Shown here piece after piece: positions 1-64,000 of a DNA stretch of 64,000 nucleotides (position 1 is its first letter; every line of letters begins with the position of its first letter). Made by a program: the position numbers and the translations under genes. The DNA comes from Aureliella helgolandensis (GTDB taxonomy: Bacteria; Planctomycetota; Planctomycetia; Pirellulales; Pirellulaceae), in NCBI RefSeq assembly GCF_007752135.1, contig NZ_CP036298.1, forward strand, positions 1,798,001-1,862,000. Direction: 5' to 3'. The notes below the pieces were generated by a model. It searched no databases, had not been told where the DNA came from, and was given only the letters and a program-made list of their open reading frames with translations.

Positions 1-1379
1 AGGCTGGCAGCCAGTCCGCACAATTGGGGTGGTACGATAAACTCCGGACACTGATACATCACATAGAGCCACGCGCAAATCCCACAAAAGATGGAGCCCA
101 CGGCGCCCTGCGTGGTTGCCCCTTTCCAGTACAGGCCAAGTGCCAGCGGGATCAAGGCGCCAACCAGCGTAACGCTGTAGGCGTACTCCACCATCTCGTA
201 CATGGTTTTGTTGCTGGTGATCGCTTGATAGGTTGCTCCGCTTGCAAAGACGAGCAACATCAGTCGCAGCAAGAGCAGCAGTCGCTTGTCGCTCATCCCT
301 GGCAGGAAAGGACGCAGCACGTTTTCCACAAACAGGCTGGATGGGGCGAGCAGTGTGCCGCTGGAGGTCGATAAGATGGCCGACAGGAGCGCTCCAAAGA
401 ATATTGCCTGTGCCCAAAAGGGCGTCATGTTCATCACGATGTGTGGCAGAGTTCGCTGGATCTCGCGAATATCCTCGCTGCTAAACTTGGCTAAGTATTC
501 GGGTTCAATCACGACCGCCGCGTAGGCGATGAACATGGGTACGAAGGCGAACAGCAGGTAGAAGGAGCCTCCCAGTAACGTTCCTCGCACTGCGGTTTGC
601 TCATCTTTTGCGCTGGTCACGCGTTGAAAAACATCTTGTTGGGGGATGGAGCCCAGTGCGGCCGTCAAGAAGCCGGCGAGGAAGGTCAACCAGCTGGCCA
701 TCCCTTCGTTGGGGAAGAGCCTCAAGCGATCGGAATCGCGGGCCGCTTCGAAGACGGTACCGACGCCGCCGGCCATGTTGGCCATCAGTCCGGCAATGAT
801 CAGCAAACCCACGATAATGACCAGCGTCTGGATCATGTCGGTTAGGGCAACCGACCACATGCCCCCGACCGTGGTGTAAAACACAACAATCACTGCACCA
901 ATGAGAATGCCTCGATTGATCGTCAACCACTCGTATCCGGCACCTTGACCAAGCACCGATAGAACCAACCCCAGCGCGGTTAGCTGAGCGGCTGCCCAGC
1001 CGACGTAGGACAGGGTAATGACCACCGACGTAAACACCTCCACCGATTTGCCGTAGCGTTGGTGATAAAAGTCACCGATGGTGAGCAGATTCATGCGGTA
1101 GAACGCGCGTGCGAAAAAGAGGCCGACCAAGATCAGGCAAGCTGCAAAGCCGAAGGGGTCGCCCGGAATAACGTGCAGCCCTTCATGGGCGAAATTGGCT
1201 GAGACCGAGAGCACCGTTTCGGCACCAAACCAGGTTGCGAAAACCGTGGTAAAGTTCATGTACAGTGGCAGGGAACGCCCCGCTACCATGAAATCCTTGG
1301 CACCATGAATCTTGCTCGACGCGTAGAGCCCTATCGCAATCGTGAACAGGAGGTAGACGAACACAGCGAAAGTGAGCAT
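1..1379 (-). CDS. Sodium:solute symporter family transporter, 5' part (runs off the window)
   Basis: Reading the minus strand from the ATG at 1379 gives 459 codons with no stop before the window edge, so the gene is cut at its 3' end. The product starts MLTFAVFVYLLFTIAIGLYA and has about a dozen hydrophobic segments separated by short loops. The early motif GAKDFMVAGRSLP, followed by TTVFATWFGAETVLS, is typical of the SSS (sodium:solute symporter) family, as is SAILSTSSGTLLAPSS near residue 345. Such proteins are inner-membrane carriers that couple uptake of sugars, organic acids or amino acids to sodium entry; the substrate cannot be read here. No clear Shine-Dalgarno precedes the ATG, but it opens directly into the first membrane helix, as usual in the family. 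It is followed upstream by a gene-free stretch with a repeat cluster. Confidence 0.88.
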   Translation of the reverse strand, partial: MLTFAVFVYLLFTIAIGLYASSKIHGAKDFMVAGRSLPLYMNFTTVFATWFGAETVLSVSANFAHEGLHVIPGDPFGFAACLILVGLFFARAFYRMNLLTIGDFYHQRYGKSVEVFTSVVITLSYVGWAAAQLTALGLVLSVLGQGAGYEWLTINRGILIGAVIVVFYTTVGGMWSVALTDMIQTLVIIVGLLIIAGLMANMAGGVGTVFEAARDSDRLRLFPNEGMASWLTFLAGFLTAALGSIPQQDVFQRVTSAKDEQTAVRGTLLGGSFYLLFAFVPMFIAYAAVVIEPEYLAKFSSEDIREIQRTLPHIVMNMTPFWAQAIFFGALLSAILSTSSGTLLAPSSLFVENVLRPFLPGMSDKRLLLLLRLMLLVFASGATYQAITSNKTMYEMVEYAYSVTLVGALIPLALGLYWKGATTQGAVGSIFCGICAWLYVMYQCPEFIVPPQLCGLAAS

Positions 1380-1782
1380 CGAGGAATCCAACGTCGCAGA
1401 AATAAGACTCAAATTGCGTCTTGCACAGGGCTACTGCTATCGACCGGCTCCAGGATCGATTGAGGCTGTGCGTGGACGGAACTGAAATCAACGGCAGTGG
1501 ATGCGACTCGGCCCTACGCCAAATGACCGAGTCTTCTCCAGGGATGGAGGATATTTGAATAAATTGCAAGATCGGTCAAGGGGCTTTGGCTGAATTATTG
1601 CCGGGCAAAAGCGTTTTTCCACAACTGCCTGGTGGTGTACCCGTTGCAACAGGAGTGCAGCCTGCCTGCGGCTCCTCGGCGGCCAGTATGTAGTCGCCGG
1701 TCGAAGTGGCAAATCCGCCGTGTAAGTGCGCTCCGGCCACGTGACTTGGTGGTCTCTGGGAGCTTTTCCCAGGGGCTTGTCA
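1380..1782. other. Gene-free stretch upstream of the symporter
   Basis: About 400 bases between the symporter start and the intergenic repeat cluster. Open frames here do not resemble any protein and lack ribosome sites. It should hold the symporter promoter on the minus strand, but I cannot pick out a convincing -35/-10 pair. Confidence 0.4.
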
Positions 1783-2295
1783 GACTGTGGATTTAAGAGC
1801 GTCTTTATGTTTCCCGTGTAGGTAGCGTCCTCAGTCGCTTTGTAGCGGAGGTTATCTTTCCTTGCTCACCGGGCTGTTGATTTAATAGCGTCTTGAGTTT
1901 TAACGTGCAGGTTGCACCCCTAACCGCCCTGTAGTGGAGACCACCTATCCTTGCTGACGCGGCGGGCTAATATTTCAACAGCCCGTTACGTGGCGGGTTG
2001 CGATTTTGGCAGGGCGCTGTGTAGCGGGGGTGATTGGGGAGGGGGCTGTTTTGCCGTGATGGTCGCGTCTTCAGTCGCTTTGTAGAGGTGGCACTTTTCC
2101 TTGCTGACCGGGCTGTTGATTTAATCGCAATTTGAGTTTTAATGCGGAGGTGGAATCCTTAGTTGGCTTGTAGCGGAGGTTATCTTTCCTTGCTCACGCG
2201 GCGGGTTACTATTTCAACAGCCCGTTACGTGGCGGGTTGCGATTTTGGCAGGGCGCTGTGCGGCGGGGGGGATTGAGGAGGGGGCTGTGCGGCGG
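1783..2295. repeat. Intergenic repeat cluster (three related units, about 239-bp tandem period)
   Basis: A unit of roughly 90 bases recurs here. It begins near CGGGCTGTTGATTTAAT, runs through an (A/G)GTTTTAA-like middle, and ends with TGTAGCGGAGG followed by TTTCCTTGCTCACG. Copies start near 1783 (degenerate), 1870 and 2108. The second and third copies are each followed by ATTTCAACAGCCCGTTACG and a G-rich tail containing GGCGGGTTGCGATTTTGGC, giving an overall tandem period of about 239 bases. The start and the ATTTCAACAGCCCG block are inverted complements, so each copy can fold into a long stem-loop. A further copy, nearly identical to the 2108 unit, lies at 17331-17478. It lies in a non-coding gap 3' of the ThuA/cytochrome gene. 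Confidence 0.8.
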
Positions 2296-2402
2296 ATTTT
2301 CCTTTGTTTGCTGTCCTTGGAAATCCTCCACAGGAACCAGAAGTGTGACTGCCTCGGCAAGCCACAGTCCTGGAGCTGCGGAGATATCGCAACTCTTTCC
2401 GT

Positions 2403-5400
2403 CTATTGGTAATCGCCAGCCTGCTCTGCGGTAATGGCCATGATGATCGGTGCTGAAGCATCATCGCCTTTGACGAGATCGACTGAGGCAATGGGCTGGT
2501 TCCGCTTAGGGGAAATGGCTAGGTAACGCACCTGCTGGTTACCGAGGGGGAAGGCGAATTGCGACTCTGGCACATCCACGCGTCGAATGTAGTCAGCAAA
2601 ATGCACTCCATTGATTAGCGGATGCTCCTCCGTTTCTCCGTCGGCATAGTGAAAGCGAACAATCATTGAGACCGATTTGCGGTTGCTGTAGGGGAATCCC
2701 CAGCCGCTGACGCCACTGAGTAGGTGCAATTGCTTGAGGCTCATGTTGCAGGGGAGGGTGACTTGCTTGGGCATTTTGGGAGGAAGTGTTCCGTTGGGGC
2801 CATGGAGCAAGACGATGTTCGGAACCCGCTTGCCTTGCGGGTCAACTAGTTGAAACGGCACCCCTTGAAACTCCTTCGGACTCCAATCGCTGAAAACCAT
2901 GCGGTCGGGGCCGTTGTCTCTTGGTTCGAATAGTCCCTTGGTGCTGACGGCTGAAGCCACGCTGGCCAGGGGCAAAGGCACAAAACGTCCTTTGCTAGTC
3001 AGGAACTCCAGCAAGTCGGTCATCTGCGCTATCGACATCTGCTCTTCAAACCCAGCTGGCATTAGCGAGAGCTTGGTCGACTTGATTTCCTCAATGTCTT
3101 CTCGGGAAATGGACTTGCGTTTCCCTTCCGCATCAATCAACTCTACGGCAGCCAGGGATTCTGCAGCCAACATGCCGCTCAGGACTTGTCCCTCGGCGGT
3201 CAGCAGTGTGTAGCGACGGAAATTTCCTTCCACACTGCGACTCGGATCCAAAATGTGAATAAGCAACTCTTCCTTAGGGTGCACGGCCATGCCGGTTAGG
3301 TCGGGCCCGATTTCATTCCCTTCACCAGAGTGCTTGTGGCAGGCTGAGCAATTTTTGACAAACAGTTGTTTACCAGCGGCAGGATTGCCGGTTGCATGAG
3401 TTGCCTCCGCGAATCGTTCGATGACTTTTTGGCGATCCGCATCGATCGCTCCACCCGCTGATTCAAAGAGTTTAACTGCTTGGGCGCGTAGTCGCCGGTC
3501 GGGATGCTCGCTGAGTGAAAGTCGTTGGTCGAGCGATAGATCGCTAACGGAGACGACTCCTGATTGAATACCGGCCAGCAGTTCACGAGTGGTTTGGGGG
3601 CGGGTGACGAGCATGGCCACCACGTCACTGCGAAGGCCTGGAGTCATCGATGGCCAAGCCGCCAATAGTTCTTCGGCAACGTTGTTGGCTGTTGAATCTC
3701 CTAGGGCTCGCACTAGCCCACTGGCGACAGGAGGCGGGACTTGAGGAGTCACCAGTTCAATTAATTGAGTTACGGTCTGAGGATCTTCCGAGTCCATCGC
3801 GATCAACTCTATGGCCGCTGCAATGCGTTGGCGATTGCTTGCCTGGGAGTCCTCGACTTGGGTCAGCAAGGTTTCGGCCAACTGCTCTGCGTAGCCGGCG
3901 GTCTTCCTGCTTCCCCAAGCTTTCCCAAGCCGCAACAAGGGGCCCAGTTGATCGGTCGCCGAGTCCTCGAGGAGGGCTGCCAATGTCTCTTCGCCTTGTT
4001 CCGACAGTGAAATGGTGCTGTCCTTGGGCCAGCCGACTGCGAGGCCGGTCACGACCGGTCCGCGGCTGCCTCCCTCGGCGGCGGCCAAGGCGCTGAGTAA
4101 GTGCTCAACGCCCGATTGGTCAATACCAGAACGCGAGATGTGTTCCGCGACAACTCGCAGAATTGGTGCCGCAAACGGTTGTGCTGGCTGGGCCAGTATG
4201 GATGCGAGAAAGGGCTCGGCATGCATGGCTGCTGCGCAAATGGTTGCCTCATGCAGGTAACGATCCTCTTGAGTTTTGCGGTCCAAAGCCAGCTCTGCGA
4301 GCATTGGGCCCGCTTGGCTACTTGCCGGCATGTCCGCCAAAGCCATCAGAGCTCCGAGTTGCACCTGAGCGTCTGTGTCCTGCAATAGAGCTGCGGCAGC
4401 AAGTGCGGTGACCGACGATTCGTTTGCTGGTAATACGAGTGCTGCATTGCGACGCACGCCGGCAGCGGGATGATTCAATGCAGCGCGGACTGCTGCAGCA
4501 CTTGTGCTGGAGGGATTCGCTAAAGCCCCCAGGCCGTGTAGGGTCCACAAGGCGTGAATGGCTCCAGGATTGTTGCCAGTAGTATCGACACTTTCATCCT
4601 GCAACAGTTCTGTCAGGGCAGGAACGACATCTAACTCACCGCGTTCGACGAGCAGACGTTGTGCGTGGCGGCGCCAGAGTCGATTGGGGTGTTGTAATGC
4701 AGCGACGAGTTCCTCCGGGTGTTGCTGGTTGAGCTTTGGAAATGCAACCGCTTGTGGTTCTCCGGCAGAGCCGTCGTAGACCAGTCGATAGATGCGTCCA
4801 TGGGTTTTATCCCGCAGGTCCGATTCGTAGGCATTGCCGCGACCGGTTTGGAAGCCTTGAGGCGTAGGATTGTGTTGCACAATATAGTTGTACCAGTCAA
4901 TGATCCAGACATTGCCGTCTGGACCGACTTCCGCCATGATGGGAGCGGACCATTCATCATCGCTAGCAACTAGGTTAAAAGTGTTGGCATCTTCGAAGCT
5001 AGCGCCTCGCCGGTTGAGGACAAACGTCCCAACCAAGTGCCCCGTAGGTCCCGCCACGAATGCGACGCGATTCCACCAGCTCTGCGGGTAGTTCCGGGCG
5101 GTGTACAGTGCATGGCCGGCACCCGCGGTGTAACCGCCGTGCTGATCGACTTGCCGCACTTTGTCGGTAATGGGATCGAATAGGTGGTCGGCAGAGATTT
5201 CATCGGCCAGCAGAGACGGAGTCCAACCACGCACGCGTTCGTAGTAGCGGTTCGGAACTGGAACAAAAAAGCTTGGTGCGCGATTCGCGGTGGACGCAAA
5301 GATCAAGCCCTCTTCGCTGATTCCCAAGCCCCAGCTGTTGTTGGTGGTCGAACGCACAAATTCGACGTTGGTCACTTCCGGCTGTTCAGTCCCGGCAACC

Positions 5401-6827
5401 GTAAAATTGAATGGCCCCTGCCGGAATCCAGGGTGCGTACCGCCGGCAAACTTGGGTTTGGAGTTGTTGTACCCTTGCATGGCCCAGTAGCGGTTGTCCA
5501 GGCCATACATGAAATTGCTAACGCCGCCATGCGTGTCGCCCAGCTCCCAGCCCGAAATTAAGACCTGGCGTTGATCCGCTTTTCCATCTCCATCATTGTC
5601 TCGTAGAAAGAGGGTTTGCACGCCGGCTTGAACGATCACGCCACCCTGCGCGAATTCAAGGGATGTGGGGATGCTCAACTGTTCGGCGAACACCGTAAAC
5701 TTATCTGCACGTCCGTCTCCATCGGTATCTTCACAGACGCGAATTCGGTCACGCCCTTGTTCGGGCGGGACGAGTTCGTTGGGGTAGTCGACGGTTTCAC
5801 AAATCCACAGACGCCCCTGCTCATCCCAGTTCATGGCGATCGGTTTGCCTTGAATGTCAGGTTCGGAGACGAACAGTTCCAGGTGGAAATCGACTGGCAT
5901 GACAAAGTGTTTTATCGACTCTTCTGGAGGCAGTGGACGCTGCATCTTGCTCAAGATTTCGCCTTGCGTGCCCCATCTTTCACCGGATAGATAATTGGGG
6001 ATCTTGGGGCCAACTTCGTCGTATTCAAACGGTGCAACGTCGGTTTGGCCTGCCTGCATCTGGGGCGCGTCGAATCGCTGCGTGTCGCGATAGTCGGCAA
6101 CGAGGCGTGGATCGTCTCCGCACGCCCAGCGGATACCACGCATCAGCAAGTTTTGAAACCCAGGGTGACTCCAGGTCCGCGTATCGTGGCCCCAGGCTGT
6201 GTAGAAAACTCTTCCTCCACCATGGGTGCGCACCCAAGTCCACGGTTCGGCATCTTTGCCTTCCGCCTGGACCCCCTGTTTGCGAACTTCAAGCACAACG
6301 CGGTTGCGTTCATTGTGCTTCGTGTGCACATAAGTTTCGTCCCAGCTGGAGAACCCACTGAAACCCTCCATGATGGGATGGGATGGCTGAACGATTTCCG
6401 TCGCAAAGCTTTCGCCACCGTGTTGGGAAAATTGGGCACCGATTAGATCCACGACCGGGGCCGAATTGCGAAAGCAGTAGGAAGCGCAGTGGAGTGGTAT
6501 GAAACCGCCCCCCTCAGCCACGTACGTCAGCAATGCAGCCTCCTGTTCAGGTGGCAATTCGTCGATGTTGGCATACACCAACAGTCCGTCGTAATTCTTC
6601 AAGTTCGCTAGGTTGAGATCGGATAAATTCTCGGTGTATGTGATGTGGATTCCCTCTGCAGCCAACGGGGGCGTCAGAGCCGCAGACAGACCTTGTGGGT
6701 TATGGTGCCCTTGATCGCCTAGAAAAAGAACTTGCAGGTCGCGTGCTTGTAGGTTGACTGCAGCTAAGAGCACGATTAGCAATGCGCGAAGGCAGGATGG
6801 GGGGGGCAGCATGTGCGAGCCTGACAT
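2403..6827 (-). CDS. ThuA-like / membrane-bound dehydrogenase / HEAT / c-type haem fusion protein
   Basis: A 1474-residue exported protein. After a signal peptide (residues 1-28) comes a ThuA-like domain to about 240 (FLGDQGHHNP near its start, GGGFIPLHCASYCF further on). Next is the planctomycete membrane-bound dehydrogenase-type beta-propeller from about 300 (MNWDEQGRLWICETVDYPNE), then a long alanine/leucine-rich helical region with HEAT-like repeats (about 700-1120). A single haem site CSACH lies at residues 1160-1164, inside the planctomycete CxxCH module. About 190 residues follow the haem module and may form an extra beta-rich domain. Such proteins are thought to act in the periplasm on sugars and pass electrons to the haem; the substrate is unknown. 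The gene stands alone, divergent from the DUF1549 gene. A start at Met6 is equally possible. Confidence 0.9.
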   Translation of the reverse strand: MSGSHMLPPPSCLRALLIVLLAAVNLQARDLQVLFLGDQGHHNPQGLSAALTPPLAAEGIHITYTENLSDLNLANLKNYDGLLVYANIDELPPEQEAALLTYVAEGGGFIPLHCASYCFRNSAPVVDLIGAQFSQHGGESFATEIVQPSHPIMEGFSGFSSWDETYVHTKHNERNRVVLEVRKQGVQAEGKDAEPWTWVRTHGGGRVFYTAWGHDTRTWSHPGFQNLLMRGIRWACGDDPRLVADYRDTQRFDAPQMQAGQTDVAPFEYDEVGPKIPNYLSGERWGTQGEILSKMQRPLPPEESIKHFVMPVDFHLELFVSEPDIQGKPIAMNWDEQGRLWICETVDYPNELVPPEQGRDRIRVCEDTDGDGRADKFTVFAEQLSIPTSLEFAQGGVIVQAGVQTLFLRDNDGDGKADQRQVLISGWELGDTHGGVSNFMYGLDNRYWAMQGYNNSKPKFAGGTHPGFRQGPFNFTVAGTEQPEVTNVEFVRSTTNNSWGLGISEEGLIFASTANRAPSFFVPVPNRYYERVRGWTPSLLADEISADHLFDPITDKVRQVDQHGGYTAGAGHALYTARNYPQSWWNRVAFVAGPTGHLVGTFVLNRRGASFEDANTFNLVASDDEWSAPIMAEVGPDGNVWIIDWYNYIVQHNPTPQGFQTGRGNAYESDLRDKTHGRIYRLVYDGSAGEPQAVAFPKLNQQHPEELVAALQHPNRLWRRHAQRLLVERGELDVVPALTELLQDESVDTTGNNPGAIHALWTLHGLGALANPSSTSAAAVRAALNHPAAGVRRNAALVLPANESSVTALAAAALLQDTDAQVQLGALMALADMPASSQAGPMLAELALDRKTQEDRYLHEATICAAAMHAEPFLASILAQPAQPFAAPILRVVAEHISRSGIDQSGVEHLLSALAAAEGGSRGPVVTGLAVGWPKDSTISLSEQGEETLAALLEDSATDQLGPLLRLGKAWGSRKTAGYAEQLAETLLTQVEDSQASNRQRIAAAIELIAMDSEDPQTVTQLIELVTPQVPPPVASGLVRALGDSTANNVAEELLAAWPSMTPGLRSDVVAMLVTRPQTTRELLAGIQSGVVSVSDLSLDQRLSLSEHPDRRLRAQAVKLFESAGGAIDADRQKVIERFAEATHATGNPAAGKQLFVKNCSACHKHSGEGNEIGPDLTGMAVHPKEELLIHILDPSRSVEGNFRRYTLLTAEGQVLSGMLAAESLAAVELIDAEGKRKSISREDIEEIKSTKLSLMPAGFEEQMSIAQMTDLLEFLTSKGRFVPLPLASVASAVSTKGLFEPRDNGPDRMVFSDWSPKEFQGVPFQLVDPQGKRVPNIVLLHGPNGTLPPKMPKQVTLPCNMSLKQLHLLSGVSGWGFPYSNRKSVSMIVRFHYADGETEEHPLINGVHFADYIRRVDVPESQFAFPLGNQQVRYLAISPKRNQPIASVDLVKGDDASAPIIMAITAEQAGDYQ

Positions 6828-7034
6828 GATGGAGTCTGAAGAGAGATGAGTGCCGCGTCATGGGGTTCGTCGGGGGCGACGCGTCGCCCCATAGTGTAGC
6901 CAGTTAGCAAGCGATTCGCAGCCGGTTTTCCCAAGGAGCCTAGGAAGTTTGCTTTCCCAAGGGGTATACTGGATCGCGATGAGAGTGGTGCACTGGTTGC
7001 TACATTCGTTGCGAAGTGATGGGAGTGGGAGTCT

Positions 7035-8720
7035 ATGGCCATGTTGAGGAGCATTGTATCCACCAACTTCCTGGGCAGGCCCGCAGCTGCATGGCTCTTG
7101 ATCTTGGGCGGCTTGCTCCCTGTTTCATGGGCAGCAGACAACCCCAGTGAGATTGTGGGCAAGGACACGCAAATGGAGCGGAGCGTGGCGATGAGCTCGC
7201 GGGTTGACGACTTGCTCAAGGAGCACCTGCAGTCAATCGGTTGGGAGGCGGCCCCGAAGTGCGAAGATGCGGAGTTTTTGCGACGCGTTTATTTGGATTT
7301 GACGGGCGAATTGCCCACCGGAGCGGATGTCCTTGACTTCTTGGAGGACCAGGGGCCGAAAAAACGCATCCAAGTTGTCGAACGCCTTTTGGACTCCCCC
7401 GCCTCGGCGGCACATCTGGCACGAGTCTGGTCCAGCTGGCTTCTTCCGGCCGAGGACGGCGCCGCTCCATTTCAGCCTCAACCTTTCGGTCTCGAAGCAT
7501 GGCTTGCGCAACGATTTGAAGAGAACTTGCGTTACGATCGACTGGTTGCCGATTTGTTGGTTTCCAGCGGGCCGACCGAGAGCGGTCCCACCGGCTTCTT
7601 TGTCGCTCTCGGAGGCGATCCAAGCCGGATTGCGAGCAAGACGGCTCGGGTTTTCATGGGGGTGCAACTCGATTGTGCCGAATGCCATGACCACCCTTTC
7701 GACGACTGGACGCAACAAGATTTCTGGGGCTTTGCCGCTTACTTCGCACAGTTATCCACTGACTCCGGTGCTGCGATGCGCAGCGGTGTCTCGGTCGCTG
7801 ATGTCGCGGTGGGGGAGGTCTCGCTACCTGATACGGAACAGGTCGTTGCTCCGAAACCCTTGGTGCAAACCGGATTTAGTGGGATTGGTACCGGCTCGCG
7901 ACGGCAGCAGCTCACGCTGTGGCTTACCGCTCGCGAAAATCCCTTTTTAGCGCGTGCCACCGTGAATCGGGTCTGGTCGCTGTTGTTTGGACGCGGTCTG
8001 GTCGAACCGATCGATGATATGCGAAGTTTGGAAATTGCTTCACACCCAGAGTTGCTCAGAGAATTGTCCGAGTATTTTGCCAGCACGGGATACGACCTCC
8101 GCGACCTGTTCAGCGTATTGGCCAAGACCGCGGCGTACAGTCGATCGAGTCGTCACCCGAGCGGTGTGCCGCCGGAGGCGAGCTATGCCAGCATGACTGT
8201 CAAGCCGTTGACGCAAGCCCAGTTGTCAATGGCGTTGAACCAAGTGTCGAGGCAGCTCTTTGAGCCAGGCGGGGGGACGACTCTCCTGCTTCAGAGGCAG
8301 TTGGGGCAACTTCGGGGAGACGAGAGCGAAGCTAAGCTGGGGATTATCAACGCGTTGGTAACCCTGAACGGGAGCCTTTGGGATCGTATTTCCCGCGAGA
8401 ACTCCAGCCGCTTGCTCAAAGCTTTGGAGGGCCCCCATTTGAACGGTCAAAAACAATTGCAATGGTTGTTCCTGACAACGCTCAGCCGGCTGCCAAGTGC
8501 AGAGGAGGTTGCGGTTTTCTCCGAGGTGATGGGACGCGCACCGGCCGCCCATGGAAACGATGCGGCCGACGACAGCCAGGAAGAGGCTGCTGGGCAGGGG
8601 GCTGGCTCCGGCATCCAAGATGCTGTCGCACTGCCATTGAAGCCGGATGCGGTGAAGGCTTGGCAATCCGACCTCTTATGGGCCCTGCTAAATTCCACCG
8701 AATTTGCCATGACACCTTAG
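7035..8720 (+). CDS. DUF1549 / DUF1553 domain exported protein
   Basis: A 561-residue protein with a signal peptide ending near VSWAADN. The first half matches the DUF1549 pattern (FLRRVYLDLTGELPT near residue 80, QLDCAECHDHPFDDW near residue 220). The second half carries the DUF1553-type ENPFLARATVNRVWSLLFGRG and the closing LLNSTEF. Both domains are abundant in planctomycetes, usually beside DUF1501 genes, and are associated with secreted sugar- or sulfate-related functions that remain undefined. The CAECH stretch fits the CxxCH pattern, but in this family it is part of the conserved domain and need not bind haem. GGGAG upstream allows starts at 7035 or 7041; both give the same signal peptide. 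It is divergent from the ThuA/cytochrome gene across about 200 bases that should hold both promoters. Confidence 0.9.
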   Translation: MAMLRSIVSTNFLGRPAAAWLLILGGLLPVSWAADNPSEIVGKDTQMERSVAMSSRVDDLLKEHLQSIGWEAAPKCEDAEFLRRVYLDLTGELPTGADVLDFLEDQGPKKRIQVVERLLDSPASAAHLARVWSSWLLPAEDGAAPFQPQPFGLEAWLAQRFEENLRYDRLVADLLVSSGPTESGPTGFFVALGGDPSRIASKTARVFMGVQLDCAECHDHPFDDWTQQDFWGFAAYFAQLSTDSGAAMRSGVSVADVAVGEVSLPDTEQVVAPKPLVQTGFSGIGTGSRRQQLTLWLTARENPFLARATVNRVWSLLFGRGLVEPIDDMRSLEIASHPELLRELSEYFASTGYDLRDLFSVLAKTAAYSRSSRHPSGVPPEASYASMTVKPLTQAQLSMALNQVSRQLFEPGGGTTLLLQRQLGQLRGDESEAKLGIINALVTLNGSLWDRISRENSSRLLKALEGPHLNGQKQLQWLFLTTLSRLPSAEEVAVFSEVMGRAPAAHGNDAADDSQEEAAGQGAGSGIQDAVALPLKPDAVKAWQSDLLWALLNSTEFAMTP

Positions 8721-9479
8721 CTCACCAGGCTCGTTAATTGGATTGCCAGTACAATTTCAATGTGGTGACCGCGCGTCGAATGGAACTGGTCGAATTGCGC
8801 TGAAGCAGCAAATATTCCTGGCTTGCTCACTGGATTATTGAGTTGTCAAAGCGGTTGCGGTCGTGCCGTGGCGGCAGTGGTCTAGAAAAACGCATTGCAG
8901 AGGTCACTGCGCGTGTTTTCTCTGGCGGCTGTTCATGTGCCTCGAACCGCAGAAAGAATGTTACCCTTTTGTTCCACGAATGTAGCCTCAGGTGCGCAAG
9001 CTTTGGCAGAGCGGCTACGGATGGCTATCGGAGGAAGCGAAGTGGACCATGCTGCTACGTATCGGGTATCAGGTATCGGGTAGCAGCGTCGAGGCTCGCG
9101 TACTACTGAAAGGTTGCACTGTGAACATCTCGGATGGTGAACATCTTGGATGGGAAGATCTCGAGTGGAAACACATTGAGGAAGGTACTGCCCAAGAGCG
9201 AAAGGCGGTACTGGTTCCGTGGGAGACCGCAGCGATTCGGTAACCGGTGATTCGCAACAGGTCCGAGGGTGGCGGCGCGTGGTGAGAGGGAGGGCCGCGC
9301 CAGGCGTGCGCGTCTCCCCAATTGCAGTGGCTGACTACGGAACAAGTCGGAGAAATCGGCGGATAGAGAGCTCGCGCAATGAGAATCACCAGAGTTCCCG
9401 TTTGGCATGCAGAAGACTGGTGTCTGGCGGTTCGAGCTGCTCTGCGTGGTAAGCATTCACCTATTGCTCGCTGAGGAAA
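8721..9479. other. Gene-free stretch with short tandem repeats
   Basis: About 760 bases in which no open frame looks like a real protein on either strand. It holds a 7-base sequence repeated three times (TATCGGG-like, 9060-9082) and a 16-base tandem pair at 9122-9153. No RNA gene or terminator was recognised. Confidence 0.45.
9122..9153. repeat. 16-bp tandem duplication
   Basis: TGAACATCTCGGATGG at 9122-9137 is followed directly by TGAACATCTTGGATGG at 9138-9153, differing at one base. This could be a slippage duplication or a paired protein-binding site; nothing around it decides between these. Confidence 0.7.
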
Positions 9480-11612
9480 GTGAACATGGCATCGGAAAAC
9501 TCACGGGTCCAAAATGAATTGCGTGTGTGGACGCGAGTCCCGCGAGGCGGTCGTGAATGCCGGTCAGTTCGGAGACGCAATCGAGCGGGCTGGAAGACCG
9601 TGGGGATTGGACGACTTCGGGGAATAGATGTTCGCGATCACCTAGGGAGTTGTTTTGCTTGCCTGGCAGCCTATGGGAGGATGCTTGCGATTTTTGGCTG
9701 CCTCCTGTTAGCGGGGTGCCCGGCAGGCCCCTCTCGCTCCAAGGCGCCGGAGACGGTCCAGCCGCCGGAGGAGATTGAAACGACCACTCCTCTCGCTCCA
9801 GCAACCAGTTTTGCGACTGCCGATTCACCGCCCGTTGAAGAGCCGTCTGTGGAAGAGCCGTCTGTGGAAGAGCAGCAGGTGGAAGTGCCTTCCAAGGGCA
9901 CTTGGTCCACGCGGCGTATCATTGGTCTCGTCGAACGCGGGCCCAGGGTGCTCGACCTGTCACTGCAAATTGAGGAGCTGTCCCTCGAGGAGCAGACCCA
10001 GGCGGTTCTTGAGGGAGTCGCGGGACGCTTGCTCGGTGAGCAGTCGATGGATCTGTCGTGGACCGATTTGTTAGAAAATCGATGGGTGAAATCTGGCTGG
10101 ATCGGCAATCTACTGGCTGGCGAATCTCAGCGCGAGCAGCTCATTGGAATGTACGATTCCGACCAGGATGGACTGGCGACGCTGGAGGAACTCCTGCCAT
10201 TTCTTTCGCGTGGATTATCGCGGACTAGTCCTCTGCAGATTGCGGACCATGGCCAGAGCCCTGATCTCGCGGTGGGAGAATCGCCGTGGGGCAACCTGGA
10301 TCCGAATCGCGACAATGCGCTCGATCGGCAAGAACTGGATAGGATGGCGGATGAAATTTGGCGCTACGATCAGAACGGTGATGGCTTACTCTCTCGGGCT
10401 GAGGTTTTGAAGCGGCCGGCCGATGGCGTGAGTTCCATGCGGCCCACGCGTGGCATGCTACAACGGACGACTTCCGTCATCCTGGATGAGATCGCGCCCA
10501 CGAGCTTTGCCAGTAGCAGTTCGGCGGAGCAAGACGCCCGGGAGCAGGATGATCGCACGCGAACACTGAAACGCAAGCTCGCCAAGGATCTGTTGCGCAA
10601 CTTCACCTTTCTCAACTCGATTGCTCGGGACCAGTGGCCCACCTGGAGTTCAGATCGGTGGGAATCTCTCGACGTGGACGGCGATTTACAGCTAAATCGG
10701 AATGAGCTAGAGGGGTTCGCTGATGTGGTGCCCGACGTCAAGGTGTACGGAAAATTCCCTACCGCAGAATTCTACGATGCACTGAGCGTAGACGCCGATG
10801 CCGCAGCACATCTCTCCACTGCCATGTCTGCCATGTCTGCGGAATCGAATATGACTGCAGCATTGAAACCTGCCAAATCTCGAGTAACCGCTGAGGTTCC
10901 GCGAGCGGAGATTCAATGGCATTCCAACCGAGAGGGGGGAGTTCTATTGATGCCAGGTTTGGTGGTTTCCGTGCAGGTTGAAGATGCGTTTTCTCTGGCC
11001 CAGCGAGCGCAATTGCGAGCTCTGATGGGCATGGCAGGGACCAATTCCCAGCTCCGTGAGCAACTCACTAGGCAATTGCAGTTGCAATCCGGTGCCCTCG
11101 ACCTGGCGGATGAGGATGAAGATGGTCTGCTCTCCGACCAAGAGTTTCGCGAGGTTTGGAATTGGATAGCGGTGAGGCATGGTGCGCGGATATCGGTCCG
11201 CTGGGAGCTCGCGGCGACCCCCTGGTTCTACCTAATTGACTTGGATGGAAATGGCACGGTGACTGCTGGAGAGGTCGACTCGGCTGTCGATGGCATTGCA
11301 GCCATGGACCGAAATGGAGACGGCAGCGTAACGCCGGACGAGCTTCCGTTGGTCGTCTCCTTGCTGCTGCAGAGGACCGACCAGCGATTGCAGATGGAAG
11401 AGATTTTCCCCTCAAACGCTAGTGGTTCCGTCGGCCCAGACGGGGAGGTTGGAGGGGCGCAGGACTGGTTTGCAGCCACTGATGTCGACGGTGACGGACA
11501 GTTGAGTCGCCGTGAGTTTTTGGGGGATCGAGTCGATTTTGAGGGGTTCGACCAAGATAAAGACGGGATTGTGACGCGGGAGGAGGTTTACGAACATCGC
11601 GAAAGCAACTAA
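9480..11612 (+). CDS. EF-hand repeat lipoprotein
   Basis: The frame opens with GTG at 9480 and encodes up to 710 residues. A lipobox (LLLAGC, Cys at 80 from this start) sits after a hydrophobic run, so translation more likely begins later, for example at the GTG at 9600 or the ATG at 9681, giving a lipoprotein anchored in the envelope. A low-complexity acidic segment with a repeated VEEPS follows. Nine calcium-binding-loop-like motifs of the DxDxDG type occur near residues 226, 274, 297, 399, 544, 587, 610, 668 and 691 (for example DQNGDGLLSRAE and DVDGDGQLSRRE). This marks an EF-hand protein that probably binds calcium outside the cytoplasm. Some loops are imperfect (the one at 274 ends DN instead of DG). 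The partner and function are unknown. Confidence 0.85.
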   Translation: MNMASENSRVQNELRVWTRVPRGGRECRSVRRRNRAGWKTVGIGRLRGIDVRDHLGSCFACLAAYGRMLAIFGCLLLAGCPAGPSRSKAPETVQPPEEIETTTPLAPATSFATADSPPVEEPSVEEPSVEEQQVEVPSKGTWSTRRIIGLVERGPRVLDLSLQIEELSLEEQTQAVLEGVAGRLLGEQSMDLSWTDLLENRWVKSGWIGNLLAGESQREQLIGMYDSDQDGLATLEELLPFLSRGLSRTSPLQIADHGQSPDLAVGESPWGNLDPNRDNALDRQELDRMADEIWRYDQNGDGLLSRAEVLKRPADGVSSMRPTRGMLQRTTSVILDEIAPTSFASSSSAEQDAREQDDRTRTLKRKLAKDLLRNFTFLNSIARDQWPTWSSDRWESLDVDGDLQLNRNELEGFADVVPDVKVYGKFPTAEFYDALSVDADAAAHLSTAMSAMSAESNMTAALKPAKSRVTAEVPRAEIQWHSNREGGVLLMPGLVVSVQVEDAFSLAQRAQLRALMGMAGTNSQLREQLTRQLQLQSGALDLADEDEDGLLSDQEFREVWNWIAVRHGARISVRWELAATPWFYLIDLDGNGTVTAGEVDSAVDGIAAMDRNGDGSVTPDELPLVVSLLLQRTDQRLQMEEIFPSNASGSVGPDGEVGGAQDWFAATDVDGDGQLSRREFLGDRVDFEGFDQDKDGIVTREEVYEHRESN

Positions 11613-11671
11613 ATTGTCAGCATGAGAGTACCACCTTTTGGTGCTCCCGCCCCACCTAATAAAATTTGGGA

Positions 11672-11694
11672 TACCCCCAGATGGCTTGGGGGGT
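11672..11694 (+). terminator. GC hairpin after the EF-hand lipoprotein gene
   Basis: ACCCCC and GGGGGT arms flank a 10-11-base loop some 60 bases after the stop codon. There is no T-tract, so this may only help termination or stabilise the mRNA end. Confidence 0.3.
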
Positions 11695-11781
11695 GAGCAA
11701 TCTGGGAAGAATTGACCGATTCGGAAATGGCTCCGACGCCAGTTGGGCTTTCCAATCCAATTACTTATCGCGAGACATCAC

Positions 11782-12414
11782 ATGACGATTTCTTTGTTAG
11801 TCGCTGACGACCACCAAGTTGTACGACTCGGCTTGCGCAACATTTTGGAAGGCAGTGGGATCGAAGTTGCTGCTGAGGCAACGACTGGTGAGGAAGTGTT
11901 GCAGATCTTGCTCAACAACAAACCCGACTGTGTTTTGTTGGACGTCCGCATGCCGGGCGGAGATGGGTTGAACATTCTGGGCCGAATCAAGCTCGACTAC
12001 CCGGAGATGCCGGTTGTGCTCTTTTCGACGTACGACAATCCGACCTACGTGGCTCGGGCGGTTGCTTTGGGAGCGGCGGGATATGTCTTAAAAGATGACA
12101 CACCTGAGCGTTTGATTAGCGCGATTCAGGCGGCCGTTCGCGGAGAAGCTGCCTGGACACGGGAAGAATTGCGGCGCGTGACGGGTGCTTTGGCCACGCC
12201 TCGGGTCGTTTCCGATGTGGAAGTGCCATTGACGCAACGCGAGAGCGAAGTGCTACGGCAGTTGGCCAATGGCCTGACCAACAAGGAGATTGCTCTCGCA
12301 TTGGGAATTAGCTACGAGACGGTTAAGGAGCACGTGCAGCACATCTTGCGAAAGATTGGCGTTTCCGATCGTACCCAAGCAGCGGTTTGGGCCGTGCGTA
12401 AGGGACTCGTGTAG
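11782..12414 (+). CDS. NarL/FixJ-type response regulator
   Basis: A 210-residue two-domain regulator. The receiver domain has the acidic pair D9-D10, the phospho-acceptor D54 in CVLLDVRMPGG, the switch residue T83 and K104 in GYVLKDD. The C-terminal LuxR-type helix-turn-helix starts at PLTQRESEVLRQLANG and includes NKEIALALGISYETVKEHV. It should be phosphorylated by a histidine kinase and then bind DNA, but no kinase gene is adjacent. An upstream GTG in frame at 11743 would add 13 residues before the receiver fold; the ATG at 11782 matches the usual family N-terminus (MTISLLVADDHQVVR). A GC hairpin follows the stop. Confidence 0.93.
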   Translation: MTISLLVADDHQVVRLGLRNILEGSGIEVAAEATTGEEVLQILLNNKPDCVLLDVRMPGGDGLNILGRIKLDYPEMPVVLFSTYDNPTYVARAVALGAAGYVLKDDTPERLISAIQAAVRGEAAWTREELRRVTGALATPRVVSDVEVPLTQRESEVLRQLANGLTNKEIALALGISYETVKEHVQHILRKIGVSDRTQAAVWAVRKGLV

Positions 12415-12427
12415 CCGGTCCCGAAAT

Positions 12428-12447
12428 GGCGGCAATGCCTTGCCGCC
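12428..12447 (+). terminator. Perfect GC hairpin after the response regulator
   Basis: An 8-base perfect stem, GGCGGCAA with TTGCCGCC, around a 4-base loop TGCC, 13 bases after the stop. It lacks a T-tract, so it is a plausible but not certain terminator. Confidence 0.45.
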
Positions 12448-12541
12448 TGCCACCGACGGGCGTGTTATGCTACCCTAGGGCACCATTTGTGCAGTCTACA
12501 CCACGATCGCGCCACGAACAGGAATAAGGAAAACGAAGCCG

Positions 12542-13921
12542 ATGGGCAAATCCACGGATATCAGCCTCAAGACGGTCTCCAATAGCACTCGAAACTTCGT
12601 TTACCGTCAGCCTATGAAGTTCGGCGGTCGAGTCGTCGAAGATGTGTGTGTACTGCGAACAGAAATTTCGGTAACGAGCGGGAGCGGTCGCAAAAAGACC
12701 ATTGGGATCGGTGAGATGACGATGGGGAATATCTGGGCTTGGCCCAGTAAGATCCCAGGTAAAGTCACTCTCAAGCTGATGCTGGAGCTCGCGAGGCGTC
12801 TGGCGCTGCGGGTTGAGGAAGCTTCGCTCTCGGGGGACCCACTGCAAATCACGCATCAAATCGGCCTGTTGCGAGATAAAATTTCTGCGGAAATGGTCGC
12901 TGAATACAAGATTGCGGAGGGAATTCCGCAATTGGCCGCCATGGTAGCTGCCAGTCCCTTGGAAGCGGCCGTGCATGATGCGTTCGGCCGCTCAGTCAAC
13001 CAGAGCGTTTATCAGTGCATGACCAGCGAGTTCCTGAATGAGGATCTGAGCGCTTATCTCGGGGAGGAGTTTGTCGGCAAGTACCCGGGGGAATACCTCT
13101 CTCCCAAACCGCGTCCCACAATGCCGCTCTACCACTTGGTGGGAGCCCTGGATCCGCTCAGCGATGCCGACCTCAAGACACGCTTGGATGATGGATGGCC
13201 AGAAACCCTGGAGAAGTGGTTAGAAACCGACGGCATTACGCACCTCAAGATCAAGCTCGATGGGAACAACATCGACTGGGACGTCGGGCGGATTGTTGAA
13301 GTGACGCGCATCTGTGAACAGGTGTCGCAGGAGCGGAATTGGAAGCTCTCCTTTGACTTCAATGAGCAATGTCCCAACGAGGACTATGTGCTGGATTTGC
13401 TGGAGCGGATCGAACGTCTATGCAACCTCTCCTACACGCGTTTGCAATATATTGAACAGCCCACGCCACGCGATTTGAAGACGCGGACGGAGATGACGGT
13501 TCACCGCATTGCCCGTCTCCGCCCCGTGGTAATCGACGAATCGCTGATCGATGCAGAGAGCCTGAAATTGGCTCGCCAGCGAGGATACACAGGGCTTGCG
13601 TTGAAAGCCTGCAAGGGCCATTCAGAGTGCATGATCATGGGGGCTGCTGGGGCCCACTACAACATGTTCACCTGCGTTCAGGATTTGACTTGCATAGGCG
13701 GCTCGTTCCTTCACTCGGCGAGTGTGGCCAGCCATATTCCTCGTGTGGCCGCCATCGAAGGGAACGGTCGGCAGTACGCTCCGGCTGGCAACGCGGCCTA
13801 TATGGAGCAATACGCGCCCATGTTCCGAGTGCGTTATGGAACGATTCCGACCGAGCTGCTTGACGGGCCTGGTCTAGGGTTCGATTGGCAGCCCTTGGGC
13901 CAGGATGCTCCTGCAGAATAA
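12542..13921 (+). CDS. Enolase-superfamily enzyme (mandelate racemase/muconate lactonizing type)
   Basis: A 459-residue protein with the layout of the MR/MLE group: an N-terminal capping domain, then a barrel with a KxK pair (K236, K238 in LKIKLDG). The metal ligands are D272 (FDFNEQ), E305 (YIEQP) and D332-E333 (VIDES), and a later lysine K355 (LALKACKG) sits where the sixth-strand base lies in MLE-like members. Such enzymes abstract a proton next to a carboxylate with magnesium; the substrate (sugar acid, dipeptide or lactone) cannot be read. It is cytoplasmic, with no signal peptide. AAGGAAAA about 10 bases upstream supports the ATG. It is longer than the typical 360-400 residues, with an extended capping region. 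No neighbour points to the pathway. Confidence 0.85.
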   Translation: MGKSTDISLKTVSNSTRNFVYRQPMKFGGRVVEDVCVLRTEISVTSGSGRKKTIGIGEMTMGNIWAWPSKIPGKVTLKLMLELARRLALRVEEASLSGDPLQITHQIGLLRDKISAEMVAEYKIAEGIPQLAAMVAASPLEAAVHDAFGRSVNQSVYQCMTSEFLNEDLSAYLGEEFVGKYPGEYLSPKPRPTMPLYHLVGALDPLSDADLKTRLDDGWPETLEKWLETDGITHLKIKLDGNNIDWDVGRIVEVTRICEQVSQERNWKLSFDFNEQCPNEDYVLDLLERIERLCNLSYTRLQYIEQPTPRDLKTRTEMTVHRIARLRPVVIDESLIDAESLKLARQRGYTGLALKACKGHSECMIMGAAGAHYNMFTCVQDLTCIGGSFLHSASVASHIPRVAAIEGNGRQYAPAGNAAYMEQYAPMFRVRYGTIPTELLDGPGLGFDWQPLGQDAPAE

Positions 13922-14001
13922 ATGCAGATTGACGTTTCGGTCCATTTCACCGGAATGGTATGCTGCTGCGTGGAATTCTAGGTCCTGGTACGGAAACACG
14001 C

Positions 14002-14916
14002 ATGTCCGGTTGTCGAAAAGCTATTGTCTCAGTGGCGATCCTCGTCGCGCTGGGACCGCAAGCAGGTCTCAGTCGAGCCCAGACCGTTCCTCCGGCTGCA
14101 AGTAGCTCTCCGCCTCCTGCAGTTGCTCAACCTGCTACATCCGCACAGCGCGTGCTGCTCGAGGACGCGGTCACGACAGCGAGTGCTAGCGAAGCCGGTC
14201 CGTTGGCCACCCCCGAGCTCTTGGCTTGGCTCAACCGGATGATCCACGACAATCTTCCTGAGACCTACGAAGATGATCGTAAGTGGAACCAGCAGAAGGA
14301 GGTTTGGGACGGCATCAAGATCTGGCGCGAAGGCCTGCGTATTGAGACGAAACGCAAGAAGAAGATGGTCAATGCTGGGACCTGGACACGCTACTCGATT
14401 GAATTGGTCGACCCCGATCAGACGGTTCAAGTGCAGTTCCACCGACTGGAAACGCTCCCGGACGGCAAGATCGCTTTCGGGGTAACCGTCGACTGCCAGC
14501 TCGATATCTTCGGACGCCTCAGCCAATGGGTGCGCGATGTGCAACTGGTTAGCATCAGTGCCAATGCCGATGCAAACTGCCGTTTGACGTTAGACGGAAC
14601 TGTCGAGTTTCAGATGAACATTCTGCGGCTTCCGCCCGACATCGTCATCAAGCCACACATCGACCGCGCGCATGTCGAACTGACGCATTATCGGGTACGT
14701 CGCGTCAGCCAGATTGGCGGTGATACGGCTAAGTTTCTCGGGAACAGCATGCGGGGCGTTGTCGACGAAAAACTAGCCGACTTGAATGGAAAGTTGGCTG
14801 GGAAAATCAACACTCAATTGGAAAAGAAGAGCGACAAACTGCACTTTTCTCCTCAGTTCTGGTTGTTGAGTCGGCTGCCCATGCCCGGCAATACGGCGGC
14901 GTTGGCCACGCCCTAG
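14002..14916 (+). CDS. Exported protein of unknown function
   Basis: The frame opens at 13960, but the ATG at 14002 gives a clean signal peptide (MSGCRKAIVSVAILVALGPQ, cleavage near SRAQ), so this start is preferred (304 residues). After a Pro/Ala/Ser-rich linker the mature part has a conserved-looking region with many charged residues (WDGIKIWREGLRIETKRKKK) and beta-strand-like segments, ending in a lysine-rich helix. No catalytic motif is evident and I do not recognise a named domain. Neighbours (enolase-superfamily enzyme, sulfatase) are in the same orientation but well spaced. Confidence 0.75.
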   Translation: MSGCRKAIVSVAILVALGPQAGLSRAQTVPPAASSSPPPAVAQPATSAQRVLLEDAVTTASASEAGPLATPELLAWLNRMIHDNLPETYEDDRKWNQQKEVWDGIKIWREGLRIETKRKKKMVNAGTWTRYSIELVDPDQTVQVQFHRLETLPDGKIAFGVTVDCQLDIFGRLSQWVRDVQLVSISANADANCRLTLDGTVEFQMNILRLPPDIVIKPHIDRAHVELTHYRVRRVSQIGGDTAKFLGNSMRGVVDEKLADLNGKLAGKINTQLEKKSDKLHFSPQFWLLSRLPMPGNTAALATP

Positions 14917-15367
14917 GCATGGACGCTGTGGTGGCCAGATGCCTCGGTTCGCCTGAGCTGCTTCTGCCCGCCTAGTTCTGCTGAACTGTTTTTGCTGGAT
15001 TGTTTCTGCCTGTCTGGTTCTGCTGAACAGGTCCCCTTTCCTGCCCTGCTCTGCCCTACCGTTCTCTGCTGTGGGCTGACTTTCTCAGAACTGGCTGTTT
15101 GCATATGAGCCCCCTGCATGAGCGGCAGCGGGTATACTGCACTTCACAACTTGGCGGGCGGCGCAGCATCGCTACCGCCGCAGTTGAAGAGACGTACAGC
15201 GGGGACGCTGCGCGTTCTCCATCTCTGCAGGCCTGCGTTGGGACGGCACATGGGACGGCATCGGGCGGGCGTTTCACCGGGTGGATGTCCCCTCGGTCTA
15301 CTCCCCGGTGTCCCGGCAAACGCGGCGACGGTGCCCGGCTCTTCCTCAACCTATCAGGACAAATTTC
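14917..15367. other. Gene-free stretch with a degenerate ~42-bp duplication
   Basis: About 450 bases between the exported protein and the sulfatase. A T/C/G-biased segment repeats a 28-base block at 14961-14988 and 15003-15030 (shared core GTTCTGCTGAAC). An in-frame extension of the sulfatase reaches back to 15281 but lacks a signal-peptide character. The sulfatase promoter probably lies here. Confidence 0.5.
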
Positions 15368-16861
15368 ATGCTCAATTTTAGGATATCGTGTGTCGTCGTC
15401 CTGGGGTGCTTGAGTTCCGCCGCGCTGTCTGCCGAACGCCCCAATATTGTCATTATCTATGCGGATGACATGGGGTATGGAGACTTGGCGGTCCAGAACC
15501 CGGATTCAAAAATTCCGACACCGCATCTCGATCGGCTAGCGAGTCAAGGGATGCGATTTACCGATGCTCACTCTTCCTCAGGTATATGCACTCCGAGCCG
15601 TTATGCTCTACTTTCCGGCCGATACCACTGGCGCAAGTTCCACGGCATTGTCAACGCTTGGGGAGAATCGGTCTTTGCTGCCGAGCGACTGACCCTTCCC
15701 GAGATGCTCAAGGGGCAGGGATACACGACGGCCTGCATCGGCAAGTGGCACCTTGGGTTTGATTGGAAAGCGATTCGGAAGCCCGATGCACAAATGGTGG
15801 AGTCTGGGGGCCGCAAGACTTGGGGAGCCGACGCGTTTGACTGGCACAAGGCGATACCGGATGGGCCACTGGATCATGGGTTTGACTACTACTTCGGAGA
15901 TGACGTCCCAAATTTTCCACCCTACACCTGGATCGAAAATGATCGAGTTGTGGTGCCCCCGACCGTCCCCTACGTTCCCAATCCGGCGCCCTCCGAAGGC
16001 AGTCCTGAGGGAAGGCCTGGTCCGATGGTGGCCGGTTGGCGGCAAGACGAAGTCATGCCGACGTTGACCGATAAAGTTGTTCACTGGCTGGAGCAGCAGC
16101 AGGGGAATGAGCAGCCGTTCTTTTTATACTGGCCATGGACTTCGCCGCACGCGCCGATCGTGCCAGCCGCACAGTGGCAAGGGAAGACCGAAGCTGGCGG
16201 GTTTGGAGATTTCGTGGCGCAGAGCGATGACCATGCCGGTCAGGTCCTCAAAGCACTCGATGACTACGGTTTCACCGACAACACCCTGGTTATTTTCACT
16301 GCCGACAACGGCCCTGAACGCTATGCCTATGATCGCATCAAGAATTATGGCCACCACAGTACTGGTCCCCTCCGAGGCCTCAAGCGGGACGTTTGGGAAG
16401 GCGGGCATCGCGTCCCGTTCATTGTTCGCTGGCCACAGCACGTTACCGCGGGTAGCGTCTCTGCCGGCTTGATGAGTCAAGTCGATATCATGGGCACGCT
16501 AGCTGCGATCTTGGACATTTCCTTGCCCGCAGGGCAGGCGGACGACAGTTACAATCAACTCTCACTATGGCAGGGAGGAGAAAGTGCGAGAGATTCCATC
16601 GTCCACAATACCTTTGCAAAGTTGTATGCAATTCGCCGTGGCTCTTGGCTGCTCGTCGATGGCCCCAGCGGCAATAGCTCTGCTGTGCCAGCTTGGTTCG
16701 ACCAAGAATTTGAATATTCAGCCAACCAAGAACCCGGCCTGCTGAACGACCTTGCGACCGATGTTGGGCAGCATTACAACCTCTACGCGGAGCAACCAGA
16801 AAGGGTCCGCGAGTTGAAAGCACTGCTAAAAGAAAAGCAATCGCATGGAGAAGTGCGTTAA
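15368..16861 (+). CDS. Sulfatase (formylglycine-dependent, exported)
   Basis: A 497-residue sulfatase. The start at 15368 gives a signal peptide (MLNFRISCVVVLGCLSSAAL, cleavage near LSAE) and has AGGA 9 bases upstream. Metal ligands D33-D34 are in IVIIYADDMGYGD. The active-site C74 lies in GICTPSRYALLSGRY, the CxPSR signature in which the cysteine is oxidised to formylglycine by a maturation enzyme not seen in this window. Further family motifs are GKWHLG (near 130) and FTADNGPE (near 315). It should remove sulfate esters from a polysaccharide or glycan in the periplasm or outside the cell; planctomycetes carry many such enzymes for algal polysaccharides. It converges with the cupin gene. Confidence 0.95.
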   Translation: MLNFRISCVVVLGCLSSAALSAERPNIVIIYADDMGYGDLAVQNPDSKIPTPHLDRLASQGMRFTDAHSSSGICTPSRYALLSGRYHWRKFHGIVNAWGESVFAAERLTLPEMLKGQGYTTACIGKWHLGFDWKAIRKPDAQMVESGGRKTWGADAFDWHKAIPDGPLDHGFDYYFGDDVPNFPPYTWIENDRVVVPPTVPYVPNPAPSEGSPEGRPGPMVAGWRQDEVMPTLTDKVVHWLEQQQGNEQPFFLYWPWTSPHAPIVPAAQWQGKTEAGGFGDFVAQSDDHAGQVLKALDDYGFTDNTLVIFTADNGPERYAYDRIKNYGHHSTGPLRGLKRDVWEGGHRVPFIVRWPQHVTAGSVSAGLMSQVDIMGTLAAILDISLPAGQADDSYNQLSLWQGGESARDSIVHNTFAKLYAIRRGSWLLVDGPSGNSSAVPAWFDQEFEYSANQEPGLLNDLATDVGQHYNLYAEQPERVRELKALLKEKQSHGEVR

Positions 16862-16886
16862 GAATTCTCCCTAAAGTGCGCGAGAC

Positions 16887-17213
16887 TCAATTTGCTGACA
16901 GCATCGTTACCAACAGGGTAGAATTCTCGCGGGCGGTGACCGCATGCAATTCACCAGCTGGCAAATAGAGCAGTTTTCCGGCGGTGAGCTCAATCGAGTT
17001 ACCGAGGCAATGAAACAATACATTGCCTTCGATGCAGTGCACGGTGATTTCGCCGGTAGCCTTGTGTTCTGGGATTTCCTTCCCCTTGGATATTATCAAG
17101 CGGCGGACCTTCATGGCGTCCGTCTTCAGGAGGATGCCGGGGCTGGCTTCTGCAAATGCAGCTCCTAAGGGACCAACGTCGATTGCAGTGCCGGGCTGTG
17201 CGAGTGTTGACAT
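16887..17213 (-). CDS. Small cupin-fold protein
   Basis: A 108-residue single-domain cupin. An upstream in-frame ATG at 17285 exists, but the ATG at 17213 has GAAGGA 9-10 bases upstream and begins a sensible N-terminus (MSTLAQPGTAIDVGPL). The first cupin motif includes PEHKATGEITVHCIEG and the second LYLPAGELHAV; the histidines in these could bind a metal. The role is unknown: single-domain cupins range from sugar isomerases and dioxygenases to simple ligand sensors. It lies just upstream of an intergenic repeat copy. Confidence 0.8.
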   Translation of the reverse strand: MSTLAQPGTAIDVGPLGAAFAEASPGILLKTDAMKVRRLIISKGKEIPEHKATGEITVHCIEGNVLFHCLGNSIELTAGKLLYLPAGELHAVTARENSTLLVTMLSAN

Positions 17214-17330
17214 CGTAGGGGTTCCTTCATCGAGTGTGGTTGAATTGTGCCGTCGTGGTGGATTGCTGGTGTGACTGCCCCGCATCCGCAGCGGTGAATT
17301 TTGTCTTGCTACGCGCCATGTCGATGCTCA

Positions 17331-17478
17331 CCGGACAGTTGATTTAATCGCAATTTGAATTTTAATGCGGAGGTAGTATCCTTAATTGACTTGTAGCGGA
17401 GGTTATCTTTCCTTGCTCACGCAGCGGGGTACTATTTCAACAGCCCGTCACGCAGCGGGGTACTATTCCAATAACCCG
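17331..17478. repeat. Additional copy of the intergenic repeat
   Basis: CGGACAGTTGATTTAATCGC opens a unit that matches the 2108 unit almost base for base through the TGTAGCGGAGG and TTTCCTTGCTCACG blocks. The ATTTCAACAGCCCG block follows, and then a second, shorter copy of the CAGCGGGGTACTATT segment. The right edge abuts the stop codon of the cytochrome gene at 17479. As in the first cluster, the repeat lies directly 3' of a minus-strand exported haem-protein gene and in the same orientation. Confidence 0.8.
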
Positions 17479-18804
17479 TTAGGGGGTTGCGACGTTCTGA
17501 GCCCACTGAGCAAACTCCGGTTTGGTCGCGGTGAGGATTTCGAGGATTTCGTGGCGTGTGCTTGTGGGGAGGTACTCATAGTCCGCGTCCTGGATCTCTC
17601 CTGACAAAATGCCATGCAAGCGGGAGACAACTCTCGAACGCACCATGTCAGGCAGAGTGTCGAAGGCAGGCGAGTAGATCAAGTAGCTGCATGGGTATTT
17701 GAGCAATCGGGTGGTGAGATCGAGTTGCCGGAGCGACCTGCCCTGGGAATCGTGGGGCCCTTGGGCTGAAAACTCAGCGCTGTAGGAACTCGACCCGCTG
17801 ATGGGACTGGTCAGTTGAAACTCATCGTAAAAGAGCAAGTGCTTGATCACTTTTTCGGTAGCCGCGTTAATGCGCCGTTCTGCACTATCGCTCACGTGCC
17901 CCGGCTCTCTTCCGAGCAACTCGTTCATTTGGTAGGACTGGTGGAGGGCTAGCCGGGTTTCGTAATTGGCTGCTGCAATAGCATTGTGCATCTGAGTCTG
18001 GTGTTCAAGCACCATCAGGGCGACGAGATCGCTGTGGGGAGTCAGATAGGGCTCGGTGACGACAAGGTCCTCCAGAGAGGTGAGGTTGGCACCGGGTTCG
18101 CGTGAAGCGTTGCGATTGTTTTCCTCGGTGTAGGTCTGATTTCCCATGTGCCGCATGGTCCCGTGTTCGCCGGTCACGTACCAGCCTCCCCAGCGCTCAT
18201 CAAAGGGGCTGGTGGCATCGGTCGTGTAGGTGCCGCTACCCAACAACGGTTGTCCCGCGCTATCGGCAAACACGCTGCGCACGAAGAAACCTGGAATGTT
18301 TTGGGTGCGACTGGTCGCATGGCAGGTTAGGCATTGCCCGCGATCACGCTCAAATTTGGGAGGCAACTCGGGATCCTGGCTTAGGGAATAGAAGATTGCC
18401 CCCTGCATGGGATCGGTGGTCGCAAACTCGATCACATCGCCGCGTTGGCACCAACCGACATAGGTATCGTCGTTGAAATAGATGGCGCGTGGCCGCCGTG
18501 GCGAAATGCGGTGCAGCTGCAAACTCGTTTTGGAGAACACCAGCACTTGAGAGCTCAGCGGTACGGTTAGGGCCTCCAACACCGACTTCAAATATCCATG
18601 TTCGGAATCATGTTCTAAGTGCTTCTTCCCTGACGCCAGCTCCTCAGCCAGGGTCGCAATTGGGTCGTGCACCTCCGCCTTGAGGTAGTCAATTGGTGGC
18701 CCTTCGAATCCAACCTGGGCTGCAACGATGGATGGAGATAGAATTGCGACCAAAGCCACGAGTATAGGAGCGCGGTGGAGCCAAGGGGGTGGTTGCCGTT
18801 TCAT
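17479..18804 (-). CDS. Exported c-type cytochrome-like protein (single CxxCH)
   Basis: A 441-residue protein with a signal peptide (LVALVAILSPSIVAAQ, cleavage near residue 30). One haem site, CLTCH at residues 158-162, is followed by several histidines and methionines that could be the distal ligand (for example GTMRHMGNQTY). No paralogous haem motif is present, so it is monohaem. I do not recognise the rest as a named enzyme; it resembles uncharacterised planctomycete cytochrome proteins. The last codons lie in sequence similar to the start of the intergenic repeat's G-rich tail, so the C-terminus may have been shaped by the repeat. Confidence 0.78.
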   Translation of the reverse strand: MKRQPPPWLHRAPILVALVAILSPSIVAAQVGFEGPPIDYLKAEVHDPIATLAEELASGKKHLEHDSEHGYLKSVLEALTVPLSSQVLVFSKTSLQLHRISPRRPRAIYFNDDTYVGWCQRGDVIEFATTDPMQGAIFYSLSQDPELPPKFERDRGQCLTCHATSRTQNIPGFFVRSVFADSAGQPLLGSGTYTTDATSPFDERWGGWYVTGEHGTMRHMGNQTYTEENNRNASREPGANLTSLEDLVVTEPYLTPHSDLVALMVLEHQTQMHNAIAAANYETRLALHQSYQMNELLGREPGHVSDSAERRINAATEKVIKHLLFYDEFQLTSPISGSSSYSAEFSAQGPHDSQGRSLRQLDLTTRLLKYPCSYLIYSPAFDTLPDMVRSRVVSRLHGILSGEIQDADYEYLPTSTRHEILEILTATKPEFAQWAQNVATP

Positions 18805-19135
18805 CTTCTACGACTCTCCAAAAATAAATCCGTTGCCAACGATAGGATTGAAGTGCAGGGTGCTGTGGGGGGCTAACTAAGATGTGAGGATAACGCGAGG
18901 CGGGAGAGTCTGTTATCCTGTGGGGCAGACCCCCCGCCGGGCTCGGATACTCAAGGATGCCCGACGCCTATTGTTTTGTTCCCCTAAGCACAGGTTACTT
19001 ATTTCAATTGTGCATGTCAACGTGTAGAATTGAAGTCGTCAGCATTTGCGGTCGAGATCTAGCGGAATGCGAGCGTACTAGAGCGTGGCGAGCTGGGCAC
19101 AAAAGTGCATTAGAAATGAGTTTGAGGAAGGTGAG
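18805..19135. other. Divergent intergenic region
   Basis: About 330 bases between the cytochrome gene and the divergent Rrf2 gene. A 7-base inverted pair (GGATAAC and GTTATCC, near 18890-18918) is the only symmetry I see. Promoters for both genes are expected here but not pinned down. Confidence 0.4.
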
Positions 19136-19567
19136 ATGTTATCGAAGACAGCCGAATACGCCTTACGTGCGGTAACCTGTATGGGGGACGGAGGTTCCGG
19201 GCATTCAATGTCGGCAGACCTCCTAGCGGAGAAGACGAAGGTTCCCCGTAGGTATTTAAGTCGAGTGCTGCAGGACTTAGCAGCTGCCGGTCTGGTGGCT
19301 TCACGCCCTGGTCCTGGAGGGGGGTATGAGTTGGCCCAGCCTCCAGATCGCATTCGCCTCCTCGACGTAGTGAATGCCGTGGCCCCTTTAGAGCGCATTC
19401 GCGAATGTCCTTTGGGATTGGTCTCGCATACGCAGCTGTGTCCATTGCATGCTGAGCTGGATCGCGCCTATGAAGCGACGGAGCGGGCGTTTGCGAGTGT
19501 CACGATTTTACAGTTGCTGGGGTCCACCAATCCCATTCCACCTTTATGCGAAGTGGTGAGGAAATAG
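19136..19567 (+). CDS. Rrf2-family transcriptional regulator
   Basis: A 143-residue regulator starting at [24 protein letters not shown] sits just upstream of the ATG at 19136, which decides this start over an in-frame ATG at 19085. The winged helix has [20 protein letters not shown] and the wing sequence [13 protein letters not shown]. In the sensor region only two cysteines, C91 and C102, are present where iron-sulfur members carry three; H98 and H105 lie near. It may bind an [Fe-S] cluster with a non-cysteine ligand, or act without one. The target is unknown; the secretin gene lies downstream on the same strand, 490 bases away. Confidence 0.9.
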
Positions 19568-20054
19568 CGAAGCCCTTCACTGCTAGCATTACAACCCTCA
19601 CAACCGGCACAAACTATTTAGCTTAACTTGGCGGAATAATCCGGATCTTTTACCACGACCTGCCGAAAATAAATATTGACGACGTTATGTGGATCAAGTA
19701 TTCCCCTGGAGGCGGCACGTTATTGTGCTGGCAGGAGGAGATTGATCCGAGCGGCTTGTGGCGAATTTTGCTACTTGAGTCGTTCGCGTCAAAGTTGAGA
19801 GGCAGTCTTGTTTCGGTGGTAGAGCATGACACGGTGACACCTTCGCGGTGGAGCCGAGGAGTGCAACGGGCCGAGTGAGTGCTGGGAATTTGAGCAGATA
19901 TCTCGCTAAGTTTTTACGTAGCCAGAAATGCATCAGGCCAGCGAATCAAGGCTGCTTTTGAAAGCGCCGTACGGATATGCGGCAAGCTCGGGTCGTTGGC
20001 AAAGATCAACGAACGTGCATTCGGTTAGTCACATCGCGAAAAAGGAGAGTCGCG
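19568..20054. other. Gene-free stretch before the secretin gene
   Basis: About 490 bases. The secretin frame stays open from an ATG at 19977, but the preferred start is the TTG at 20055. A TTGACG near 19676 could be a -35 element; I see no strong -10 after it. Confidence 0.4.
20041..20049 (+). promoter_or_regulatory. Strong ribosome-binding site that sets the secretin start at TTG
   Basis: AAAGGAGAG lies 5 bases before a TTG at 20055. It is by far the best Shine-Dalgarno near the start and points to TTG initiation instead of the ATG at 19977. Confidence 0.7.
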
Positions 20055-23000
20055 TTGAGTCCTGAAAATTCGAATCAGAAGCGACGTTGGCTGAAGCAGT
20101 CCCTGTGGGCAAGCGCGTCCAAAGCAATGTGGATTGCACCCGCAATACTCTCGCCCGTTTTAATGACGGCGATGGTACCGGATGTGACATTGGGGCAATC
20201 GCCAACCGTCACCCGCAGCATCTCGGACAATACCCCAGCGGTGGATGCTGAGTTTGTCTTGGGATGGCTGAACTATGCGGTCAGCAAGTCGGAGGACACA
20301 TCGGTTTCCGCCAAGGCGTTTGCCGAAGCACTACGGGCTCGGCAGGCATTGTCGGGTCCTCAACGCAACTTCTTTGATCCGCGGGTGGAAGCGCGTCTCA
20401 AGGAAGTTGAAGGGATTCTTGTCAGCCAAGGGATGAAGAAGAAGCAGATTGAGGAAGCTGTTAGCAAATTGGGAGCGCTCGCCGCTGCTCCAGCCGTTGC
20501 TAAGCCTCAGACTGCAACGCTCGCTTCCTTCCCGCCCAACGGTGCTGCAGGCAATCCATCAGCCGTGATTCCTGCCAGTACCACTGCTCCTGTTGCTGCG
20601 GCGGCCGGCGTGAACACACCTGCGGTCGGAGGCCCGGTTACACCTGGCATTTTCCTGCCAGACTCGGACAAGACCACCACCCAGCCCGCCAGCGGACAGC
20701 TCGGGCAAGAGCTCCAGACGCCGCTGGGCAATGCAGCCAGTGGCGATGAATTGTATCGACGCGGCGTGGAGTTGCTCAGCCAGGGCAATCGCGAGGCAGC
20801 TTACGATCACTTTAGCCGAGCATGGCGGTTCGAAAAAGAGCTCGATCCCGCTCTGCGGAATCAGCTGAAGGACAAGTTGAGCTCCATGCAAGCCGCGAAC
20901 CTGAGCGGGCGTGCAGAAGAGGTTAACGCTTCCCCCATGCGAGGTGTGAGCGATGAACAGCTCGCCATTCGCCAACGCATGATGAGCGAAGTCACCGGAG
21001 AGATCGCAGCGGCGGAAGCCAACCGCGAGGCCGAGCCACAGCTCGTGGCGGAACGGCTTCAAACCCTGCGTACCCGCGTTTCGCAAGCAGGCATGGACGG
21101 TAACACGACCAAACAAATGCTGACGATTGTGGATCGGGCCATTGGCAGCCATCAGGTTTACATGACGCAGAACCGAGCTGCTATCGAGCAGAATACTCGC
21201 AACCGCCAAATCACTGAATCCATGGCGCTCGATCAAGAAGATCGCTTCAAGACCGATCAGCAGATTGCATCCCTCGTCGAAACCTACAATGACTTGATGG
21301 ACGAAGGCCGATTTGCCGAAGCCGAAGTCATTGCTAAACAAGTCGGCTTGTTGGACCGCAATTCGACCATTGCCAGTCTATTGATTGCCAACGCACGCAA
21401 TAGTCGTCGCATCGGTGAGTACGAGCAAACCAAGACCCTTCGCGAAGACGGCTGGATTGACGCGATGAACGATGTCGACGAGTCTGCCGTCCCTTGGACT
21501 GACAGTGATTCGATACAATTCCCAGAAGCCAAACGCTGGGAAGAGATCACTCGCAATCGCCGCAAATTGCTGGCTGATTCGCAAACCGGCATGTCTCCCA
21601 AGGAAGTGGAGATTTGGGAGCGACTGAAGACCCCGGTCATGGTTGATTTCAAGAACCGTCCGTTGACCGAAGTCATGGATTTCTTGTCGAACATGACAGG
21701 CATCCCCATCCACATCGATGAATTGGCGCTGCAACAAGATGGCTTCAACTCCTCGTCCGAGATTGGTGTCACGCTCAGCCTGCCTTCGCAAATTCAATTG
21801 CGAAGTGCTCTGAACTTGATCCTCAACTCACGCAACCTTGACTTCCAAGTTGCTAATGAGGTTCTCACCGTAACATCCGTCCGCAACACCGCTCGGGCCA
21901 ACCGAACTCAGACCTACTCGGTCAAGGATCTGGTCATCCCGATTCCCAACTTCATCCACGACAACAACAGTGGTATGGCGGGAGCTATTCGGCAGGCCTA
22001 CGAAACGGTGGCTGCAGGCCGTGGTTTGCTGGCGGGAACGCCGGGAGTTAATGCCGGAACCCCTGGACAGAGCGTGCAGATGGCATCCGCTTCAGTGGAT
22101 CCCAATGCACCGGTTCTGGCTCAGTTGAACAACGGTATGCTCGGTGGACCTGGCAATTTGCTAGGTGGTGGCTTCGGCAGCAACAACAGTTCGGCAATGG
22201 GTGGGGCTCCACCGATGATGATGGGCTCGCCAGGGGCCATCGGTGGTGGAGCAGCCATGGCTGACTTCGATACGCTGATGAATCTGATTCAAGCCACCAT
22301 CGATCCTGACTCTTGGTTGCAAGCGGGCGGTACGAGTACCATCCTGCAATACCCTTCGAATCTCTCGATCGTGGTGAGTGCTCCTCAAACGACGCACGAA
22401 AAGATCGCAGAGCTGCTGGAGTCGCTGCGTCGACTGCAAGACTTGCAAGTCACGATTGAAGTGAAGTTCATCACTTTGAACGATAACTTCTTCGAGCGAA
22501 TGGGGGTCGACTTTGATGTGAAGATCGATGACAACGTTCGCTCGCTGCCTCAGGACGATCAAGGACCGAGTACCACGGTTGGGCTGAGCTCCAACTTCAC
22601 TGGCAACAACTTCCCCGTCTCTGCTGACTTTGATATCTCGCTAACTCAAGAGAGCTATGGAACAGCCGTTCCTGCCTTCGGTGGCTTCCAAGCCAGCGAT
22701 GGTGCCAGCTTGGGCTTTGCAATCCTTAGTGACTTGGAAATGTTCTTCTTCATGAACGCAGCCCAAGGAGACAGCCGGACCAACGTCTTGCAAGCTCCAC
22801 GGGTTACGATGTTCGACGGACAATTCGCTTCGATCAATGACACGATTTCGCGTCCCTTTGTGACCAGCTTGATCCCTGTTGTGGCTGACTTTGCCGTCGC
22901 ACAACAGCCCGTCATTGTGGTTCTCAACGAAGGTACGATCTTGAATGTTCAAGCAACAGTATCCGCTGACAAACGCTTTGTTCGCCTCACTCTGAACCCA

Positions 23001-23420
23001 TCTTTCTCGCAAATTGACCGAGTGGACACGTTCACCTTTGAGGGGTCGCGAACGACTCGAACGAATTCACAAGATCAAGGCACGAACGTGCTCGATCCAA
23101 CGGGTTCGGTAGACGACAGCACCAGCGAGTCGGAAGAAATCGTTTCAGGTACCACGGTTCAACAACCAAGCTTCTCCCAAACCAACATTTCGACCACGGT
23201 CAGCGTGCCTGACGGCGGAACGATCCTGTTGGGTGGAATCAAGCGGATGCGTGAGAGTCGCATCGAGCGTGGTGTGCCGATCTTGAGCAAGATCCCTTAT
23301 GTAAACCGCTTGTTCAAGAACACCGCGATTGGCCGTGAGACGAGTACTTTGATGATGACCGTGACACCACGCATCATCATCCAGGAAGAAGAAGAAGAGA
23401 AGTACGGAGTGATTCCTTAA
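20055..23420 (+). CDS. Large type II/III-type secretin (GspD/PilQ-like) with extended N-terminus
   Basis: About 1121 residues from the TTG at 20055. The N-terminus has a basic stretch (NQKRRWLK) and a hydrophobic run ending near TLGQ, as in a signal peptide. A tetratricopeptide-like stretch lies near 231-265. A secretin N0/STN-like domain is at about 524-611 (VMVDFKNRPLTEVMDFLSNM). A Gly/Met-rich linker near 691-736 precedes an N3-like domain (755-810). The C-terminal secretin pore spans about 905-1112 and includes VPDGGTILLGGIKR and VPILSKIPYVNRLF. It should form a ring in the outer membrane for secretion or pilus passage. No other secretion-system gene is adjacent, so its partners are elsewhere. 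An intrinsic terminator follows. Confidence 0.93.
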   Translation: MSPENSNQKRRWLKQSLWASASKAMWIAPAILSPVLMTAMVPDVTLGQSPTVTRSISDNTPAVDAEFVLGWLNYAVSKSEDTSVSAKAFAEALRARQALSGPQRNFFDPRVEARLKEVEGILVSQGMKKKQIEEAVSKLGALAAAPAVAKPQTATLASFPPNGAAGNPSAVIPASTTAPVAAAAGVNTPAVGGPVTPGIFLPDSDKTTTQPASGQLGQELQTPLGNAASGDELYRRGVELLSQGNREAAYDHFSRAWRFEKELDPALRNQLKDKLSSMQAANLSGRAEEVNASPMRGVSDEQLAIRQRMMSEVTGEIAAAEANREAEPQLVAERLQTLRTRVSQAGMDGNTTKQMLTIVDRAIGSHQVYMTQNRAAIEQNTRNRQITESMALDQEDRFKTDQQIASLVETYNDLMDEGRFAEAEVIAKQVGLLDRNSTIASLLIANARNSRRIGEYEQTKTLREDGWIDAMNDVDESAVPWTDSDSIQFPEAKRWEEITRNRRKLLADSQTGMSPKEVEIWERLKTPVMVDFKNRPLTEVMDFLSNMTGIPIHIDELALQQDGFNSSSEIGVTLSLPSQIQLRSALNLILNSRNLDFQVANEVLTVTSVRNTARANRTQTYSVKDLVIPIPNFIHDNNSGMAGAIRQAYETVAAGRGLLAGTPGVNAGTPGQSVQMASASVDPNAPVLAQLNNGMLGGPGNLLGGGFGSNNSSAMGGAPPMMMGSPGAIGGGAAMADFDTLMNLIQATIDPDSWLQAGGTSTILQYPSNLSIVVSAPQTTHEKIAELLESLRRLQDLQVTIEVKFITLNDNFFERMGVDFDVKIDDNVRSLPQDDQGPSTTVGLSSNFTGNNFPVSADFDISLTQESYGTAVPAFGGFQASDGASLGFAILSDLEMFFFMNAAQGDSRTNVLQAPRVTMFDGQFASINDTISRPFVTSLIPVVADFAVAQQPVIVVLNEGTILNVQATVSADKRFVRLTLNPSFSQIDRVDTFTFEGSRTTRTNSQDQGTNVLDPTGSVDDSTSESEEIVSGTTVQQPSFSQTNISTTVSVPDGGTILLGGIKRMRESRIERGVPILSKIPYVNRLFKNTAIGRETSTLMMTVTPRIIIQEEEEEKYGVIP

Positions 23421-23450
23421 TCCTTCGACGCTTCATGGAGCAACTTCAGG

Positions 23451-23488
23451 GGGCTCGGCAGGTGTTTTCACCGGCCGAGCCCTTTTTT
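23451..23488 (+). terminator. Intrinsic terminator of the secretin gene
   Basis: GGGCTCGGC and GCCGAGCCC form a 9-base perfect stem, with an inner GGTG/CACC pair, directly followed by six T residues. Confidence 0.93.
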
Positions 23489-23626
23489 CGTTGGTAGTGC
23501 AGCGGATGCGCTTTGAGCGCTCCCTGCCAACTTCAGGAAATCAATCGGACCGAATCGGTCGTCAGCTTGCTCGCGAAGAGGGGCTGCCGAAGCTGTTTCT
23601 CATTGGACCAGTCCAGGGCACACCGA

Positions 23627-23658
23627 TTAGTCCTTAAGAACGTTTAGTCCTTAAGAAC
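23627..23658. repeat. 15-bp direct duplication spanning the end of the GTPase gene
   Basis: TTAGTCCTTAAGAAC occurs at 23627-23641 and again at 23644-23658, two bases apart. The second copy encodes the last residues and stop of the membrane GTPase, so the downstream copy repeats its final codons outside the reading frame. Confidence 0.85.
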
Positions 23659-25206
23659 ACTGCGACCAACTGCCTTCGCCAGTCCCCAGACCTGTTGGTA
23701 GATTTGACGGAAGCGTTCGCGGTCGAGCTTCTGGTAGTAGGCTTTGAGAATGGCTGCGGCGTGGCCTCGATCTAAATGCCGGACCAGTACCGGTATTAAC
23801 TCCTCGTTTGCGCCCGTAATCGACTCGGCTAGATTTCCGGTATAGATCGGCACGCAATCGACGATTAAGGGGCCAAAGACCTCACGGTTGTACTGGACGG
23901 CGCCCGCAATGGATTCCTCTTTCGCCGAATAGGGACTTCTCCAGTCGTAGGGGGGCGACCATTCACGCGCCGGTTTCAATCTGTCAATATGCGTTAGCAC
24001 CGCGATGATGGGCGGAGGCTTAAGCTGGGCGTTTTGTCGATAGTGTTCTTGCAATTTTCGCAGTAGGGCGACATCCGCCTCGCGTGCAGGACTATTGGCC
24101 GCGAGCACCAGCAGCACCATGTCTGCTTGATCCGTCGCCGTTTGGATTTCCCGCAAGAGCTGCTTCGGGGGAGCGGCTTCGTCGTAGCCGGGCGTGTCCA
24201 AGAGAGTCAGTGTTTTGTCGGAATCAGGGAGCGAGAATTGGTAGCAGTTGACCTGCCTGGTTTCCGGCAAAAGGCTTGTCTCCGCGACAGTCTCTTGGAG
24301 CAAAGCATTGATGAGACTTGATTTTCCCGCTTTGACCTGCCCCATGACGGCAATTTTCGTATGAACCTCTTCCAGCTCTGCCAACGCTTGATTCGCATCT
24401 CCGGCTGCATGCAGCTTAGCTGCAGCTGTACCGAAATGAAGTCGATATTGGCGCGAACCACCCTTCAGCCGGCCACTGTACATTTCGATCAAATAGAAGC
24501 CAACTTGCCGCAGATAGCGTTGGTAGAACATACTTAGCAATTCATCTTGCAACTTGACCGCTATCCGGCCAGATTTGCGCCACAAGGGATAGGTGAGTAG
24601 TCGGCTGGGATCGAGTAGGGAAGAGGACAGGAAAGCGAACTTTTGGCCGAGGTCCAAGGCGCGTAGAATTGCAGGCAGCCGCTCTACCTGGGCTAGGGTA
24701 GCAACGGAACTGCCCGGCAGATGCTCAAGCATCCATTGCTCGAGATCTTCCACTGCCAGGTGAACGACGGCAAAGATCTCGATGATGGTCAGTGGATGGA
24801 GCGAGTTCTTCCCCGCCTCTGCATGGTAGTGTTGCGCCAGTTTGTCTGAGAGCGTTTGCGCGTCAGCGAGGTAGCGGTTGTAGTCGGCGATGGAGACCCG
24901 ATCGACCGCGGGAGTCTGTCGACGGAATTGCTCGACAATATCAATGGCCGATTGATCTTGAGGTGTCCAGAATTCGGGGGCCGTCAGTGGCTTGCCAACG
25001 GCTGCTTGATCGGGTTTGGCGGCAGGCCAAAGCTTTCCGACGCCCCAAGCAAGAGCCCATAGGGCGGGAAGTGTGAGGGCAATCAGCTTCAGCCAGCCCG
25101 TTTGATAGAGCGCTATCAAGCCGATCGCACCGTAGCACATCAACGGGAGAGCCCAGAGGAGAGAAAGGACCACTAAGCGAGGCGACAGCAGATGGAAAAA
25201 TTTCAT
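23644..25206 (-). CDS. Membrane-anchored GTPase (Era/dynamin-like G domain)
   Basis: A 520-residue protein. Two hydrophobic segments at the N-terminus (within residues 8-60) anchor it to the membrane. The G domain lies at about 285-420: P-loop GQVKAGKSS (K295), switch region around LLPETRQVNCYQF, DTPG, and THID as the G4 motif. It belongs among large bacterial membrane GTPases related to Era and dynamin-like proteins. The ATG at 25206 overlaps the stop of the upstream GTPase as ATGA, so the two are translationally coupled and likely work together. An ATG four codons earlier (25218) is possible but would not give this overlap. Confidence 0.87.
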   Translation of the reverse strand: MKFFHLLSPRLVVLSLLWALPLMCYGAIGLIALYQTGWLKLIALTLPALWALAWGVGKLWPAAKPDQAAVGKPLTAPEFWTPQDQSAIDIVEQFRRQTPAVDRVSIADYNRYLADAQTLSDKLAQHYHAEAGKNSLHPLTIIEIFAVVHLAVEDLEQWMLEHLPGSSVATLAQVERLPAILRALDLGQKFAFLSSSLLDPSRLLTYPLWRKSGRIAVKLQDELLSMFYQRYLRQVGFYLIEMYSGRLKGGSRQYRLHFGTAAAKLHAAGDANQALAELEEVHTKIAVMGQVKAGKSSLINALLQETVAETSLLPETRQVNCYQFSLPDSDKTLTLLDTPGYDEAAPPKQLLREIQTATDQADMVLLVLAANSPAREADVALLRKLQEHYRQNAQLKPPPIIAVLTHIDRLKPAREWSPPYDWRSPYSAKEESIAGAVQYNREVFGPLIVDCVPIYTGNLAESITGANEELIPVLVRHLDRGHAAAILKAYYQKLDRERFRQIYQQVWGLAKAVGRSVLKD

Positions 25207-26435
25207 TCTGCTTCCCATAGTTCTCGCCCACGCTGCAATTGCTGGTCGAAGACTTTCTTGAGTTCCTCAGCAGTCGGAGTCCCGCCCTGCCGCAGGCCTG
25301 AAAAGTACCAGTCCCACGACATGCCTAGTGCATAGGTGAACGCAAACGAGCTCGCCGCCCCAGCAGCCATGCCTACAAAAGGGATGAACTTCAACGCTTC
25401 GCGAAATGCCATCCGCACGGCAATCCGAGAGCCGGCTGCACTGCTCAATACGGCCCAGTGCGCAGCGGTCAGCTCTTGTCGATAGATTTGTGCCAACTTG
25501 GTTGCCAAATGGGTCTGAATGCCTAACACGGCCGGAATATCTACCCAGGGGATCGGCACCGCACCGGCTGTACCCGCCAAGGCGCTGGAAGCAAGTACTT
25601 GCCAGCGAGCTTTCCGCTGCCGCTGGGTTTCTTCCACTTGCAGTGGATTGTTGAGTACCAGCAAAGCCTGACGGTAGGCGTGAGGAAGATAGTTGAGAAT
25701 CGCCTTTTTAAGCCGCTGCCCTCCAAAGTTTGGATCGGAAAATCCGTCTTCGGGCTGCGTCAGATCAATGGGCACGACTCCGTCGACCAGCCCTCGAAAC
25801 TGGCTGAGTTTCCGTTCGATTTGAGTGGCTAGAGCTGGTGGAATGGTTGTGGCAGCCGCTTGAGAAACGTTGCCTGCCGGAGAATTCTTGTCAAGTGTTA
25901 GCAGGGATGAACTCGAGATCTCTTCGAAGGGATCGGCCGCGGCCGCGATTTCCATTGCACCGTCGATTTCGTGCAAGCAGGTTAGAAGCAGCAGGACGGG
26001 GCGCTGCGGGCATGCGCGGCGGATGCGCTGGAGAGGTTCGAGGATGCCTTGCAGAGCGTGGTCGCCCGCGCGAACCGTTACCAGCATCAATTGCGTCGTA
26101 CCGTCGAAATGGGCGATGTCCGCAGTGGGGTCGTAGGAGGCTTCCCCTAGCCCTCGGGTATCGACGAAGGTTAGCAAGCGGTCGAGCGTGTTGGGGAAAT
26201 CGAAGCGTTGCGAAGACTTGGTTTCAGGCCGGTAGCCCTCGCCGACAATCGCTGCTTCTGCTCCGGTTAGGTAGCGGATTACCGAGCTCTTGCCACTGCC
26301 CGTCTTGCCGAACAACCAGATTGCAGGTACGGGAGCCGTTTGTCGCAATTGCTGCAAGTCGGTTTCAAGGGCGTCCTGTGCATCGGCTGGAGGGGGCATC
26401 GCTGGCGATCGCCAACGTTTCCAAAATGAGAGCAT
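25203..26435 (-). CDS. GTPase with C-terminal DUF697-like hydrophobic region
   Basis: A 410-residue protein. The P-loop GKTGSGKSS (K49) sits close to the N-terminus, then DTRG and the unusual G4-like LTCLHEID. The C-terminal third (about 270-390) has two glycine/alanine-rich hydrophobic stretches (SSALAGTAGAVPIPWVDIPA and FIPFVGMAAGAASSFAFTYA), resembling DUF697, which occurs in YcjX/YcjF-type partners. It overlaps the next gene by 4 bases (ATGA). The pair probably forms a membrane GTPase couple, perhaps acting on membrane shape or transport. The non-canonical G4 leaves nucleotide specificity open. Confidence 0.85.
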   Translation of the reverse strand: MLSFWKRWRSPAMPPPADAQDALETDLQQLRQTAPVPAIWLFGKTGSGKSSVIRYLTGAEAAIVGEGYRPETKSSQRFDFPNTLDRLLTFVDTRGLGEASYDPTADIAHFDGTTQLMLVTVRAGDHALQGILEPLQRIRRACPQRPVLLLLTCLHEIDGAMEIAAAADPFEEISSSSLLTLDKNSPAGNVSQAAATTIPPALATQIERKLSQFRGLVDGVVPIDLTQPEDGFSDPNFGGQRLKKAILNYLPHAYRQALLVLNNPLQVEETQRQRKARWQVLASSALAGTAGAVPIPWVDIPAVLGIQTHLATKLAQIYRQELTAAHWAVLSSAAGSRIAVRMAFREALKFIPFVGMAAGAASSFAFTYALGMSWDWYFSGLRQGGTPTAEELKKVFDQQLQRGRELWEAE

Positions 26436-26568
26436 GGTGGTTGTCTGAAAGAGGTGTCAGGGCACTGGCAGCGACAGGCTGAACGCAACGGGCGATGCGT
26501 TCACGCCTGGCTGGCCGTAGTATTGATCCAACTGACACACCTCCTAGGAGGCTTGGCACCAACTCGGA

Positions 26569-27144
26569 CTATTCGATTGGAATTGTGTAGCTGATCACTC
26601 CGATCGCTTCACCTGGCTTCACGTCAGCATAGTGAGCGTGACACATTATACACTTCTCCATGACGACGGGGACGGCGGTAACCATTCGTAGTTGATGGCT
26701 TCCGTCCTTCAAGGCAACGACCTGTTCGTGCGTTGCTGCCCCTGCTTTGATCCGGCGAATTCCCTCGCGTTCAAAATCGTTCTTAGCGACGTTCTCTGGT
26801 TCGTAGGGATCGCCCGTCGCGTCGAGCAATCGCACTTTGTTTTCGCCCGATTCGGAAACGTTTTTGAACAGGAGTACTGCTGCACTTCCAGCGGCAAAAT
26901 CGTCGTCATCGTGCACATACTTGTCAGTAACCATGACAATGGTTTGTTTGAAAATATTATCCAACATGCGCACGGTTTTTCGCGAGCGTTCAATCGCTTT
27001 CTCGGACGGCTTGGTGGTTTCGTCCGCTGGTTTGGCCACCTTGTCCTTTTCCTGAGCGATGGAGTTTTGCCAAGGCGTGGAAACTAACGCGAGTGTTGTA
27101 CCTAAGAGCGCAACACCACTAAACGCACATACAAACGACTTCAT
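26569..27144 (-). CDS. Tll0287-like (DUF3365) exported haem-binding protein
   Basis: A 191-residue protein. The ATG at 27144 has GGAG 8 bases upstream and opens a signal peptide (MKSFVCAFSGVALLGTTLAL); an in-frame ATG at 27168 is less likely. The mature part matches the Tll0287-like (DUF3365) sensor fold: DNIFKQTIVMVTDKYVHDDD near the start and a haem motif CIMCH at C165-H169 near the C-terminus. Such domains are PAS-like and bind haem c as gas or redox sensors. It lies 58 bases downstream of an NsrR-type regulator gene on the same strand, so the two probably form an operon; a link to nitric oxide is inferred, not shown. Confidence 0.85.
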   Translation of the reverse strand: MKSFVCAFSGVALLGTTLALVSTPWQNSIAQEKDKVAKPADETTKPSEKAIERSRKTVRMLDNIFKQTIVMVTDKYVHDDDDFAAGSAAVLLFKNVSESGENKVRLLDATGDPYEPENVAKNDFEREGIRRIKAGAATHEQVVALKDGSHQLRMVTAVPVVMEKCIMCHAHYADVKPGEAIGVISYTIPIE

Positions 27145-27202
27145 TAATAGATCTCCAAGAGAAAGCAACGGAAATGGCTTCTTGCCGAATGGATCCTAGC
27201 AG

Positions 27203-27643
27203 TTAAGGCAGATTGGGAGTTGAGCGAGCGAATTGCTTCGAAGTTGGAGCGACATCCGCTAGCGTTACCGTATTGAGGTACTCCAGCTGGATTCGCTCCG
27301 CTTCTGCCAGAGTCGATTTCAACTTGCAGAAGGACTCGATGCTACACACGTTTTCGGTACCCACGCACTCCAGGAGGTGCATGTTTCCTTCGAAGATTCG
27401 GATGACTTCGCCGACAGAAATACGATCTGCAGGCTTAGCCAATTCGATTCCCCCGCCGACTCCGCGAATGCTCCGCACCAAGTGATGACGGGCCAACAGA
27501 TTGACCACTTTGGCAATGTGGTTGATCGACACTCCATACAAACCGGCGACTTCTGCAATGGTAGCTCGCCGCTTCAGATGCGTTAGGAACATCAGCGTTC
27601 GCAGGCCAAAGTCGGTCTGAGTGGTCAGTCGCATGAAACTCAT
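27203..27643 (-). CDS. nsrR: NsrR-type Rrf2 regulator (nitric-oxide sensor)
   Basis: A 146-residue Rrf2-family protein very close to NsrR in layout. From Met4, it has MRLTTQTDFGLRTLMFL, with an aspartate at position 8 that is a cluster ligand in known NsrR proteins. The helix-turn-helix (EVAGLYGVSINHIAKVVNLL) and wing (VRSIRGVGGGIELAKPADRI) follow. The three cysteines C93, C100 and C106 (ECVGTENVCSIESFC) are followed by KLKSTL and a VTLADV end, as in NsrR. These residues hold an [Fe-S] cluster that reacts with nitric oxide, which releases repression. A palindrome with NsrR half-sites lies just upstream, suggesting autoregulation, and a Tll0287-like haem gene follows. Start at Met1 or Met4 is open. 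Confidence 0.88.
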   Translation of the reverse strand: MSFMRLTTQTDFGLRTLMFLTHLKRRATIAEVAGLYGVSINHIAKVVNLLARHHLVRSIRGVGGGIELAKPADRISVGEVIRIFEGNMHLLECVGTENVCSIESFCKLKSTLAEAERIQLEYLNTVTLADVAPTSKQFARSTPNLP

Positions 27644-27649
27644 TTCCCA

Positions 27650-27681
27650 AAGATGTTAAACATGCACCAGTTTAGCATCTT
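27650..27681. promoter_or_regulatory. NsrR-like operator palindrome
   Basis: AAGATGTTAAAC at 27650 and GTTTAGCATCTT at 27670 are inverted copies with one mismatch and an 8-base gap. Within it, a 23-base site (27659-27681) has half-sites AACATGCA and AGCATCTT, which match the known NsrR consensus halves at 7 of 8 bases each with exactly the NsrR spacing. It starts 6 bases upstream of the nsrR-like start codon, where a bound repressor would block transcription or translation. The BBP7 gene is divergent, about 100 bases away, and could share it. Confidence 0.7.
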
Positions 27682-27785
27682 TATGGGGTAGGGGAAGATC
27701 CGAGGCTCCAGAATTGCCGCAACGATCGATTTGGCATTGAACTCAAGGCGTTGCAAATGCTATGTACCACTCAGAAGGATCTCTA

Positions 27786-29306
27786 ATGGAAGTGGACAGA
27801 ACCGATATGCATACTAGCAGCCAGCTTAAGTCGATCCCAATTCTGTGCAGTCTTGTTGCGATTGTGCTGATAGGTGGGGGGCAGTTTTCAACCGCTCTGC
27901 TCGCCGATGACAAGCAGGTTTGGCCGGATGATCCCTTCGCCACGCCTAAGGCCAATGCCAATCCGCGAAGTAGTAAATCGAGGCGGCCGGGAGCCGTATC
28001 GGCCAAGTTCGACTCTCCGACGACGTCGCCCCCAGCCAAGACTCCAGCCGAAGTTACGGTGGACTACGAGGAATATGATTATCAGGAATTCGTCGATGGT
28101 GATGACGCCGGCTATGTGATCCCGCCAAATTTCGGAGCTCCCAGCACGAGCGTCTTTCAGAGTGGGGCGGATTGCAATTGTTACGAATGCAATCCGGTGG
28201 CTCACCTCAACTGCACTACCCCCGACTGCAGTTGTGGGTTGCGCCCGCGTTCCTGCGGCCTTTGGGTCGGTGCCGAGTATCTGCTGTGGTCACTCCAGGG
28301 GACGGAATTGCCCGCTCTCGTGACTGCGAGTCCGGCGGGAACCCTACCCAGTGATACGGGCGTCCTCGGTCTTGCGTCGACTAGCACGTTGCTCTCGGGT
28401 ACTCAGGGAGAGGAGTTCAGGTCCGGAGGTCGGATCACGGTTGGGTTGTGGACCGACCGCTCTCATCGCACTGCGTGGGAAGCTAGTTACCTAGGAATCG
28501 ATGACAGCAACGACAGTTTCTCCGTCAGTAGCAGTTCGCAGCCCAACTTAGCACGTCCCGTATTTGACACCTTGCTGGGCGGTGAAGCATCTATGTTGAT
28601 CGCGCACCAGAATTTTCTTTCCGGTTCCATCGCCGTCGATTCGTCAACGCAGTTGCAAGCCTTTGAAATCTTGCGGCGAAGGCAGTACTGTTCAGATGGC
28701 TTCTTGACGTTCGACTTCCTTATTGGATTCAAACATGGGAGTCTCGACGATTTGTTGAGAGTGCGTCATGCATCCAATTATTTTCAAGCTCAAGGGCCGA
28801 TCAGCGCTGGAACGGCAACCCATGGATTTGACAATTTCGAAGCCAAGAATGACTTCAATGGTCTACTGCTGGGGATCGAACGACGACACCATTGGAACCG
28901 TTGGAAGATCGCCTACACCGGTAAGGTAAGCTTGGGGTCTAACAACGTCGATATGCTCATCGACGGCCAAACGATCACTACTGTACCCGGAGGCGGCACC
29001 TCTACCTTCAATGGCGGGCTGCTCGCACAGGCGACTAACATCGGAACCTACAGCCGAAACGAATTCGTTGCCATTCCCGAATTCAAGTTCTCTGCCCAAC
29101 GTCAGATCAACCAATGCCTTGGCTTGCAATGCGGCTACAATATCATGTATTGGAGTTCCGCAGTTCGAGCAGCCGATGCCGTCAGTCGCCGAGTCTCGCA
29201 ATTTCCACCGGAAGCGGTAACCGGAACCGGCGATCCAAAATTCGCATGGACAAGTAGTGGGTTCTTAGCCCACGGATTCCAATTTGGGCTGAACTATCAA
29301 TTCTAG
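27786..29306 (+). CDS. BBP7-family outer-membrane beta-barrel protein
   Basis: A 506-residue exported protein. The ATG at 27786 has AGAAGGA 6 bases upstream and is preferred over 27762. After a signal peptide (LVAIVLIGGGQFSTALLAD) comes a Pro/Ala-rich linker and a cysteine-rich patch (CNCYECNP, CSCG) before the barrel. WVGAEYLLWSLQG followed by ELPALVTASPAG is the hallmark of the BBP7 family; alternating beta-strands to the C-terminal LNYQF fit a barrel ending in a terminal phenylalanine. It should sit in the outer membrane; the function of the family is unknown. It is divergent from nsrR. Confidence 0.88.
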   Translation: MEVDRTDMHTSSQLKSIPILCSLVAIVLIGGGQFSTALLADDKQVWPDDPFATPKANANPRSSKSRRPGAVSAKFDSPTTSPPAKTPAEVTVDYEEYDYQEFVDGDDAGYVIPPNFGAPSTSVFQSGADCNCYECNPVAHLNCTTPDCSCGLRPRSCGLWVGAEYLLWSLQGTELPALVTASPAGTLPSDTGVLGLASTSTLLSGTQGEEFRSGGRITVGLWTDRSHRTAWEASYLGIDDSNDSFSVSSSSQPNLARPVFDTLLGGEASMLIAHQNFLSGSIAVDSSTQLQAFEILRRRQYCSDGFLTFDFLIGFKHGSLDDLLRVRHASNYFQAQGPISAGTATHGFDNFEAKNDFNGLLLGIERRHHWNRWKIAYTGKVSLGSNNVDMLIDGQTITTVPGGGTSTFNGGLLAQATNIGTYSRNEFVAIPEFKFSAQRQINQCLGLQCGYNIMYWSSAVRAADAVSRRVSQFPPEAVTGTGDPKFAWTSSGFLAHGFQFGLNYQF

Positions 29307-29363
29307 ACTATCGGCTAGCGGGCCAGCCCATGACGACTGAGCCCGCGTTTCGCCGGTGACGAT

Positions 29364-32300
29364 CTATTCGACAATATCATTGATGGTGATAGTGAACTCT
29401 TGATCGAACGTCAGGCCGTACGAGTCGGTAGACCGGACTCGTACATAGTAAGTGTCCTGAGTTTCAAAATCGAGCTCGGCGGCCGTCTGAAGTTTATCAC
29501 CCACGATCGTAAAGGATGCATTGTCGGTGTCGCCGGTACCAGCTACCAGAGTGTAGGTGTGGGAGTCTATGGCATTGGCATCCGTTGAAGTTAGCGTGCC
29601 AACATCGGAACCAATAGCCGAGCCTTCATCGATCGCGGTGCTACCAAGAGCAACGGCCGTTGGTGCCACACCAGCTTCAACAATGGTGATGGTCAGCTCT
29701 TCTTCGTGAGTCAATCCACCGGCATCGGTGACCATGACACGGATGGCATAACTCGCCTTGGTCCCCATGTCCGCTATAAAGGCGGTTTGCAGCTGATCGC
29801 CGGAGATGGCAAACGAAGCGTTGTCGGTATCACCCGAACCAGCCACCAATGTATAGGTGAACGTGTCGCCGGCATCGGGATCATCCGAGGATAAAGTGCC
29901 GACTACCGTGCCAGATGCAGCTCCATCTTCCACTTGGCTGGAACTCAACACGACGCTGGTGGCCGCCTCGTTGACGTTCGCGGCAGTGATAGTGAAGGTC
30001 TGCTCGAAGATGAGTCCCCCGGCATCGGTGCTACGTACACGAACCGAGTAACTCTCTTGCGATTCAAAGTCGAGGACGGCTGCCGTGGTAAGCGTTGAGC
30101 CGGAGATGGTAAAGGAGGCGTTGTCGGTGTCCCCCACACCTGCTTCCAGCGTGTAGGTGAAGGTGTCACCAGCGTCTGCATCCGTGGTGGTTAGATTACC
30201 AACTAGGGTGCCACTCACCGCATTCTCGGCGATGGTCAGGTTGTCGAGCGCTACTGCGCTCGGTGTCTCGTTCACACCATTGACGGTGATGGTGAACTCT
30301 TGGTCGAACGTCAGGCCATACGAGTCGGTGGACCGAACCCGCACGCTGTACGTGTCCTGAGTTTCAAAATCGAGCTCGGCGGCCGTCTGAAGTTTATCAC
30401 CCACGATGGTAAAGGATGCATTGTCGGTGTCGCCGGTACCAGCTACCAGAGTGTAGGTGTGGGAGTCTATCGCATTGGCATCGGTTGAAGTTAGCGTGCC
30501 AACATCGGAACCAATAGCCGAGCCTTCATCGATCGCGGTGCTACTAAGAGCAACGGCCGTTGGTGCCACACCGACTTCAACAACGGTAATGTTCAGCTCT
30601 TCTTCGTGAGTCAATCCACCGGCATCGGTGACCATGACACGGATGGCATAACTGGCCTTGGTCCCCATGTCCGCTATAAAGGCGGTTTGGAGCTGATCGC
30701 CGGAGATGGTAAACGAAGCGTTGTCAGTATCTCCGGATCCAGCCACCAATGTATAAGTGAACGTGTCGGCGGCATCGGGATCATCCGAAGCTAAGGTGCC
30801 AACTGCCGTGCCAGATGCAGCTCCATCTTCCACTTGGCTGGAACTCAACGTGACGCTGGTGGCTGCTTCGTTGACGTTCGTGGCAGTGATGGTGAAGGTT
30901 TGCTCAAAGGTCAGTCCTCCGGCATCGGTGCTACGTACCCGAACCGAGTAACTCTCTTGCGATTCAAAGTCGAGGACGGCTGCCGTGGTAAGTGTTGCAC
31001 CGGAGATGGCAAAGGAGGCGTTGTCGGTGTCCCCCATACCTGCTTCCAGTGTGTAGGTGAAGGTGTCACCAGCGTCTGGATCCGTGGTGGATAGATTTCC
31101 AACTAGGGTGCCACTCACCGCATTCTCGGCGACGGTCAGGTTGTCGAGTGCTACTGCGCTCGGTGTTTCATTCAGATCATTGACGGTGATGGTGAACTCT
31201 TGGTCGAACGTCAGGCCATACGAGTCGGTGGACCGAACCCGCACGCTGTAAGTGTCCTGAGTTTCAAAATCGAGCTCGGCGGCCGTCTGAAGTTTATCAC
31301 CCACGATGGTAAAGGATGCATTGTCGGTGTCCCCGGTACCAGCCACCAGCGTGTAGGTGTGGGAGTCTGTGGCGTTGGCATCGGTTGAAGTCAGCGTGCC
31401 AACATCAGAACCGATAGCCGAGCCTTCGTCGATCGCGGTACTACTGAGAGCAACGGCCGTTGGTGCCACGCCGACTTCAACAACGGTAATGGTTAGCTCT
31501 TCTTCGTGAGTCAACCCACCGGCATCGGTGACCATGACACGGATGGCATAACTGGCCTTGGTCCCCATGTCCGCTATAAAGGCGGTTTGCAGCTGATCGC
31601 CGGAGATGGCAAACGAAGCGTTGTCGGTATCACCCGAACCAGCCACCAATGTATAGGTGAACGTGTCGCCGGCATCGGGATCATCCGAGGATAAAATGCC
31701 GACTACCGTGCCAGATGCGGCTCCATCTTCCACTTGGCTGGAACTCAACACGACGCTGGTGGCCGCCTCGTTGACGTTCGCGGCAGTGATAGTGAAGGTC
31801 TGCTCGAAGATGAGTCCCCCGGCATCGGTGCTACGTACACGAACCGAGTAACTCTCTTGCGATTCAAAGTCGAGGACGGCTGCGGTGGTAAGCGTTGAGC
31901 CGGAGATGGTAAAGGAGGCGTTGTCGGTGTCCCCCACACCTGCTTCCAGCGTGTAGGTGAAGGTGTCACCAGCGTCTGCATCCGTGGTGGTTAGATTACC
32001 AACTAGGGTGCCACTCACCGCATTCTCGGCGATGGTCAGGTTGTCGAGCGCTAGGGCGGTCGGCGTTTCGTTTAGATCACTGACGGTGATGGTAAACTCT
32101 TGATCGAAGGTCAGACCATACGAGTCGGTAGAGCGGACTCGCACACTGTAGGTGTCCTGGGTTTCAAAATCGAGCTCAGCGGCCGTCTGAAGTTTATCAC
32201 CCACGATGGCAAAGGATGCATTGTCGGTGTCTCCAGTACCAGCCACCAGAGTGTAGGTGTGGGAGTCTATGGCGTTGGCATCGGTCGAAGTTAGTGTGCC

Positions 32301-35300
32301 GATTTCCGTCCCGATAGCCGAGCCTTCGTCGATCGTGGTACTACTCAGGGCGACGGCCGTTGGTGCCACACCGACTTCAACAACGGTAATGGTCAACTCT
32401 TCTTCGTGAGTCAATCCACCGGCATCGGTGACCATGACACGGATGGCGTAACTCGCCTTGGTTCCCATGTCTGCCACAAAGGCGGTTTGGAGCTCATCGC
32501 CGGAGATGGCAAACGAAGCGTTGTCGGTGTCACCCGAACCAGCTACTAGCGTGTAGGTGAATGTGTCGGCGGCATCGGGATCATCCGAAGATAAGGTGCC
32601 AACTGCCGTGCCAGATGCAGCTGCATCTTCCACTTGGCTGGAACTCAACACGACGCTGGTGGCCGCTTCGTTGACGTTCGTGGCAGTGATAGTGAAGGTC
32701 TGCTCGAAGATGAGTCCCCCGGCATCGGTGCTACGTACCCGCACCGAGTAACTCTCTTGCGATTCAAAGTCGAGGACGGCTGCGGTGGTAAGCGTTGAGC
32801 CGGAGATGGCAAAGGAGGCGTTGTCCGTGTCCCCCGCACCGGCTTCCAGCGTGTAGGTGAAGCTGTCTCCAGCGTCTGCATCCGTGGTGGTTAGATTACC
32901 AACTAGGGTGCCACTCACCGCATTCTCGGCGATGGTCAGGTTGTCGAGCGCTAGGGCGGTCGGCGTTTCGTTTAGATCACTGACGGTGATGGTAAACTCT
33001 TGATCGAAGGTCAGGCCATACGAGTCGGTGGAGCGGACTCGCACACTGTAGGTGTCCTGGGTTTCAAAATCGAGCTCAGCGGCCGTCTGCAGTTTGTCCC
33101 CCACGATGGTAAAGGATGCATTGTCGGTGTCGCCGGTACCAGCCACCAGAGTGTAGGTGTGAGAGTCTATCGCATTGGCATCGGTCGAAGTTAGCGTGCC
33201 AACATCGGAACCGATAGCCGAGCCTTCGTCGATCGCGGTGCTACTAAGAGCAACGGCCGTTGGTGCCACACCGACTTCAACAACGGTAATGGTCAGCTCT
33301 TCTTCGTGAGTCAATCCACCGGCATCGGTGACCATGACACGGATGGCATAACTGGCCTTGGTCCCCATGTCCGCTATAAAGGCGGTTTGCAGCTGGTCGC
33401 CGGAGATGGCAAACGAAGCGTTGTCAGTATCTCCGGATCCAGCTACTAGCGTGTAGGTGAATGTGTCGGCGGCATCGGGATCATCCGAAGCTAAGGTGCC
33501 AACTACCGTGCCAGATGCAGCTCCATCTTCCACTTGGCTGGAACTCAACGTGACGCTGGTGGCTGCTTCGTTGACGTTCGTGGCAGTGATGGTGAAGGTT
33601 TGCTCAAAGGTCAGTCCCCCGGCATCGGTGCTACGCACCCGAACCGAGTAACTCTCTTGCGATTCAAAGTCGAGGACGGCTGCGGTGGTAAGCGTTGCAC
33701 CGGAGATTGCAAAGGAGGCGTTGTCGGTATCTCCCGTACCGGCTTCCAGCGTGTAGGTGAAGGTGTCACCAGCGTCCGGGTCGGTGGTGGTTAGATTACC
33801 AACTAGCGTACCACTCACCGCATTCTCGGCGACGGTCAGGTTGTCGAGTGATAATGCGCTCGGTGTTTCATTCAGATCATTGACGGTGATGGTGAACTCT
33901 TGGTCGAACGTCAGGCCATACGAGTCGGTGGAGCGGACCCGCACGCTGTAAGTGTCCTGAGTTTCAAAGTCGAGCTCAGCAGCCGTCTGAAGTTTATCAC
34001 CCACGATGGTAAAGGATGCATTGTCGGTGTCCCCTGTACCAGCCACCAGCGTGTAGGTGTGGGAGTCTGTGGCGTTGGCATCGGTTGAAGTCAGCGTGCC
34101 AACATCAGAACCGATAGCCGAGCCTTCGTCGATCGCGGTACTACTGAGAGCAACGGCCGTTGGTGCCACGCCGACTTCAACAACGGTAATGGTTAGCTCT
34201 TCTTCGTGAGTCAACCCACCGGCATCGGTGACCATGACGCGGACGGCGTAGCTCGCCTTGGTTCCCATGTCCGCCACAAAGGCGGTTTGCAGCTGATCGC
34301 CGGAGATGGCAAACGAAGCGTTGTCAGTATCTCCGGATCCAGCTACTAGCGTGTAGGTGAACGTGTCGGCGGCATCGGGATCATCCGAAGATAAGGTGCC
34401 AACTGCCGTGCCAGATGCAGCTCCATCTTCCACTTGGCTGGAACTCAACGTGACGCTGGTGGCTGCTTCGTTGACGTTCGTGGCAGTGATGGTGAAGGTT
34501 TGCTCAAAGGTCAGTCCTCCGGCATCGGTGCTACGTACACGAACCGAGTAACTCTCTTGCGATTCAAAGTCGAGGACGGCTGCCGTGGTAAGCGTTGAGC
34601 CGGAGATGGTAAAGGAGGCGTTGTCGGTGTCCCCCACACCTGCTTCCAGTGTGTAGGTGAAGGTGTCACCAGCGTCCGGGTCGGTGGTGGATAGATTACC
34701 AACTAGGGTGCCACTCACCGCATTCTCGGCGACGGTCAGGTTGTCGAGTGATAATGCGCTCGGTGTTTCATTCAGATCATTGACGGTGATGGTGAACTCT
34801 TGGTCGAACGTCAGGCCATACGAGTCGGTGGACCGAACCCGCACGCTGTAAGTGTCCTGAGTTTCAAAATCGAGCTCGGCGGCCGTCTGAAGTTTATCAC
34901 CCACGATGGTAAAGGATGCATTGTCGGTGTCCCCTGTACCAGCCACCAGCGTGTAGGTGTGGGAGTCTGTGGCGTTGGCATCGGTTGAAGTCAGCGTGCC
35001 AACATCAGAACCGATAGCCGAGCCTTCGTCGATCGCGGTACTACTGAGAGCAACGGCCGTTGGTGCCACGCCGACTTCAACAACGGTAATGGTTAGCTCT
35101 TCTTCGTGAGTCAACCCACCGGCATCGGTGACCATGACGCGGACGGCGTAGCTCGCCTTGGTTCCCATGTCCGCCACAAAGGCGGTTTGCAGCTGATCGC
35201 CGGAGATGGCAAACGAAGCGTTGTCAGTATCTCCGGATCCAGCTACTAGCGTATAGGTGAACGTGTCGGCGGCATCGGGATCATCCGAAGCTAAGGTGCC

Positions 35301-37487
35301 AACTACCGTGCCGGATGCATCTCCATCTTCCACCTGGCTGGAGCTCAACGTGACGCTGGTGGCTGCTTCGTTGACGTTCGTGGCAGTGATGGTGAAGGTT
35401 TGCTCAAAGGTCAGTCCCCCGGCATCGGTGCTACGCACCCGAACCGAGTAACTCTCTTGCGATTCAAAGTCGAGGACGGCTGCGGTGGTAAGTGTTGCAC
35501 CGGAGATGGCAAAGGAGGCGTTGTCCGTGTCTCCCGCACCGGAGACCAGAGTGTAGGTAAAGGTGTCACCCGCATCGGCGTCGGTCGATGTTAGAGCGCC
35601 AACCACGGTTCCACTCGCGGAGTTTTCGGGAACATTGCTGTTCGAAAGGCCGATTGCTGTCGGGGCCGTATTGCTTCCCGCTGCAAGAATTGTACCTGTC
35701 AGAACCTGCTCGACAAACGCGCCTGCTGAATCGGTACTTCGAATGCGGATGGTATAGGAGTTTTGCGTGTTAGCGTCAAACACGACCGCAGTTAATAATG
35801 TATTTCCCGAGAGGGTGAATTTGGCATTGTCGGCGCTGCCATCTCCACTCACCAACGTGTAAACGTGAGAGTCCCCAGCATCCGTATCCACCGTCGTCAG
35901 CGTACCAACCGTGGTGCCAATTGCTTGCCCGTCAGTCAGATTGGTTGTGGACAATGCCACTGAGCTCGGCGGATTGTTGGTATCGCTAACGGTGATGGTA
36001 AAGTTGCGGACGAATGACTTGCCAGTGGAATCGGTCGTACTAACACGAATCGAGTAGGTTCCAGGGGACGCGCTGAGTGCTTCTGCTGTGAGCAGGTTGC
36101 TGCCACTGATGCTAAACGAACTGTTGTTCGTATCACCACTGCCTGCCACCAGTGCGTAGGTGAACGAGTCGCCCGCGTCTGGATCACTTGTTGAAAAACT
36201 ACCAACTACAGAGCCAATGGCCTGGGAGCTGGTGGCACTCTGGCTGGAGAGGCTGAGGCCAAAGGGAGCTTGAGAGCTTGGGAGGTCGGGTAGGTTCGGA
36301 ACTGGCAAGCCCACGACTTTACGCAAGATATCGCTCGCATCGAGCGCGCTGATACCACCTGCCCCAGTGATGTCTCCCATAATCGTGGGATCGATGAGAG
36401 CAAACAGAGGAGTCGTGCTCGGTGTGCTGTCCGCAGAACCTAAGAAGCCGGTATCTAGACCAACCCCCACGCGGGCGATTAACCGTGCATCTTCAGCATC
36501 ATAACGGCGATTGGCGTTGACATCTCCCGCATAGGATACCAGTTGCACTCCACTATCGACTTGAGCCGTCATTGCACCAGCATTGACTTCCACGGACGAA
36601 AAACTCAATACCTGAGTACTGCCGTAGCTAGCATCTTCCGGAACCGAAGCAATCAATTCGATGACATTCGTTTGGCTGGCCGTGAGAGGTGCCAGCGCGT
36701 AGAAGGATACCGTTGCAGTGCCGGGTACCGTAAGGTTTGCATCGACGCTACTGCCAGCCGGAGCATCGGCACCCAACTGGACGTCGGAGATGTTGAGCAG
36801 ACTCGGGTCGTATTGGAGTGTAAAGGTTACCGAGGTTAGACCGGCAGGATTGGTAAGAACCACTGCCAGTCCATCGGGCAACTCTGTGCCACTCCCCTGC
36901 CCAGGAGCTTGTACTGCTTGGCTGGGGCCGCGCGCGAAATCGGGGAGGCCAAGGATCATGTCGGTAGAGGTGCCGACGGTAAACTGAATCACAAAATCAC
37001 CACCGGCGGTGCCGTTGCCCGATGGTAGGGTCGTGCCATTGTATTCCCCATCAAGCAATTCGCCATCGGCTAGATCGGTAAAGGCATCTGACGCACTCCG
37101 GAGCGTTGCCGTGTAGGTATCTGCTGCCAGGACTCCATCGCTAGCAACGAAAGTCAACCTGGTTCCATCGACGACCAACGACCCCTTCACATCACCCGTA
37201 GTGGCTCCTTGGAGCGTGACGTCGGCAGCACCCTGAGTGCCCCCCTCGGTGTTGTACAGATTCAGATTGAGGGTACTCACCTCTTCGCTCAACTCAACCA
37301 CAAAACCGCTATCGGTCGGTTCGAATGCGGTAATGTTGGCAGCCAACACCCGACGTGCTTCTAGCGACTCAAACCCCAAGCGTGGGCGCCTTGACTTGCG
37401 ACTGCTCCTGAGACTGTCCAGTCTTAGCTTGGCGGGAGAGGCAAAGGACAGAAAGCGAAGCAGGTCGGTAAAGCCACGACGATTCAT
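29364..37487 (-). CDS. Giant LEPR-XLL, cohesin/dockerin and cadherin-repeat surface protein
   Basis: A 2707-residue surface protein. The N-terminus carries a LEPR-XLL-like signature (LGFESLEARRVLAA), typical of planctomycete exported surface proteins. A beta-rich region follows, then a cohesin-like domain at about 185-312 (FTLQYDPSLLNISDVQLG) and a dockerin-like pair of calcium loops at about 317-395 (GDVNANRRYDAEDARL and GDITGAGGISALDASDIL) with an insert between them. From about 400 there are 23 cadherin-like domains of about 100 residues, each with a SVRVRSTD-type strand and a DTDNASF motif. Twenty of them form a repeating A-B-C trio (7 A, 7 B, 6 C, plus one C hybrid), encoded by near-identical 900-bp DNA repeats. 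No C-terminal anchor is seen. The likely role is cell-surface adhesion or scaffolding. Confidence 0.9.
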   Translation of the reverse strand: MNRRGFTDLLRFLSFASPAKLRLDSLRSSRKSRRPRLGFESLEARRVLAANITAFEPTDSGFVVELSEEVSTLNLNLYNTEGGTQGAADVTLQGATTGDVKGSLVVDGTRLTFVASDGVLAADTYTATLRSASDAFTDLADGELLDGEYNGTTLPSGNGTAGGDFVIQFTVGTSTDMILGLPDFARGPSQAVQAPGQGSGTELPDGLAVVLTNPAGLTSVTFTLQYDPSLLNISDVQLGADAPAGSSVDANLTVPGTATVSFYALAPLTASQTNVIELIASVPEDASYGSTQVLSFSSVEVNAGAMTAQVDSGVQLVSYAGDVNANRRYDAEDARLIARVGVGLDTGFLGSADSTPSTTPLFALIDPTIMGDITGAGGISALDASDILRKVVGLPVPNLPDLPSSQAPFGLSLSSQSATSSQAIGSVVGSFSTSDPDAGDSFTYALVAGSGDTNNSSFSISGSNLLTAEALSASPGTYSIRVSTTDSTGKSFVRNFTITVSDTNNPPSSVALSTTNLTDGQAIGTTVGTLTTVDTDAGDSHVYTLVSGDGSADNAKFTLSGNTLLTAVVFDANTQNSYTIRIRSTDSAGAFVEQVLTGTILAAGSNTAPTAIGLSNSNVPENSASGTVVGALTSTDADAGDTFTYTLVSGAGDTDNASFAISGATLTTAAVLDFESQESYSVRVRSTDAGGLTFEQTFTITATNVNEAATSVTLSSSQVEDGDASGTVVGTLASDDPDAADTFTYTLVAGSGDTDNASFAISGDQLQTAFVADMGTKASYAVRVMVTDAGGLTHEEELTITVVEVGVAPTAVALSSTAIDEGSAIGSDVGTLTSTDANATDSHTYTLVAGTGDTDNASFTIVGDKLQTAAELDFETQDTYSVRVRSTDSYGLTFDQEFTITVNDLNETPSALSLDNLTVAENAVSGTLVGNLSTTDPDAGDTFTYTLEAGVGDTDNASFTISGSTLTTAAVLDFESQESYSVRVRSTDAGGLTFEQTFTITATNVNEAATSVTLSSSQVEDGAASGTAVGTLSSDDPDAADTFTYTLVAGSGDTDNASFAISGDQLQTAFVADMGTKASYAVRVMVTDAGGLTHEEELTITVVEVGVAPTAVALSSTAIDEGSAIGSDVGTLTSTDANATDSHTYTLVAGTGDTDNASFTIVGDKLQTAAELDFETQDTYSVRVRSTDSYGLTFDQEFTITVNDLNETPSALSLDNLTVAENAVSGTLVGNLTTTDPDAGDTFTYTLEAGTGDTDNASFAISGATLTTAAVLDFESQESYSVRVRSTDAGGLTFEQTFTITATNVNEAATSVTLSSSQVEDGAASGTVVGTLASDDPDAADTFTYTLVAGSGDTDNASFAISGDQLQTAFIADMGTKASYAIRVMVTDAGGLTHEEELTITVVEVGVAPTAVALSSTAIDEGSAIGSDVGTLTSTDANAIDSHTYTLVAGTGDTDNASFTIVGDKLQTAAELDFETQDTYSVRVRSTDSYGLTFDQEFTITVSDLNETPTALALDNLTIAENAVSGTLVGNLTTTDADAGDSFTYTLEAGAGDTDNASFAISGSTLTTAAVLDFESQESYSVRVRSTDAGGLIFEQTFTITATNVNEAATSVVLSSSQVEDAAASGTAVGTLSSDDPDAADTFTYTLVAGSGDTDNASFAISGDELQTAFVADMGTKASYAIRVMVTDAGGLTHEEELTITVVEVGVAPTAVALSSTTIDEGSAIGTEIGTLTSTDANAIDSHTYTLVAGTGDTDNASFAIVGDKLQTAAELDFETQDTYSVRVRSTDSYGLTFDQEFTITVSDLNETPTALALDNLTIAENAVSGTLVGNLTTTDADAGDTFTYTLEAGVGDTDNASFTISGSTLTTAAVLDFESQESYSVRVRSTDAGGLIFEQTFTITAANVNEAATSVVLSSSQVEDGAASGTVVGILSSDDPDAGDTFTYTLVAGSGDTDNASFAISGDQLQTAFIADMGTKASYAIRVMVTDAGGLTHEEELTITVVEVGVAPTAVALSSTAIDEGSAIGSDVGTLTSTDANATDSHTYTLVAGTGDTDNASFTIVGDKLQTAAELDFETQDTYSVRVRSTDSYGLTFDQEFTITVNDLNETPSAVALDNLTVAENAVSGTLVGNLSTTDPDAGDTFTYTLEAGMGDTDNASFAISGATLTTAAVLDFESQESYSVRVRSTDAGGLTFEQTFTITATNVNEAATSVTLSSSQVEDGAASGTAVGTLASDDPDAADTFTYTLVAGSGDTDNASFTISGDQLQTAFIADMGTKASYAIRVMVTDAGGLTHEEELNITVVEVGVAPTAVALSSTAIDEGSAIGSDVGTLTSTDANAIDSHTYTLVAGTGDTDNASFTIVGDKLQTAAELDFETQDTYSVRVRSTDSYGLTFDQEFTITVNGVNETPSAVALDNLTIAENAVSGTLVGNLTTTDADAGDTFTYTLEAGVGDTDNASFTISGSTLTTAAVLDFESQESYSVRVRSTDAGGLIFEQTFTITAANVNEAATSVVLSSSQVEDGAASGTVVGTLSSDDPDAGDTFTYTLVAGSGDTDNASFAISGDQLQTAFIADMGTKASYAIRVMVTDAGGLTHEEELTITIVEAGVAPTAVALGSTAIDEGSAIGSDVGTLTSTDANAIDSHTYTLVAGTGDTDNASFTIVGDKLQTAAELDFETQDTYYVRVRSTDSYGLTFDQEFTITINDIVE
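29370..35545. repeat. 900-bp higher-order tandem repeat (about 6.9 copies)
   Basis: Identical landmark sequences recur every 900 bases, for example CGAACGTCAGGCC at about 29405, 30305, 31205, 33905 and 34805, and TCTTCTTCGTGAGTCAA at about 29698, 30598, 31498 and so on to 35098. Each unit encodes three cadherin-like domains of 100 residues. Copies are near identical but are mosaics: the third domain has two versions (LIFEQTF and LTFEQTF) that alternate irregularly among copies. The left edge abuts the stop codon; the right edge falls inside a hybrid domain. Confidence 0.93.
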
Positions 37488-37921
37488 AGGATAAAACTCA
37501 CTAAAGGGTAACCAATGATTCTTGAGCAGCTACAGTCGACGCTGCCAAACTCTAACTCGTATGCCGTGGTGGCAATGCTACGAGTCTGCCATGAACCAAG
37601 CAAATATATTTTGGGCTTGGCTTGTTCCGAGAATGGTCTGGAACCGGCAAAATCACCGTGCCCGACGACTCTCAAGGGCGAGTCGCACCGGTGCCCCACA
37701 CAGGTAATCTTTTTAGTCCGATTAGTTACTTCGGCTATCTCGTGGCGTTCTCTCAATTTTTTGTGCGTAAGGAAGCGACTATTGGACGACTAATTTGAAA
37801 CAGTTCCTACCATTTAGTTCCCTTGCCGGAACAAAAGAATGTGGACAGCCGTCACATTCGACAGACGCCGCTTTACCAGTCGGTTGTTGTCCGCCCAATC
37901 CAGTAGCTCGAGATACTATCA
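37488..37921. other. Divergent intergenic region between two LEPR-XLL genes
   Basis: About 430 bases that should hold the promoters of the cadherin-repeat gene (minus) and the cohesin/SdrD-like gene (plus). Its short open frames do not look coding and no operator was recognised. Confidence 0.45.
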
Positions 37922-39154
37922 ATGCTTAGAAACAAATTTCGGCCAACTCTGGAAAACCTAGAAATCCGACGACTCTTGGCTGCCGTAGATATTCCCTCAG
38001 ATCTTTCCGGAAATGTGGCGGCCATCGTTGCAGCCCCTGTCAATATTGACACCGCTGCTGGAATTCGCGGAGCCGAAATAAGGCTCGCCTACGACACCAG
38101 CTTGCTCGATTTAGATAGCAATTCTGTTTCGCTCGGATCTGTCTGGAGTGGAAGTTCCGACGCGCAGATCACGGCAAACGTGGACGATGCTAGCGGCACC
38201 GTCGTCATCTTTATCGCGTCGTCCAGCCCGTTGTCCGCCACCGCAGGGAGCCTCGTCAATTTAGACTTCACGATAAGCTCCACAGCGACCGTTGGCAGCA
38301 ATGCTATTCTCAACCTAACATCCGTATCCCTCAATGAAGGGGCGATTGCTGTTAGCCCGGCACCTGCCGCCGGCGCCGATTCGACCGACGGGCAAATCCT
38401 GGTGACCAGCGATTCTACGGGGGGAGATGACAGCATTTCTGGGTTCGTATTTGCTGACGCGAATCGCGATAACTTGCTCAGTTCGGGCGAAGCCATCCCG
38501 GGGGTGACGATCACGCTCACCAATTCCAGTGGGGTGCAGCAGCAAGCCGTCACGGATGGAAATGGGAGGTATGAATTCCTAAATCTGGCGCCGGGTAACT
38601 ACAGCCTACAAGAGGAGCAGCCTGCAGCGTTCGTGGATGGCGGTAGCAACACCCTGAATGTCGCACTTGCCGCGGCCTCCGATTTGACTAACCAAAATTT
38701 TGTGGAAGGAGGGCTCCTGCCCCAATACCTGTACACGCGTCTGCGGGCTACCGTCGTGCAACCGGTGGGGTCGGCCGCTTGGCAAGCTCAAATCGAACAA
38801 ATACGCGAGGACGCCGAGCTCGGTAGTGGTGCTTCGTCCAGTTCCAATCGTGTGCAAACCCAGTCGATTCAAAGTGCGTCGATTCAAAGTGCATTGGATC
38901 CGAGTTCCCAACTGTCCGTGGCCGGTTCGCGGCCCCGCCTCGCCTCCTCTTTCCTAGCCTACCTGGGGAACACGCAAGCTCTTCCTGCGGCCGAAGGGGA
39001 AATGGCTGGCAACTCGCAGGCATTGTCGCCTGCCGTCAGCATTCCACCGGCGGCTCAGCGGGCCTCGGTGCCGATGGTCGAAAGTTCTGAATTGCGAACC
39101 CACAATCGCCGGTTAGCTAGCTTCGACCAAGCCCTACTCGCCTTGCTGGAATAG
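37922..39154 (+). CDS. LEPR-XLL cohesin-like and SdrD/Cna-B-like surface protein
   Basis: A 410-residue exported protein. The N-terminus has the LEPR-XLL-like signature LENLEIRRLLAA. Residues about 15-160 resemble a cohesin domain (AEIRLAYDTSLLDLDSNSV and SLVNLDFTISS). An SdrD/Cna-B-type domain follows at about 175-245 (GFVFADANRDNLLSSGEAIP, then VTDGNGRYEFLNLAPGNYSL). The C-terminal third is Ser/Ala/Gln-rich with a short tandem IQSAS. It shares the cohesin-like fold and LEPR-XLL start with both neighbours, so the three may work together. It may display or bind dockerin-bearing partners at the cell surface. Confidence 0.82.
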   Translation: MLRNKFRPTLENLEIRRLLAAVDIPSDLSGNVAAIVAAPVNIDTAAGIRGAEIRLAYDTSLLDLDSNSVSLGSVWSGSSDAQITANVDDASGTVVIFIASSSPLSATAGSLVNLDFTISSTATVGSNAILNLTSVSLNEGAIAVSPAPAAGADSTDGQILVTSDSTGGDDSISGFVFADANRDNLLSSGEAIPGVTITLTNSSGVQQQAVTDGNGRYEFLNLAPGNYSLQEEQPAAFVDGGSNTLNVALAAASDLTNQNFVEGGLLPQYLYTRLRATVVQPVGSAAWQAQIEQIREDAELGSGASSSSNRVQTQSIQSASIQSALDPSSQLSVAGSRPRLASSFLAYLGNTQALPAAEGEMAGNSQALSPAVSIPPAAQRASVPMVESSELRTHNRRLASFDQALLALLE

Positions 39155-39349
39155 GCGTTTGCCAGCGACACTACCTCTAGGGGGCGGATGAGATCTGCTA
39201 TCAATCCTAGAAGGGCAGTAAATTAAACTCTCCTCCAAAATCGACGTATCGCCTGGAATTTAAAGTTCGTAATCTCCAATTCTTCAACCACCCAAAATCT
39301 AGTTGTGTTTCTAGATGCAGGGTGTGTTCTCTTCGAATTGGAGTCAAGG

Positions 39350-40036
39350 ATGGGCAAGTTATCTCGTCGGCTTTCGCTGGAAAGTCTCGAAGCGCGTAAG
39401 CTGTTTGCAGGCTTGGTAGGTACCGAATCGGCTGGTTTCTGCGGCCCGGTGCGACCACCTGCAAGTGAAGAGATTCGATTGAGCGTTGAGACCTCGCGAA
39501 CGGAGGGGGTTCGAGCGGCGGAGCTTCAGTTCGAATTCGACCCCAGTAAATTCCAGCTCGCTCCCTCGGACGTGACACCTGGAGAAGCTTGGCAGGGCAA
39601 AGCGACCTTGCTGACGAATATCGATCACCAAGCCGGCTTAGTTTCGGTGCTCGTCTACTCCTCCGTCGCGATTCAATCCGACGCAACCGACCTAGTGCAT
39701 CTCGACCTGGATCTTGTCGATGAGCTCGCCGCTGATGTGGCTGCCGATTTCGTGCTGAAAAATCTGGAGCTGAACGAGGGGATGGTGGAATCGCCCGCTG
39801 AGCTAGTCCTCTCGGAGCCTCGGCTGCCCAGCCCAGCAGACTTCTCGAAGCCCACGCATGCTGCGCTTCCGACTCCGGAACTCTCCAGGCGTCCCATTCA
39901 CCGATTGGACGCGGTTCTCCCCTCCAGCGACCGAGACCAGGGGATGTTGTACGGTCCCCTGCGCCCTGAACTCATTGACTACGCCAATGTTAGCAACGGT
40001 AGTCATCATCGTACTGCAGTCGCCAGCCTCACCTAG
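39350..40036 (+). CDS. LEPR-XLL cohesin-like surface protein
   Basis: A 228-residue protein. The ATG at 39350 has GGAG 6 bases upstream, preferred over 39305. The start MGKLSRRLSLESLEARKLFA is LEPR-XLL-like. Residues about 35-140 look cohesin-like (ELQFEFDPSKFQLAPSDVTP, VHLDLDLVDEL). The C-terminal tail is Pro/Ser-rich without a membrane segment. Its stop codon overlaps that of the convergent transporter gene as a CTAG palindrome at 40033-40036. Confidence 0.77.
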   Translation: MGKLSRRLSLESLEARKLFAGLVGTESAGFCGPVRPPASEEIRLSVETSRTEGVRAAELQFEFDPSKFQLAPSDVTPGEAWQGKATLLTNIDHQAGLVSVLVYSSVAIQSDATDLVHLDLDLVDELAADVAADFVLKNLELNEGMVESPAELVLSEPRLPSPADFSKPTHAALPTPELSRRPIHRLDAVLPSSDRDQGMLYGPLRPELIDYANVSNGSHHRTAVASLT

Positions 40037-41319
40037 TGCTTCTTGGCGGGGCGCGGCGCCTGCGTCAGCACGGTGACCGCTCCGGTGATCACCACTCCTA
40101 GGCTCATCCAGAACCAAGGCGTGACCAATCCCCAAGTGCCAGCTTCGCTCAGGGAAATGAAGGTGTTGATGACGGGCGCAAAACCAAAGATAAGCGGCAT
40201 CACGTAATAGGGCTTTCCTCCAGCGTTGAAGGCGAGGAGGACGCCCAGTGCACCGATTGCTCCGGCAATCCCCGCCAGGAACGACCAGGTCATGCCCATG
40301 CCGGTCCATGCACCACCGCTGCCCATCGCCCCGGAGTAGATCAAGATCAGAGGCACGGCGACGGCGATTAGGAAGTAGGCAAGTCCGACACAAGCGAAGG
40401 GACGCAAGCGACTGCCCGCCATCTTGGCTTGACCTACGTGTAGCATCGGGCCATAGGAGCCCCAACAAAGTGCAGCGATGATGATCGAAATCACGATTCC
40501 TAAGGTGTTGGAACTTTTGGCCGTAGGATGCGGTTTGGCGTGTGAGGTCGGGGCGGAGCCACTCGTTGCGGACGCAGCCTCGGCATCCGCAGGTTGACTA
40601 TTTTGCTGGTTATCTTCTTGGGCTGGCTCTGCAGCCGCCGCATCTTCGGGGCTTGGGGAATTGCTGTCGGAACCTGCTTCGTGCTCGGAGACCGCTTCTT
40701 CAGCCGAGTCGTTCTTCTCTTCGGCAGTATTTTTCTCTTCAGCAGTAGTTGCCTGAGCCGCTGACGTCTCGCCATCGGGCTCACTCGTCTCAGCCTTCGA
40801 TTCCAGCGAGCTGGCCGGTTCGCTCGACTCGGCCGACGCGGAAGTTGCGGCGGGCGCCGCATTCGGCTTGAAGACCAAAACGCCTCCGGCCCCTAGCGCG
40901 GCCGTGACAATTCCAATCACAAACGCGGGCTTAATCTGGCTAAAGGTACGGCTCATCATGGCCGTCACCAGGGTGTTGACCACTGGCGCAAACCCGAACA
41001 CGAGTGGCATTACGTAGAGAGTTTTGCCGCCATAGCCTAAGGCCAAGATGATCCCCAGGGCCCCAATTGCACCAACCGCTCCGGCTACCACGGAGAAAAC
41101 GGTACCGGCGATCGTCCAATTCCCCTTTTCGCCACTCTTTTTGAGGATGGCGAAGGGAATGAGGACCGCGATAAGGAAGTAGGCCAATCCAACGCCCACG
41201 AATGCACGCATGCTGTCGTGGTTCAGTGCGATGGCACCATGGTGCAGAACCGGACCGTATGCCCCCCAAGAGACAAAGGTCAGGGCAGTGAAAAATAAGA
41301 CGAATGGCAGGCCCTTCAT
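40033..41319 (-). CDS. Internally duplicated membrane transporter with acidic linker
   Basis: A 428-residue membrane protein made of two homologous halves, each with about four hydrophobic segments. Half one (residues 1-150) has SWGAYGPVLHHG, VGVGLAYFLIAVLIPFAI and YVMPLVFGFAPVVNT; half two (about 280-428) has CWGSYGPMLHVG, VGLAYFLIAVAVPLILI and YVMPLIFGFAPVINT. They are joined by about 110 residues of Ala/Glu/Ser-rich, very acidic sequence. The pattern fits a DMT-like or rhamnose-symporter-like carrier, but the substrate is not readable. The near-identity of the halves points to a fairly recent tandem duplication or fusion. Confidence 0.78.
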   Translation of the reverse strand: MKGLPFVLFFTALTFVSWGAYGPVLHHGAIALNHDSMRAFVGVGLAYFLIAVLIPFAILKKSGEKGNWTIAGTVFSVVAGAVGAIGALGIILALGYGGKTLYVMPLVFGFAPVVNTLVTAMMSRTFSQIKPAFVIGIVTAALGAGGVLVFKPNAAPAATSASAESSEPASSLESKAETSEPDGETSAAQATTAEEKNTAEEKNDSAEEAVSEHEAGSDSNSPSPEDAAAAEPAQEDNQQNSQPADAEAASATSGSAPTSHAKPHPTAKSSNTLGIVISIIIAALCWGSYGPMLHVGQAKMAGSRLRPFACVGLAYFLIAVAVPLILIYSGAMGSGGAWTGMGMTWSFLAGIAGAIGALGVLLAFNAGGKPYYVMPLIFGFAPVINTFISLSEAGTWGLVTPWFWMSLGVVITGAVTVLTQAPRPAKKH

Positions 41320-42098
41320 GAGTAGCTGGCTCTTTCCTGAAACAATTCAGTTTGGGGGTGAGGGGGCAGGGGCGAGTTTTCATCTCGCTTCAGGAGTCGC
41401 CGTGGCACTCAATGCGTGTCACGGACGGTCCCCGCGAGAAGCTACTTTTCTACCATTGCGCGGCGACTTTCCATAGCCTCTGCATTTTTCGGACCTTCGT
41501 AGGAAGCTAGAAAATAGAGTCAGCCCTTAGAGTGAACGATCCCACCTTGTCGATTGGGGAGGAAATGGCGACGTGCTGACCTGCCGTCCCGCCCGGGGGG
41601 GATCGCTGATCGCGATGGTGCTCTTCACCGATTGCCCAGCTTTAAATTCGAGGGAAAGATGGATTCGTCCGAAAGGGGAGGTTAAATCCTCAAACCACCC
41701 TTCACTCTCTTCCGAATCTCTGCGATTCTGCGGTTGCTAGTTTCGCCAAATGCGATAGGATTTCCGGATTGTAGATTCGAAGCCTAGGATTCTCCCTCTA
41801 GTGGGATTGATTCGTATCAGGACTGCCAGGCGTTGCTTGGGAGTTTGCAGAGGTAACGAATTGGCCAAGAAATTCAGATTATTGGTTGCGCGCTGAGGCT
41901 TGTTTGCACCGCTCACTCCGCTTCGCGGGTTTAGCAGGCGGCACAGCGCGGCAACTGGCAACGACTGGCCGAAATGCCTGGGCATTCTGTTTTTGACGGA
42001 GTGAAAGGTCGGTTCAAGCCGATAAGCAGGCGAAGTAGTTTTAAAATGTGTATTGAGAATACAGGATCGTTCGGAAGCGGACTGACTTTAGAAGCACT
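41320..42098. other. Gene-free stretch upstream of rpsO
   Basis: About 780 bases between the transporter start and rpsO. Open frames here do not resemble proteins. It should contain the rpsO promoter and leader; no riboswitch was recognised. Confidence 0.45.
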
Positions 42099-42368
42099 AT
42101 GACAACGACAAAAGAACTCAGAAGAGAAGCCATCGACGGATTTAAGACTTCAGAGGGCGACACTGGCTCCTCCTCGGTCCAAATCGCGATCTTGACCAAG
42201 CGAATCAATCATTTGACCGAGCATATGCGGAGCAATAAGAAGGATTACGCGAGTCGTCGTGGTCTGCTGCGGATGGTTAGCCGCCGTCGCAGTCTGTTGG
42301 ACTACGTGCGTCGTCACGATCCGCAAGGCTATGTTGATTTGCTCGGCCGCCTCAACATCCGTAAGTAA
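42099..42368 (+). CDS. rpsO: 30S ribosomal protein S15
   Basis: An 89-residue protein of the usual S15 length. It has the conserved core QIAILTKRINHLTEHMRSNK, then YASRRGLLRMVSRRRSLLDY and the closing YVDLLGRLNIRK. It binds 16S rRNA in the central domain of the small subunit. pnp follows on the same strand, an arrangement (rpsO-pnp) conserved across bacteria, though the gap is unusually long here (about 690 bases). Confidence 0.98.
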   Translation: MTTTKELRREAIDGFKTSEGDTGSSSVQIAILTKRINHLTEHMRSNKKDYASRRGLLRMVSRRRSLLDYVRRHDPQGYVDLLGRLNIRK

Positions 42369-43057
42369 GCTTCGTCGGCAGCCAGGTTGGCTACACCGTT
42401 GGGTACCAGGTTGCACCGAGCGGTTCGTAGTCCTTGATGCGCGACGCCCAAACCAGCGTTACCGGGGATCCCCTGGTATCGCAGGCTCTGTTCGCTGAGG
42501 ACAGACAGCGACCCACGTTAAAGCAGCGGTCGTGTTGATGATGATGAACGGACGTGCACCTAATGCAAGTTCGTGTGAAAACAGCGAGATCGAGCCCCAA
42601 ACCTGTCTCTGGACTCCCCTGGTGCTCGTCCGAAAGAATTTGTCAGCGTACGGGTTTGTCTTGTGCGTTGGGTAGCTATCCAGCTTGGCTAGGCTGAGCT
42701 ACCACTTGATCCTGCACCATCCAGCGAAGCTCTCGGTTCCGCGTGCTACCGAACGAAATGCCACCAGTGGCATCCGTTTCAACGGCCTGGATATCTCCTG
42801 GCCTGCTACTCTGAACCTCTGCGACTCCCTGCAATCCCACATGGGCAATCCCAAGTGGGCACCCCGAAACGGTTGGTGCGTAGACTCAAAATGGAGGAGG
42901 AGTTTCTTTCCCTGGAGTGCAAGGGCGTGCGACCGTTCTGGTATATTGCCGCCGGTGGCCTGCGTCTCGATTGCAGCTGGCCCTGATCAGTAGATAGCCA
43001 TGTAGTTTGATGTGAAAAAGAAATTAGTGAAATTGTTGGAAATTAGGAATTAGTGAA
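42369..43057. other. Long rpsO-pnp intergenic leader
   Basis: About 690 bases without a convincing gene. The stretch just before pnp is AT-rich with a repeated (A)AATTAG(T)GAA pattern. In other bacteria the pnp leader is a target for autoregulation; here no clear stem-loop can be confirmed by eye. Confidence 0.45.
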
Positions 43058-45328
43058 TTGAAAATCCGAGTAGAAAAAAAAATTGGTTCCAAAGTCTTGT
43101 CCATGGAAACCGGACAGCTGGCCAAGCAAGCCGCCGGTAGCGTGCTGGTCCAGTATGGTGACACGGTCGTGTTGACCGCTTGTGCAACCGGCCCATCCCG
43201 CCCAGGCACAAACTTCTTCCCGTTGACTTGCGACTACCGCGAGCGACTTGCAGCCGCCGGAAAATTTCCAGGCGGTTTTTTAAAGCGCGAAGGGCGCCCC
43301 ACCACGAAAGAAACGTTGACTAGCCGTTTGATGGACCGCCCCATCCGACCGCTGTTCCCCAAGGCCTTCAACGACGAAGTCCAAGTCCAGAGTATGGTTG
43401 TTAGTAGCGACCTGCAAAACGATGGCGACATCCTCGCCATGAATGGCGCTTCGGCCGCGCTCACCATCAGCTCGCTTCCCTTCCAAGGGCCGTTGGCTTC
43501 CGTGCGAGTTGCTAAGATCGATGGCGAGCTCGTCGCCTTCCCGACCAACGAAGAGCTCGAAGAGAGTGAACTCGACCTGATCGTTTCTGGAAGCGACAAA
43601 TCGATCCTCATGATCGAAGGCTTCGCTCAGGAAATGCCTGAAAACGAAATGGCCGACGCGGTTCTCTTTGGCTTCGGCGTTGTCAAGGAAATTATCGGCT
43701 TGATCGATGAGTTGGCGGCCAAAGCCCAGACCAAACAGGTTGACTTTGAAGCCCCTGCAGACAATGGCATCCTGTCGCGTCTGCAAGCGGACTACTACGA
43801 CCGTTACCGCCAAGCCAAGCAAACCGAAGGCAAGCAGGCTCGTGGCGAAGCAGTCAAGGCATTGAAGGAAGAGGCCAAGGCGGCGCTCATCCCAGATCCG
43901 AAGGCAGAGGGTGCAATTTGCGCCGATGCGTTCTCAACTGCGTGGCACGATCTTGAGCATCAGGTTGTACGCGAGCTCATCCTCGGCGGAACGCGTCCTG
44001 ATGGTCGCGATCACAACAGCCTGCGGGCTATCGAATGCGAAACGGACATTCTCCCTCGCACCCACGGTTCGGCAATCTTCCAACGTGGTGAGACTCAAGC
44101 ACTCGTATCCGTAACTCTCGGCACAAGCCGAGATGAGCAACGCGTCGACGGTTTGATCGAAGAGTACAGCAAGAAGTTCATGCTGGATTACAATTTCCCT
44201 TCCTATTCGGTTGGCGAATGCCGTCCAATCCGCGGCCCAGGTCGTCGCGAAATCGGACACGGAGCTCTCGCGGAACGATCGGTTGCACCGATCGTGCCGG
44301 ATGCGGAGGAATTCCCCTACACGATTCGTGTGATTAGCGATATTACCGAATCCAATGGCTCTTCCTCGATGGCCAGCGTTTGTGGAGCCACCCTCGGCCT
44401 CATGGCAGCCGGTGTACCCATTTCCAATCCGGTGGCTGGTATCAGCATCGGTCTGGTGAAGGACAAGGATCGCTGGGTCTTGCTAACCGATATCATCGGC
44501 GATGAAGATCACTTCGGCGATATGGATTTCAAGATTGCCGGGACGCCTGAAGGTATTACTGGTATCCAACTCGATCTCAAAATTGATGGAATCAGCGAAG
44601 AGATCATGCGTGCGACTCTCAAGCAAGCTCGGGAAGCTCGCATGGAGATCCTCCGCAAGATGATCACAGCCATTCCCCGACCGCGAACTGAAACCAGTCG
44701 CTACGCGCCGCGTTTGCTTCGCACCAAAATCGACTCCGACAAAATTGGTCTACTCATCGGACCTGGCGGAAAGAATATTCGCGCGATTCAAGAAGATACC
44801 GGTGCGACCATCGACGTCGAAGATGACGGTACCGTAGTGGTTGCAGCCATGAACGGCGATGCCGCTCAAGCTGCCCTGTTGCGCGTCGAAGCCTGTACTG
44901 CTACAGCTCAAATCGGCAAAATCTACGATGGAACGGTTAGTAGCGTCCGAGACTTCGGTGCATTCGTTGAAATTCTACCTGGACGAGACGGCTTGGTTCA
45001 CATCAGTGAGCTTTCAAGCGGCTATGTTTCCAGCGTAGATGACATCTGCAAGGTCGGCGATGCGATGAAAGTCATCGTAATCGATATCGACGATCAAGAT
45101 CGCGTCAAGTTGAGTCGTCGTCGAGCACTGGAAGAGCTTGGTATCGAAGACGAGTTCGCCAACCGTGAAGCGGGTGATGAAGAGCGACCCGAGCGCGCTG
45201 AGCGTGGTGGCGAGCGCGATCGTGGCGGCGATCGAGGTGGTCGTTACGGCGAGTCCCGCGGCGGAAGTGGCGGCAACGGCGGTGGTCGACGCGGCGGAAG
45301 TAGCGGTGGAGGCCGCGGTCGTCGATAG
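43058..45328 (+). CDS. pnp: Polynucleotide phosphorylase
   Basis: A 756-residue enzyme starting with TTG (MKIRVEKKIGSKVLSMETGQ); AGGA lies about 10 bases upstream. Two RNase PH-like domains are separated by an all-alpha linker, then a KH domain with IGPGGK at 567-572 and an S1 domain at about 625-697 (VRDFGAFVEILPGRDGLVHI). It degrades RNA 3' to 5' with phosphate and can also add tails. The C-terminal tail from about 710 is Arg/Gly-rich with RGG-like repeats, which may add RNA affinity. A strong terminator follows. Confidence 0.98.
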   Translation: MKIRVEKKIGSKVLSMETGQLAKQAAGSVLVQYGDTVVLTACATGPSRPGTNFFPLTCDYRERLAAAGKFPGGFLKREGRPTTKETLTSRLMDRPIRPLFPKAFNDEVQVQSMVVSSDLQNDGDILAMNGASAALTISSLPFQGPLASVRVAKIDGELVAFPTNEELEESELDLIVSGSDKSILMIEGFAQEMPENEMADAVLFGFGVVKEIIGLIDELAAKAQTKQVDFEAPADNGILSRLQADYYDRYRQAKQTEGKQARGEAVKALKEEAKAALIPDPKAEGAICADAFSTAWHDLEHQVVRELILGGTRPDGRDHNSLRAIECETDILPRTHGSAIFQRGETQALVSVTLGTSRDEQRVDGLIEEYSKKFMLDYNFPSYSVGECRPIRGPGRREIGHGALAERSVAPIVPDAEEFPYTIRVISDITESNGSSSMASVCGATLGLMAAGVPISNPVAGISIGLVKDKDRWVLLTDIIGDEDHFGDMDFKIAGTPEGITGIQLDLKIDGISEEIMRATLKQAREARMEILRKMITAIPRPRTETSRYAPRLLRTKIDSDKIGLLIGPGGKNIRAIQEDTGATIDVEDDGTVVVAAMNGDAAQAALLRVEACTATAQIGKIYDGTVSSVRDFGAFVEILPGRDGLVHISELSSGYVSSVDDICKVGDAMKVIVIDIDDQDRVKLSRRRALEELGIEDEFANREAGDEERPERAERGGERDRGGDRGGRYGESRGGSGGNGGGRRGGSSGGGRGRR

Positions 45329-45391
45329 GAACAATTCGCAACATCTTGAGTCCAAGTCGCTAGATTTGAACTCAGGTTTTACTTAACATGG

Positions 45392-45431
45392 ACGGCTGGC
45401 CATCTCTTATAAGAATGGTCAGCCGTTTTTT
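45392..45431 (+). terminator. Intrinsic terminator of pnp
   Basis: A long hairpin with ACGGCTG and CAGCCGT outer arms and an inner CCAT/ATGG pairing, then a T-run (TTTTTT). It lies about 65 bases after the pnp stop. Confidence 0.92.
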
Positions 45432-45690
45432 ATTGGCGTCAGTTACGGAATAATTCGCTTCACTAGAGCTAAATTATCCGACACCTCGCTTAACGTGGGG
45501 TACATTGTCTACGTACGCCTTAAACTCTAGGCAGTTACACACCTACCTACGCCCGTAGCCCACCCACAACGTCCTGTCTCTGATCCAATTGCTTTGTACC
45601 GCAGTTGCATGCGTTTGTTGCCGCGTTGGTGTTGCGACACGACGGTAGTCCCATGACCCCAGACTAAACACACGACAAAGGAGCACAGTT

Positions 45691-46482
45691 TTGCCACGTA
45701 AATTAAAAGGCTATTCAAGAGTTGATTCCGAAGGTAACAACGCACACGGTTGGTTGGTAAGAATCAAACGTGGTGAAATTCATCGTTCGCGATTCATTTC
45801 CGATTCAACGCATGGCGGAAAACGCAAGTCGGAAAAAGTTGCCAAGGAAGTCTACCAGGAATGGGTAGAAGAACTCCCCGAGCCCGATACTTCGGAGAAT
45901 AAGCTGGGCAAACGCAACTCAACCGGAGTGGTTGGTGTTCACCACTCGTGGGATCAAGATAGCCGATTTCCCAATTGCCGTTATGAATCGTACGTAGCGT
46001 CTTGGGTCGATGAAAACAGCAAGCGTCGCAACATTCGCTTCTCGATCAGCAAGTATGGTAAGAAGGTTGCCTTCGAACTGGCTTGCATTTGCCGACAGAA
46101 TCGATTGCTGGAACGCGAAAAGGTGCTCGCATTGCACGAAGGTGGCGCCAAAGTCGCAGTGAAGAAGAAGGCTTCCCCGAAAAAGGCAGCCCCTAAGAAA
46201 ATTACGACCAAGAAGACTGCAACCAAGGCAGCGACGAAGACAGCAGCTAAGTCTAAGGCAGCCAAGAAGACGACTAGCAAGAAGAGTAGTGTTGCCAAGC
46301 GTTCCACCAAGAAGGGGGCAGCTCCTAAAGCCGCAGCCAAGCGTACCACAGCGGTAAAGGGAGCCAAGAAGAAGCCAGCTACTAAGAAACTGCCAGCCGC
46401 TAAGAAAAAGGCAGCGACTAAGAAGAAGGCAGCGACCAAGAAGAAGGCAGCGACCAAGAAACCAGCCGCTCGCAAGAAGTAG
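45691..46482 (+). CDS. AP2-like DNA-binding protein with histone-H1-like tail
   Basis: A 263-residue protein starting with TTG; AAAGGAG at 45677-45683, 7 bases upstream, decides this. Residues 1-60 (HGWLVRIKRGEIHRSRFISD) and about 70-145 (STGVVGVHHSWDQD, YVASWVDENSKRRNIRFSIS, KYGKKVAFELACICR) resemble one or two AP2-type DNA-binding modules. From about 152 it is a Lys/Ala/Thr-rich tail, with KKAAT-type repeats, as in histone H1 C-termini. It should bind DNA nonspecifically through the tail and perhaps specifically through the AP2-like part, helping condense the planctomycete nucleoid. It stands alone after the pnp terminator. Confidence 0.82.
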   Translation: MPRKLKGYSRVDSEGNNAHGWLVRIKRGEIHRSRFISDSTHGGKRKSEKVAKEVYQEWVEELPEPDTSENKLGKRNSTGVVGVHHSWDQDSRFPNCRYESYVASWVDENSKRRNIRFSISKYGKKVAFELACICRQNRLLEREKVLALHEGGAKVAVKKKASPKKAAPKKITTKKTATKAATKTAAKSKAAKKTTSKKSSVAKRSTKKGAAPKAAAKRTTAVKGAKKKPATKKLPAAKKKAATKKKAATKKKAATKKPAARKK

Positions 46483-46839
46483 GGCTGCTTCACGCACCAA
46501 TTCAGGTCGCTCCAACTGGTGTGCTGCACGCTTGGAGCCTCTCTACCGTGCACTGAGCATCCCAGTGGTGCTGACAATCTCATGCGGCAGGCTTCCAATT
46601 CGGGGCCTGCCGCCCGTCTTGGCGGCTTCTGAACCCGTCCACCTGACCATCGCTACAGTCCACTGGCGGTGGTAGCTCTCAGCGGCAGCTGGCCTCACCC
46701 GCGAAGGCTGCGCAACTACTGCGTTTTGTCTCCCCCCATGCCGTGTGACCTTCCCCTGTCGTAGGGGAACTCGAGGTGCAACGGACCTTGCCGGGGCGAA
46801 AGAGAAATCGCTGAAGCGCTTGCAGCGCCTCGCGAGTCG
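46483..46839. other. Gene-free stretch
   Basis: About 360 bases between convergent genes. A small hairpin (GCCGCC and GGCGGC around a 6-base loop, 46609-46626) is the only structure seen; it lacks a T-tract. Confidence 0.4.
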
Positions 46840-47412
46840 TTACCGCAATCCAATCCGAGTGCAGATTAATGCAAAGAGGTGAGTGACCGCGGCAAGCGTA
46901 ACGGCCAAGCCTGCATACCGGTGCATTTCTGCGACTTCGATCAATTCTTGAGTATCCAGAATCGGCAACATACTCAAGAACATTGTGCCAGCCGCCGCAA
47001 TCCCGCTTAGGACGAGCGCCCACGCGCTCCAGCGCCCCAGCCACCATCGCGTATCATTGGGGGCCGTCGTGCGGTCCAGCGGGTCGCCAATGGGCAAATA
47101 CAGCAGTGCGATGGCCAGCAGCAGGAAGACGAAACCTCCCGCGGCTGCCACATGCACCAGCAGTGCATAGTTGGCCATGTGCCCGAATTGCACCAAAGAT
47201 CCGAAACTGCTGACCGCCAGGACACCAATAGCCACCAGAAATGCCGCGTAGATCACTTGGCTCAACCAGTGCCGGTGGCGGCCTGGCTGCGAGGGTCTTC
47301 CGGTGGAGGCAACGAGCACTCCGCCAAAGATGACGCCGATTAAGAGCACCAAACCTGCATAGCGAAGGACTTGGGTGAACGGGGGAAGGTTGAAAGCAAG
47401 TTCCGCCAGCAT
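46840..47412 (-). CDS. b-type-cytochrome-like membrane protein
   Basis: A 190-residue membrane protein with about five hydrophobic helices. Histidines are placed as possible haem ligands: HMANYALLVH in one helix, and MHRYAGLAVTLAAVTH (a His-X13-His pair) near the C-terminus. It resembles cytochrome b561-like or other small b-type membrane cytochromes, but no family name is certain. It lies 55 bases downstream of the seven-haem cytochrome c gene on the same strand and could hand electrons between quinols and that cytochrome. Confidence 0.7.
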   Translation of the reverse strand: MLAELAFNLPPFTQVLRYAGLVLLIGVIFGGVLVASTGRPSQPGRHRHWLSQVIYAAFLVAIGVLAVSSFGSLVQFGHMANYALLVHVAAAGGFVFLLLAIALLYLPIGDPLDRTTAPNDTRWWLGRWSAWALVLSGIAAAGTMFLSMLPILDTQELIEVAEMHRYAGLAVTLAAVTHLFALICTRIGLR

Positions 47413-47467
47413 GGTAAGTCTTTCTGTTTCTCAAGCGATGGGAATTCGTGGACGACTGCGAAACTTA

Positions 47468-49663
47468 TTAACGGCGAGTGATTCGGCTCAGATTGATCGC
47501 GCACGCCGACAATGCGACGACGCAAGTTAGCCCCAAGGCGATCAGGCCAGCGATCTTAAAAAATGCTCGGCCTTGAAAGAGTTGATTCCAAGCAGTCAGT
47601 CTGTCTGTATCGACTTCTTGCAGGGTGTGCGTCTTGAGCGGCTTAGTGGACTGCCCCGGCAGTAGTCCCACGGGCAAGACTTCAGCTCCGAAGAAAAGAG
47701 AGTTGTCACTATGGCATTCTAAACAGCCGGTCGCACCGAGGGCTTGGCGTGCAGGCCGCACTGCATGGGCCATCGGCCAGGCGTAGGGCTCGGCGGCGTC
47801 GCCCAGTGATTCCGGCTCCACCGCTTTGATCGTAGACGCTCCATCGCGGACGAAACCGCTGCCCCCGGAAATAAAGATCGCTACTGAATCGGGGTACGCC
47901 TCTTCGATCGCCTGCAACGCATCCGACACTCGCTCCGACACTTGCAACTCGCGGGCGGTGCGTTCCGCGGTTGCAATTTTCTGCCGCTCTTCAGTGGTCC
48001 ATTCCTCTTCTTTGGCTCGCGCGCGATCCTCGCCCAGCAGCTCCTTGCGCTGGCTCAGTGAGAGCTTAACGTCCGCGAGTTCTTCGGTGAATTCACGCCG
48101 AACTTTAAGTGGTCTGCGAATGAGCTCGTACACCTCTTCAGGATTGAGTGGGACGATTTTCTCATTCCGCTTGACTCCCCAGTAGGACGGCCACATCATT
48201 CGATGAGGTGTGTACTTTCCAACCTCCACCTGCTTGACGGTCCCCTCGTCTGGAGAGGCCACTGCGACGGGCTCTCCGGCTGCTTCTTCTGCTCCCGAGG
48301 CTGTTTCGTCTGCCTCACTAGGCGCTTCGTTAGTAGCGGCCGGGGGGGCGGATGATTGCCGCAAACCGCTGGCTGGCAAATGGACCGGGCCGACAATTCC
48401 AGGCTGCTCAAGGCCCGTCCGCTTGACGTGCTGCCCTAAGTGGTGGGCGATGGAATTGAGCTGTCGTCCAACGCTTGGTTCCAGCAATCCACCCGAGTGG
48501 CATGCGGTGCAAGTCAGTTTGTCGAAGTGTAGCGGAGGCAAACCCGCGTGGGCGGGTTGGGGGGCTCCCATGCGCCCTGCTCGCGATAATCCATCCGCGC
48601 TATCGTTAGGCATATGACAGCCCTGGCAGGATAGCGAGGTGGCGACGCTTCCTGACGGATGCTGCTCCCCCTCGAATCCACGGACCGTATTGTGATCTAA
48701 ACCGTTGCGGTGGCAATCCGCGCATGACATGCCTGCCCGCAAGTGCACATCTTCATCATGCTGCCAACGCGTTCCCTGAGTGGTCTCTGCGGGAACGTTG
48801 GTGTGGCAATAGTAACACGCGTTATTCTCAGGTTTGCGAATCAAATCGATGAAGACTTTGCCATCGCTACGAAAGCGACTGGCCTCGTACGTCACCTTGG
48901 GTAATTTGCTCGCCGCACCTTCGGCAGTGGGATCGAAGTCGTCCTTTAAGCGTTTCATGGAGCCAGCTACGGTGCCAACACCGAGGGCGGCTGTCGGCGC
49001 ATAGGCAAAATTCTCGTCTTCAATCTGCTCCGACCACACAAATGGGCTATACCCGTTTCCCTGCTTACGATGGCACAGCATGCAATCAACGGGGAGCGCC
49101 CCAGTCACTCCGCTGCGATCGAGGTATCCCTCGGGCCGTTCCTCACCCTGCAGGGCTTCACCGGCAGCAATGGACTCTTCCGAGCCTGGGCCTCCCCCGG
49201 GCAGAAAGCTGCCGAACTTGGCAGCCACTTGCCAACGTGATAGCCCCAAAGCGTCTGGATTGTAGGTTCCCATCCAATCGCGGTAGGAAAGTGGTAGATG
49301 AGTCCCGGTACGATCGTCCGACCAAATCCAGGGCTGACCGCCACGGCCCGGATCGGCCGCCTCGTTCACGGCATTGAAATGCCAGCCGTGCGCAATCGTA
49401 TCGAATTCATGGCATCTCCCGCAAGTTTTCTCGGGAGAATAGGGCGGTGGATTTTCGGAAGCTGGATCGATCTTAGTATTGGATGCATCAAACAGCTCAA
49501 TCCAGTGCACATAGCCACTCATGTTATCGGAAGTGGCGTAACGTGATTGCGCGACGGCGAGGGAGGGAGCCCCCAGGAAGCTGCACCAGCACACCCAGCT
49601 CAACAGCAGGGAGAGCAGGCGGCGCGCGTTACGGCTAGTCAGGTGACGAGATCGATCGGACAT
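47468..49663 (-). CDS. Seven-haem membrane-anchored cytochrome c
   Basis: A 731-residue protein from the ATG at 49663 (an in-frame start at 49756 is possible). A signal peptide is followed by seven CxxCH sites: CGRCH, CMLCH, CYYCH, CADCH, CQGCH, CTACH and CLECH. After these, a hydrophobic segment (FFKIAGLIALGLTCVVALSA) and a basic tail anchor it to the membrane from the periplasmic side. An intervening Glu/Ala-rich segment lies between haems six and seven. It is a multihaem electron carrier or reductase of unknown substrate, in a likely two-gene unit with the downstream b-type protein. Confidence 0.88.
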   Translation of the reverse strand: MSDRSRHLTSRNARRLLSLLLSWVCWCSFLGAPSLAVAQSRYATSDNMSGYVHWIELFDASNTKIDPASENPPPYSPEKTCGRCHEFDTIAHGWHFNAVNEAADPGRGGQPWIWSDDRTGTHLPLSYRDWMGTYNPDALGLSRWQVAAKFGSFLPGGGPGSEESIAAGEALQGEERPEGYLDRSGVTGALPVDCMLCHRKQGNGYSPFVWSEQIEDENFAYAPTAALGVGTVAGSMKRLKDDFDPTAEGAASKLPKVTYEASRFRSDGKVFIDLIRKPENNACYYCHTNVPAETTQGTRWQHDEDVHLRAGMSCADCHRNGLDHNTVRGFEGEQHPSGSVATSLSCQGCHMPNDSADGLSRAGRMGAPQPAHAGLPPLHFDKLTCTACHSGGLLEPSVGRQLNSIAHHLGQHVKRTGLEQPGIVGPVHLPASGLRQSSAPPAATNEAPSEADETASGAEEAAGEPVAVASPDEGTVKQVEVGKYTPHRMMWPSYWGVKRNEKIVPLNPEEVYELIRRPLKVRREFTEELADVKLSLSQRKELLGEDRARAKEEEWTTEERQKIATAERTARELQVSERVSDALQAIEEAYPDSVAIFISGGSGFVRDGASTIKAVEPESLGDAAEPYAWPMAHAVRPARQALGATGCLECHSDNSLFFGAEVLPVGLLPGQSTKPLKTHTLQEVDTDRLTAWNQLFQGRAFFKIAGLIALGLTCVVALSACAINLSRITRR

Positions 49664-49868
49664 GGCGAATGGCATCTGGAATAGGTACTGGGAGGGCGAA
49701 TGGTAGAACGCACGCACCTGAGTGAAAAAAGCGGGTGTATTATGAAGAATTTTCACGTAGAAACCAAGGTGGAGCAGCTCGTGAGCTGGGCTCCTTCTCC
49801 GTTCCTCCAGACTAGGCGAGTTTGTCAGCCATTTCGCTAGAAATCCTCAAAGGCAGCGCCGCAGCGGT

Positions 49869-51095
49869 TCACTCGCACGCCTCGGCTCGGAGGGCCCTCT
49901 CGCAGCATTTCAGGGCAGCAGAGGGAGTCTGTGCACGAACTTGGAGCCTGGCAGCTTCCAGAGATCCAATGATCGCCGGGTGCATGGGCACCGCTTCACC
50001 AACGCGTGGCGAAACGGGGATTAAGCTTTGAGAAATTGCGTCCAGCAGCCCTCCAATACCAGGTTCGCCCAAACAACTGGTCGGAATGACCGGGATTGCC
50101 CGTTCCTCCGGAGTGCGGGCGTCGGCTGACCAGTCGGCGAGCGTTGCGAGCGAGGCCGGGGCGCGCTGCAGGTCCGAGGACTCGCGCTCGGTGGATTGCA
50201 AATCTGACTTATTCCAAGCCACCAGTCGCCGAGGGGGAGCGAGCGCGAGAAAGCTTGCATGCGCGGCAGTCCAGCCGACCTGGGAATCGACTACGAACAC
50301 CACGCAATCACTTTCCCGCACGCGTTGCGCGGCGCGGCTAATTCCCTGCTGCTCGATATCGTCCGCCGAATCGCGTATCCCAGCGGTATCGGTGATCGAC
50401 ACGGGCCAGCCGTCGAGGGCCACTTGGACTTCAACCCAGTCCCGCGTTGTGCCGGGGGTGTCGTGCACAATGACTCGCTGCGCGCCAACTATCGCATTGG
50501 TCAAGCTGCTTTTGCCGGTGTTGGGAGGCCCCGCTAAGACGATTCGCCAGGGTTGGTTCAAATGCAAGCCGAGTTCGTTCCAGGTCAGCATTTCCTCGAG
50601 TGCCTGCTCTGCCTCCGGCAGGTTTTCTTGCTGAAGCAGTCGGCTCGTTCGGCGAATGGAATTCGCCAATGCACCCTGCATTTGATCGAGTAGGATCCCT
50701 GCGACCTTATCGGTCGAAGCGTTCAGTAGCTGGCGTTCGGCTTCTAAGGCCAGGGGGCACGCTTGTGAGGTCCAGCCTCGGGCCTCTGCCAGTGGGCACC
50801 CCAGTCTTGCGAAGTCGCCAATCAAAGCTTGGCAAATTGCTTGGCCGCCATGGCAGTGCAATTCCACTGTCTGCGGACCTGTGCGGCAGACCACGACTTG
50901 CTCTGCAGCGGAGTGTTCTGCGGTACTCGCGTGCCACAAGCCGTAGTAGACCTTGTCGATCTCCAGTGTTTGAGTTCGCAATTCCAGTCGCTGCAACACT
51001 CGCTGGACGGCTTCCGGGCCACTGACGGCTAGCGTCGCAATCGCAGATGGTAGCTCTGCTGTGAGCCGGTAGAGTTGGGTTGCAGGGATGGGCAT
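49869..51095 (-). CDS. mnmE: Divergent MnmE-like GTPase
   Basis: A 408-residue protein with MnmE architecture: an N-terminal TrmE-like domain (IATLAVSGPEAV, VELHCHGGQAI), a helical domain, and an inserted G domain (GPPNTGKSSLTNAI, DTPGTTRD, DTAGIRD, NKSD). MnmE, with MnmG, modifies tRNA wobble uridine. Here the usual N-terminal DTIAA-type start and the RAFLNGK-type motif are missing, and the protein ends ERALRAEACE without the CxGK catalytic cysteine motif. It is shorter than the usual 450 residues or more. It is either a divergent functional MnmE or a paralogue that has lost the tRNA-modifying part. The start at 51095 lacks a Shine-Dalgarno. Confidence 0.83.
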   Translation of the reverse strand: MPIPATQLYRLTAELPSAIATLAVSGPEAVQRVLQRLELRTQTLEIDKVYYGLWHASTAEHSAAEQVVVCRTGPQTVELHCHGGQAICQALIGDFARLGCPLAEARGWTSQACPLALEAERQLLNASTDKVAGILLDQMQGALANSIRRTSRLLQQENLPEAEQALEEMLTWNELGLHLNQPWRIVLAGPPNTGKSSLTNAIVGAQRVIVHDTPGTTRDWVEVQVALDGWPVSITDTAGIRDSADDIEQQGISRAAQRVRESDCVVFVVDSQVGWTAAHASFLALAPPRRLVAWNKSDLQSTERESSDLQRAPASLATLADWSADARTPEERAIPVIPTSCLGEPGIGGLLDAISQSLIPVSPRVGEAVPMHPAIIGSLEAARLQVRAQTPSAALKCCERALRAEACE

Positions 51096-51261
51096 GTGGC
51101 AGCAGGGATGGGTTCGGTGATAAGCTAAATGTCGTGTAGGGAAACTGGGGCGAAATCAATGCTCTCAAGCAGTTTTTTCAATTCGCGTGGGGACGTTCTG
51201 GTTGGTCCCGCCACACGGATTTGCGGTGGCTCTAGGTGTAGTTGGTTGTTCGTGGAGGGTG

Positions 51262-53703
51262 TTACCGGAGTGGTTCCTTCACGGGGATGCTCCCTCGGTA
51301 AGGGCCGAAGAACTCACGCGCGGCGGGATGCCATGCAATGCCTTGCCAGTGCGCGGCATGGTTTGCTGAAAAGATCCCCGTCTGAGCCACGACTTCCGGC
51401 GTAAACAGGCTCCTTAGTACCGCTTGAACCAGCGCTGCAGGTGCGTCGTCCCGTGCCGCTAGGTAGGCCGGTGTGGCGACGGTCGCAACTCCGTCTGCCG
51501 AAATCTGTCGGTCGGGGTAGTGTTCTGCGCTGACGATGTACGGGCGAAAGCTCGGCTCATCCAAGGCAAACTGCCAAGCGTTCGAAATGGGCAGGAATCG
51601 AAATCCACTATTGAGGAAATATTTGATCTCCGACCCTCCAACGCGTGACACGACGATCGCTGCGTCGCACTGCAATTGCTCCTGGGGCAGTTCGCTTGCG
51701 AGGTGTTGCCACTGCGATTCGTCCAGTTCAACGTCTGCAAGGTTCACGCCGGCATGCTGCAGCAGCAGCTTGGCTACGCTCTGTGAACCGGCCATTTGAT
51801 CACCCACTGCAATTCGGTGATGCCCGAATTCCGATAGCTTGGTTAAGTCTGAATCGGCACGCACTAGAACATGTACCACTTCGAAATAGAGTGGGGCTAC
51901 GACAGCGATAGCACCTGAGTCCACGGCGTCCGCTTGCAGGATTGCCAAATCCACTTCGCCTCGCTCCAGCTTGCCAAGATTGTCCGACGAGCCTGCGGAG
52001 GGCACGATTCTCGTTTGGGTCTTGGTGGAATTCACCAACATGTCACTAATCACAGTCGCCAGTTGCTCGTAGCTCCCGCCTGCAGCCCCAGAGGCTACTG
52101 CCACCTTGCTCGGAATGCGATTTTTGAACCAAACACTGGAGGGGATTACCCACAGCATCGAAGCTGCCAGCATGAGCATTGCGACTGAAATTAAACCGCG
52201 TTGAACCCAGCGGTGAGCGTCCGTGGGTTCTACCACGCGGTTGTCCAATATTGCGCCGACGATAGGCACTCCCAGCAGCCAGTACCACGCGCGACGGACG
52301 CGCGAAAGCGGGCGGGCGTGAATCGGCAATCCCTGCAAATAGCGGTCGAGGTCATCGGCCAAAGCCGCTGCGCTTCGGTAGCGGCGTTCCGGAGACTTTT
52401 GCAGGCAAACATCGATGATCGTGGCAATCTCATCATCCACGCCGTCTGCCACGTTGCTAGCCTTCGGGGCCGGACGGTGGATGACTTGGAACATCGTCTG
52501 CATGACGTTCGCCGCCTTGAAAGGGGGGCTGCCAGTCACGATCGTGTACAGCACCGCTCCCAACGAGTAGATGTCTGTCGCGTGGTTCTGTTCGTCTTGG
52601 TTGCCCGCGGCTTGTTCGGGCGACATGTAGCTCGGCGTCCCAAGTGTGGCTCCGGTAGCAGTTAGCCCAGCTTCGTTGTCAATCGTTTTCGCCAAACCGA
52701 AGTCGGTGATCCGTACTGCATCGTTTTCGTCGACCAGCACATTGGCAGGTTTCAAGTCACGGTGGACCACGCCACGGTCGTGGGCGTATTGGATGGCGCG
52801 AGCGGCGTCACGGACGTACCGTGCAGCTCGCTTGCAATCGATCCTGCCCTCGTTCAGCATTTTCGATAAGTCGGAGCCGGCAACGTAGTCCATCGAGAAG
52901 TAGCGATGGCCCTCATGCTCACCGCATTGATGAACCGTGACGATGCAGGGATGGTCCAACCGGGCGGCGCTGCGCGCTTCTGCGTAGAATCTGAGGACTT
53001 CCTCTTGGCTGGCAAGCGCCCCAGAGCGAATTGTCTTGATAGCAACCGGACGATCGAGGCGCGTTTGCCTCCCGAAGTAGACGACCCCCATTCCGCCGCA
53101 TCCCAGAACTCGCTCCAAGACATAATCCCCAAACTGACAGGGAAGCTTGGGCTGCGCGAGCTCGATCTGCAGTGGCCCAGTTGCTGCGGGACGCGGTGGA
53201 TTCTGAGTATCAAACAGTAGTGGTTGAGGGCGGGCGCCGCCTGTCGCTGGTTGATCGTTTACGGAAAAATCGGCCGACTTCCCCTTCCCTGGCAACGTCT
53301 GCCGCTCCGCGTCACGATGGTGATCCGACTCGGCCGGAAGGGATGGGATTCCGGCAGCCCAGAAATTGTGGAGTGGCAGCGTCTCTTCCTGCTCTGCTGA
53401 CGCCTGGGTTACCTCTGGGGCCTGCTTCGCGTTGCCTGGCCCATGATCGCTGGCAGGCACTTCCCGAGTGGGAGGCTGCTCAAGAAAAGTCGGCCCAGCC
53501 AAGCGTTCGATCCAGTCGGCGGCCTCTAGTAACTCAGCCAACTGGCTGCGTAGAGTTGGATGGAGCGCAAGAAACGACTCGCGGTCTGTCAACTCGCCCG
53601 CATCGCTCTTCTGCATGTACTCAGCCAAGGCACGCTCGACCTCCATTTCATCTAGCGGATCGTCGGGCTCGATAGGGCTGGAGTGTGGCAATGGAGAATC
53701 CAA
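51262..53703 (-). CDS. Ser/Thr protein kinase fused to a TAXI-type receptor domain
   Basis: An 813-residue protein beginning with TTG. An N-terminal region of about 180 residues of low complexity leads into a Hanks-type kinase domain (about 190-470): GCGGMGVVYFG, catalytic-lysine K223 (VAIKTIR), HRDLKPAN with D316, and DFGLAK. A single membrane helix lies at about 503-525 (LISVAMLMLAASMLWVIPSS). The extracytoplasmic part (about 535-800) matches the TAXI-type solute receptor of TRAP transporters: VAVASGAAGGSYEQLA, DLAILQADAVDSG, and HHRIAVGDQMAGSQS. It is therefore a membrane receptor kinase with a predicted small-molecule binding domain. No TRAP permease is adjacent. Confidence 0.9.
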   Translation of the reverse strand: MDSPLPHSSPIEPDDPLDEMEVERALAEYMQKSDAGELTDRESFLALHPTLRSQLAELLEAADWIERLAGPTFLEQPPTREVPASDHGPGNAKQAPEVTQASAEQEETLPLHNFWAAGIPSLPAESDHHRDAERQTLPGKGKSADFSVNDQPATGGARPQPLLFDTQNPPRPAATGPLQIELAQPKLPCQFGDYVLERVLGCGGMGVVYFGRQTRLDRPVAIKTIRSGALASQEEVLRFYAEARSAARLDHPCIVTVHQCGEHEGHRYFSMDYVAGSDLSKMLNEGRIDCKRAARYVRDAARAIQYAHDRGVVHRDLKPANVLVDENDAVRITDFGLAKTIDNEAGLTATGATLGTPSYMSPEQAAGNQDEQNHATDIYSLGAVLYTIVTGSPPFKAANVMQTMFQVIHRPAPKASNVADGVDDEIATIIDVCLQKSPERRYRSAAALADDLDRYLQGLPIHARPLSRVRRAWYWLLGVPIVGAILDNRVVEPTDAHRWVQRGLISVAMLMLAASMLWVIPSSVWFKNRIPSKVAVASGAAGGSYEQLATVISDMLVNSTKTQTRIVPSAGSSDNLGKLERGEVDLAILQADAVDSGAIAVVAPLYFEVVHVLVRADSDLTKLSEFGHHRIAVGDQMAGSQSVAKLLLQHAGVNLADVELDESQWQHLASELPQEQLQCDAAIVVSRVGGSEIKYFLNSGFRFLPISNAWQFALDEPSFRPYIVSAEHYPDRQISADGVATVATPAYLAARDDAPAALVQAVLRSLFTPEVVAQTGIFSANHAAHWQGIAWHPAAREFFGPYRGSIPVKEPLR

Positions 53704-53937
53704 GCTGGCGGCGACCTGTCGTTGGAGTCAGCCCTCGGCGTACCGCGGGAAGTTGTGGAAATTGACGGAGCATCTGGGCGGGAGAACTGGCAAGTTGACC
53801 TGGCCGTTGGTCAACCCAGTTAGGCCCCACGCAAGACCTTGTGCCAGCACTATCACCCAGTCACCAATTCTATCACATTCGCGGTCAAGTACGGAATCTT
53901 GGACAGATTTCCAACGAGAGCAGCCCCCGCGTCCATT

Positions 53938-54061
53938 AGGTGCCACCCACCTATCCCCGATCGTCCACCTACCTCCCATTGCTAGCCTTCGTCCCGATAG
54001 GTGCCACCCATCTATCCCCAATTGCTAGCTTTGCAATTTCAGGGAAAGATGGGTGGCACCT
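53938..54061. repeat. Direct and inverted repeat element
   Basis: AGGTGCCACCCACCTATCCC at 53938 recurs with two changes at 53999. The second copy is inverted perfectly for 15 bases (AGGTGCCACCCATCT with AGATGGGTGGCACCT, 53999-54013 and 54047-54061), with an inner AATTGC/GCAATT pairing, so it can fold into a long hairpin followed by T residues. It resembles a REP- or MITE-like palindrome. Confidence 0.7.
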
Positions 54062-54142
54062 TTTAGATATTTTTGTGGGGGGGGAGTTGTTGTGTGTGGG
54101 GGGGGGGGGCGTGGTCCGCGTGTGCCTTGATGCCAAGGCACG

Positions 54143-54172
54143 AAAAAACCCAGACCATCGCTGGTCTGGGTT
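54143..54172 (-). terminator. Intrinsic terminator of rpmJ
   Basis: On the minus strand, AACCCAGACC and GGTCTGGGTT form a 10-base perfect stem, and six T residues overlap and follow its 3' arm. It lies about 165 bases after the rpmJ stop. Confidence 0.88.
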
Positions 54173-54336
54173 TGATAGGAATTGGCAAATGGGGCGTAAT
54201 CAACCCCAGGCTTAGCCATTTTGGGGCCTTGGGGGCGACCGTTCAAACTCGAGCAGCAGACGGGCGTGGGGTTTTGATGTTAAACCACATTCAACCGTTA
54301 ACTGGACTGCGGAGGCCGCTCAAGCAACCGCTGGCT

Positions 54337-54492
54337 CTAGCGTTTTTTCTTGCGAACCTTGGCACCGCCCTGGCGGACCTTGAAGCGAGGATTGCTTTTG
54401 CAAATTACGTAGATACGACCACGACGCCGCACAACCTGGCAATCAGGGTGACGAAATTTAAGAGCGCCGATCGAGGAAACAACTTTCATGGC
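54337..54492 (-). CDS. rpmJ: 50S ribosomal protein L36
   Basis: A 51-residue protein, [18 protein letters not shown] and onward, with the L36 core [20 protein letters not shown] and a lysine/arginine-rich end (KKKR). Only two cysteines remain (PDC and VIC) and the usual fourth zinc ligand is replaced, so this is the zinc-independent form of L36, like E. coli YkgO. It is small enough to be missed by length cut-offs. It stands alone with its own terminator, divergent from the helicase gene. Confidence 0.93.
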
Positions 54493-54749
54493 TTAAAGCC
54501 CTATTTACCTGTACAAATAGAAACTGCTCTGCGTCCAAAGATCGGCCACCCATCAGGGAACCAGCATCTGACGCAATCTGTTTGAAATTTTTTGTGTGTG
54601 TTTGTTGCGGAAAATTAGGATACCAAAAAGACGAAATGCAATCTAGGCATCGATTCCACGAAGAGTTGAGATTCTAGGGGCCTGGCGAACTTTCGCAACA
54701 CCAAATTCTCCCCCCTGGCGAATCCAGCTGGTCGCGATACGATTCCAGC

Positions 54750-56822
54750 ATGTCGAACGGCCTCAATCCAGAACAGCAAGAAGCTGTACAAACGCTCAAG
54801 GGCCCCATGCTGGTATTGGCCGGCGCGGGATCGGGGAAGACGCGCGTCGTAACTTTCCGCATTGCTAACCTCATTCGGCACGGAATCCGTCCCGACCGCA
54901 TCTTAGCAGTAACTTTTACCAATAAAGCTGCTAAAGAAATGCGAGAACGGATCGGGCTCATGCTCGGCCCCCGTCGCCGCCTCCGACGGGGGGAGCAGAA
55001 GCCGCCTACGCCAGTCATCGGCACATTCCACTCGAATTGCGTCCAGATCCTCCGGCGTCACGCCCCTAAACTGGGCTACCCCACCAAATTTGCAATCTAC
55101 GACCGAGGGGATCAGGAATCGACCGCACGGGAGGTTCTACGGCAGCTGCGGGTTTCTGCTGGCATCCTCAAACCGGGGGATTTCCTATCGCACGTTAGTC
55201 GTTGGAAGAATGCGGGCGTTCGGCCGGAGCAGGCTGGAGAATTGGCGCGGAGCGACGCCGAGCATATGGCTGCCAGTGGATATCGACGTTATCAGCAAGC
55301 GATCAAGCTGGCGGGGGCGATGGACTTTGACGATCTCTTGCTGCTGACCGAGCAGCTTTTCATTGATTATCCTGAAGCTCGCCAGGAAGAGGCGGGACGT
55401 TACGACCATGTGTTGGTCGACGAATACCAGGACACCAATCAGACCCAGTACGCAATCATCCAGTCGCTCGCAGCAGGTCACCGCAATCTTTGCGTCGTGG
55501 GGGACGACGATCAATCGATTTACGGTTGGCGTGGAGCCGAAGTCCAGCACATTTTGAATTTTCGAAATGATTGGCAAGACGCGAAGGTGGTGCGATTGGA
55601 AGCCAACTATCGCAGCACGACGGCAATCCTGACGCTCGCGAATCGCTTGATTGCGTTCAACAAGACGCGGCATGATAAAGTTCTCAAACCGGCCCGTGCC
55701 GGAGGGGCTGCACCGCGCGTGCTGCAGTTTAAGAACGACGTGGAGGAGGCTCGCGGCGTTACCGAAGAGATCCAACGCATCTTAGAAAGTCACAAGCGAG
55801 AGGCTCGCGATTTTGCGATTCTTTTCCGCACCAACGAGCAGCCTCGCGTCTTTGAAACCGAACTACGGAAAGCTCAAGTTCCGTACTCGCTGGTCGGTAG
55901 TCAATCGTTCTTCGATCGCAAGGAGGTGCGCGACCTGCTGAGCTATATGAAGATGATCGATAACCCCAAGGATGAAGTCGCGCTGCTGCGGATTATTAAC
56001 TATCCGCAGCGTGGGATCGGTGCGAAAACGGTGGAGAACCTGCTAGCAGATGCCGTTGCCAACGGCCATTCAATGTGGGAGACCATGCACAATCGAGACT
56101 TTGTTAGCCGTTTCCCCGAACCGGCAAAGCGGGGCGTCGAACGTCTGCAATCTATCGTTGCGCGTTTCAAAGCGCGTCATGCGGAGCCTGGCGCAACCTT
56201 GGCTGATGCGCTGCGCGATTTAGTCTACAACCTCGACTACATGGGGGCCATTGAACGCAGCTACCCCACTCCCGAAGAGGTGCAAACGCGTCAAGCTTCA
56301 GTCGAAGAAGTCATCAATGCAGTTGCTGAGTTTGAAGGAGAGGCCAAAGAGCCGACCCTATCGGGCTTTCTGGACAACGTGGCCTTGGCGGGTAAGGAGT
56401 TTGGAAGTCCCAAAGAAAAGGAACAGCAGCGCAATGCCGTTTCTCTCATGACCTACCATAGTGCTAAAGGGTTGGAATTTCCGATCGTCTATATGGTCGG
56501 CATGGAAGAGGGGATTTTGCCGCACCGACGCTCCTTGGCTGAAAACTACGATGATGTCGAAGAAGAGAGACGTCTGTGCTACGTGGGGGTGACACGGGCT
56601 CAAGATGAGCTGACACTCTGCTTGCCATTGCAACGCATGAAATGGGGCAAGCCGAGAGATACATTCGCTAGTCGATTTCTCTATGAAATGACGGGGCAAG
56701 CGGACAATCCGAACCGGAATCGCTCCATTCAGGGCGCACGCAAGGAAATCGTAAACAGTCAACGAGCCGCCGCTCGCAAGAAGGCCAAGGGCGCCAAACC
56801 CGCACCCAAACGCGGTGACTAG
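54750..56822 (+). CDS. pcrA: UvrD/PcrA-type superfamily 1 helicase
   Basis: A 690-residue helicase. Walker A is LAGAGSGKT (K30), motif Ia FTNKAAKEM, Walker B VDEYQDTN (D224-E225), then GDDDQSIYGWRGA and the later motifs ANYRSTT, SLMTYHSAKGLEFPIV and CYVGVTRAQDEL. It unwinds DNA 3' to 5' with ATP, in repair and replication-fork rescue. The C-terminal tail is short and basic (Lys/Ala-rich). Whether it is better named uvrD or pcrA cannot be told from one sequence. It is transcribed alone. Confidence 0.95.
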   Translation: MSNGLNPEQQEAVQTLKGPMLVLAGAGSGKTRVVTFRIANLIRHGIRPDRILAVTFTNKAAKEMRERIGLMLGPRRRLRRGEQKPPTPVIGTFHSNCVQILRRHAPKLGYPTKFAIYDRGDQESTAREVLRQLRVSAGILKPGDFLSHVSRWKNAGVRPEQAGELARSDAEHMAASGYRRYQQAIKLAGAMDFDDLLLLTEQLFIDYPEARQEEAGRYDHVLVDEYQDTNQTQYAIIQSLAAGHRNLCVVGDDDQSIYGWRGAEVQHILNFRNDWQDAKVVRLEANYRSTTAILTLANRLIAFNKTRHDKVLKPARAGGAAPRVLQFKNDVEEARGVTEEIQRILESHKREARDFAILFRTNEQPRVFETELRKAQVPYSLVGSQSFFDRKEVRDLLSYMKMIDNPKDEVALLRIINYPQRGIGAKTVENLLADAVANGHSMWETMHNRDFVSRFPEPAKRGVERLQSIVARFKARHAEPGATLADALRDLVYNLDYMGAIERSYPTPEEVQTRQASVEEVINAVAEFEGEAKEPTLSGFLDNVALAGKEFGSPKEKEQQRNAVSLMTYHSAKGLEFPIVYMVGMEEGILPHRRSLAENYDDVEEERRLCYVGVTRAQDELTLCLPLQRMKWGKPRDTFASRFLYEMTGQADNPNRNRSIQGARKEIVNSQRAAARKKAKGAKPAPKRGD

Positions 56823-57170
56823 GAAAGTATTGGCTTGGTGCTGAGCTTCAACACCGTTCTTCTGGCCGCCAGTGCATCCCGTCTGAAGCATCGCTCACTA
56901 CGGCTTCGCGCTTCCATGACTCGAGGTGGTTGCTGATCAACCATAGGGGAGTATCACCTCCGTGGCGTCTGGGAAGCGTGCTATCTCGCTGCTCTCTAAG
57001 ACGCGGAGGTTTTCAGGCGACTCGGTCCCTTCGTCCCCAACATTCGCGAATGTTTCCTTAATTCTCCGTAGTCATGGCACATGAAGTGCTATCTCTGATA
57101 ACTCCAGAACGAAGGCACGCCCCACGCGGGCTTAAAGCTTTATTAGCAATCTGTTTATCGGAGAGATCGT
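56823..57170. other. Gene-free stretch
   Basis: About 350 bases after the helicase gene with no convincing gene or hairpin; the promoter of the microprotein at 57171 should lie here. Confidence 0.4.
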
Positions 57171-57245
57171 ATGTATATTGGCGGAGGTCTTTTAGGCACT
57201 GTTTTAGTTATTTTGCTCATCGTTTACCTTGCAAAACGTGTGTAG
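57171..57245 (+). CDS. Predicted 24-residue single-helix membrane microprotein
   Basis: MYIGGGLLGTVLVILLIVYL followed by AKRV. GGAGAG at 57160-57165 is 5 bases upstream, a good ribosome site. The peptide has a short glycine start, one hydrophobic helix and a basic end, as in many small inner-membrane proteins. I cannot assign a family. Directly after its stop lies a run of ten C and six T. Its coding status is inferred from the ribosome site and composition. Confidence 0.6.
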   Translation: MYIGGGLLGTVLVILLIVYLAKRV

Positions 57246-57426
57246 CCCCCCCCCCTTTTTTAAGCTCGCCCCCCGGCTCCGCACCGTTGAACTCCAGCAC
57301 TTGTATCGAAGGTTGGTGGGGAACCAGAGTCAGCCGTCCGACCCAATTGGGCCAACCCGGTTGGATCGTGAGACGCGTCGAGCTGTGTTGGAGGGCAGCC
57401 AAGTTACTTAGACTGGAGTGTTTTGG

Positions 57427-57813
57427 ATGTCGACCATCCTGGTTGCGGACGATAATGATGATTTGCGAGAGCTGATGATCATTCGGCTCAAAGAATTTGG
57501 GTTTAGCGTCCTAGCCGCGAAAAACGGCCTCGAGGCGGTGCAGCTTGCTAAGTCGGCGCATCCACTTGTTATATTGATGGATATGAACATGCCAGAATTA
57601 GACGGTTGGGAGGCTTGCTGCCAGATCAAGCGCGACCCTTTGGTTCGCAGGATTCCAATCATCGCGTTGACCGCCTACTCACTACCGGGAGACGAAGCTC
57701 GTGCGAACGCGTCGGGCTGCGACGGTTACCACGCCAAACCGGTTGACTTTCAAATGCTCTTGCAGCAAATTGAATCGCTGGCTCCGAGAAGTGAAAAGCT
57801 GCAGGGGCAATAA
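57427..57813 (+). CDS. Stand-alone response-regulator receiver protein (CheY-like)
   Basis: A 128-residue protein that is only a receiver domain: D8-D9, phospho-acceptor D52 in VILMDMNMP, T82 and K104 (HAKPVD). The ATG at 57427 has GGAG 9 bases upstream; an in-frame GTG at 57418 is less likely. No output domain, so it would act by protein contact, like CheY or Spo0F-like proteins. No histidine kinase is adjacent. Confidence 0.9.
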   Translation: MSTILVADDNDDLRELMIIRLKEFGFSVLAAKNGLEAVQLAKSAHPLVILMDMNMPELDGWEACCQIKRDPLVRRIPIIALTAYSLPGDEARANASGCDGYHAKPVDFQMLLQQIESLAPRSEKLQGQ

Positions 57814-59039
57814 GGCGTTCGTCTGCCAAGCGTCTAGCGCGTGACGCCAATCACCAATCACCATGCACCATGTCGGCCTGCTCGCGGGGCAGCCTGCACG
57901 GGGCTCATTCAGGAGTCCATCGCCTGAAATTCGCGTGTAGCGTTCGCTCCAGCTTGCCTCGCTTCAAGATCGCAGCCAGCCCGGTTCCGTGGTTATCTCG
58001 CTGTGTTCACCATGGCGCCTCTTCATCTTCCCCACATGGTCGCCTGGGCCTAGCGATGAGTTGCGTCTCGCTTTGCGTTGTTGCGTGAATTGGCCACTCC
58101 GCAGGAGTCGGGCCCCGAGACAAGGCAACTCTACAACCAATGCCCTCCCGCGCGCAGCCACTTCCACTCGCTCTTAAATCTGCTCCTCATGGCCTGTATG
58201 GCCACTGTTGTTATCAACAAGAACTGGTCGACCAACGCATGCAAAGAGACCGCACGCAGCAGAACCGCATGTCGTAAGTTAACGCCTATTTCGGCAGGTG
58301 GCGGATGGCGCAGCGAGGATGTTGACGTAATCCATCCGCCAGTCAGCCTGGGAGCGGGAGGGGGTATTCTTGGGTGGGCATCTCACACACCTTTCGGTTG
58401 TCGCGCGTTCAGCCGCGTGAACGCGCGGAGGCAGTCGACTCTGTACAGCAGTTGCTGTACAGTCGCGTTACGGATTGAATCTCAGGCCGCCGATCTTGTG
58501 AGGAACCACCTGCGGGATGCAGAGTTTTCATTCTCTTGCAGAGTGCTCAGCCTTGTACCGCGCATTGGGGTGCCGACAAGCTAGGGGCCACCACCCTAGC
58601 TCACAGCCCTTTCGCTGGCGAGCATTGTATCCCGGGCTGTGGATGGGCTGTGTGCTCTCGCAGGTGTGAGACGCATGAAGTGGTTGCCAACCGCGCATAC
58701 TGCCACTCTCGCAGACAGTGCCATGGTGTCTGTTCTGCCACAGAGCCCCCTAGGACGGACGAAGATCTGGCTAGCTGGAACACGCGTTCGATTACCGGAG
58801 AGGGCTATTCACTGGTCTCTATACCTAAAAACTTAATGTGTTTCGCCAGCGTAAATACTGTCAAGTTCTAAGCAGTGCTTCCTGCAGATGCTTGCTTTCT
58901 TATGTGGAGAACGATGTCGTCGTCTGTAAAGCTGCGATTTGGCACACCGCATGCATTGCTTAACCGGAGACAGTTGAGAGTAGAACTGTGATCTAGTTTC
59001 GCGGTTCAAGAGGAACACCTTTTTGTTTGGAGTGAAGCG
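57814..59039. other. Gene-free stretch (about 1.2 kb)
   Basis: The longest stretch without a convincing gene. Several open frames exist, the longest at 58078-58584, but they have irregular amino-acid composition, no ribosome sites and no recognisable domains. It could hold degenerate remains of a gene or a non-coding RNA; neither is supported by direct evidence. Confidence 0.45.
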
Positions 59040-59354
59040 ATGCGTAAGTATCTAATTAGTATGAGTTTGCTTGGGGTTCTGACGGCCGTGGGTTGTAACG
59101 ATAGCTACCTGGATGAGAAGGCGGACGACGTCCGCGACGCCACTCAGCATCAAGCAGATGTTATCCGGGATGGGCACAATGCAGCAGCAGACCAGGTGCG
59201 AGAAGCGGACGGCAAGACCTGGACTGGTGCCGCGGAATCGGAAACGGGCGAACGGGCAGCAGACAAACTCGAATCTGCCGGGGAACGCAAGGCTGATGCG
59301 GTTGAACGAGTGGGGGAAGCTAAGGCTGATGCAATCGAAAGCAAAGATGATTGA
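59040..59354 (+). CDS. Small charged lipoprotein
   Basis: A 104-residue protein. MRKYLISMSLLGVLTAVGC is a lipoprotein signal with the lipobox Cys19. The mature part is almost all Ala, Asp, Glu, Lys and Arg with a roughly periodic ADxxxxAxE pattern (KADAVERVGEAKADAIESKD), suggesting a long amphipathic helix like LEA-type or other stress proteins. A hairpin (GTAGGCG and CGCCTAC, 59370-59401) follows. Confidence 0.75.
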   Translation: MRKYLISMSLLGVLTAVGCNDSYLDEKADDVRDATQHQADVIRDGHNAAADQVREADGKTWTGAAESETGERAADKLESAGERKADAVERVGEAKADAIESKDD

Positions 59355-59525
59355 TCTGCAGCACTGAGTGTAGGCGACCGGCAGCGAACGCCGACGCCTA
59401 CCATGTGCTCTCCGAGGTTCACTTGCGTCGCATCTGAGTCTGCCGACTGGGGCGTCCGGTTAGCGGATCACCATTGTAGCCGGACTCGCCCGGACGTATT
59501 CCACTGGTATGAAAGGGCGTTGCAT

Positions 59526-59969
59526 ATGATTGCCGATCTTTGGCTGCTGGGGACTGTCGTCCTTGCGGGGGCGTTAGGTGCAATTGTGGGCGCCGAACGA
59601 GAACTCTCTGGGAAACCAGCTGGCTTGCGGACTCACCTGTTTGTAAGTGCAGGGGCTGCATTGCTCATACTGCTGAGCGACTCGGCCGTGCAGAAATTCG
59701 TCGAGCAGAATCAGCAACACGTGAGTGCTGATCCAATTCGGGTTATCCAGGCCATCGTGGTCGGCATCAGCTTCCTTGGGGCAGGCACGATCATTCACGA
59801 GAGAGGCCAGAGAGTCGAGGGGCTGACCACGGCTGCTTCCATATTTATCACGGCGGGGATTGGCATTGCAGTCGCAACCGACCACGTCGTGCTGGCGACC
59901 GGTACCGCACTAGGTGCCGTGCTCGTGTTGTGGTTGATGGGCCGTCTGGAAAGAAGAATTGCGGAGTAG
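59526..59969 (+). CDS. MgtC/SapB-family membrane protein
   Basis: A 147-residue protein. The ATG at 59526 (MIADLWLLGTVVLAGALGAI) has AAAGGG about 9 bases upstream and opens directly in the first membrane helix; the frame also stays open upstream to 59403. MgtC-type landmarks are GAERELSGKPAGLRTH, the following helices, and GISFLGAGTIIHERG with GLTTAASIFITAGIG. MgtC-like proteins modulate ATP synthase or magnesium homeostasis under stress. It sits in a group of small envelope and stress genes. Confidence 0.9.
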   Translation: MIADLWLLGTVVLAGALGAIVGAERELSGKPAGLRTHLFVSAGAALLILLSDSAVQKFVEQNQQHVSADPIRVIQAIVVGISFLGAGTIIHERGQRVEGLTTAASIFITAGIGIAVATDHVVLATGTALGAVLVLWLMGRLERRIAE

Positions 59970-60029
59970 GCCACTGGCTTACTCCCTTCCCCTGTTTTAC
60001 CAGCTTCGAGGGTTTAAAGGATTAAGATT

Positions 60030-60149
60030 ATGAGGGTTCCAATTTCTAAACGCGCGGGAAAGATCAAATACGGGTGCATCGCCTGGCTCATTGGTTTGCC
60101 TCTCCCGATCGTCATTATCCTGCTGTTTGTTCGAGGTTGTGACTTCTAA
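60030..60149 (+). CDS. Predicted 39-residue membrane microprotein
   Basis: MRVPISKRAGKIKYGCIAWL continues through a hydrophobic helix to FVRGCDF. AAAGGA lies 9 bases upstream of the ATG. A basic start followed by one hydrophobic helix suggests an inner-membrane small protein. No family is recognised. It lies 60 bases after the MgtC gene and could be its partner. Confidence 0.55.
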   Translation: MRVPISKRAGKIKYGCIAWLIGLPLPIVIILLFVRGCDF

Positions 60150-60805
60150 TCAACTTGCATCGCAAGCATTGGGCAGTCGCTCTTTTCAAACGGACACAGC
60201 CCCACGCCGTCTAGAGTTGCGTGGGGAAGTACTACCTTGCTTGCAATGGGAGGCGAGTTGCATCGCATTCAGCCATTGAATACCTGCAACCTTCCCATGC
60301 AATTTCTGGGGCTCGCGCATCTTCCGAGCCTTGCCCTTCGCCGATTCGCTCGGCTGGCCGGGGACGCTCTTCAACAGTCGTGGCAGTAATACGCTGGCCT
60401 GTGGATCGCTCGCATCTTTTCCATCGCCTGGCTGTTCAGTCGATTTGCACGAGCCGAATGCTACCACCGCCGCCACTCGCGTTCTAGGCGGGCATGCCCA
60501 GTTACTACACGACCGTTTGCTTCGGTGGTATTTGGTTCAGCACCCTTGGTTTTGATCGGAAATAGGGCAGCTTGGCTGAATGTCAGCCAGCACTGGCAAG
60601 CAATCTGCGCAACGCGAGTGCATCCTGGGTAGTGATGCATCTCAGTGATTATCGCGTGCTGAGTGAATCTGCTGTTCTTGATAACTTGCATTGTGGAATC
60701 GACTTTACACACTGGATTGGCATGACGCTTGCATCCTCCTTTCACTCATGGATGTTCGAGAAGTGTCGAACGCATCAAAGATGTCTTGGAAAAGGAGACC
60801 ATGAG
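60150..60805. other. Gene-free stretch upstream of the CsbD gene
   Basis: About 650 bases without a convincing gene; should contain the CsbD promoter. No motif was recognised with confidence. Confidence 0.4.
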
Positions 60806-61009
60806 ATGAATTGGGACCAAATCGAAGGTAAGTTGAAGCAGACCAAAGGTCAGATTCAGCAGAAGTGGGGCAAGTTGACTGAGGATGAACTCAACGTAAT
60901 CGACGGGAAGCGGGCTGAGCTGGTTGGCAAGGTTCAGGAGCGATACGGTATCGCCAAAGAGGAGGCAGAGAAACAGGTGCAAGAGTTTGAGAAGTCCTGC
61001 AGCTGCTAA
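60806..61009 (+). CDS. CsbD-family stress protein
   Basis: A 67-residue protein: MNWDQIEGKLKQTKGQIQQK, then WGKLTEDELNVIDGKRAELV. This is the CsbD family, small stress-induced proteins of unknown role in many bacteria. AAAAGGAG at 60790-60797 is 8 bases upstream of the ATG. A three-codon open frame (ATG AGA TGA) at 60801 overlaps the start, so the true start is the second ATG. The C-terminus ends SCSC. Confidence 0.92.
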   Translation: MNWDQIEGKLKQTKGQIQQKWGKLTEDELNVIDGKRAELVGKVQERYGIAKEEAEKQVQEFEKSCSC

Positions 61010-61214
61010 CTCAGTCACCAGTTAAGAAGTTAAGAAGTCGGCGAAGGGGGCAGTGCTGCTCGATAGGACAGCTCCGCTAGCGATAGGGGGAATCGGTATT
61101 TCAATCGCGGCGCGTCTCGGGTGAGAACGCAGGAATCCGATGGTAAAAGGTCAGGCCGAGCACCCCGAACCAGGCTTCGCTAATCCAAATACTTTAAGAT
61201 GAAGGAAATGACAG

Positions 61215-61817
61215 ATGAATATTTCGGTAAACAGGTTTGGTGTATGGTTTCCGGTAGCACTGTGTGGGCTGAGCGTGTTGTGCGTGAGCCCGGCCGTGGC
61301 TCAAGATGGTGCCCCGGACATTCGACAGCGTCAGCGCGGTGCGAATCAAGCGGTCCAGGGGGCAGGCGACCTCGATCGCAAGGCTCCGGGTGTCAACGTG
61401 CGGGCCAGCAAGTTGATGGGAATGAATATCCAAAACGCACAAGGAGAGAGTGTTGGTGAAGTTAGCGATTTGGTCATGGATTCCCGAACGGGAAAAATCA
61501 ATTACTTGGCCGTAACTTATGGCGGCTTCCTCGGGATTGGCAACAAGATGTTCGCCGTGCCTTTCGGAGCTTTCCGTTGCCAGCCGGCTACTGATGGGAC
61601 CCATGACACTACGCTTATCCTGGACGTGACGCCCGAGCAATTGGAAGGTGCTCAGGGATTCGATGAAGAGAGCTGGCCGAACTTTGCCGATCGCAAATTC
61701 ACCCAAGAATTGAATCGACGTTACGGCGTGCAAATGCCGCGTCGCGATCGTGCTTCAGGCGTTGATGTGGATGTAAACCGCAACGGCGTCAAAGTGGAAG
61801 TGGATGGCGACCGGTGA
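61215..61817 (+). CDS. Exported PRC-barrel domain protein
   Basis: A 200-residue exported protein with a signal peptide (MNISVNRFGVWFPVALCG, cleavage near VAQ). The PRC-barrel region lies at about 60-140 (VRASKLMGMNIQNAQGESVG, then DSRTGKINYLAVTYGG and FAVPFGAF). PRC-barrels bind small ligands or proteins, in photosynthesis, RNA processing and stress. AAGGAAA about 8 bases upstream supports the ATG. The C-terminal part is charged. Its neighbours (CsbD, GH13) suggest a stress or reserve-carbohydrate context. Confidence 0.85.
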   Translation: MNISVNRFGVWFPVALCGLSVLCVSPAVAQDGAPDIRQRQRGANQAVQGAGDLDRKAPGVNVRASKLMGMNIQNAQGESVGEVSDLVMDSRTGKINYLAVTYGGFLGIGNKMFAVPFGAFRCQPATDGTHDTTLILDVTPEQLEGAQGFDEESWPNFADRKFTQELNRRYGVQMPRRDRASGVDVDVNRNGVKVEVDGDR

Positions 61818-61961
61818 TAGCTTACTGAGTCAGTGTTTATAGAAAGGCCCGCACTGTGCAGTGCGTCCGCAGGTTTTCTCGCCGCTGTGAATCACGAATG
61901 GGATTCGCAGCGGCTTCTTCCGTTTCAGCCCTCGAACTATCAATTTATTCAAGTCCAAATT

Positions 61962-63797
61962 ATGAACGCAGTAAATTCATCCATGACAGTCAGCAATGTG
62001 GATACGGTCGCAGGGATGGGGGCAATCCCGCATGAGCGGGGAGTTGCGTTTCGAGTCTGGGCGCCGCACGCCGATTCTGTGCGCGTGATTGGAACCTTTA
62101 ATGATTGGTCGCACACTTCGCCTGTGATGGAGGCTGAGTCCCACGGATATTGGTACATCAATTGTGCAGAGGCCAAGATCGGCGATGAATACAAGTTCCT
62201 ACTCCAGAATGGTGAGCAGGTGTTGGAGAAGATCGACCCCTATGCCCGGCAAGTCACCAATTCGGTGGGAAGCTCAGTTGTCCACCAACCCGATTTTGAC
62301 TGGGGAGAGGACGACTTCACCTTGCCCGCGTGGAATGAATTGGTGATCTATGAAATGCATGTGGGCACTTTTGGCAGGAAAACGGAAGAAGTCGGCGACC
62401 AGAATGCCGACTTCGATAGCATCGAGAAGCATTTTGGGCACCTTACTAAACTTGGCGTTAACGCCATCCAGCTTATGCCTTTGGCCGAATTCGCCGGTGA
62501 CATCTCATGGGGCTACAATCCGGCGCACATCTTTGCAGTCGAGAGCGCGTACGGTGGCCCCATTGAGCTAAAGGAGTTCGTGAAGCAAGCACATGCACGC
62601 GGATTCGCGGTCATCCTGGATGTTGTTTACAATCATTTTGGCCCCAGTGATACCGACCTGTGGCAATTCGATGGCTGGAGCGACAATGGCCTAGGCGGGA
62701 TCTACTTCTACAACGATTGGAGAGCTGCGACCCCATGGGGGGATACTCGCCCAGACTACGGCCGCGGAGAAGTCCGCCAATTCATTTTCGACAACGCGAT
62801 GATGTGGTTGGAAGACTATCGGATGGACGGTCTCCGCTTCGATATGACGCTTTATATCCGCTCGGTCGATAGCAACGGAGACACGGAGATTCCTGAGGGT
62901 TGGGGACTCACTCAGTGGATTAATCGGGAAATTCAGGCGAAGTATCCTGGACGTCTCACCATCGCGGAAGATCTGCAGAACAACGATTACCTTACCCGGC
63001 CTACGGACGTTGGAGGTGCCGGTTTTGGTGCGCAATGGGATGCCGGCTTTGTTCATCCGATCCGCAATGCGTTGATTGTGCCTCACGACGACCAGCGTTC
63101 AATGTGGTCTGTCCGCGATGCTCTGTACCATCGCTACAATCAGGATGCGTTTGAACGCATCGTCTATACCGAATCCCACGACGAAGTCGCCAATGGGAAA
63201 GCGCGTGTCCCGGAAGAGATATCACCAGACGATCCTGGCGATTGGTTTGCAAAGAAACGCTCGACCTTAGGGGCGGCCTTAGTACTGACCGCACCTGGCA
63301 TTCCCATGCTGTTTCAGGGGCAAGAGTTTCTGCAGGGAGATTGGTTTGATGATCAGGTGCCACTCGATTGGGAGCAGGCCACCGAATATTCCGGCATCGT
63401 TCGGCTTTATCGCGACCTAATTGCGCTCAGACTCAACCGTGAAAGCACCACGGGAGGATTGTGTGGCCAACACATTAATGTTCATCACGTGAATGACGGT
63501 GATAAAGTGCTGAGCTACCATCGTTGGAAAGAGGGAGGAGCTACTGACGATGTCGTTGTGGTGATCAATTTTGCAAACCGAACTTGGGACGCGTATGAAA
63601 TCGGTTTGCCCCATCCCGGTACATGGACCCTACGTTTGAGCACCGATTCGAACCATTATTCCGCGGGTTTCTCCAACCATCCCTCTGCGGATCTCGAAGC
63701 GGTCGCGCATCCAAGCGACGGGTACCCTGCCTCCGGAAAGCTTTCCATCGGCCCCTACACGGCCCTCGTGTACTCTCAGAATGCGCTCCCTGAGTAG
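61962..63797 (+). CDS. GH13 alpha-glucan enzyme (branching-type) with CBM48
   Basis: A 611-residue protein from the ATG at 61962, after which the CBM48-like domain begins (FRVWAPHADSVRVIGTFNDW). The frame is open from 61833 but that extension is not domain-like. The GH13 barrel has the nucleophile D294 (LRFDMTLY), acid E336 (TIAEDLQ) and D407 (ESHDEV), with MHVGTFGRK and ILDVVYNHFGPS upstream. The layout resembles a 1,4-alpha-glucan branching enzyme or a trehalose-forming TreZ-like member. It would act on glycogen or maltodextrins in the cytoplasm. No glycogen-cluster neighbours are seen. Confidence 0.88.
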   Translation: MNAVNSSMTVSNVDTVAGMGAIPHERGVAFRVWAPHADSVRVIGTFNDWSHTSPVMEAESHGYWYINCAEAKIGDEYKFLLQNGEQVLEKIDPYARQVTNSVGSSVVHQPDFDWGEDDFTLPAWNELVIYEMHVGTFGRKTEEVGDQNADFDSIEKHFGHLTKLGVNAIQLMPLAEFAGDISWGYNPAHIFAVESAYGGPIELKEFVKQAHARGFAVILDVVYNHFGPSDTDLWQFDGWSDNGLGGIYFYNDWRAATPWGDTRPDYGRGEVRQFIFDNAMMWLEDYRMDGLRFDMTLYIRSVDSNGDTEIPEGWGLTQWINREIQAKYPGRLTIAEDLQNNDYLTRPTDVGGAGFGAQWDAGFVHPIRNALIVPHDDQRSMWSVRDALYHRYNQDAFERIVYTESHDEVANGKARVPEEISPDDPGDWFAKKRSTLGAALVLTAPGIPMLFQGQEFLQGDWFDDQVPLDWEQATEYSGIVRLYRDLIALRLNRESTTGGLCGQHINVHHVNDGDKVLSYHRWKEGGATDDVVVVINFANRTWDAYEIGLPHPGTWTLRLSTDSNHYSAGFSNHPSADLEAVAHPSDGYPASGKLSIGPYTALVYSQNALPE

Positions 63798-63866
63798 TCT
63801 CGGATGTCAGCGTTTAGCTATGGCATTTCGCGTCGGCTTCTGACCAGCAGAATGCCGATAACGTTG

Positions 63867-63891
63867 CTCCGCGGAGACCGTTTCCGCGGAG
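63867..63891. terminator. Hairpin between convergent genes
   Basis: CTCCGCGGA and TCCGCGGAG form a 9-base perfect stem around a 7-base loop, between the GH13 gene and the end of the minus-strand gene at the right edge. There is no T-tract, so it may act in both directions or only as a structural element. Confidence 0.45.
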
Positions 63892-63894
63892 GGT

Positions 63895-64000
63895 CTACGC
63901 CATGGCAAAATTTTGTACAACTTGCTCGGCAAGGTTGCTGGGCTGGTGACCCTGTTTAATTGCCAACTGCATTTGGGCGGTCCATTTGCCTTCCGCGTCC
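63895..64000 (-). CDS. 3' end of a minus-strand gene (cut by the window edge)
   Basis: On the minus strand an open frame enters from the right edge and stops at 63895-63897. Its last residues are KWTAQMQLAIKQGHQPSNLA followed by EQVVQNFAMA. Only about 34 residues are visible, so no family can be assigned. Confidence 0.55.
   Translation of the reverse strand, partial: DAEGKWTAQMQLAIKQGHQPSNLAEQVVQNFAMA

Follow-up and report, generated by a model that had tools for sequence, protein, structure and literature searches.

A predicted one-chain receptor kinase of Pirellulaceae in which a Hanks-type Ser/Thr kinase is fused to a TAXI-type solute-binding domain

Which stimuli switch on the Ser/Thr kinases of bacteria has been called an outstanding question (PMC6069109). 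A gene of Aureliella helgolandensis raises this question directly: what is sensed, and on which side of the membrane, by a Ser/Thr kinase whose C-terminal part is a TAXI-type solute-binding domain? The gene occupies 51262..53703 of the window, by which we mean the whole 64,000-nucleotide stretch of DNA that was analyzed, and it runs on the minus strand, a detail missing from an earlier sequence-only reading of this DNA. Our overall reading, which we regard as probable, is that the product would be a one-chain receptor Ser/Thr kinase for an extracellular alpha-amino acid, most likely L-glutamate, signaling via its membrane helix to the kinase. A sensor and a kinase in one chain, a well-studied sensor fold and a pocket pointing to glutamate would give a concrete and testable stimulus, and the soluble domain of about 290 residues makes the stimulus question directly answerable by binding and by ligand dependence of the kinase. 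Gene structure, domain identities, predicted fold, conservation, distribution and neighboring genes come from sequence and computation, and from these we infer topology, ligand, signal transfer, kinase activity and targets.

ORF analysis of the window assigned 51262..53703 to exactly one open reading frame of 813 amino acids with a predicted TTG start, and many homologues start at a similar place. By ORF, Pfam and NCBIfam evidence the whole gene encodes a fusion of a kinase, one membrane helix and a TAXI domain, and this architecture and fold are near certain. The fusion recurs at 59 other places in genomes, which rules out a chance join or an assembly artefact; together with the window copy, 60 fusions are compared below, namely the window, 58 others in its family, Pirellulaceae, and one in a sister family (L162). 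Of the first 41 fusions, alignment A1 contains 36 and alignment A2 contains 35, because L066, L070, L071, L075 and L097 were excluded from both as near-copies and L068, with a short N-terminus, was excluded from A2. All features described here lie on the minus strand. The N-terminal helical segment (residues 16-68, 53500..53658; alignment of relatives and AlphaFold model) has a similar stretch in most relatives, with the consensus LDxAFAAYLRxCDxGExxSRExFLxQFP, and is followed by a variable linker (residues 70-181, 53161..53496), which is probably disordered in the AlphaFold model (pLDDT <50). The kinase domain (residues 194-449, 52357..53124) matched Pfam PF00069 with E=1.6e-52 and carries the VAIK lysine K223, E242, the HRD aspartate D316, N321 and the DFG aspartate D334 in the alignment. 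Thus, the complete Hanks-type kinase with K223 and D316 that had been read from the sequence was confirmed, and the kinase residues are intact in 60/60 fusions at the eight positions checked, including the P-loop glycine G201 and the five above. The protein is a Hanks-type Ser/Thr kinase by sequence, with predicted catalytic activity. Its nearest PDB entry is PknB (1mru, E=2.1e-55). The PASTA kinase equivalog NF033483 stayed below its cut-off in the window protein (282 vs 450 bits) with a match limited to the kinase, and no PASTA repeats were found among its Pfam matches.

The C-terminal part (residues 533-802, 51298..52107) is a TAXI-type solute-binding domain by profile and by predicted fold, predicted to be extracytoplasmic. 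Two profiles exceeded their cut-offs, Pfam NMT1_3 (residues 537-767, 69.2 bits vs 27) and, narrowly, NCBIfam TIGR02122 TRAP_TAXI (residues 510-799, 90.4 bits vs 84.35), in line with the C-terminal TAXI domain that the sequence-only reading had claimed. Both were also matched by all 35 members of alignment A2 at E<=0.001. The AlphaFold model of the TAXI part alone (289 residues, 36 alignment rows) reached a mean pLDDT of 93.4, and the six best PDB matches to this model in the VIA structure search were all TAXI crystal structures with Z scores of 24.3-28.6. The glutamate-binding protein VcGluP (9ibo) came first (Z 28.6, rmsd 2.5, 270 aligned residues), followed by 4ddd (28.5), 8s4j (28.5), 8u79 (28.3), 1us4 (28.3) and 9ibp (24.3), and the first non-TAXI match was the taurine-binding TauA (6ssy) with a Z of only 15.5. 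Similarly, the first seven Foldseek rows were all TAXI, with the same entries as in the PDB comparison, and the family profile found seven PDB sequences at E<=0.01, all apparently TAXI by name and fold match. The PDB titles of both 9ibo and 1us4 say glutamate-bound. The C-terminal half is thus confidently predicted as the two-lobed TAXI fold and not as something unrelated. The full-chain model (mean pLDDT 81.6) gave, in order, N-terminal helices, the disordered stretch 70-181, the kinase, two short juxtamembrane helices, a helix of 34 residues (495-528) and TAXI; its pTM is low (0.49), so it says nothing about how the domains lie relative to one another.

What this domain might bind can be approached through VcGluP, in which Y45, S75, Q93 and E125 contact glutamate with their side chains and G156, M201 and V44 with their main chain, with other contacts via water, and in which the mutations Y45A and Q93A lowered the affinity for glutamate 213-fold and 990-fold (PMC11574862). 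Profile alignment placed Tyr545 (52069..52071), Ser572 (51988..51990), Gln590 (51934..51936), Glu608 (51880..51882) and Gly639 (51787..51789) as the counterparts of Tyr45, Ser75, Gln93 (the main affinity determinant), Glu125 and Gly156 (the main-chain contact). Among the 60 fusions these positions hold Y 58, F 1 and A 1; S 52, T 5 and A 3; Q 59 and V 1; E 55 and D 5; and G 58, S 1 and V 1, respectively, far above the mean column identity of 41% for the domain. The 32 of 277 columns that are conserved at >=90% include five of the six mapped direct contacts (hypergeometric p about 8e-5), five of seven when M201 is added (p 3e-4) and five of all 12 mapped contacts when the water-mediated ones are counted (p 0.007), all p-values ignoring the relatedness of the sequences. 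From this conservation, an amino acid seems a quite likely ligand of the TAXI domain, and glutamate itself is slightly favored. Tyr and Gln at the first and third of these positions are not a mark of the fusions: in the comparison set of 75 rows of non-kinase Planctomycetota TAXI domains (with the doubled loci L014/L102, L018/L104, L019/L105, L025/L110, L027/L107 and L030/L114), Y was found in 47/54 and Q in 50/59 rows with a letter there, although among the 14 short TAXI proteins of transporter-subunit size (322-406 residues) Q was found in 7/13 with a letter there. We rejected the Y/Q pair alone as a distinctive mark, as other Planctomycetota TAXI domains often have both.

The strongest competitor is the same receptor kinase with a ligand other than glutamate, be it a different amino acid or some small organic acid, with possible differences among members. 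Residues around the ligand side chain do vary, so other amino acids are possible: the positions of VcGluP V44, Y46, H123, Y200, M201 and G203 are variable among the fusions, and the window protein has S544, E546, Y606, V684, V685 and R687 there, Arg687 standing at the position of Gly203. From these positions around the ligand side chain and on the second lobe, the side-chain preference may differ from that of VcGluP. PMC12344293 cites TAXI systems that act on 2-oxoglutarate and on ortho-phthalate. In one paralogue (L130), four pocket residues are gone and only the counterpart of E608 remains, though the second copy in the same genome (L085) has all five. Against this, the contacts to the amino group and the alpha-carboxylate are near-fixed, and the equivalent of Q93 is present in 59/60 fusions vs only 54% of the TAXI alignment in PMC11574862. 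We consider a non-glutamate ligand unlikely, with a real share of the probability left to it. Still less probable is that the TAXI domain binds no small molecule at all and serves as a protein docking or dimerization module, through which the kinase would respond to a partner protein or to envelope stress. Domains like solute-binding proteins are known to work via protein contacts (PMC9602780) and L130 shows that a fusion can lose most of its pocket, but five pocket residues are conserved far above the domain mean, and we take the docking role to be improbable.

In the reading that we prefer, the TAXI domain would lie outside. The single membrane helix that had been placed near residues 503-525 was borne out: its hydrophobic core (residues 503-521, 52141..52197) is the best 19-mer between the domains and falls within the AlphaFold helix 495-528. 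A 19-mer scan found one hydrophobic segment between kinase and TAXI in 60/60 fusions (peak 1.69-2.84) and none ahead of the kinase in any of them at a threshold of 1.6. A plain hydrophobicity scan also flagged a stretch within the TAXI domain in the window protein (peak 1.83) and in 7/40 relatives, which is a beta strand in the AlphaFold models. The K+R count next to the helix is higher on the kinase side in 40 fusions, equal in 13 and lower in 7, the helix of the window protein itself being tied at 3:3. The hydrophobic segments and K/R counts favor one crossing with the kinase inside and TAXI outside, as the extracytoplasmic placement in the sequence-only reading had it, and we hold this receptor topology to be highly probable. 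Moreover, 62-68 residues separate the kinase match from the TAXI match in 60/60 fusions, in contrast to highly variable N-terminal parts, and so constant a spacing suggests mechanical coupling between the two domains.

A short hydrophobic patch (residues 474-486) ahead of the helix is conserved and opens a different topology, in which the patch would be a first helix and a cytoplasmic TAXI domain would sense an internal metabolite. The patch lies largely in the juxtamembrane segment (residues 468-485, 52249..52302; alignment, model and hydrophobicity), of which P480 and A484 are invariant across the 35 aligned rows of A2, and it resembles, by eye, the start of the membrane helix of L209, another kinase of the same genome. 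However, the best non-overlapping 19-mer of the linker reaches at most 1.6 (in L122) and 1.16 in the window protein, vs 1.69-2.84 for the main helix; AlphaFold turns the patch into two short helices followed by one long helix; R/K residues come after the patch; and other TAXI proteins are exported (PMC12344293). The segment is probably too short for a second crossing, we read the patch as a cytoplasmic juxtamembrane element, and a two-crossing protein appears very unlikely.

The absence of a TRAP permease near the gene, already stated from the sequence, extends to the entire genome, an 8.44-Mb single contig without any match to DctM (PF06808), whereas the same search was positive in 7/14 control genomes. 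Likewise, GltS (Glt_symporter, PF03616) had no match in the whole genome and was found in 2/14 control genomes, and there was no second TAXI match beyond the window gene. TAXI domains classically serve TRAP transporters, and PMC12344293 describes a TAXI-GltS system that does without a TRAP permease, but the idea that this one feeds solute to a TRAP or GltS permease, with the kinase as a passenger or a regulator of uptake, would need a different, unrecognized permease and is hardly credible. The domain here forms the C-terminus of a kinase and follows a membrane helix within the chain, instead of being a separate exported protein with a signal peptide or lipid anchor of its own; for this reason, and because the genome has no DctM match, it is not a TRAP subunit. 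A transporter role in this genome was rejected on the absence of DctM, GltS and a second TAXI match, which also strengthens the earlier view that such a receptor needs no transporter.

The same fusion was sought in other planctomycetes. A search with the TAXI part gave matches in 82 of the 149 genomes of the family, its own genome included, and verified fusions of kinase, helix and TAXI amount to 58 in 57 other genomes, a lower bound (at least 57), with the remaining matches mostly weaker or shorter. These came from 59 family places opened as candidates (40, L122-L139 and L141), all but L141, which is cut by a contig end; in another 21 family places (L140, L142-L161) the TAXI frame contained no kinase. 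The distribution is patchy: the fusion occurs in 58/149 sampled family genomes with the window's own counted, and the family search with the TAXI part gave no match in three genomes sampled from the window's genus (G413, G468 and G520). An order-wide scan of 196 genomes found L162 as the only frame >650 residues outside the family, and of the four places opened there, all in frames >620 aa, L162 is a fusion and L166-L168 are not. A phylum scan found a TAXI match in 194/392 genomes; at the loci outside the family, among the matches listed, no kinase was found in the TAXI frame in any, in a sample of 30 loci (L002-L031, checked by kinase motif), 20 further places (checked by kinase profile) and three more. 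TAXI domains of this type were found by a profile search of contigs in Rhodopirellula baltica, R. europaea, R. maiorica, Stieleria, Rubripirellula, Roseiconus and Neorhodopirellula; the contig search with eleven closer sequences (alignment A3) gave 25 loci, matched on the TAXI part alone.

In a tree of 104 TAXI domains, made by a quick method with SH-aLRT support only and leaving out L066, L070, L071, L075, L097, L133 and L141, 54 fusion rows group together with a support of 92, and one long-branch non-fusion row sits inside the group. The neighbors of the group are membrane TAXI proteins of about 450 residues without a kinase (joint group 99). This grouping of the TAXI parts suggests that one fusion event is likely. 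Taken jointly and more tentatively, Pirellulaceae might possess a widespread one-chain receptor kinase of single fusion origin that senses glutamate, or an amino acid akin to it, outside the cell, and TAXI of Planctomycetota might be a general sensory module, not just one for transport; it could then sit on kinases, on channel-like proteins and on a class of membrane-anchored proteins with a tail of unknown kind, a joint reading to which we give a little less than even weight. If true, TAXI domains would act as receptors and not as transporter parts.

As for the output, at least 29 of the 60 loci have a member of one ECF-sigma gene family as their immediate upstream neighbor in the same orientation, a lower bound since flanks are short at some loci (e.g. 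L123 and L139). Two of these 29 genes were profile-scanned and both were above the cut-off of Sig-70_plancto1, an ECF sigma subfamily. No ECF sigma gene adjoins the window gene or its two nearest relatives, L062 and L063, so a target of the window copy would be encoded elsewhere in the genome. Within the window genome, 15/68 kinase places have such a sigma match <=1.5 kb upstream; because ECF-kinase pairs are common there too, the fusion loci, which are not independent of one another, show only a moderate enrichment over the kinases of this genome. The ECF neighbor was rejected as evidence for the window copy, where it is absent and where such pairing is frequent in the genome. When the family kinase profile was compared with 20 other kinase places of the same genome, L202 ranked next to the window kinase, and a Sig-70_plancto1 gene above cut-off lies just upstream of L202. 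In addition, a sensor-histidine-kinase-like gene lies nearby at ten loci and a response-regulator-GGDEF-EAL gene at ten; almost all of these genes share the strand of the fusion gene, and their median position is downstream (one example of each was scanned). Regulation of ECF factors by Ser/Thr kinases has been described for other pairs (PMC8103513).

We can now describe how the receptor kinase may work. Outside the cytoplasmic membrane, the TAXI domain would bind its ligand, an alpha-amino acid and in all likelihood L-glutamate before any other, in the cleft of the two lobes, which would then close on it. Closure could be relayed via the single membrane helix and the linker of near-fixed length to the cytoplasmic kinase, whose state would change, probably by dimer-dependent trans-autophosphorylation. 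The kinase would then phosphorylate its targets, a plausible one in many relatives being the ECF sigma factor encoded just upstream. Coupling of ligand sensing to kinase activity we regard as fairly likely. Beyond the sequence-only reading, this scheme contains the prediction of a glutamate-like ligand, the family-wide distribution and the partial linkage to ECF sigma factors.

Among known systems, VcGluP (8s4j/9ibo) and TtGluBP (1us4/1us5) resemble the window TAXI domain in fold (Z about 28), in profile and in the contacts Y, S, Q, E and G. On the other hand, they are separate exported transporter subunits, and the window domain is fused to a kinase in a genome without a DctM match and differs from them in the residues around the ligand side chain. 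In PknB and StkP, a cytoplasmic kinase is joined by one helix to an outer sensor. The window protein resembles these PASTA kinases in its predicted layout and in its kinase domain (closest to 1mru), but its outer part is TAXI and not PASTA. The TAXI-GltS of Bordetella pertussis is also a TAXI system without a TRAP permease, with glutamate as its ligand and with known TAXI gene fusions, though it is a transporter and not a kinase, and the window genome has no GltS match (PMC12344293); the word kinase is absent from the main text of that paper. Pairs of the EcfP-PknT type are similar in that a kinase stands directly behind an ECF sigma-like gene, as in 29/60 fusion loci, and differ in the sensor domain, in the window copy having no adjacent sigma gene and in sigma phosphorylation being putative here (PMC8103513). 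Ser/Thr kinases of Planctomycetota are mostly membrane-spanning, usually with a single pass, and carry 105 accessory domain groups (PMC11032199); TAXI, NMT1, solute-binding and substrate-binding are absent from the main text of that study, whose supplementary domain tables may list NMT1_3. In the main texts of open-licence papers, we found no description of a TAXI-kinase fusion. Solute-binding-type domains are already known in signaling receptors (PMC9602780), and the fusion is thus a variation on a known theme. The nearest functional likeness is GlnH-GlnX-PknG of Actinobacteria, in which an extracytoplasmic solute-binding protein for Asp, Glu and Asn controls a Ser/Thr kinase as proposed here, but through three proteins, including a separate membrane protein (GlnX) and a TPR-domain kinase, instead of one polypeptide with TAXI (PMC6069109). 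By this proposed analogy of function, the fusion would act most like the GlnH-GlnX-PknG system compressed into a single chain.

In the tree of 104 TAXI domains, which holds kinase fusions and non-kinase proteins, the domains closest to the TAXI domain of the fusion belong to a membrane-anchored class found at loci L142-L156, L158-L159, L161, L166-L168 and L109. These proteins, mostly about 435-510 residues long, consist of an N-terminal membrane anchor, the TAXI domain and a helical-looking tail, with a second hydrophobic segment between domain and tail in some members, and the tail gave no Pfam match over the cut-off in the four members scanned. Members of this class are possibly receptors.

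With regard to the fusions themselves, genome G415 carries a second, long-branched copy (L130:2346-4421, plus strand) beside the other copy, L085. Four of the five residues aligned to the glutamate contacts of VcGluP are lost in L130, which keeps E608, and the contact residues are kept in L085.

Several neighboring genes were also recorded. A thioredoxin-like gene lies upstream of the fusion on the opposite strand in 18 of the 60 loci (L065-L075 and others), an identity taken from one scanned example with matches below the Pfam cut-offs. In the window, the kinase gene is directly followed downstream by a gene for an MnmE/TrmE-like GTPase (49869-51095, minus strand) of only 408 aa, which scored 151.9 bits, well below the MnmE cut-off of 252.6. 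A multihaem-cytochrome-c-like protein of 762 aa (47468-49756, minus strand) matched Cytochrome_C7 at 1.6e-8 and an octahaem profile weakly. Upstream of the kinase gene lies a small frame (54337-54489, minus strand), which we take to be ribosomal-protein-L36-like, and repeated GGTGGCACCT-type motifs (53930-54070) stand between the two.

TAXI domains were joined to other partners as well. A frame of 1390 residues in genome G107 (L106:1043-5212, plus strand) carries its TAXI domain at the C-terminus, together with Trypsin_2 and weak matches to TPR. In another frame of this genome (L121:3650-5947, plus strand), hydrophobic segments and a Slo-like RCK domain (E=6.5e-10) come after a TAXI domain (70-308); the protein resembles a potassium channel or transporter of the ligand-gated kind. 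In genome G084, a TAXI domain (105-389) shares a single frame (L103:2349-4448, minus strand) with the membrane region of a pentameric channel, matched by Neur_chan_memb (592-671, E=6.4e-11). The consulted part of PMC549065, where we found no mention of a TAXI version, describes fusions to prokaryotic channels of a different periplasmic-binding domain, PBP-I.
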